This document shows positions 1 through 21,645 of a DNA stretch of 21,645 nt, in pieces. The notes beneath the pieces were generated by a model. It was not told the origin of the DNA. It made no database searches and saw only the letters and a program-made list of their open reading frames with translations. This DNA comes from a virus: positions 1 to 21,645 of the IMG/VR virus record IMGVR_UViG_3300033388_003183, one strand, 5' to 3'. The translations under genes were made by a program, and so were the position numbers. Numbering within the stretch: position 1 is the stretch's first letter; each line of letters starts with the position of its first letter.

Positions 1-14
1 AAGGCAGGAAAATC

Positions 15-395
15 ATGGAAATTATCGCAATAGTAGCCGCATTCGTTCGAGAGTTCGGCGTAATCATCGGTCGAGACGAAGAGGGTCGAGACATCGAGGG
101 TATTCGCTGGGAAGTCGTAGCCGAGGCGGCAGACGGTTCTCGTTGGGTGCATGAGGTAGGCTTTCTAGCCGATGAGCTGGTCTGGCATGACGACGATCGC
201 TTCGGCCCATTCTGCGCCAGACAGCACGACGATCAAGCAGTCGTGAAAGCGCAAAAACTGGCCGATGCCGTCAAAGCGAAAGGCGTGATCGAGCTGACTC
301 ACTGGCAACCCACTCAGGCAGCCTACGGCTCAGTCGCTTACGACGATCTTGAGGCCCTCGAATGGGAAGCTGAGCAAGAGTTGATCAACCCCTAA
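15..395 (+). CDS. hypothetical phage protein, 126 aa
   Basis: I do not recognise this protein. The ATG follows a strong Shine-Dalgarno (AAGGCAGGAA, ending 4 bases before the start), so the 5' end is well supported even though it is near the window edge. The protein is acidic, with a mildly hydrophobic N-terminus (residues 1-12) that is too short for a convincing membrane segment, and a Glu-rich C-terminus. Its TAA overlaps the TAG of the opposing minus-strand gene (bases 392-395), so the two transcripts converge with no room for a terminator. It is the only plus-strand gene left of 9293 and probably belongs to an operon that begins outside the window. Confidence 0.75.
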   Translation: MEIIAIVAAFVREFGVIIGRDEEGRDIEGIRWEVVAEAADGSRWVHEVGFLADELVWHDDDRFGPFCARQHDDQAVVKAQKLADAVKAKGVIELTHWQPTQAAYGSVAYDDLEALEWEAEQELINP

Positions 396-622
396 CGGGT
401 TCTCGTGTCGAAGACCTCATAGGTCTTCTCGCAAACATCATTCGGGCACTGCAGGGTATGCTTGCGGTGCTCGATTTCACGTTCAACGGTCTCGCCGTTC
501 GGCTGCTCGAAGCTCTTGATCTCGACGCTCTCGACGACCGTCTCGTCAAGCACGGCGACGACGTTGCAGATCGTGCACTTGTACGCCTTACCGTCAGGGT
601 CTCGCAGCTCGGCGTAATTCAT
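392..622 (-). CDS. small zinc-ribbon-like protein, 76 aa
   Basis: Family not recognised. Two cysteine pairs, C16-T-I-C19 and C59-P-N-D-V-C64, are spaced as in a small treble-clef or zinc-ribbon fold, with a beta-rich acidic stretch between them, so metal binding is the reasonable inference. The start overlaps the stop of the upstream gene by four bases (ATGA), which supports translational coupling. It is the last gene of the long minus-strand operon and its stop overlaps the stop of the convergent gene at 15-395. Small zinc ribbons in phages are often nucleic-acid or host-protein binders, but nothing here identifies a partner. Confidence 0.75.
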   Translation of the reverse strand: MNYAELRDPDGKAYKCTICNVVAVLDETVVESVEIKSFEQPNGETVEREIEHRKHTLQCPNDVCEKTYEVFDTRTR

Positions 623-1002
623 CGTCGAATGTCCTGCGGTGAGCCGCTGTTTAGCCCCTCGTAGGCCGGTTGATGCCCGAGGCCGGGCATGCTTTCAGAC
701 TGGCGTGTCAGTGTGACAGCGCCGCCTGCAGCTTGGCCCGTGATGGTCGTCTCTTCGACCGTAATGCTGCCAGCCGCTACTGTCGCAACGGTGACAGCGA
801 GCCCGGCGTTCGCGCCAGCCCCAGCCCCAGAGATGACCAGCTTCTCGCCGACCAGTAGCCGGCCGAGGCCGTTGGCGCTGTCTGCGATGGTGCTGGTTGC
901 GGTGAATGAGATCGTTGTCGCTGCGCTCACGCGAACGAGATCGAAGCCTAGCTCGTCAGCGTTGGGCAGGTTATCAACGGTCGGTAAGTCGTCGATTGCC
1001 AT
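619..1002 (-). CDS. beta-rich structural-type protein, 127 aa
   Basis: The centre (about residues 28-105) follows a pattern seen in many phage virion proteins: a T-I-S-F-T strand, then G-x-x-L-x-x-G-E-x-L-V-I-S-G, then a small-residue loop, then A-V-T-V-A-T-V and S-I-T-V-E. This reads as a small beta-sandwich, typical of decoration, tail or fibre-associated domains. It is rich in Ala, Gly, Thr and Val, with no signal peptide or membrane segment. It sits directly after the metallophosphoesterase (one base between stop and start) and overlaps the zinc-ribbon gene by four bases. The structural role is inferred from the pattern only; the exact family is not named. Confidence 0.7.
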   Translation of the reverse strand: MAIDDLPTVDNLPNADELGFDLVRVSAATTISFTATSTIADSANGLGRLLVGEKLVISGAGAGANAGLAVTVATVAAGSITVEETTITGQAAGGAVTLTRQSESMPGLGHQPAYEGLNSGSPQDIRR

Positions 1003-1003
1003 G

Positions 1004-2629
1004 TCACGGTGCCCTCATGTTTTCAGAAGCCCAGCCGATGCCAGGCAAAACGTGCAGCAAGCTGCGCTTGCCGTTCGGATAGATTACCGCATTCGTTTGC
1101 ATCCAGCCAGAGTGACCGCGTGCGTAGTTCATGCCGTCGGTGCCGTGCCCGACCTGATAGACGCCCTTCTCGATGGCGGGAGTATGCGAGTGTCCGATGA
1201 TCATCTTGTTCGCGCCTTTCGCGAAGCCCTTCGCAGAGCCGCGTGCGCCATTCGCCCCGACGTCGCCATGCTGGCCGCAGTCGATGCCGGCGATCATTAG
1301 CTCTTCATCTCGGCCGACAAAGCGGTGACCGTTCTCGCTCATCTCTTTGACATACCACTCGAACGGGTCGAGCGTCTCAGCGCCGGCGTCGGCCAGGCGA
1401 GCAGCCTGATAAAGTTCGGTCCAGAGCCTATGATAGATCAGCGCGTTCTCGGGGTCGTTCTTGACGTCAGCCCGGCGCAGCCACTTCATGAGCGCCTCGG
1501 GGTGATTGCTCGCGACGATGATATTCTCTTCGAACCAGGGCTTGTCGAATGGGCTCGTCTCGTCAAGGTGAGCGACGCACTGGTCAAGCTCGCGCTCGAC
1601 GCTGTTCGTGCCCGAGTGATGCTTGACGAAGTTGATGATCGGGTCGCCTTCGTGGTGATGGTTGCGACTCCAGAAGTCAAGAACATCATGTCGCACGATG
1701 CTGGCCGCCTTCAGGGTTTGCACCATTCCGCTCGGGCCGTAGGTGGCCGCCTTCACGGTCGGCGAGTAGAAGAACTCGTGCTCGTCGCCAGTCACCAGGC
1801 CGGCAACGCCATCTAGCGGCAGACTCTTGCTCGACTGCCACTGGCCCCAGATGTCGAATATGACGTTCTTCGAGTCAGCGCCGATCTGCCTGACGTGCAT
1901 CTGATTGCCGCATACCTCGACGACGGTCGCCGAGATCGAGTGATGAAAGTCGCCCTTCGCCCCGGCGGTGCCCTCGCGGTAGTTCTTCTCGGTCATAGCG
2001 CCCGACGTGTAGACGAGCTTCGGAATCTTGCCGGCTGCGGTCGGCGTGACGCGCATTTGCACTTGAGGGTGCCCCAGAAAGACCCACTTGTCGCCGCCGA
2101 TGCTCTCGTATCCTTGCACCGGGTTCGCGGCGGTCATCTGAATCTGGTTTGCGATGATAACGCCGTGACCGTTCGCGATCTCAAGCGACTGCCCCGGCTG
2201 CATGAGGTAGGGCATAAATTCCGAATCCCACCAGCGGGCGTCGGTCTTGTGATCGGTGCTAGGGGTCGCCGTCTTGTAAGCGAGCGGGACGACATGCAGC
2301 TCGGCGTTGCGGTCTTTGCAATAGCGCTGAAGCGTCTTGAAGGCCGGGTGCGCGTTGGTGTTGTTCTGTGCGCAGGTGATGACGTGAATCTCTGTCGCGA
2401 CTTGCGGCGCGAACTTGCCAGAGTTGGCTGGCACGGCCGCCTTCTGTACGACGTTGTGCCGATTGATCAGCGCGGTCGGTAGCTCTTTTCTGATCTTGGT
2501 GGCGCGCCTTTTGATGGTCGTCAGGCTGACGTCAAAATGAACAGCGACATCGCTGCGCTCAGGGTAGTTTGTTAAATCGTTCCAGACGGCGATGAACTCT
2601 TCGACGTCATACGGTTTGTTTGCGGCCAT
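1004..2629 (-). CDS. HTH plus calcineurin-like metallophosphoesterase (T5 A1-like architecture), 541 aa
   Basis: Residues about 8-50 form a helix-turn-helix (S-L-T-T-I-K-R-R-A-T at the recognition helix). A middle domain of about 80-260 follows, then a metallophosphoesterase core: G-D282-E-H284 (motif I, DxH), D315/D318 followed by R-N-H-H (motif II region), S-N375-H-P-E (motif III, GNHD/E-like), H454-G-D, and G-H480-S-H482-T-P (motif V). Metal-dependent phosphodiesterase or nuclease activity is therefore likely. The arrangement and length recall phage T5 A1, the pre-early protein needed for host DNA breakdown and DNA transfer, but that equivalence is from memory and inference. The start overlaps the RusA stop (TAATG). 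Not a terminase: there is no Walker motif. Confidence 0.8.
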   Translation of the reverse strand: MAANKPYDVEEFIAVWNDLTNYPERSDVAVHFDVSLTTIKRRATKIRKELPTALINRHNVVQKAAVPANSGKFAPQVATEIHVITCAQNNTNAHPAFKTLQRYCKDRNAELHVVPLAYKTATPSTDHKTDARWWDSEFMPYLMQPGQSLEIANGHGVIIANQIQMTAANPVQGYESIGGDKWVFLGHPQVQMRVTPTAAGKIPKLVYTSGAMTEKNYREGTAGAKGDFHHSISATVVEVCGNQMHVRQIGADSKNVIFDIWGQWQSSKSLPLDGVAGLVTGDEHEFFYSPTVKAATYGPSGMVQTLKAASIVRHDVLDFWSRNHHHEGDPIINFVKHHSGTNSVERELDQCVAHLDETSPFDKPWFEENIIVASNHPEALMKWLRRADVKNDPENALIYHRLWTELYQAARLADAGAETLDPFEWYVKEMSENGHRFVGRDEELMIAGIDCGQHGDVGANGARGSAKGFAKGANKMIIGHSHTPAIEKGVYQVGHGTDGMNYARGHSGWMQTNAVIYPNGKRSLLHVLPGIGWASENMRAP

Positions 2630-3090
2630 TACAGCACCTCGTACTCGATTATTATCTTGCCGACCTCGCCCCAGATTTTAGTTGCGCGGCCGTCCCAGAC
2701 ATGGCTGTCTTCTTTGAAGAGTGCGTCGAGCACTGCTTTCTCAAGATTGTCCTTATCGGGTCGTTGTTGGTGGGGGCCGCCATCCTTTGCAGCCCGTTTG
2801 CTCTTCGCCCAGCTCTTCGGCATGGGCAGAATGAAGGTAATGTGATAGCCGGCTTCGGGAATAGTCAGGCCGGTCGACCTTAGCTTGTCTGCATAGGCGC
2901 GATATTTAATGACCGCCTTGCTCGGGTTCCACTTGTCGCGCTGCGTCTGCCTCGGCTTGGCGACCGGGTCGATCAGAATCTCGTGCCTGATCTGCCTGAT
3001 CTTGTTGCCGATTTCGGTCGTCGTGGTGACGACATCGTTGAGGCGCGTCTTCTGAGCTGGCGTTGTTTGCCAGGGTGCCGCCTCAGTCAC
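2629..3090 (-). CDS. rusA: RusA-family Holliday junction resolvase, 153 aa
   Basis: RusA enzymes cut four-way DNA junctions during recombination and replication. The family signature is clear: R-P-D112-K-D114-N-L-E-K-A-V-L-D122-A-L followed by E-D-S-H-V-W-D, which are the Mg-binding acidic residues of the dimer. An earlier K-P-R-Q-T-Q-R-D-K-W segment matches the basic N-terminal strand. The protein is about 30 residues longer than E. coli RusA because of an N-terminal extension, so an internal start is possible, but the ATG at 3090 overlaps the upstream stop by eight bases. It is coupled by TAATG to the metallophosphoesterase gene and likely serves the recombination genes encoded on the opposite strand. 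Confidence 0.92.
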   Translation of the reverse strand: MTEAAPWQTTPAQKTRLNDVVTTTTEIGNKIRQIRHEILIDPVAKPRQTQRDKWNPSKAVIKYRAYADKLRSTGLTIPEAGYHITFILPMPKSWAKSKRAAKDGGPHQQRPDKDNLEKAVLDALFKEDSHVWDGRATKIWGEVGKIIIEYEVL

Positions 3091-3370
3091 GGCATGCGCC
3101 TCGGCCGTATGACTTGCAGCCCTGCCTCGGCTGGCCCATCTTTCTGCAGGCGCAGAAGTCTGGCCCTTCGCTGTCCACCTCGAACGGGTAGGCGTTCGTG
3201 CGCTCGTTGGCGTAAGCCCTGAACACGACCTTCGACTCGCCTCCGTTAATGCGCAACGAGGCGCAGTAAATCAGATCAGTCATACCGGCCAGCTCTTCGG
3301 CTTGCTCTCGATGGTAAGCCTCGACCCCGACGGTACGGTTGCCCGCCTGAAAAACGAAGAGGTGCAGCAT
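3083..3370 (-). CDS. small Cys-rich C-terminal protein, 95 aa
   Basis: Family not recognised. The first 65 residues look like a compact alpha/beta domain (M-L-H-L-F-V-F-Q-A-G-N-R-T strand, a helix with E-Q-A-E-E-L-A-G). The C-terminus carries five closely spaced cysteines (C-A-C, G-C-K, A-C-R, plus an upstream Cys in I-Y-C-A), which suggests a metal-binding tail. It overlaps the RusA start by eight bases and is separated by 27 bases from the upstream fibronectin-like gene. Role unknown; its position suggests co-expression with RusA. Confidence 0.65.
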   Translation of the reverse strand: MLHLFVFQAGNRTVGVEAYHREQAEELAGMTDLIYCASLRINGGESKVVFRAYANERTNAYPFEVDSEGPDFCACRKMGQPRQGCKSYGRGACRD

Positions 3371-3397
3371 AGATTCCCCAGTGTCGCGTTATTGTTA

Positions 3398-3826
3398 TCA
3401 GTCGATCGTGACGGTGACGCTGGTCACAGCAGCCGGCGGCGTGTCGTCAGCGACGTCTACACTTTCGACGTGATACTCGCCCCGTTGATTGTTCTGATCG
3501 TAGACGGCGATGCGGAAGTGCCAGGTGCCGAATTCAAGATCGGGTGCGGTGACGGTTTGTGGATCGGTCGGCCGTATGTCTTGCAAGGTGCCGTAATTCA
3601 CGCCGCCATCTGCAGACATCTCGACCCGTACCGTTGAAATCTCCGACTCAAGCAGCGGACCGCCTTGCTGTCGAGTTGTTGGGAGTTGCCAGCTCAGGGT
3701 GACGTTCGCCATAGTGTCAAGCCTCGCAGTTACATGATGCACCGAATCGGGTGCGTTAGGTCGCCGGCAGAATAGTCTTATAAGCCGGTGGTATATGCAA
3801 GCAAAGAATTCTATCAGCCATCGCAT
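3398..3826 (-). CDS. membrane-anchored fibronectin type III-like protein, 142 aa
   Basis: The start chosen is the ATG at 3826, which overlaps the TGA of the upstream gene by 13 bases. An ATG at 3856 would add ten residues and a 43-base overlap. The N-terminus (M-R-W-L-I-E-F-F-A-C-I-Y-H-R-L-I-R-L-F) is hydrophobic with interspersed Arg/His, like a membrane-proximal anchor. From about residue 38 to the end it resembles a fibronectin type III domain: V-T-L-S-W-Q-L-P strand, V-R-V-E-M-S-A-D-G-G, L-E-F-G-T-W-H-F-R-I-A-V-Y-D, and a closing T-S-V-T-V-T-I. Such domains occur in phage tail and surface-binding proteins. The upstream gene also encodes an extracytoplasmic beta-rich protein, so the two may act together at the cell envelope or virion. 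Confidence 0.7.
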   Translation of the reverse strand: MRWLIEFFACIYHRLIRLFCRRPNAPDSVHHVTARLDTMANVTLSWQLPTTRQQGGPLLESEISTVRVEMSADGGVNYGTLQDIRPTDPQTVTAPDLEFGTWHFRIAVYDQNNQRGEYHVESVDVADDTPPAAVTSVTVTID

Positions 3827-4413
3827 AAAGCCACAACCACAACCGGGCGGGCGCAAGTCGCCTCATCTTCGCATGTCCAGATGACGGCCTCGGTTGGTAC
3901 TGCGCCGTGCCCGTTGACAGAGTTGTTCGGATCGCATGACGTGCCGGCAGGCACGACGCCGATCGGCAGAAGCACGAACCGGTCAGGCTGCTTGACTACA
4001 GTGTACGCCGTGAGCTGATTACCGATGATAACCGGCGGCAAGCTCTCGCCGGGCTGCACTTTGCGCACGATGTTCGAGAAGCCGCTCTCGTCGCCTTCGG
4101 GGTCGGTCTGCGTCAAGGCGACCTCGTAGGTGCCTGGCGATGCGACGATCTCTTCGCAACCGTCTGCTTGTTGGTCGATCTGCATGAACGGATCGGTCGG
4201 CCAGGTCGTCTCGCCCTCGGCTCTGAGGTAAGCGTCGAAGTGCGAGATGCCGGTGACAGGGGAGCCGTCGACGTTCTCGGTCGATGCCTGCCAGCATATC
4301 TCGAAGGCGTGCGCTTCAGTGTCCCAGCCCAGGCAGGCCAGAAACAAGAGCGCGCCTAGCAGGTATTCTTTAAGCCGGCTCGTCGTCGGGCCGTCGGTTC
4401 GTCTTCTGTTCAT
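3814..4413 (-). CDS. secreted protein with signal peptide and fibronectin-like domain, 199 aa
   Basis: Residues 1-36 form a signal peptide: a basic start (M-N-R-R-R), a hydrophobic core (Y-L-L-G-A-L-L-F-L-A-C-L-G-W), and an A-H-A cleavage site before F-E-I-C-W. A lipobox reading (F-L-A-C) is weaker. The mature part begins with a fibronectin-like repeat (S-H-F-D-A-Y-L, G-T-Y-E-V-A-L-T-Q-T-D-P-E-G-D-E-S-G-F-S-N) and ends with a Cys-containing segment (T-S-C-D-P, W-T-C-E-D-E-A-T-C-A) that could form disulphides in the periplasm. Its first 44 bases overlap the end of the 51-codon gene at 4370-4525. Export to the periplasm or envelope is inferred; a role in superinfection exclusion, lysis or the virion cannot be separated. 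Confidence 0.75.
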   Translation of the reverse strand: MNRRRTDGPTTSRLKEYLLGALLFLACLGWDTEAHAFEICWQASTENVDGSPVTGISHFDAYLRAEGETTWPTDPFMQIDQQADGCEEIVASPGTYEVALTQTDPEGDESGFSNIVRKVQPGESLPPVIIGNQLTAYTVVKQPDRFVLLPIGVVPAGTSCDPNNSVNGHGAVPTEAVIWTCEDEATCARPVVVVALCDG

Positions 4414-4525
4414 TTTTCGCTTTTTGTTGTTGGGCCTTCAGCATAGCCTCTCGCTTGACTTCTTCGTTGACCAAATTCACAAAAGCGGTGATTGGTCGAA
4501 GCTGGGGTCGGAATGGTTGACTCAT
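4370..4525 (-). CDS. small basic helical protein, 51 aa
   Basis: This short reading frame fills the apparent gap between two larger genes. Its ATG overlaps the TGA of the upstream membrane-protein gene by four bases (ATGA at 4522-4525). It encodes a helix-forming, charged peptide (V-N-E-E-V-K-R-E-A-M-L-K-A-Q-Q-Q-K-A-K) with a polar R-R-P-D-D-E-P-A tail. Its 3' end runs 44 bases into the start of the signal-peptide gene (4413), so the two are translated in different frames across that stretch. The junction and the amphipathic composition make it likely real; function unknown. Confidence 0.6.
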   Translation of the reverse strand: MSQPFRPQLRPITAFVNLVNEEVKREAMLKAQQQKAKNEQKTNRRPDDEPA

Positions 4526-4827
4526 ATCGCCCCCTCGACGTTCTCGCCCTCGTCTCGCGTCAGCCAGGGGAAGGCCAGATCGTAGCCATAGCGTGAGACC
4601 ATCTCGCCGTTGTCGCCTTCGTAGAATTGTTTGCTCGCCACATAGTACAGCGCAACGAACTCTTCAGGCTGCCGAATAGCAAACCAGACCAGGCGCAGAT
4701 GATTAATCCGATTCGACTCGTCCATCGGCGGGCGCTTCTCTCGGATGAAAACGAAGTACAAGATCGGGCCGAAGCCGATCACGAAGCCCACGCAAAAGCA
4801 GGCGATAGCGATCAAGAGCGCGCTCAT
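4522..4827 (-). CDS. small membrane protein with N-terminal TM segment, 101 aa
   Basis: The start is set at the ATG at 4827 because it overlaps the upstream stop by four bases (ATGA). An earlier in-frame start would add 13 unlikely residues. Residues 1-25 are strongly hydrophobic (M-S-A-L-L-I-A-I-A-C-F-C-V-G-F-V-I-G-F-G-P-I-L-Y-F) and are followed by R-E-K-R, consistent with one membrane helix and the C-terminus in the cytoplasm. The soluble part has aromatic-rich stretches (L-R-L-V-W-F-A-I-R-Q-P-E-E-F-V-A-L-Y-Y) and an acidic end. Family not recognised. It lies in a run of small envelope-directed genes. Confidence 0.7.
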   Translation of the reverse strand: MSALLIAIACFCVGFVIGFGPILYFVFIREKRPPMDESNRINHLRLVWFAIRQPEEFVALYYVASKQFYEGDNGEMVSRYGYDLAFPWLTRDEGENVEGAI

Positions 4828-5042
4828 TGTGGCGTGCAGGGTAGTGCCACGACGGCAGCGTGACACAAGACTCTGGCGCAGCGCTTCGTGTCGTAGTCGT
4901 CAACGGCGTTGCGATGGTCGTCGTGTTCGAGCGTCATCTGCCCGATCGTGACGCCGGGGTTCTGGTCTTCGAAGTCGTTAATCATTCGGCGGATTGAGTC
5001 GCCGAGCTGAATGACCTCGATCGGTAGAGTGCGTTCTGACAT
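4824..5042 (-). CDS. hypothetical protein, 72 aa
   Basis: Family not recognised. The ATG at 5042 lies 61 bases inside the 3' end of the upstream gene, preceded by a GAGAG-type ribosome binding site about 12 bases upstream. The stop overlaps the next start by four bases (ATGA), which is strong evidence that this frame is translated. The N-terminal half is acidic and probably helical (I-Q-L-G-D-S-I-R-R-M-I-N-D-F-E-D-Q). The C-terminus has two cysteines in a hydrophobic tail (V-L-C-H-A-A-V-V-A-L-P-C). The deep overlap with the gene at 4982-5308 is unusual even for this compact operon. Confidence 0.6.
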   Translation of the reverse strand: MSERTLPIEVIQLGDSIRRMINDFEDQNPGVTIGQMTLEHDDHRNAVDDYDTKRCARVLCHAAVVALPCTPQ

Positions 5043-5308
5043 GTTGCGTTTTCTCTCTTCAGGTTCAGGGTAAGTTTTCGATACTCGTGCGTCGAGATGA
5101 ATTTGTTCAGGCCGTGCTCGTCGCCTTTGATCAAATTCGAGGCCAGGTACTTTGTCGGGTTCGGCTCAGGGCAGACTTGCCAGTACGGCTTGAGGTTCTT
5201 TTGCGCCTCAGACAAACCATCAGCCCGGCCGGAACTGTAGCCGCTCTGAAAAGCGACAGAGAACAGTAGCGCAATCGCCAGGGCGGTCAGGCTTATGATC
5301 TTGACCAT
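4982..5308 (-). CDS. exported or membrane-anchored small protein, 108 aa
   Basis: The start is fixed by a strong ribosome binding site (GGAGGTG about 6 bases before ATG 5308). Residues 1-20 (M-V-K-I-I-S-L-T-A-L-A-I-A-L-L-F-S-V-A-F) form a signal anchor or signal peptide, and the rest is polar, so the protein should face the periplasm or sit on the inner membrane. Two cysteines (V-C-P-E-P and A-T-C-Q-N) could pair. A helical charged C-terminal part (Y-R-K-L-T-L-N-L-K-R-E-N-A-T-C) is loosely reminiscent of inner-membrane spanins, but there is no endolysin or holin nearby to support a lysis role. The 3' end overlaps the next gene by 61 bases. Confidence 0.7.
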   Translation of the reverse strand: MVKIISLTALAIALLFSVAFQSGYSSGRADGLSEAQKNLKPYWQVCPEPNPTKYLASNLIKGDEHGLNKFISTHEYRKLTLNLKRENATCQNALYRSRSFSSATQSAE

Positions 5309-5577
5309 GTCTTCACCTCCGGCTTTTCGCCTATGAAGGTGATCGTGACCGTGATCTCTTCTTTCGGGTCTGGCTCGACAAGCGGCTCACGACTTGCTGC
5401 GATCTTGGTGATCGCCGTCGAGGCGATCGTGCGCAGTGAGTGCGTTTCGGCCGAGCCGGTGGAGTCTTTCATGAAGACCTCGTCGACCCATTGGCTTTTC
5501 ATGAAGACCTCGTCGACCCATTGGCTATAGACCTTTCGCAGTGCGTCGATCTCTTTGTCGGTGAATGTCATGCTCAT
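5293..5577 (-). CDS. hypothetical protein with perfect internal 10-residue duplication, 94 aa
   Basis: Family not recognised. The start overlaps the upstream stop by four bases (ATGA); a second ATG two codons later is possible. Around residues 18-37 the segment S-Q-W-V-D-E-V-F-M-K occurs twice in tandem, produced by a perfect 30-bp duplication (5467-5526) that keeps the frame. The N-terminal part is helical and charged (F-T-D-K-E-I-D-A-L-R-K-V-Y), and the C-terminal part is beta-like (E-E-I-T-V-T-I-T-F-I-G-E-K). Without the duplication the protein would be 84 residues. Confidence 0.7.
   Translation of the reverse strand: MSMTFTDKEIDALRKVYSQWVDEVFMKSQWVDEVFMKDSTGSAETHSLRTIASTAITKIAASREPLVEPDPKEEITVTITFIGEKPEVKTWSRS
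5467..5526. repeat. perfect 30-bp tandem direct repeat (2 copies)
   Basis: Bases 5467-5496 and 5497-5526 are identical, starting TTTCATGAAGACCTCGTCGA and ending CATTGGCT. The unit is a multiple of three and inserts ten residues in the minus-strand gene at 5293-5577. There are no silent differences, so the event is either very recent or an assembly error. Confidence 0.95.
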
Positions 5578-5858
5578 CGCCGGCCTTTCATCTCAGCCTT
5601 ACGCCGAGCGACGTTGATCATCGCTTGAAGCACCTCGTCTGCGTCGGACTTCTGTTTGGCGAAGTGCGCCTCTCGCACTGGCACGTTGCACTGATAGCAC
5701 TTGTCATATTTCGCCTTATGCCAGCTTGTGCAGCCAGGGGTCGAGCACTGTCGCATCTTCAGATGCGACTCAACGAAGTTGCGCTTGCGCACTCGGCTTT
5801 TCATCGACTCATTCTCGATCTGGCTGATTGACGGATGAACCGTCGCTTCATAGGTCAT
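5574..5858 (-). CDS. zinc-finger-like small protein, 94 aa
   Basis: The start is taken at ATG 5858, two bases after the stop of the upstream gene. The frame stays open to 5969, but that extension reads as Arg-rich shadow sequence of the neighbour. A central cluster C-S-T-P-G-C ... C-Y-Q-C (CxxxxC, twelve residues, CxxC) with W-H-K-A-K-Y-D-K between looks like a compact zinc finger. The flanks are basic and helical (M-K-S-R-V-R-K-R-N-F; A-R-R-K-A-E-M-K-G-R-R), which fits nucleic-acid binding. It ends in an ATGA overlap with the next gene. Specific role unknown. Confidence 0.7.
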   Translation of the reverse strand: MTYEATVHPSISQIENESMKSRVRKRNFVESHLKMRQCSTPGCTSWHKAKYDKCYQCNVPVREAHFAKQKSDADEVLQAMINVARRKAEMKGRR

Positions 5859-5860
5859 AG

Positions 5861-6253
5861 TCAGGCTGCCTTGTTTTCTGTTTCGCCGGGAGTATAACCC
5901 GTCGGAATGAAAAAGCAAACCGTCACAAGATCGTCGGTATCGAGCACGTCTAGCTCGTAGACCTGGCACAGCTCAGCGACCAGCCCCTCGAAGCTCTGGC
6001 AGCTCTCATCGTGTTCCAGCTTGAGCAGGTCTTCAGCGATCGCCAGCTCGCCGACGGTCGCCAGTAGACAGCCCGCCCAGACGGCGGTGCCATAGCTCGC
6101 CTCGGTGCCCGTCTCGACCAGCTCGACGAACTCACCAGGGCAGAGCCCCTCCCCGAAAAGACCCATGCCGGCCCACTTGTCGCCGAGCCGCACGGTGACG
6201 TTGATCTCGTCGTATCGGAACTCGGGGTTCGTGAAGTAAAGTTTTTTGTTCAT
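5861..6253 (-). CDS. possible ASCH-fold small protein, 130 aa
   Basis: The pattern is: an N-terminal strand (L-Y-F-T-N-P), D-K-W-A-G-M-G-L-F-G-E-G-L-C-P-G-E-F-V-E-L-V, then E-D-L-L-K-L-E-H-D-E-S-C-Q-S-F-E-G-L-V-A-E-L-C-Q-V-Y-E-L, and a final D-L-V-T-V-C-F-F-I strand. It resembles small phage ASCH/PUA-like proteins, which bind RNA or modified nucleotides. I make this assignment by pattern, with moderate doubt. The ATG overlaps the stop of a 29-residue membrane peptide by four bases. No catalytic residues can be named. Confidence 0.65.
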   Translation of the reverse strand: MNKKLYFTNPEFRYDEINVTVRLGDKWAGMGLFGEGLCPGEFVELVETGTEASYGTAVWAGCLLATVGELAIAEDLLKLEHDESCQSFEGLVAELCQVYELDVLDTDDLVTVCFFIPTGYTPGETENKAA

Positions 6254-6339
6254 ATCAAAAACGCTCCAATTGTAAAGATTATTACCATTATCCAGGCCAG
6301 CGGCCGGCCGTACATGGCGACCCAGGCGTCGAACTTCAC
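6250..6339 (-). CDS. single-pass membrane micropeptide, 29 aa
   Basis: This frame lies between two larger genes and is anchored at both ends. Its GTG start shares bases with the TGA of the upstream gene (GTGA, 6336-6339), and its own TGA shares bases with the ATG of the next gene (ATGA, 6250-6253). The peptide is a polar-aromatic N-terminus (M-K-F-D-A-W-V-A-M-Y-G-R-P) followed by a 16-residue hydrophobic run (L-A-W-I-M-V-I-I-F-T-I-G-A-F-L-I), so it is almost entirely one membrane helix. Phage membrane micropeptides act as lysis accessories or inhibitors of host membrane proteins, but no specific role can be assigned. Confidence 0.6.
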   Translation of the reverse strand: MKFDAWVAMYGRPLAWIMVIIFTIGAFLI

Positions 6340-6464
6340 TTGCGTCTCAGCCGCCGATGCAGCTCGATCAAGTAAATGCGATCGGCCGGCGTCGTGCTGG
6401 CCCGTTTTTCGCGCTCAAGCCGGTCGGCCAGAGCCCGTAAATCATTGACAAGGTTCTTGTTCAT
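6336..6464 (-). CDS. small basic coiled protein, 42 aa
   Basis: The start is set at ATG 6464 because it has a good ribosome binding site (GAGGA, 10 bases upstream). An alternative ATG at 6548 would give 70 residues and a four-base overlap with the stop of the upstream lipoprotein gene, which matches the habit of this operon. The conserved-looking part is the helical, charged stretch N-D-L-R-A-L-A-D-R-L-E-R-E-K-R and the Arg-rich end R-R-L-R-R-K. The gene ends in a GTGA overlap with the membrane micropeptide. Function unknown. Confidence 0.55.
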   Translation of the reverse strand: MNKNLVNDLRALADRLEREKRASTTPADRIYLIELHRRLRRK

Positions 6465-6544
6465 CTCGATCGTTTCCTCGCGCATGCGCGCAATGTTTCC
6501 ATTTCGTACACGATAGCGCGCAAAACATTCCCGAAAAGACCCAT

Positions 6545-6877
6545 TCATCGGGCCATTCGGGCGCATCGCTCACCCGCCAAACTTGAGCAGCCCTGACGCC
6601 AATCAGCCATAAAAACATCGACGTTGTTCTCGCGCCGATACGCATAGCCAGACTCAAGGCAAGCCGCCCTCTCGGTTACAAAGCACTCAGCCCTTGCCTC
6701 AGCTTTCAGGCAGGCCAAAGAGGCGCAGGGAGCATCTGAGGCCGTCGTCGAGCATGCGGTGAGAAGCGCGGCTGAAAAAAACGTAAATATATATTTTGGG
6801 GTGTACTGACACCCAAATATATTTATATATTTATATATAGAAAAACTCTGAAAACTTTGTTCTTTAAAATCAAGCAC
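6545..6877 (-). CDS. putative lipoprotein, 110 aa (start uncertain)
   Basis: A lipoprotein signal is visible: Lys, a hydrophobic core (Y-I-F-T-F-F-S-A-A-L-L) and the lipobox L-T-A-C at about residues 39-42, then S-T-T-A-S-D-A. The mature part is short with many cysteines (about seven), probably disulphide-bonded in the periplasm. The only in-frame start is GTG 6877, with GGAAAG nine bases upstream. That puts 30 odd residues before the signal, encoded in an extremely AT-rich segment that also holds a hairpin and part of a 38-bp repeat. The start is therefore doubtful: a rare start codon is possible, or the AT-rich DNA may have a second job as origin or promoter. Confidence 0.6.
   Translation of the reverse strand: MLDFKEQSFQSFSIYKYINIFGCQYTPKYIFTFFSAALLTACSTTASDAPCASLACLKAEARAECFVTERAACLESGYAYRRENNVDVFMADWRQGCSSLAGERCARMAR
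6775..6860. other. AT-rich island with hairpin (candidate DNA-unwinding element or promoter)
   Basis: This stretch is dominated by runs such as AAATATATATTTT and AAATATATTTATATATTTAT in a genome that is otherwise G+C-rich. It contains an inverted repeat centred on ACTG (6805-6808): GGGTGT/ACACCC arms flanked by A/T arms, about 6788-6823 in total. It lies next to the two 38-bp repeats and downstream of the helicase gene, and overlaps the N-terminal codons of the putative lipoprotein. A replication origin or a strong minus-strand promoter would both fit. Confidence 0.5.
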
Positions 6878-6899
6878 TTAAAAATTCTTTCCGACAACT
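6862..6899. repeat. 38-bp imperfect direct repeat, copy 1
   Basis: It matches the copy at 6918-6955 at 33 of 38 positions without gaps. Shared blocks are CTTTAAAATCAA, ACTTA and TCTTTCCGACAACT. Shorter AACTTTG words recur beside each copy (6853-6859, 6906-6912, 6975-6981). The spacing is 56 bp, about five helical turns. Confidence 0.85.
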
Positions 6900-6917
6900 A
6901 CTTTGAACTTTGCACAC

Positions 6918-6955
6918 CTTTAAAATCAATGACTTAGCAAATCTTTCCGACAACT
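6918..6955. repeat. 38-bp imperfect direct repeat, copy 2
   Basis: Second copy of the unit at 6862-6899, differing at five internal positions. It lies in the 118-bp intergenic space between the helicase stop and the lipoprotein start. The repeats could be iterons bound by an initiator, operator sites or tandem promoters. Confidence 0.85.
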
Positions 6956-6995
6956 CCGACCGAACTCTGACATAACTTTGCAATGCCATTCTGAT

Positions 6996-8477
6996 CTAAG
7001 CCTCTTCGTTCTTATTACTATCAGCGATAAAGAGCTGCCGGCTAAGGCCGCCCCGCTTCGATGACATGTCGACGACTTCGAGCTTACCTTGGTCAATTAA
7101 GTTGTGCATAGCCTCTTCATAAACCCGCAGCCGTTTGTTGAACGCGGTGCCCTTTTTGACCTTCTTGAAGAGCGTGATCTCTCTCGGCGCGAATGGACCG
7201 CCGCCAGTTTTGGCCGTCGTCAATGGCCGGCCATCCTTCTCGAACACCTTCACGGCGTTCAAGAATTCCTGCTCGTAACTTGACATAACCATCGCGTCGC
7301 TGTCGACGTCAGGCTTCTCAAAGCGGCGAAGTTGACCATTCTGCAGCTCGACGTTGATCTGCTCGATGGGCATCTCGCCCCGCATCTCGAAGTGAATCTC
7401 AGCGTGCTGATCGACCGGGTTCTCTTTGAACATGACCATACCGGCCGAGTACCAGCCCCGCAGAGCAGACGCCCCGCGCAGGCTATTGAATGGGTCTTTT
7501 CGCAGGTCTGCGACCTTGCCCTTGTTGCTATGGTGCAGCAAGACAATGGTCAGATCGTCGCCGAAGACCTCACGAAAGCGCCCGAGCCGGTTGCGCAGAA
7601 AGAACTGCATGTCGGCGTTGTCGTTCTCGTTGTCTTCTGCGAAGACCGAGGCGAGCGAGTCGACCGCCAGAACCGCCGGTATCTCGCCGTCAAGCCGTTT
7701 GAGCAGCTCGTCGATCAGATACTCGACGCCGTGCTCATCGAACGCCAGCGTCTTGCGCCGCTGCGTCTCGTACCAGGGCATCTCGGCCTGAATCCAGACG
7801 ACCGGCTTGCCCTCGCTCTCGACCTCGAAGTCGGTGAGAAAGTCTTCGCCCCAGGCGATCGAGTAGATCAGCTCGGCTTGCAAGAAGCTCTTCATCGACT
7901 TCGGCGGCCCGGCGAGCACGACGTTGTCGCCCTGCCTGAAGAGGCCGTTGATCAGGTAAGGCGGCAGCTTGCGCGGGTCATCCATGAGCGCGAAGGCGTC
8001 ATAGATCGGCACCTCTTCGAGTTTGGCGGTCGTTCGCCCCGCCCCCTCGCTAGTGACCGGCACGATCTGGCCGTTGTTCTCGATGGTGTTGATCACCGAC
8101 ATGACGGTCTTCATGACCTCATCGGTCGACATCGGGGGGTGATTCTTGGCGTTCCAGTCGAAGGCCCGCTGCATGATCTCGCCGCGAGGTATCGACTCAT
8201 TCGCCCACTTGCCGACCAGGCTCTTCAGGTGATCGTTGCGACCGCCCTCGGTGACTGGCAGTTCTAAGATCGGCTTGCGCTCTTGAGGCTCTTCGTCGGG
8301 GTCGACGAGACTAGCGTCGAAGTTCAGCCCGCCGGCGACTGTATAGGCAGGCGGCCGTTCTAACTTGGCGGTGCGGCAGGTAGGGCAGGTCAAGCATGCC
8401 ATCGGGCACGCCCGGCAACGGGTTCTCTCGGGTATAGACGAAGCCGGTCTCGTGAACCGAGCCCTCAGCGACGACAT
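6996..8477 (-). CDS. PriCT-1 plus RepA-like hexameric helicase, C-terminal part of a prim-pol/helicase
   Basis: The conserved reading starts near residue 38 (K-L-E-R-P-P-A-Y-T-V-A-G-G). A primase C-terminal type 1 region follows at about 75-132 (E-G-G-R-N-D-H-L-K-S-L-V-G-K, H-P-P-M-S-T-D-E-V). Next is a RecA/RepA-like ATPase with Walker A G190-P-P-K-S-M-K196-S, Walker B A-V-L-A-V-D273-S and an L-L-H-H-S-N motif, and a winged-helix-like C-terminus. It should unwind DNA at the phage origin as the partner of the prim-pol encoded just upstream. In most relatives the two are one polypeptide; here this frame is +1 relative to the prim-pol and overlaps it by 167 bases. ATG 8477 has AAGG nearby, but its first 35 residues are prim-pol shadow, so the true 5' end is uncertain. 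Confidence 0.85.
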   Translation of the reverse strand: MSSLRARFTRPASSIPERTRCRACPMACLTCPTCRTAKLERPPAYTVAGGLNFDASLVDPDEEPQERKPILELPVTEGGRNDHLKSLVGKWANESIPRGEIMQRAFDWNAKNHPPMSTDEVMKTVMSVINTIENNGQIVPVTSEGAGRTTAKLEEVPIYDAFALMDDPRKLPPYLINGLFRQGDNVVLAGPPKSMKSFLQAELIYSIAWGEDFLTDFEVESEGKPVVWIQAEMPWYETQRRKTLAFDEHGVEYLIDELLKRLDGEIPAVLAVDSLASVFAEDNENDNADMQFFLRNRLGRFREVFGDDLTIVLLHHSNKGKVADLRKDPFNSLRGASALRGWYSAGMVMFKENPVDQHAEIHFEMRGEMPIEQINVELQNGQLRRFEKPDVDSDAMVMSSYEQEFLNAVKVFEKDGRPLTTAKTGGGPFAPREITLFKKVKKGTAFNKRLRVYEEAMHNLIDQGKLEVVDMSSKRGGLSRQLFIADSNKNEEA

Positions 8478-8862
8478 ACCCGCCTTGACCTCTCACGTCG
8501 AGATGGTCGCCCGTCCCGTTTCGAATGGTGAATTCTGGGGTCAACGCGTAGTAATAATGCGCCCCTTTGCTTGTTGTGACCTTTCGCGGTGTTCGCGTGA
8601 CGGTGCCCGATTCCATGAAGGCGACGCCCTCAGCGGTATCGGCATCGACGACGACGAACTGCACGCCCGTCGCGATCCCCCAGTTACAACCCGGCCAGCG
8701 TTTAACCCAGCCCTCGAACTCTTCATCAGAGGGCGGTCGGGTCTGGTATGTCTGCCAGGGTACGAGCGGCCGCTTGCCTTTTGCCTTGATCGGGAAAACA
8801 TGCAACCCTTCTTCGAAGAGGTCGTGCGCGCACTCGCTCGGGTCGAGTGTCTGTTCTGTCAT
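8311..8862 (-). CDS. archaeo-eukaryotic-type primase/polymerase (prim-pol) domain, 183 aa
   Basis: This is the N-terminal half of a phage/plasmid bifunctional prim-pol, which makes primers and extends DNA at the replication fork. Visible signatures are G-K-R-P-L-V-P-W near residue 29, the metal-binding V-V-V-D73-A-D75, S-K-G-A-H102-Y-Y-Y, and L-D122-V-R-G-Q-G-G-Y-V-V-A. Homology runs to about residue 165 (M-L-D-L-P-Y-L-P-H). The last 18 residues look like out-of-frame tail, while the helicase frame continues the expected protein. Start ATG 8862 has AGGG nine bases upstream and lies 9 bases after cro. A +1 ribosomal frameshift, a natural indel or a sequence error could each explain the break. 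Confidence 0.85.
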   Translation of the reverse strand: MTEQTLDPSECAHDLFEEGLHVFPIKAKGKRPLVPWQTYQTRPPSDEEFEGWVKRWPGCNWGIATGVQFVVVDADTAEGVAFMESGTVTRTPRKVTTSKGAHYYYALTPEFTIRNGTGDHLDVRGQGGYVVAEGSVHETGFVYTRENPLPGVPDGMLDLPYLPHRQVRTAACLYSRRRAELRR

Positions 8863-8871
8863 GGCAGCGCC

Positions 8872-9117
8872 CTACTTGCGTGCGCGTCTTTTTCGCGATG
8901 TTGCGATCACCTTGTTCTCGACGATGTCGATGTTGCCGTCTTTGTACAGCTCGACACGAATGCGCCGGCTCGGTGTAGACAGCCATCGGCTGACGGCCGC
9001 TTGAGTCACGCCTAACCTTTTCGCGACCGCGTCTTGTGTCAGGTCTCGCCCCTCGATGTAGTCGCCCAGTGTCAGAGTCGCGGCCGTGACTTCTGCCGCT
9101 TGTGTTGTCTTGCTCAT
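8872..9117 (-). CDS. cro: lambda Cro-like repressor, 81 aa
   Basis: It aligns by eye with lambda Cro: L-T-L-G-D-Y-I-E-G (Cro T-L-K-D-Y-A-M-R-F), then the HTH D-A-V-A-K-R-L-G-V-T-Q-A-A-V-S-R-W-L (Cro T-A-K-D-L-G-V-Y-Q-S-A-I-N-K-A-I), then the beta segment I-R-V-E-L-Y-K-D-G-N-I-D (Cro I-F-L-T-I-N-A-D-G-S-V-Y) and a basic tail R-K-R-R-A-R-K. The ATG at 9117 follows AAAGGC. The frame is open upstream to 9234, but that extension covers the promoter and is unlikely. It is the first gene of the minus-strand operon and should repress its own promoter and possibly the divergent one. No CI-type repressor is present in the window. Confidence 0.85.
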   Translation of the reverse strand: MSKTTQAAEVTAATLTLGDYIEGRDLTQDAVAKRLGVTQAAVSRWLSTPSRRIRVELYKDGNIDIVENKVIATSRKRRARK

Positions 9118-9140
9118 TATTTGCCTTTTCGAATGGTTTG

Positions 9141-9157
9141 CCGGTAGTATTGACCGG
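9141..9157. promoter_or_regulatory. 17-bp inverted repeat, candidate Cro operator
   Basis: CCGGTAGTATTGACCGG has five-base arms (CCGGT/ACCGG) around a seven-base centre. Its 17-bp length equals lambda operators, and it lies between the cro -10 box and the cro start. Assignment to Cro is inference. Confidence 0.4.
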
Positions 9158-9165
9158 AACGGCCG

Positions 9166-9194
9166 AATATACTGCGACGGCATGCCGAGGTCAA
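9166..9194 (-). promoter_or_regulatory. sigma70 promoter for cro and the minus-strand operon
   Basis: On the minus strand, TTGACC (9194-9189) and TATATT (9171-9166) are separated by 17 bases, a near-consensus promoter about 50 bases before the cro ATG. The spacer contains the perfect palindrome CGGCATGCCG (9178-9187), well placed for repressor binding. Confidence 0.8.
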
Positions 9195-9204
9195 GGGCGT
9201 AGTG

Positions 9205-9230
9205 GGATTGTGACGAAAATCGCACAACCC
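9205..9230. promoter_or_regulatory. inverted repeat between divergent promoters, candidate operator
   Basis: TTGTG (9208-9212) and CACAA (9223-9227) form arms, with an inner CGA/TCG pair and flanking GG(G)/CCC. The site sits between the two divergent promoters, where a shared regulator would bind. Confidence 0.35.
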
Positions 9231-9241
9231 ACACAAAAACC

Positions 9242-9269
9242 TTGCAATCTCATGCTGACACGGTATAGG
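9242..9269 (+). promoter_or_regulatory. probable sigma70 promoter for the plus-strand operon
   Basis: TTGCAA (9242-9247) and TATAGG (9264-9269) are spaced by 16 bases and lie 24 bases before the first plus-strand ATG (9293). It is divergent from the cro promoter, with about 50 bases between the -35 boxes. Confidence 0.55.
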
Positions 9270-9292
9270 CTGATCAGGTAAACTACGACGAG

Positions 9293-9448
9293 ATGAAAGG
9301 TTACACGGTACAGCATGTTCAACAGACGCCGCAGCAGTGCGGCATCGTCGAGCTGACCGTCGAAGAGCTAGAGTCGCTTGTGATCGAAGAGATCGTGATC
9401 GACGTGCTGCCGATCGACCCAGACGACGAACTGCCGGCGGCTGCCTAG
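9293..9448 (+). CDS. small acidic protein, 51 aa
   Basis: This short gene is the first one behind the plus-strand promoter. It reads M-K-G-Y-T-V-Q-H-V-Q-Q-T, then an acidic helix and strand (L-T-V-E-E-L-E-S-L-V-I-E-E-I-V-I-D-V-L) and an acidic tail (D-P-D-D-E-L). The next gene begins three bases after its stop. Strongly acidic early phage proteins are often inhibitors or DNA mimics, but this one is short and unrecognised, so no role is claimed. No strong ribosome binding site is seen (AGATG context only). Confidence 0.55.
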   Translation: MKGYTVQHVQQTPQQCGIVELTVEELESLVIEEIVIDVLPIDPDDELPAAA

Positions 9449-9451
9449 TTT

Positions 9452-9748
9452 ATGAGCGACGACAACCAGCAATTCGTTCGGCACGTCAACGAGGTACTGA
9501 ACAACTTCGAGCGGGCCATCGGCAATGACCGGGAGCTAGGACGCACGGTGTACGCGATTGTCGTCGCTCAGACCTTCAAACGGTACATTGGCAGGTTCGG
9601 CATCAGGTCGGCGAAGATTGTGCTGCGCAACCTTTACGCAATGGTCTATGATGCCGAGCGGATAACAGACCAAGCCTTGCAGGAACGAATCAAGAAAGCG
9701 TCAAAGGGCCAGCCCGGCCCAGACACCACCGGCGAACCGCCACACTAA
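9452..9748 (+). CDS. hypothetical helical protein, 98 aa
   Basis: Family not recognised. The protein is predicted mostly helical and mixed-charge (F-V-R-H-V-N-E-V-L-N-N-F-E-R-A; I-V-L-R-N-L-Y-A-M-V-Y-D-A-E-R) with a Pro/Gly-rich disordered tail (K-G-Q-P-G-P-D-T-T-G-E-P-P-H). No cysteine pairs or membrane segments are present. It follows the small acidic gene by three bases and precedes the next gene by 15 bases, so it belongs to the same early transcript. Confidence 0.7.
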   Translation: MSDDNQQFVRHVNEVLNNFERAIGNDRELGRTVYAIVVAQTFKRYIGRFGIRSAKIVLRNLYAMVYDAERITDQALQERIKKASKGQPGPDTTGEPPH

Positions 9749-9763
9749 ACGGAGAGCAACACG

Positions 9764-10240
9764 ATGACACAACCCGCCCTTAACAATATGCCCGACGGGA
9801 ATAACGAGCCCGACGGCAATATCCTCGACTACCTGGCGCACGATCTCGAAGACAAGAAGCGCGCCGAGAGCGGCGCGAAAGCTGAACGCATTAAGGCCGA
9901 AGAGCTTCTGCTCTCGCTCAGCCATCTGCAGCGGCACCCGCAAGCCAGCGGATCGAAAACCACTAAAGGCGCACGCTACTCGGTGACGGTGAAAGACGAG
10001 CAGAAGGCTAGGTTCGTCGGCGACAATGACGAAGGCCGCGCCCAGCTCTGGGAAGTGCTAAGTGCTGCCGGCATCGCCCAGGATGACATGCCGATCAAGG
10101 TGACCTACTCGATCGACGTTAAGAAGCTCGACGCGATCAAGAACAACAACCTCGACCTTTATACGAAGCTCGTGACCGAGGCCGGCATCGAACGCTACGC
10201 CGCGAAGCCGAGCGTCAGCATTAAGAGCATCGAATCATGA
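9764..10240 (+). CDS. early phage protein found beside Sak4/DUF669 genes, 158 aa
   Basis: The start has a GGAGAG ribosome binding site. Architecture: an N-terminal disordered stretch, a charged helix at about 28-55 (H-D-L-E-D-K-K-R-A-E-S-G-A-K-A-E-R-I-K-A-E-E-L-L), then a beta-rich domain (A-R-Y-S-V-T-V-K-D-E-Q-K-A-R-F), the segment I-K-V-T-Y-S-I-D-V-K-K-L-D-A-I-K-N-N-N, and a close K-P-S-V-S-I-K. This layout is known to me from unnamed phage proteins encoded next to the RecA-like ATPase and DUF669, so a recombination-linked role is plausible; the activity is unknown. It overlaps the next gene by four bases. Confidence 0.7.
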   Translation: MTQPALNNMPDGNNEPDGNILDYLAHDLEDKKRAESGAKAERIKAEELLLSLSHLQRHPQASGSKTTKGARYSVTVKDEQKARFVGDNDEGRAQLWEVLSAAGIAQDDMPIKVTYSIDVKKLDAIKNNNLDLYTKLVTEAGIERYAAKPSVSIKSIES

Positions 10241-10530
10241 GTCGGCCAGTATTAGTCCCGACAGACGAAGACCTCGCGAACATGACCGACGACGAGCTAC
10301 TCGGTGTTGTCGTTGACGACGACATGCGAATCGGTGACCGCGTCAAGGCTCAGTTCGAGCGCCAGCGTCGCGAGGCATTATCTGACGACGACCCGCTCGG
10401 TCTGATCGATTTTGATCGAGACCCGTACCCGATGAATAAAAAAGAGCGGGCTTATTTCTTTTTTATTTGTTTTTCTAGTGCCGTAACAGTTGCATGCTTC
10501 GGCGTCATAGGTTACAGTCTCTTTTCATAA
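10237..10530 (+). CDS. small protein with C-terminal membrane helix, 97 aa
   Basis: The ATG overlaps the upstream stop (ATGA). Residues 1-65 are strongly acidic (D-E-D-L-A-N-M-T-D-D-E-L, V-D-D-D, S-D-D-D-P). After M-N-K-K-E-R-A-Y, residues about 74-97 (F-F-F-I-C-F-S-S-A-V-T-V-A-C-F-G-V-I-G-Y-S-L-F) form one membrane helix at the very C-terminus. The last 100 bases are clearly AT-richer than the first two thirds. This suggests a tail-anchored protein, or an older separate micropeptide (internal ATG at 10432) fused to an acidic domain. Function unknown. Confidence 0.65.
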   Translation: MSRPVLVPTDEDLANMTDDELLGVVVDDDMRIGDRVKAQFERQRREALSDDDPLGLIDFDRDPYPMNKKERAYFFFICFSSAVTVACFGVIGYSLFS

Positions 10531-10566
10531 CAACAGCGCATATAGACGCTGGGGAGTAAAAACAAG

Positions 10567-11385
10567 ATGGCATTCGCCCTCGATTCAATTCGTCGCACTA
10601 GCGACACCAAACCGCCGCGCACGTTGATTTATTCGACGCACGGCATGGGCAAGACGACGTTCGCAGCGAACGCGCCGAAGCCTATCTTCATTCAAACCGA
10701 AGACGGTGAAGGCTCACTTGAGATCGACACTTTCGGCATAGCTCAGAGCTACGACGACGTCATCTCTGCGCTTAACGCGCTCGGCGAGGGTGACCACGAC
10801 TATAAGACCGTCGTCATCGACTCGCTCGATCACCTTGAGCCGCTCGTCTGGCAAAAGACCTGCGAGGCCCACGGCTGGGACTCTATCGAGAGCCCCGGCT
10901 ACGGCAAGGGCTATGTTGAGGCCGACGTCTATTGGCGTCAGATTATCTGGTTGCTCGACGCGCTTCGCAATCACAAGAATATGGCGGTGATCCTGACGGC
11001 GCACGCGCAGATTCTCAAGTTCGAATCGCCAGAGCACGAAGCCTTCGACCGCTACGACATCAAGTTGCACAAGCGGGCTAACGGCATGGTGCAAGAGCTT
11101 GTCGATGTCATCCTCTTCGCTAATCACAAGATGCACGTCTTGAAAGAAGACCAGGGCTTCAACAAGTCACGCGCCCGAGGCATTACGACCGGCGAGCGTG
11201 TCATGTATACCGTCGAGAAGCCGGCCTTTGTTGCGAAGAACCGATACTCTCTGCCCGAAGAGCTGCCGTTGAACTGGCAGGCCTTCGAAGAGGCGCTCGC
11301 GCTGACGCGCAAGACCTCAGCGGCACAACCCCAGCCTGAACCTGCAGCGCCCGACGAGGGTGATCAGGTGGCGGCTGCCGGGTAA
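10567..11385 (+). CDS. RecA-like ATPase of the AAA_24/Sak4 type, 272 aa
   Basis: Sak4-type proteins are small RecA-core ATPases that pair or anneal single strands during phage recombination, working with a phage SSB. Here Walker A is S-T-H-G26-M-G28-K29-T30, followed by P-K-P-I-F-I-Q-T-E-D-G. Walker B is T-V-V-I-D85-S, and I-L-T-A-H-A-Q near residue 143 is the sensor strand. The last 30 residues are Pro/Ala-rich and probably disordered. The length and the immediate DUF669 partner downstream match this family. The start has a GGGGAG ribosome binding site. Alternative description: generic phage nucleotide-binding AAA_24 protein; the annealing role is inferred. Confidence 0.85.
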   Translation: MAFALDSIRRTSDTKPPRTLIYSTHGMGKTTFAANAPKPIFIQTEDGEGSLEIDTFGIAQSYDDVISALNALGEGDHDYKTVVIDSLDHLEPLVWQKTCEAHGWDSIESPGYGKGYVEADVYWRQIIWLLDALRNHKNMAVILTAHAQILKFESPEHEAFDRYDIKLHKRANGMVQELVDVILFANHKMHVLKEDQGFNKSRARGITTGERVMYTVEKPAFVAKNRYSLPEELPLNWQAFEEALALTRKTSAAQPQPEPAAPDEGDQVAAAG

Positions 11386-11486
11386 TGAGCAAAGAGCGGG
11401 CGACCTCGGCAGGGTCATGCCAACCCGCTCAGCCTCAAGCCGTCGAGGATCAATGCAGCCAGGCAGCTCAGCGTCGTCTGGCCTAA
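11385..11486 (+). CDS. possible 33-aa coupled micro-ORF
   Basis: An ATG overlaps the stop of the ATPase gene (TAATG), and a 33-codon frame runs to TAA 11486. The peptide is Gln/Ala-rich (A-Q-P-Q-A-V-E-D-Q-C-S-Q-A-A-Q-R-R-L-A) with no recognisable domain. Part of it lies within a 7-bp-stem hairpin (11394-11430), so the stretch could instead be an untranslated regulatory leader for the DUF669 gene. Confidence 0.35.
   Translation: MSKERATSAGSCQPAQPQAVEDQCSQAAQRRLA
11394..11430 (+). other. hairpin upstream of the DUF669 gene
   Basis: GAGCGGG (11394-11400) pairs with CCCGCTC (11424-11430), leaving a 23-base loop. No T tract follows, so it is not a standard terminator. It could be an mRNA processing or stability element between the ATPase and DUF669 genes. 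Confidence 0.4.
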
Positions 11487-11534
11487 CAAACACGGCAACG
11501 CATTTTTTGACAACAACCTATAGGTGAAAAAACA

Positions 11535-12074
11535 ATGGCTCAAATGAATTTTGACGCTTCCCAAGTAGACCCGAGCAGCTCATACGATACCTTTCCGAAA
11601 GGCGACTATTTGCTCTGCATTCGCTCGACCGACATCAAGCCGACCAAGGCCGGCACCGGACACTATCTCGAATACGAGGCCGAGGTGCTTGAGGGTCAGT
11701 ATGCCGGCCGCAAGATTTTCGGCCGCATCAACATCGCAAACCAGAACCCGACCGCAGAAGAGATCGGTCAGCGCGAGCTGTCTGGCCTTTGCCGAGCTGT
11801 CGGCGTGATGCAGGTCAGCGATAGCACGCAGTTGCACGACAAGCCGTTCATCGGTGCGGTCGGCATCGAGGTCGACAAGACCGGCCAGTACGACGACAAG
11901 AACATCATCAAGAAGTTCAAGGCGTCGGCTCTAGCCCCAGCTATGGGCGGCGCAGCCCCGACACCCGTCGGACAACAGGCCGCGCCCGCCCCAGTCGCAC
12001 CCGCTCAGGGTGTAGCCAATACGGCCCCGCCAGTAGCGCCCGCTGCAGGCGACAGGCCGGCATGGGCTCAGTAA
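11535..12074 (+). CDS. DUF669-family ssDNA-binding-like protein, 179 aa
   Basis: Residues 1-135 match the DUF669 pattern: F-P-K-G-D-Y-L-L-C-I near residue 21, D-I-K-P-T-K-A-G-T-G-H-Y-L-E-Y-E-A-E-V-L-E-G-Q-Y-A-G-R-K-I-F-G-R-I-N, then A-E-E-I-G-Q-R-E-L-S-G-L-C-R-A-V-G-V and L-H-D-K-P-F-I-G-A-V-G. DUF669 proteins sit beside Sak4-type ATPases in many phages and are regarded as the phage SSB. The C-terminal 45 residues are an Ala/Pro-rich linker ending D-R-P-A-W-A-Q, a short tip like the protein-contact tails of SSBs, though without the usual acidic run. AGGTGA is the ribosome binding site. Confidence 0.85.
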   Translation: MAQMNFDASQVDPSSSYDTFPKGDYLLCIRSTDIKPTKAGTGHYLEYEAEVLEGQYAGRKIFGRINIANQNPTAEEIGQRELSGLCRAVGVMQVSDSTQLHDKPFIGAVGIEVDKTGQYDDKNIIKKFKASALAPAMGGAAPTPVGQQAAPAPVAPAQGVANTAPPVAPAAGDRPAWAQ

Positions 12075-12100
12075 AAGCTCTCCCCTTGAGCTGAGCCCCG

Positions 12101-12133
12101 AAGGGCCGGCTGACCCCTCCACGGTCGGCCCTT
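12101..12133 (+). other. intergenic hairpin after DUF669
   Basis: AAGGGCCG (12101-12108) pairs perfectly with CGGCCCTT (12126-12133) across 17 bases. There is no T run downstream, so full termination is unlikely. It may lower transcription of downstream genes or protect the 3' end of the DUF669 message. Confidence 0.45.
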
Positions 12134-12166
12134 CAACCTTCAACAAACAGTCGAAAAGGCAGGAAC

Positions 12167-12436
12167 ATGAAACAGAAACAAGTTGCACGGCAACACCAGG
12201 CCGGTTTTTTCAAGGCGATCTCTGACGCGCTCGAACGCGCAGTCGGCGAGCCAAGCGGTCGCACAATAATGCCGCCCAAGCCGAGCCCCGACACGGTGAT
12301 CGAGATGCAGATAAAGGCGAACCGCAAGCGCAACCGACGCGCTGAGCGCAACAAGCGCAACCACGCCGCCCAGCAAGCCGGCTACTATTACGCAGGCGTC
12401 GCAGAAGAACGCAGAGAGGTTCGCGATGCAAACTGA
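12167..12436 (+). CDS. small basic protein, 89 aa
   Basis: The start has an AGGCAGGAA ribosome binding site. The protein is very basic (K-A-N-R-K-R-N-R-R-A-E-R-N-K-R-N-H around residues 51-67), with an N-terminal helix (F-F-K-A-I-S-D-A-L-E-R-A-V). It probably binds nucleic acid, but no family is recognised. Its end overlaps the next start by 11 bases. It is the first gene after the hairpin at 12101-12133. Confidence 0.65.
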   Translation: MKQKQVARQHQAGFFKAISDALERAVGEPSGRTIMPPKPSPDTVIEMQIKANRKRNRRAERNKRNHAAQQAGYYYAGVAEERREVRDAN

Positions 12437-12944
12437 GAAAGACCCGCTCGCTCTGACACGCCTGCGCTCGATGGCGATTAAAATCATCGAAGAGTCAGCG
12501 ACCAGAACCGAAGCCGCCGAAGCGATCGAGCGGCGAGTGATGGCCGACAGCGTTCTCTTTAAGACGCTCTTGCGCCCGAAGTTAGACCTCGCTATCTGGG
12601 AGCTGATCAAGCAGCTAGATAAGCCAGCGACCGACGTCGTCACCAAAGAGCCGACGCCTTCGACTAAGGTCGTCAAGATCGAGCCCCGGCAACCAGACCC
12701 GGCGCTCGTCGCAGCCGGCCGTCGCAGCATGCTCGACATGAAGCTCTTCAACGGCTCACGCCTCGGTGATGCCAACCGCGACTTACTCTCTCGCGCAGCC
12801 GATCACCACAAAGATCGAGCCCGCAACGAGAGCAATCTCGGCGCGTTCTACGCGAACCTGCTCTACCGGGTCGGTAACCGCACGGTCGCCGAAGTGTTCG
12901 GTGAGCAACAGTTGAGCAACCTCGCGACGAGGTTCGGATTATGA
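12426..12944 (+). CDS. hypothetical helical protein, 172 aa
   Basis: Family not recognised. The ATG has GAGAGG eight bases upstream, inside the end of the preceding gene. Two helical halves (residues about 8-65 and 95-172) flank a Pro/Thr/Lys linker (V-T-K-E-P-T-P-S-T-K-V-V-K-I-E-P-R-Q). The C-terminal half (L-S-R-A-A-D-H-H-K-D-R-A-R-N-E, F-Y-A-N-L-L-Y-R-V-G-N-R-T-V-A-E-V-F) is well ordered and without cysteines. It overlaps the following gene by four bases (ATGA) and is co-transcribed with the recombination genes. Confidence 0.7.
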   Translation: MQTEKDPLALTRLRSMAIKIIEESATRTEAAEAIERRVMADSVLFKTLLRPKLDLAIWELIKQLDKPATDVVTKEPTPSTKVVKIEPRQPDPALVAAGRRSMLDMKLFNGSRLGDANRDLLSRAADHHKDRARNESNLGAFYANLLYRVGNRTVAEVFGEQQLSNLATRFGL

Positions 12945-13918
12945 GCGGTCAGAAAACCATTGCCGCAAAGGCGGCCAAACTCAGCGTTGCCGCTCACCCT
13001 ATTAACGCCCCCGGCCCGGCCGACCGAGTAGTGCCTAAGAAGGGCCAATCAAAGCTCGCCCAGCCGGGAGGCGTCCAGTCACGCAGCGGTCAATTCTACA
13101 TTGTCGAAACCGACCAAACTTCTAGTTCCGCTGCAGGTTCAAGCCCGGCCCCCTATAGCGCCGTCGGAGACGACCATACCAGATTAGGCCGGGCAATCTT
13201 ATGCGCAGAGCTGCGGGAGCACCATCGCGCACGCTCTGACATGATGGGCGCAGAGCAGCGAATCACGCTACAGGCGAAGTCCATCTGCCGGCGACTTGCT
13301 GGCGGTACGAAAGAAGGCCAGGCGCTCTACACTGCCGTCGTCAAGAACGAAGAGCACCCGCTCGGTGTTATCGCTGCGGCGAACATCGGCCCCATGCTCG
13401 AAGCGCGTGAGCCGCTCACGGCTGAGAAAAAGCGACGCGAGCGCATACTCAAGAAGGTCGTCAAAGAGCTGCCCGTCTGGGAAGAGTTTGCCGAGCCGAT
13501 AAACGGCTTCGGCCCGCTCGGCCTTGCTATGATCATCGGCGAGTCAGGCCCGCTCGACAATTACTCGAACGAGTCGAAGCTCTGGAAACGGTTCGGTTTG
13601 GCGGTGATCAACGGCGAACGCCAGCGACGCATGACCGGGCAGCGAGGCATCGAGCAAGGTTACTCACCACTCAGGCGCTCGCTCATGTATGTCATCGGTG
13701 ACGCGCTCACCCGCAAGGCTAACAAGTACCGCGACGCCCGCGACGCCCGCAAGGTGATCGAGACCGAGCGCGCAGAAGCGAAGGGTCTGATCGTTTTGCC
13801 GGCGGCCCAGATTCCGAAAGCTGAGGCTCACTTGTATATGAGCGTCGGCCACATTCACAACAGAGCGAACCGTTACGTGCAGAAGCGGTTGCTGCGAGAT
13901 CTTTGGAGGGCTTGGTGA
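12941..13918 (+). CDS. IS110-type helix-hairpin-helix domain protein without transposase catalytic domain, 325 aa
   Basis: Residues about 180-260 resemble the C-terminal domain of IS110/IS116/IS902 transposases: W-E-E-F, P-I-N-G-F-G-P-L-G-L-A-M-I-I-G-E (HhH, 187-201), S-K-L-W-K-R-F-G-L-A, and Y-S-P-L-R-R-S-L-M-Y. The last 30 residues (G-H-I-H-N-R-A-N-R-Y-V-Q-K-R-L-L-R-D-L-W) also look family-typical. The N-terminal 100 residues are low-complexity and lack the DEDD RuvC-like catalytic domain of real IS110 enzymes. There are no insertion ends around it, and it overlaps both neighbours by a few bases, so this is a resident phage gene, not a mobile element. A structural role in DNA-junction binding is the likely inference. 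Confidence 0.75.
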   Translation: MSGQKTIAAKAAKLSVAAHPINAPGPADRVVPKKGQSKLAQPGGVQSRSGQFYIVETDQTSSSAAGSSPAPYSAVGDDHTRLGRAILCAELREHHRARSDMMGAEQRITLQAKSICRRLAGGTKEGQALYTAVVKNEEHPLGVIAAANIGPMLEAREPLTAEKKRRERILKKVVKELPVWEEFAEPINGFGPLGLAMIIGESGPLDNYSNESKLWKRFGLAVINGERQRRMTGQRGIEQGYSPLRRSLMYVIGDALTRKANKYRDARDARKVIETERAEAKGLIVLPAAQIPKAEAHLYMSVGHIHNRANRYVQKRLLRDLWRAW

Positions 13919-14523
13919 TGGCAAAACTTCCAGCAGTTCTTCAAGGTAGTCGCGCCGCGAAAAAGTTCGGCCCTCGCGATGACCTCCATTGTTGTGGATG
14001 TTGGCGAACTTTCCCGTCAAGATTATATGCGCCATATCCGCCCGAGCTTTCGCTCGTGACGTGGTCGCCCTGCGACTTGCGAGAGTATGAGAGTGACGAC
14101 GACGGCCCGCCGTCGTCGAGCGCCCGTTTCGCTTGCTCTGAAGATTGCGAGAGAAAGATCGTTGCCGACCAGATCAAGGCCGAGATCAGAATGGTCTCAA
14201 TCGCAGCAGACTGCGAGTTATACGGCGATCAGTTTTTTCCTTACGATATAGGCGGGCCGATCTCAGAGATAAGATTCTCGCGCTCGCCCGTCATCGGCAG
14301 GGGCATATACCTGCTCATGCTCGAAGAGACTGTCGTCTATATTGGTCAAAGCCGAGTGAGCGCATTACAGAGATCAGGGCAACACATTAAAGACAAATGC
14401 TTCGATGGGGTCTTGTATGTCGACGGCGCGAGCCTCGCTGACAGGCAGCTCACGCAGTTAGAATACCTATTGATCGACGTCTTCGACCCGGAGCACAACA
14501 TACTCGGCAGAAGAGCGGCATGA
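13918..14523 (+). CDS. zinc-finger plus GIY-YIG nuclease-like protein, 201 aa
   Basis: The start is ATG 13918, overlapping the upstream TGA (TGATG) with GGAGGG ahead of it; a TTG five codons earlier is less likely. The N-terminal half has C25-C-G-C28 and later C52, C73 and C77, suggesting one or two zinc fingers. The C-terminal half is a GIY-YIG domain: G129-I-Y-L-L, V-V-Y141-I-G-Q-S, L-Q-R152-S-G-Q-H156, L-E182-Y-L-L-I and E-H-N194. That includes the expected Arg and metal-binding Glu. GIY-YIG enzymes nick or cut DNA. Because it sits in the recombination operon with no intron nearby, a repair or recombination role is as likely as a free-standing homing endonuclease. Confidence 0.8.
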   Translation: MAKLPAVLQGSRAAKKFGPRDDLHCCGCWRTFPSRLYAPYPPELSLVTWSPCDLREYESDDDGPPSSSARFACSEDCERKIVADQIKAEIRMVSIAADCELYGDQFFPYDIGGPISEIRFSRSPVIGRGIYLLMLEETVVYIGQSRVSALQRSGQHIKDKCFDGVLYVDGASLADRQLTQLEYLLIDVFDPEHNILGRRAA

Positions 14524-14554
14524 GCGACGTGTTTGAATTTATGAGGTTAAACGA

Positions 14555-15619
14555 ATGGCGGTAATGCCCGAGCCAACGCACAACACGCGCAACCTGATCT
14601 TCAAGAGCTGGGAAGACCGGGCCGGCAACGGATTCAGAGAGCACCTCGGCGCGTCGATCATCGGCCGGCCGTGCACGCGCTCAATCTGGTATTCGTTCAG
14701 ATGGTCGACGGTCGCGAACTTTCCCGGTCGCGTGCTGCGCCTGTTCAATCGAGGCCAGCGAGAAGAGGCGGTCTTCGTTGAAGAGCTGAAGCGCATCGGC
14801 GTTGAGGTCGTTGAGATCGACCCGCGCACCAGCGAACAATGGCAATGGTCAGCGCACGGCGGTCACTTCGGCGGCAGCGGTGACGGCATCGCGACCGAAG
14901 GCGTGCCCGAAGCCCCGAAGAGCCCGCACATTATCGAGATGAAGACGCACAACGATAAGAGCTTCAAGTCACTCGTGAAGGATGGCGTCGAGCAGTCGAA
15001 GCCCGAGCACTATGCGCAGATGCAGGTTTATATGGGCCTCAGCTCAATCGACCGGGCGCTCTATATGGCCGTCAACAAGAATGACGACGACCTCTACATT
15101 GAGCGCGTCAAATTCAACAAGAAAGAGTTCGTGCAGATCATGGAGCGAGCGCGCACGATCATCGAGTCAGTCGAACCGCCGGCGCGCATCTCTGACGACC
15201 CGGCATGGTGGCAGTGTAACTTCTGCGACCATAGCGCGACCTGCCATTCTAAAGCCGCACCCGTCCCGACCTGCAGGTCATGCGTGCATGCGACTGCAGC
15301 GCCCGACGGTGAGGCGACCTGGCTCTGCGAGAAGTACAACCTGCAGCTCGACAAGAATCAGCAGATGAACGGCTGCGCCTCGCACGCCTACTTGCCCCAG
15401 ATGCTTGAGACGTGGGCAGAGCCGATCGACGCGATCGACGACGACGTCGTCTACACGAACAAGATCACCGGCAAGGTATTTAAGAACGGCCCGACCGGAT
15501 ACAGCTCGGTCGAGATATACAAGGCAGACGCGAAGAACATGATCGGCGACGAGGTCGTCGACACGCTGAAGCAAGAGTTCAACGGCACACTAATCGAGAC
15601 CCACGAGGTAACAGAATGA
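14555..15619 (+). CDS. PD-(D/E)XK exonuclease with Cas4/AddB-like Fe-S cysteines, 354 aa
   Basis: Nuclease motifs are G-S-G-D110-G, I-I-E128-M-K130 and Q155-M-Q-V-Y159, the (D)-ExK-QxxxY set of RecB/Cas4-type exonucleases. A lone N-terminal cysteine (R-P-C40-T-R) together with C221-N-F-C224-(5)-C230 gives the one-plus-three pattern that holds a 4Fe-4S cluster in Cas4 and AddB. An extra cysteine module follows (C240-R-S-C243, C258, G-C274-A-S-H), similar in spacing to the small protein at 18118-18312. It likely resects DNA ends for the Sak4/DUF669 system. There are no cas genes here, so it is not a CRISPR gene. GAGG lies 8 bases before ATG 14555; ATG 14564 is an alternative. Confidence 0.88.
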   Translation: MAVMPEPTHNTRNLIFKSWEDRAGNGFREHLGASIIGRPCTRSIWYSFRWSTVANFPGRVLRLFNRGQREEAVFVEELKRIGVEVVEIDPRTSEQWQWSAHGGHFGGSGDGIATEGVPEAPKSPHIIEMKTHNDKSFKSLVKDGVEQSKPEHYAQMQVYMGLSSIDRALYMAVNKNDDDLYIERVKFNKKEFVQIMERARTIIESVEPPARISDDPAWWQCNFCDHSATCHSKAAPVPTCRSCVHATAAPDGEATWLCEKYNLQLDKNQQMNGCASHAYLPQMLETWAEPIDAIDDDVVYTNKITGKVFKNGPTGYSSVEIYKADAKNMIGDEVVDTLKQEFNGTLIETHEVTE

Positions 15620-15858
15620 GCAGTAGATTCGGCAAAGGGCTCGCGCCCATGACAACGACAAGCGGCCCGATCAAGCACGCGCAAGACGCGGCAGAAGACC
15701 CGGTCGAGAACAAGCAGCGAGTCAGAGACAAGATCGCGGCAGACGTTCAAGCCTTTCTTGAGAAAGGCGGCTGCGTTCAAGCTATACCAGACGGCTATGG
15801 AGTGCTAGACTTCGGGGCCGGCCGCAAGCATCTCAGGATCGTTAGACATGGAAAATAG
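15616..15858 (+). CDS. hypothetical protein, 80 aa
   Basis: The ATG overlaps the upstream stop (ATGA). The first 45 residues are polar and probably flexible. The C-terminal part has a compact motif A-D-V-Q-A-F-L-E-K-G-G-C-V-Q-A-I-P-D-G-Y-G, a pattern I associate with small regulatory proteins of pseudomonads and their phages that touch RNA polymerase (SutA-like C-terminus), but the match is short and only suggestive. It overlaps the next gene by 11 bases. Confidence 0.65.
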   Translation: MSSRFGKGLAPMTTTSGPIKHAQDAAEDPVENKQRVRDKIAADVQAFLEKGGCVQAIPDGYGVLDFGAGRKHLRIVRHGK

Positions 15859-16168
15859 CCAGATTGCTTTGAGCAATCGGTACGCGACGCTCGTCGAGAG
15901 CTTGGCCGACACTTTGCCGAAGACGCACCCGAGAGCCAACAACGCCAGATTCATCGAGGTCGCTCGCGCCCTCGGAATCTCAACCCAGGCGATCAGATAC
16001 CGGCTTGAGAATCCGCACGCCATCAAGGTCGAGCACGTTCTCGCGGCTGAAATGTTGTTACAGCGGCACGGCTACCTTGAGAGTTTAGAGTCGCAGCTCG
16101 CCGCAGCCACGTCTGCAGCGAAGTGCCTCAGAACGAAACTCACCAACCAGTTGAGGGCGATGACCTAG
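15848..16168 (+). CDS. helix-turn-helix regulator, 106 aa
   Basis: A helix-turn-helix is visible at residues about 34-58: R-F-I-E-V-A-R-A-L-G-I-S-T-Q-A-I-R-Y-R-L-E. It is followed by further helices and a C-terminal coiled stretch (Y-L-E-S-L-E-S-Q-L-A-A-A), which could mediate oligomerisation. Size and position in the early operon recall CII-type activators or small phage repressors, but the sequence does not settle which. It sits inside the replication/recombination operon, not in the divergent control region. The stop overlaps the helicase GTG start (TAGTG). Confidence 0.72.
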   Translation: MENSQIALSNRYATLVESLADTLPKTHPRANNARFIEVARALGISTQAIRYRLENPHAIKVEHVLAAEMLLQRHGYLESLESQLAAATSAAKCLRTKLTNQLRAMT

Positions 16169-17832
16169 TGCAGCTTCGAGGTTATCAATCAGAGTGCAAG
16201 AACGCGCTCTTCAATTACTTCTCTTCGCACAACGGTCACCCGCTGGCTGTTGTCCCGACCGGCGGCGGCAAGTCTGTCATTCACGCGAGCTTTTGCAGCG
16301 ACGTCATTCTCGGCTGGCCGGGCCAGCGCATACTGTCACTAACGCACGTCAAAGAGCTGATAGAGCAGAACTCGGTGACTATGTCGCGGCTCAGCCCGCA
16401 GATTGACATCGGCATCAACAGCGCCGGCATGAAGCGCCGCGACCGATTCAACCCGATGATCTTCGCCGGCATTCAATCGGTGCACAACAAGGCCGACCAG
16501 CTCGGCCGGTTCGACCTGATCACGATCGACGAAGCGCATCTCGTGCCCGCCAAGAACGACACGATGTATCGGCGCTTTCTCGATGACATGATGACCATCA
16601 ACGACAAGGTCAAGGTCATCGGCTTCAGCGCGACGCCGTTCAGGCTCGACTCTGGCTTTTTGCATACTGGCGACGACGCGCTCTTCACTGACATCGCCTA
16701 CAATCTGCCGATCACCAGGCTGATCGACGAAGGCCATCTCGTGCCCCTGATCTCGAAGGCCGGCGTCGAGAGAATGAATACCGACGGCATGAAGACGGTG
16801 CGCGGCGACTTCAAGACGTCCGACATGGTCGACGAGGCGACCCGCGTGAAGGTGGCAGCCTGCGCCGAGATCGTCGAGTACGGCCAAGACCGCAACGCCT
16901 GGCTCGTGTTCTGCCCTGGCGTCGAGTACGCGCAAGACGTCGCTGACTTCATGCGCTCGCGTCACGGTGTCGTCTCTGAATGCCTTCACGGCGAGACGCC
17001 CAAAGATGAGCGCGAGCATATCATCTCAGAGTTCAAGGCCGGCAGGATCAAGTGCCTCACGAACTGCGACATCTTGACGACCGGCTTCGATGCGCCGATC
17101 TGCGACCTGATCGCTTTCTTGAGACCGACTCAGTCGGCGGCGCTCTATATTCAGATGTGCGGCCGAGGCATGCGGCTCAACCCAGAGAACGGCAAGCAAG
17201 ACTGCCTCGTGCTCGACTTCGCCGGCAATGTGAACCGGCACGGCCCGGTCGACACGATCAACATTATCGACAAGCTCGGCGGCGTTGCAGGCGAGGTCGA
17301 ACTCGCCGGCACGGCCCCGACGAAAGAGTGCCCAGACTGCCATGCGATCGTTGCAGTCAATGCGCGCATCTGCCCACATTGTCAGTATGTCTGGCCGCCC
17401 AAGCACGAAGAGACGGCAAGCACGCAAGCGATCATCTCGACACTGGCTCAGCCTGAATGGTTCGAGGTGAACGAGGTGACCTACCGCCGGCACGAGAAGC
17501 TCGGCAAGCCTGACTCGGTCAAGGTGACCTACCGCTGCGGCCTGCAGTTCTTCGACGAATGGGTCTGCCCTGATCATGAAGGCTATGCGAAGACGAAGGC
17601 GACCCGCTGGCTGACCGATCGAGGCATCGACCCGGCGACGTCGGCAGAATCCACGACTGAGCACGTCTTGCTCGGCCGGGAGTACCTCAAAAAGCCCGGC
17701 CGCATCATGGTCAGGAAAGAGGGCAAGTATGATCGGATCGTGAAGTACGACTTCGCGTTCGAACCTGTAAAACCGCCCGAGCCTATCCTGCCTGACTGGG
17801 ATAGCATCGGCGAAGACGAGATACCGTTCTAA
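16168..17832 (+). CDS. SF2 DEAD/DEAH-box helicase with zinc ribbon, 554 aa
   Basis: This is a complete superfamily 2 helicase: Q-motif-like L-R-G-Y-Q at the N-terminus, motif I P-T-G-G-G-K-S (30-36), motif II D-E-A-H (121-124), motif III S-A-T (154-156), motif V T-T-G-F-D-A-P (304-310) and motif VI Q-M-C-G-R-G-M-R (329-336). A zinc ribbon follows (C388-P-D-C391, C402-P-H-C405), then a C-terminal domain ending D-E-I-P-F. GTG 16168 is chosen because it overlaps the upstream stop and has GAGGG ten bases before it; a GTG at 16123 would add 15 residues. It probably remodels replication or recombination intermediates with the neighbouring nuclease. Confidence 0.9.
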   Translation: MQLRGYQSECKNALFNYFSSHNGHPLAVVPTGGGKSVIHASFCSDVILGWPGQRILSLTHVKELIEQNSVTMSRLSPQIDIGINSAGMKRRDRFNPMIFAGIQSVHNKADQLGRFDLITIDEAHLVPAKNDTMYRRFLDDMMTINDKVKVIGFSATPFRLDSGFLHTGDDALFTDIAYNLPITRLIDEGHLVPLISKAGVERMNTDGMKTVRGDFKTSDMVDEATRVKVAACAEIVEYGQDRNAWLVFCPGVEYAQDVADFMRSRHGVVSECLHGETPKDEREHIISEFKAGRIKCLTNCDILTTGFDAPICDLIAFLRPTQSAALYIQMCGRGMRLNPENGKQDCLVLDFAGNVNRHGPVDTINIIDKLGGVAGEVELAGTAPTKECPDCHAIVAVNARICPHCQYVWPPKHEETASTQAIISTLAQPEWFEVNEVTYRRHEKLGKPDSVKVTYRCGLQFFDEWVCPDHEGYAKTKATRWLTDRGIDPATSAESTTEHVLLGREYLKKPGRIMVRKEGKYDRIVKYDFAFEPVKPPEPILPDWDSIGEDEIPF

Positions 17833-18125
17833 TGATGAGACCACAAGACCCGAGCCTGATCATTGCAGGCGTATGCGATTATTTTCGAGTGCCTGAGAAG
17901 CAAGTGCTCGGCAAGTCACGGTCGACGATGCTGGTCACGCCCCGCTGGCTTGCCATGAGGCTCTTGCGTGATCAAGAGCTTTCGCTGCCGTCGATCGGTT
18001 ACTTCGTGAACCGACACCATACAACGGTGATGCACGCCCTGCGCGAGCTGCCAGTGAGCGAAGAGATGATCGAAGCGGTGCGCAAGCACGTCATTAAATA
18101 CCACGACGAGCACGCCGATGACTGA
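17832..18125 (+). CDS. stand-alone DnaA domain IV-like DNA-binding protein, 97 aa
   Basis: The whole protein corresponds to the C-terminal DNA-binding domain of bacterial DnaA: L-G-K-S-R-S-T-M-L-V-T-P-R-W-L-A-M-R-L-L, then L-S-L-P-S-I-G-Y-F-V-N-R61-H-H63-T64-T65-V-M-H-A, matching the DnaA signature G-R-D-H-T-T-V-L-H-A. His replaces the Asp of that signature, and V-N replaces the usual G-G, which may shift site specificity. There is no AAA+ ATPase domain. It should bind DnaA-box-like DNA and could direct phage replication or compete with host DnaA. The ATG overlaps the helicase stop (TAATG), and the 3' end overlaps the next gene by eight bases. Confidence 0.85.
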   Translation: MMRPQDPSLIIAGVCDYFRVPEKQVLGKSRSTMLVTPRWLAMRLLRDQELSLPSIGYFVNRHHTTVMHALRELPVSEEMIEAVRKHVIKYHDEHADD

Positions 18126-18312
18126 CCGCGAACTGCTCATAAAAATCAGAGACGCGATCGACGCCCAGCTCAGCACGCCGGCTTGCTTTAACTGCGAGCA
18201 TCTGGCCGGCGACGACAGCGGCCCGGTCTGCCAGGCGGCGAACGACCAGCCGATACCGACCAGCGTGCTCGCGACCGGCTGCGAGATGTTCATCAGGGAT
18301 ATACCATTTTGA
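18118..18312 (+). CDS. small Cys4 putative zinc protein, 64 aa
   Basis: An N-terminal helix (D-R-E-L-L-I-K-I-R-D-A-I-D-A-Q-L) is followed by C23-F-N-C26, C38 and G-C55-E-M-F, then a D-I-P-F end. Four cysteines spaced CxxC-11-C-16-C suggest a zinc site. The same layout (CxxC-14-C-15-C, with a G-C near the end) occurs at residues 240-274 of the exonuclease encoded at 14555-15619, so the two may share a common module. It overlaps both neighbours by a few bases. Function unknown. Confidence 0.68.
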   Translation: MTDRELLIKIRDAIDAQLSTPACFNCEHLAGDDSGPVCQAANDQPIPTSVLATGCEMFIRDIPF

Positions 18313-18608
18313 CTATAGACATAGAGACCGACTACGACTTCGACCTGCGTCGCCCCGTCACGCAAGCCCAGCTTCAATATGCGGTGATGCACGCCCTAGC
18401 GCATGGGAAGATTCACCTCAACGGCTACGCCTGCGTGCGGCCGTCTGACGAGTTTCTGCGCGACCTCGGTGCCCAGGTGATCGCTCTACTCAATAACCCG
18501 GTCAACACGCTGCCGGCGATCGACATCAACGAGACAAACATGAACGCCTACTTGTCGCCTTTTCAGGTCGACAACCCGGCGCTCTATCTGAAGATCACAA
18601 AATCATAA
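18309..18608 (+). CDS. hypothetical protein, 99 aa
   Basis: It uses a TTG start whose bases overlap the upstream stop (TTGA, 18309-18312). The protein is mixed alpha/beta: acidic N-terminus (D-I-E-T-D-Y-D-F-D-L), a helix (L-Q-Y-A-V-M-H-A-L-A-H-G-K), then L-G-A-Q-V-I-A-L-L-N-N and a polar C-terminus. No motif, cysteine pair or membrane segment identifies it. The frame is kept between well-supported neighbours with no competing frame, so it is likely real. Confidence 0.6.
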   Translation: MTIDIETDYDFDLRRPVTQAQLQYAVMHALAHGKIHLNGYACVRPSDEFLRDLGAQVIALLNNPVNTLPAIDINETNMNAYLSPFQVDNPALYLKITKS

Positions 18609-18619
18609 GGTGAGAGATT

Positions 18620-18949
18620 ATGCCCTGCAGAGTAACAACTAATTGCAGCCTTTGCGGTCAAGAGATGGACGGCGAATATCCGCAAGGTCTGGCCGCTGCG
18701 GTGACCGCCCTGCTCAATGGCCACAACGAGCTGCGCAAGTGTCATCGAGAGCTTGAAGAGCGAGAGCAGGCCGAGGTGACCTGGCAAGAGCGTCACGATC
18801 AGGTCGTCGCTCAGCGCAACCAGCTCAAGCAAGACGTGATCGACATGCGCGAGCGGGGTCTCATGAAGCCGGCCGACGCCAAAGCGGCAGCGATCGGCTC
18901 AGCCACGACTGAAGAGCTGCTTGCAGAGATAGCGCGGCGCGCTTCGTGA
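18620..18949 (+). CDS. zinc-knuckle plus coiled-coil protein, 109 aa
   Basis: Family not recognised. The N-terminus has C-R-V-T-T-N-C-S-L-C, then a later Cys within a helix, so metal binding is possible but not complete. Residues about 37-75 are a strongly charged coiled coil (H-R-E-L-E-E-R-E-Q-A-E-V-T-W-Q-E-R-H-D-Q-V-V-A-Q-R-N). The C-terminus ends in a small helix (T-T-E-E-L-L-A-E-I-A-R-R-A). A GTGAGAG-type sequence precedes the ATG. It overlaps the last gene of the operon by four bases. Confidence 0.65.
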   Translation: MPCRVTTNCSLCGQEMDGEYPQGLAAAVTALLNGHNELRKCHRELEEREQAEVTWQERHDQVVAQRNQLKQDVIDMRERGLMKPADAKAAAIGSATTEELLAEIARRAS

Positions 18950-19140
18950 AGATTGAGATATCGTCGAATGATCTGCGCCGGCTGATCAGGGGGGCCCTGC
19001 GAGCGACCGAAAACGACCACGGCAAGATCGAGGTCGGCTCGGCGCTGAAGCGGATTATGGGCCAGATCGAAGGCCGTCAGAGAATGATCAACAAAACTGA
19101 CAAGACCGACACCTCGTCAGACGCCCTGAGAGGCCCGTAG
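18946..19140 (+). CDS. small basic protein, last gene of the plus operon, 64 aa
   Basis: It begins with GTG overlapping the upstream stop (GTGA). The sequence is polar and basic (D-L-R-R-L-I-R-G-A-L-R-A-T, S-A-L-K-R-I-M-G-Q-I-E-G-R-Q-R) with a disordered tail. No family is recognised. It is followed by 57 bases before the convergent minus-strand stop at 19198; that gap holds only weak hairpins and no T tract, so termination of the plus operon is not obvious. Confidence 0.55.
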   Translation: MKIEISSNDLRRLIRGALRATENDHGKIEVGSALKRIMGQIEGRQRMINKTDKTDTSSDALRGP

Positions 19141-19197
19141 AGCGACGCAAGCGCCGCCCGGTACAATCGCCCGACTCAAGGGCCGCTCGTGCAGCCT

Positions 19198-19488
19198 TCA
19201 AAGCCACGCGAGCAGCAGCGCCAGGTTCGCCAGCGTGCCAAACTTGGCGAGCAAGACAGCCCTCATCCACAACAAGACTTGACGGTCGTTGCGGTACTCG
19301 ACGACGTCGAGCGTCGTCGGTGTTGCGCTTGTGATCTTGTAGAGCCCGCTCGTCTGCAGCCAGGCCCAGCCGGTGCCGCCGTCGGCCCCGACGAAGTATT
19401 GCCGATCGGTGTCGACCTTTATGACGTCACCCTTCTTGTAGCCAGCGAAGCCGGCGGCGTTGGTAACGGTTGATCTGATCGCGCTCAC
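19198..19488 (-). CDS. beta-domain protein with hydrophobic C-terminus, 96 aa
   Basis: Residues about 15-65 have the small beta-sandwich pattern G-Y-K-K-G-D-V-I-K-V, G-L-Y-K-I-T-S-A, T-T-L-D-V-V-E-Y, similar in style to the protein at 619-1002. The last 25 residues (V-L-L-W-M-R-A-V-L-L-A-K-F-G-T-L-A-N-L-A-L-L-L-A-W-L) are hydrophobic and could be a membrane helix, an odd end for a structural domain. The start overlaps the upstream stop (ATGA). It is the last gene of the right-hand minus-strand block. Virion or envelope role unknown. Confidence 0.65.
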   Translation of the reverse strand: MSAIRSTVTNAAGFAGYKKGDVIKVDTDRQYFVGADGGTGWAWLQTSGLYKITSATPTTLDVVEYRNDRQVLLWMRAVLLAKFGTLANLALLLAWL

Positions 19489-19757
19489 GACAGCACCTCG
19501 CTCAGAACGCGCTGCAGCTCGTCGTACTTGTAGGCTTTCTCGGTGATCTCGTCGCTGACCGGCGTGACACGTTGGGCGCGCTGCCAGCGGGCGAAGATCT
19601 CGCGGAACAAGAGCCGCCCCTTGTCGTCTGGCCCCATCATGTCGGGCTCTTCGATGTAGTCGTAGAAGGCGACCTCGATGTCGCCGTCGTCGAGCTTGCT
19701 GATTCCGTTGCTGCCTGTAACTCTCAGTTTTTGCAAGTGCGTCATGTTGATGTTCAT
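19485..19757 (-). CDS. hypothetical protein, 90 aa
   Basis: Family not recognised. The ATG overlaps the stop of the upstream gene by four bases, and its own stop overlaps the next ATG. The N-terminal half is beta-like and acidic (V-T-G-S-N-G-I-S-K-L-D-D-G-D-I-E-V-A-F-Y). The C-terminal half is helical (L-L-F-R-E-I-F-A-R-W-Q-R-A-Q-R; K-Y-D-E-L-Q-R-V-L-S-E-V-L). No cysteines or membrane segments are present. Confidence 0.68.
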   Translation of the reverse strand: MNINMTHLQKLRVTGSNGISKLDDGDIEVAFYDYIEEPDMMGPDDKGRLLFREIFARWQRAQRVTPVSDEITEKAYKYDELQRVLSEVLS

Positions 19758-21004
19758 GCTGCGGCCCTCTCGTTGACTGAAGACACGACCGACGCCTTCG
19801 CCGGTCGCTTGAAAATTCCGAATTTGCTGTCGTCTCGGCCCTGGCTGACGGTTGCCGTCAGGGTGACACGATCGCCTTCGGTCGGCGTGCCCAGAGCTGC
19901 CGGGTAGGTGCCCCAGTATTTGCGACCTTCGTCGTCGCGAATCAAGACCTTGATCACGTCGGGGTCGTAGTAGCCATACCCAGGCTCAGCCCTGAAGCTC
20001 ACGATCTCGCCGGTGATCTCTTGACGGCCTTCGACAACGTCGGGCACGTTCTTGACGGCCTCGGCACGCTCTTCGGTGACCCGGTGCTTCTTGAGCAGAG
20101 TGACCGCGCTGACGAACAAGTTGAAGTTCGCAGAGCTGCAGTGACCTTGTGCGTTGACCTTCTGCAACTTCTCGATGTAGTCGTTGTCAGCCTCAGCGTC
20201 GGCGATCAAGCCCTTGAGCAGCTCAACGTCAGCCCGATCAGCTTCGGTAGGAAAGAACTCCTTGCGAGCTTCTTGGTGCGCCTGGCGCTCTTGGTTGCTC
20301 ATACGAGTCTGGTCTAGCATGAGCCACCTCACGAGTTCGGCCGTGCTCTGACGATCTTGCTCGTCGGCGACGCGCTTAGAGACGAAGCCCTTCTTGTTGA
20401 ACACGCTGACCGCCCAGCCGAGCACTTTGTCGTTCGGGTCGTAGTGCGGGAGACGAACGCCGTGAGGCATGTCTTCGTCATAGCCGGCAATCGAGCCAGG
20501 GTTGCGGACGAACTCGAAGAGGTTCGCGATCTGCGCGACGCTGACCGTGAAGATGTCCTTCAAGCACTGGCGGCCGAAGAGCTTGTACTCGCCCGTCTCG
20601 GTGTTCAGCACGAGAAAGGTGTTCTTGCGATAGCGGCGAGCGTTACAGTGATCGCAGTGCCCGTCGGTCTCTTTGAACTCGGCCGGCACGTCAGCGCCAG
20701 GCATAGCGTGCAGATGGCAGACCGGGTTGCCTTCGACGTCGCGCTCGAAGTCGTAGCGAGCGACGAACTTGTAGCCTTCGAGAACGAAGTCAGCGTTGCT
20801 CAGAAAGGTGACCCAGGTGAAAGAGCGAAAGACTTCGCGGCCTTTCTCGTCTCGACCGACGCACTGGATGACTTCGTGCAGTACGGTGATTTTGAGGCTG
20901 CCCGAGGTGACCCGAGCCTTCGCGGCCTTGTTGTTGAGCTGCTTGACCTGCTTGTGCAGCTTCGGCAGATTTTCGGTCGGCAATTTGTGAGTTGCGAAAT
21001 ACAT
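19754..21004 (-). CDS. conserved phage/plasmid-type zinc-finger protein, 416 aa
   Basis: The central signature is C-D-H-C-N-A-R-R-Y-R-K-N-T-F-L-V followed by E-T-G-E-Y-K-L-F-G-R-Q-C-L-K-D-I. A CxxC plus a downstream G-x-x-C-L recurs in uncharacterised phage and plasmid proteins and looks like a degenerate zinc ribbon of nucleic-acid-binding type. Upstream (residues about 35-90) is a beta-rich domain. Residues 240-330 are helical and charged. The C-terminal 100 residues (E-I-T-G-E-I-V-S-F-R, V-I-K-V-L-I-R-D-D-E-G-R-K-Y-W-G-T-Y-P, G-D-R-V-T-L-T-A-T-V) look like an OB-fold. DNA or RNA binding is therefore likely; no enzyme motif is seen. It is the largest gene of this operon. Confidence 0.78.
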   Translation of the reverse strand: MYFATHKLPTENLPKLHKQVKQLNNKAAKARVTSGSLKITVLHEVIQCVGRDEKGREVFRSFTWVTFLSNADFVLEGYKFVARYDFERDVEGNPVCHLHAMPGADVPAEFKETDGHCDHCNARRYRKNTFLVLNTETGEYKLFGRQCLKDIFTVSVAQIANLFEFVRNPGSIAGYDEDMPHGVRLPHYDPNDKVLGWAVSVFNKKGFVSKRVADEQDRQSTAELVRWLMLDQTRMSNQERQAHQEARKEFFPTEADRADVELLKGLIADAEADNDYIEKLQKVNAQGHCSSANFNLFVSAVTLLKKHRVTEERAEAVKNVPDVVEGRQEITGEIVSFRAEPGYGYYDPDVIKVLIRDDEGRKYWGTYPAALGTPTEGDRVTLTATVSQGRDDSKFGIFKRPAKASVVSSVNERAAA

Positions 21005-21025
21005 GATTGATACTCCCTTGCGCGC

Positions 21026-21190
21026 TTACGAGTAGCGCGCCTTGCGTTCTTCTTTCTCGATCTCGTCGTCGAAGTAGGCGTCGAGGTCGGCCACGGTAAA
21101 GACTCCCATCTCGGCCCAGTGATCGAGATCAGTCACGATACCGGGGATTTTTTCGAGTTCAGTCTTCAGTTCGATTTGTGCGTTGTTCAT
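21026..21190 (-). CDS. small acidic protein, 54 aa
   Basis: This short gene fills the space between the promoter at 21226-21253 and the 416-residue gene. The ATG (21190) has a clear AGGA ribosome binding site (GAGCAGGAAAAA). The peptide is mostly helical with acidic runs (A-Q-I-E-L-K-T-E-L-E-K-I, L-D-H-W-A-E-M-G-V, A-Y-F-D-D-E-I-E-K-E-E-R-K-A-R). Family not recognised. It is the first gene after the promoter and its stop lies 21 bases before the next ATG. Confidence 0.65.
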   Translation of the reverse strand: MNNAQIELKTELEKIPGIVTDLDHWAEMGVFTVADLDAYFDDEIEKEERKARYS

Positions 21191-21225
21191 TTTTTCCTGC
21201 TCTTTTGTCGTTGTGTATGGTGCTC

Positions 21226-21253
21226 ATTATACGGACTCAGCATAACGCGTCAA
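21226..21253 (-). promoter_or_regulatory. sigma70 promoter for the right-hand minus-strand genes
   Basis: On the minus strand, TTGACG (21253-21248) and a perfect TATAAT (21231-21226) are spaced by 16 bases, about 36 bases before the ATG at 21190. It lies directly after the terminator at 21293-21317, so the genes at 19198-21190 form an independent transcription unit. Confidence 0.85.
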
Positions 21254-21292
21254 TGCCTTATTGTAAAAAAATGTGAAATAAATCACGCGCAC

Positions 21293-21317
21293 AAAAAAGC
21301 CGGCGCAAGGCCGGCTT
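21293..21317 (-). terminator. rho-independent terminator
   Basis: Read on the minus strand: AAGCCGGC, loop CTTGC, GCCGGCTT, then continuing T residues (six T in all, 21298-21293). The eight-base perfect stem and T tract make a strong terminator for the gene at 21342, 24 bases after its stop. Confidence 0.92.
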
Positions 21318-21341
21318 AGGGTGTAGCAAATTTGCTGCAGG

Positions 21342-21645
21342 TCAGTCCGAGTGATCTTTGAGCAAGAAGCCCTTGTTCGGCAAGTGCGCCACGTCTTCGA
21401 GAGTGCGCAGCCGGCGACGAATCTCTTCGTCATCGTAGCCTTCGCCTTCCAGTATCTCGATCATTTTCGCCTCGATGTTCGTGACGCGCTTCGACATGAT
21501 CAGAGCGGTCTCGGTCATTTTCCAGACGGCCCGGTCGGCGCATGTCATGGTCACGTAGCCCTTGAGGTTGCCGTTCGCCTGAGCTTCGAGCGCCTTCGCG
21601 TTCAGCACGCAGCGGTCGTTCGTCAGCTTGAAGAGGTTCAACGTC
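21342..21645 (-). CDS. hypothetical protein, at least 99 aa, probably truncated by window edge
   Basis: The frame is open to the end of the window. The first possible start inside it is a TTG at 21641, so the true start may lie outside. The visible part contains A-K-A-L-E-A-Q-A-N-G-N-L-K-G-Y-V-T-M-T-C-A-D-R-A-V-W, a helix, and an acidic/basic C-terminal section (E-I-L-E-G-E-G-Y-D-D-E-E-I-R-R-R-L-R-T-L-E) with a polar end. No family recognised. It is the last gene of an upstream minus-strand unit, closed by the terminator at 21293-21317. Confidence 0.65.
   Translation of the reverse strand, partial: TLNLFKLTNDRCVLNAKALEAQANGNLKGYVTMTCADRAVWKMTETALIMSKRVTNIEAKMIEILEGEGYDDEEIRRRLRTLEDVAHLPNKGFLLKDHSD

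Follow-up and report, generated by a model that had tools for sequence, protein, structure and literature searches.

A candidate replication origin with private iterons and a paired IHF-like word directly 3' of a Prim-Pol/RepA-like helicase gene in an uncultivated virus

The IncQ plasmid RSF1010 combines iterons, an AT-rich stretch and a hairpin in one layout. In SaPI (Rep) and SCCmec (Cch2), the initiator-helicase gene is followed directly by short iterons, and inverted as well as direct repeats are present; specific binding is conferred in the case of Cch2 by the direct repeats and the C-terminal domain (PMC7581432). The origin of plasmid pRN1 is located 3' of orf904, whose operon comprises a repressor and the Prim-Pol/helicase, and it needs a stem-loop of about 100 nt (PMC4234260). 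The Prim-Pol of phage NrS-1 performs a sequence-specific de novo start at an 8-nt word, TTTGGTTA, which it recognises on a single-stranded template (PMC8718748).

We analysed the 21,645-bp IMG/VR record IMGVR_UViG_3300033388_003183, which is probably a genome fragment and is called the window here in its full length. A leftward gene set runs from an HTH regulator through a Prim-Pol and a PriCT_1-AAA_25 helicase to an AT-rich island (6775-6995), followed by small genes, RusA and an A1-type DNA transfer protein. A rightward set encodes an AAA_24 (Sak4-like) protein, DUF669, a PDDEXK-like protein and a DEAD/ResIII helicase. As stated in the initial annotation, the island lies directly 3' of the Prim-Pol/RepA-like (AAA_25) helicase gene, with the corrections that everything reads on the minus strand, that the replicase frames are split, and that the left half of the island overlaps an open frame, so the block is not purely non-coding (Table 1). 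The start region of this frame overlaps the hairpin described below, and it lacks an ATG and has only a distant GTG. Rfam and tRNA searches gave no match.

Table 1. Coordinates of features around the replicase and the adjoining AT-rich island (window positions)
Feature	Position	Strand	Basis
HTH (Cro/HTH_3-like) regulator, first gene of the leftward replication operon	8872..9234	-	Pfam, PHROGs; homologue in L005
Prim-Pol part of replicase	8311..8862	-	Pfam Prim-Pol 1.5e-26
PriCT_1 + AAA_25 (RSF1010 RepA-like) helicase part of replicase	6996..8477	-	Pfam; PDB 1g8y profile; model
Iteron word CAAAGTT	6974..6980	-	Word count, shuffles
Iteron word CAGAGTT	6963..6969	-	Word count, shuffles
Iteron word CGGAGTT	6952..6958	-	Word count, shuffles
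38-bp composite repeat, copy A	6918..6955	-	Repeat comparison
IHF-like word TAAGTCATTGATT, copy A (conserved stretch about 6908-6938)	6924..6936	-	Motif
Iteron word CAAAGTT	6906..6912	-	Word count, shuffles
38-bp composite repeat, copy B	6862..6899	-	Repeat comparison
IHF-like word TAAGTGCTTGATT, copy B (conserved stretch about 6852-6882)	6868..6880	-	Motif
Iteron word CAAAGTT	6853..6859	-	Word count, shuffles
Iteron word CAGAGTT	6844..6850	-	Word count, shuffles
AT-rich segment, least stable DNA of record; proposed unwinding element	6773..6874	.	G+C, stability
Hairpin, GGGTGT/ACACCC core (6799-6814), A/T arms	about 6784..6825	.	Fold
Open frame, lipoprotein-like signal KYIFTFFSAALLTAC	6545-6877	-	Sequence

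The replicase frames are broken by two deletions relative to the near-identical contig L002, one of 75 bp (at 7755) and one of 38 bp (at 8376). The latter shifts the frame and thereby splits the replicase in the window record; in L002 the replicase is one intact gene of 659 aa, and the Prim-Pol is likewise fused to the helicase in the more distant relative L005. The two deletions reflect either an assembly error or a defective genome. The Prim-Pol part has ORF904 of pRN1 as a relative, and the locus shares with that plasmid a Prim-Pol replication protein upstream of the candidate origin, whereas the pRN1 helicase belongs to SF3 and the window helicase to AAA_25. The helicase part is related to RepA of RSF1010 (profile E 1.2e-22 to 1g8y, and the fold agrees), and thus both systems have a RepA-type hexameric helicase (AAA_25 by Pfam). 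A RepC-like initiator was not recognised among the larger window proteins scanned, from a genome that is incomplete. An AlphaFold model of the replicase built from 30 sequences (pLDDT 76) predicts a winged-helix-like domain at the C-terminus of the helicase part: residues 566-650 follow the order helix-strand-helix-helix-strand-strand, at moderate confidence, in a portion for which Pfam gave no recognition.

The island was initially described as strikingly AT-rich, and it contains the lowest-G+C 200-bp and 100-bp windows of the record (0.29 over 6775-6974 and 0.22 over 6773-6872, versus 0.58 for the whole record). The least stable 60 bp of the record, 6814-6874, has a nearest-neighbour dG of -60.9 against a mean of -91.1 (sd 4.9), approximately six sd away. 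An easily melted AT-rich segment thus adjoins the repeats, as in origins of the SaPI/SCCmec type. The GGGTGT/ACACCC hairpin, also part of the initial annotation, is real (DNA fold z = -3.6), but an equally stable hairpin is present in 75% of the other 350-nt windows of the record, so it is weak evidence and was rejected as the main feature. At about 42 nt, and not unusual, it does not match the long stem-loop of pRN1. The window shares the combination of iterons, AT-rich stretch and hairpin with RSF1010.

Cumulative GC skew, proposed initially as a check, lent no support to an origin here: the curve has no turn at the island and peaks near 5.5 kb, although it is not informative on a fragment in which gene direction switches near 9.25 kb. 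No DnaA box (TTWTNCACA) was found in the window, which also counts against an origin. A DNA search of the island surroundings against named phages retrieved no match. The island is 100% identical in L002, and contig L009 ends before it, so these near-identical contigs cannot test conservation.

The three AACTTTG words reported initially are present (6853, 6906 and 6974) and belong to a larger array. They are instances, in reverse complement, of a more general word, CRRAGTT: the minus strand of the whole 21.6-kb record carries seven copies of it, and six of these are in the island. All six lie on the same strand within 137 bp after the replicase stop codon, an arrangement of short iterons directly downstream of the helicase gene that is shared with SaPI and SCCmec; the window differs from these in its fusion of Prim-Pol and helicase and in its pair of IHF-like sites. 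To our knowledge, the SaPI/SCCmec helicases are not of the RecA-fold AAA_25 type. When the island was shuffled 300 times with dinucleotides preserved, no degenerate heptamer of comparable kind exceeded four copies, so the array is not due to chance even when the post hoc choice of word is allowed for. The degeneracy of the iterons counts against an origin, in that no exact 7-mer exceeds three copies, an ordinary number. The 7-bp words are also shorter than the 20-bp iterons of RSF1010, and, in contrast to pRN1, it is the iterons that carry the signal in the window. In the window, CRRAGTT may serve either for binding to duplex DNA or for priming on a single strand.

The two 38-bp direct repeats of the initial annotation are 87% identical and indeed 56 bp apart, measured start to start, leaving a gap of only 18 bp. 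That annotation overlooked the composite nature of the repeat, the core of which occurs widely among viruses. Each repeat contains one TAAGT(CA or GC)TTGATT, so that two copies in the island fit the IHF consensus WATCAANNNNTTR exactly, and, as at an IHF site, an A/T tract lies one turn away. The general word, TAAGTBNTTGATT, is narrower than that consensus, with the four 'free' positions held to GTB-N. Between copies of one locus, conservation extends from about -2 to +28, a stretch of about 30 bp that includes the A/T tract one turn 3'. We infer from the motif that the ligand of the paired module would be a host bending protein, most likely IHF. A search for the 38-bp unit had been proposed initially as a check; at the DNA level, the matches to the repeats by themselves were for the most part weak and short.

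Further loci encoding the same replicase were reached by scanning with the Sak4-like protein. In the relative L005/G1 (37.6 kb, with patches of about 70-78% DNA identity), the island bears no recognisable similarity to that of the window; the same place, 3' of the replicase, is occupied by an ACTGCGC/GCGCAGTT array, with ACTGCGC present six times, and an A/T palindrome. This relative lacks the IHF-like word, which counts against the origin reading. In about ten loci besides that of the window, genes of the Prim-Pol/AAA_25 or Toprim/AAA_25 type are followed on the 3' side by unrelated private short-word arrays, which mostly rank as the top window of their own record or locus. Examples 3' of the replicase are seven copies of GCGCCGAA in L028, five of GCCGGACC in L097 (Toprim-AAA_25), five of CTCCCCA in L211 and eight of TGGGACA in MW202867. 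In Rhizobium phage 16-3, CGTGACA occurs 13 times together with CAAGTCATTGATA directly 3' of the Prim-Pol/AAA_25 gene p101 (L308:6616-6972, record positions 56250-56606), making this stretch a strong candidate, by its sequence, for the origin of a cultured temperate phage. In L129, the region 3' of an NrS-1-like polymerase gene (2059-2409) contains six copies of GGTTAACA, two of TAAGTCNTTGATT and seven of GTTAACA. The array word resembles the NrS-1 start word, and the polymerase gene adjoins both this array and two copies of the IHF-like word.

In a broader Prim-Pol set, 8 of 30 loci have at least four copies of an 8-mer in the 3' stretch (L028 and L005 being counted again here), and gene bodies never exceed three. 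Counts of 7 to 10 copies of 8-mers were seen in L228, L237 and L283. Directly 3' of the Prim-Pol/helicase gene, L237:5936-6285 contains ten GTGTCGCA and a DnaA box, and L283:4157-4506 contains eight ACCGTCGC and two TAAGTCATTGATT. Among the DnaA-like boxes of the stretches examined, those located in the 3' stretch number 1 of 1 in L028, 1 of 1 in L097, 2 of 2 in L306 and 2 of 3 in L211. We would like to note that no array was found 3' of the gene in L029, L040, L046 and L081, nor in 22 of the 30 loci of the broader set, which counts against the origin reading.

These arrays bear on what the initial annotation named as the main alternative, a promoter or operator in which the repeats would be regulator or IHF sites for leftward transcription from about 6877 downwards. 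IHF sites are common at promoters, and the island is an AT-rich gap between genes inside which a leftward gene starts. However, no sigma-70-like site was found in the island, though other promoter types are possible, and a promoter would not be expected to come with private words in arrays of 5 to 13 and DnaA boxes 3' of the replicase. The promoter reading is thus weakened, and we regard it as unlikely.

The IHF-like word itself was followed through viral contigs by scanning for two copies with 30-60 bases between them and with GTS imposed. The paired word (tandem TAAGTSNTTGATT) was found in at least 119 IMG/VR viral stretches (L104-L222), with 2 to 6 copies per locus, against a chance number of such pairs that we estimate at <1. 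Because this pattern imposed GTS, a separate test was run without that choice on 83 loci (853 kb) fetched for another gene. The IHF consensus occurs 45 times in these, versus 18.8 expected from a Markov model, and 18 of the 45 matches carry GTB in the free positions, versus 0.5 expected (about 36-fold), a count that is not one of independent events since the 83 loci are mutually related. The four bases that are unconstrained in the IHF rule are therefore not free here, as GTB is conserved. Plain IHF sites were rejected as the whole cause of the excess: without GTB, 27 matches stand against 18.8 expected in all. Near clusters, 327 copies were exact and 48 had one mismatch, with the G and T of the 'free' part conserved.

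The window, L028/L208, L097 and L211 each have, 3' of the replicase, a pair spaced 56-57 bp apart; the two-word arrangement of L028 has a spacing of 57 bp versus 56 in the window. Private words flank both copies at similar distances in the window and in three other replicase lineages. Across the Prim-Pol set, 37 copies of the word are found 3' of the gene as against two on its 5' side, which favours an origin; many paired-word loci, among the matches listed, adjoin non-replicase genes, which counts against one. The word is also present in Salmonella phage LPST10 (L223:2840-3330), where it lies in AT-rich intergenic DNA that separates an operon with an annotated repA helicase from the opposite operon. 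Near-copies, for example TAAGTAATTGATT on the other strand, were found in an intergenic region of about 850 bp in an Acinetobacter baumannii conjugative plasmid (L224:2470-2580).

A TerL-like gene lies within a few kb of 31 paired-word loci, among the matches listed, and iterons also serve in plasmid copy control, so the island might instead be a partition, copy-control or packaging (cos/pac) site and not the start point itself. Scans of the window proteins revealed no terminase, and the unstable AT-rich segment beside the array fits unwinding; we therefore consider such a site improbable. An open-access literature search for the word retrieved unrelated primers and one ICEclc primer, the latter located near an end of the ICEclc island and containing TAAGTCGTTGATT. 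This last match recalls an attP site, whose layout combines IHF sites with short arm repeats; under such a reading the iterons would be integrase arm sites and the two words IHF sites. No integrase was found among the window proteins scanned, from an incomplete genome, the replicase is the constant neighbour of the arrays, and DnaA boxes are foreign to attP, making this the most improbable of the readings considered.

The initial proposal of a candidate replication origin is thus supported by comparison, and we assign a probability of roughly 0.7 to the reading that the island is a phage replication origin directly 3' of the replicase gene. This reading rests on the array, repeats and instability in the window and on the same position being occupied by unrelated iterons elsewhere; on the DnaA boxes in L028, L097, L306 and L211 and the 56-57-bp word pairs; and on the winged-helix order of the C-terminal domain together with the precedents of pRN1, SaPI and SCCmec. 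In the best reading of its parts, the iterons are specific to the phage, the two IHF-like sites would bend the DNA and the AT-rich segment would serve as the unwinding element. At such an origin, the replicase would bind the iterons, most likely via its C-terminal winged-helix-like domain, or a partner initiator would do so. A host bending protein, most likely IHF, would occupy the two TAAGTBNTTGATT sites and shape the array, upon which the adjacent AT-rich segment would melt. The hexameric RepA-like helicase could then be loaded at the melted segment, and the fused Prim-Pol could make the first primers on the exposed strand.

As a class, such an origin is known, since in SaPI, SCCmec and pRN1, too, the origin is found on the 3' side of the replication gene. 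The shared paired module, in contrast, looks new, provisionally and within a limited open-access literature search. We tentatively raise the possibility, which we hold to be somewhat doubtful, that TAAGTBNTTGATT, taken together with its 3' A/T tract, is a module in its own right that has not been described before and is read by one host protein, be it a stricter mode of IHF or another factor, and that unrelated phages and some plasmids have it in pairs at their origins, combined with private iterons of their own.

The origins of most phages are unmapped. A searchable paired 13-bp word, together with the rule of searching 3' of the replicase for private iterons, would yield testable origin predictions for many uncultivated viruses, and likewise for the tractable Rhizobium phage 16-3. 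The finding also raises the question of what host protein could recognise, across viruses this diverse, a word more restricted than the IHF consensus.
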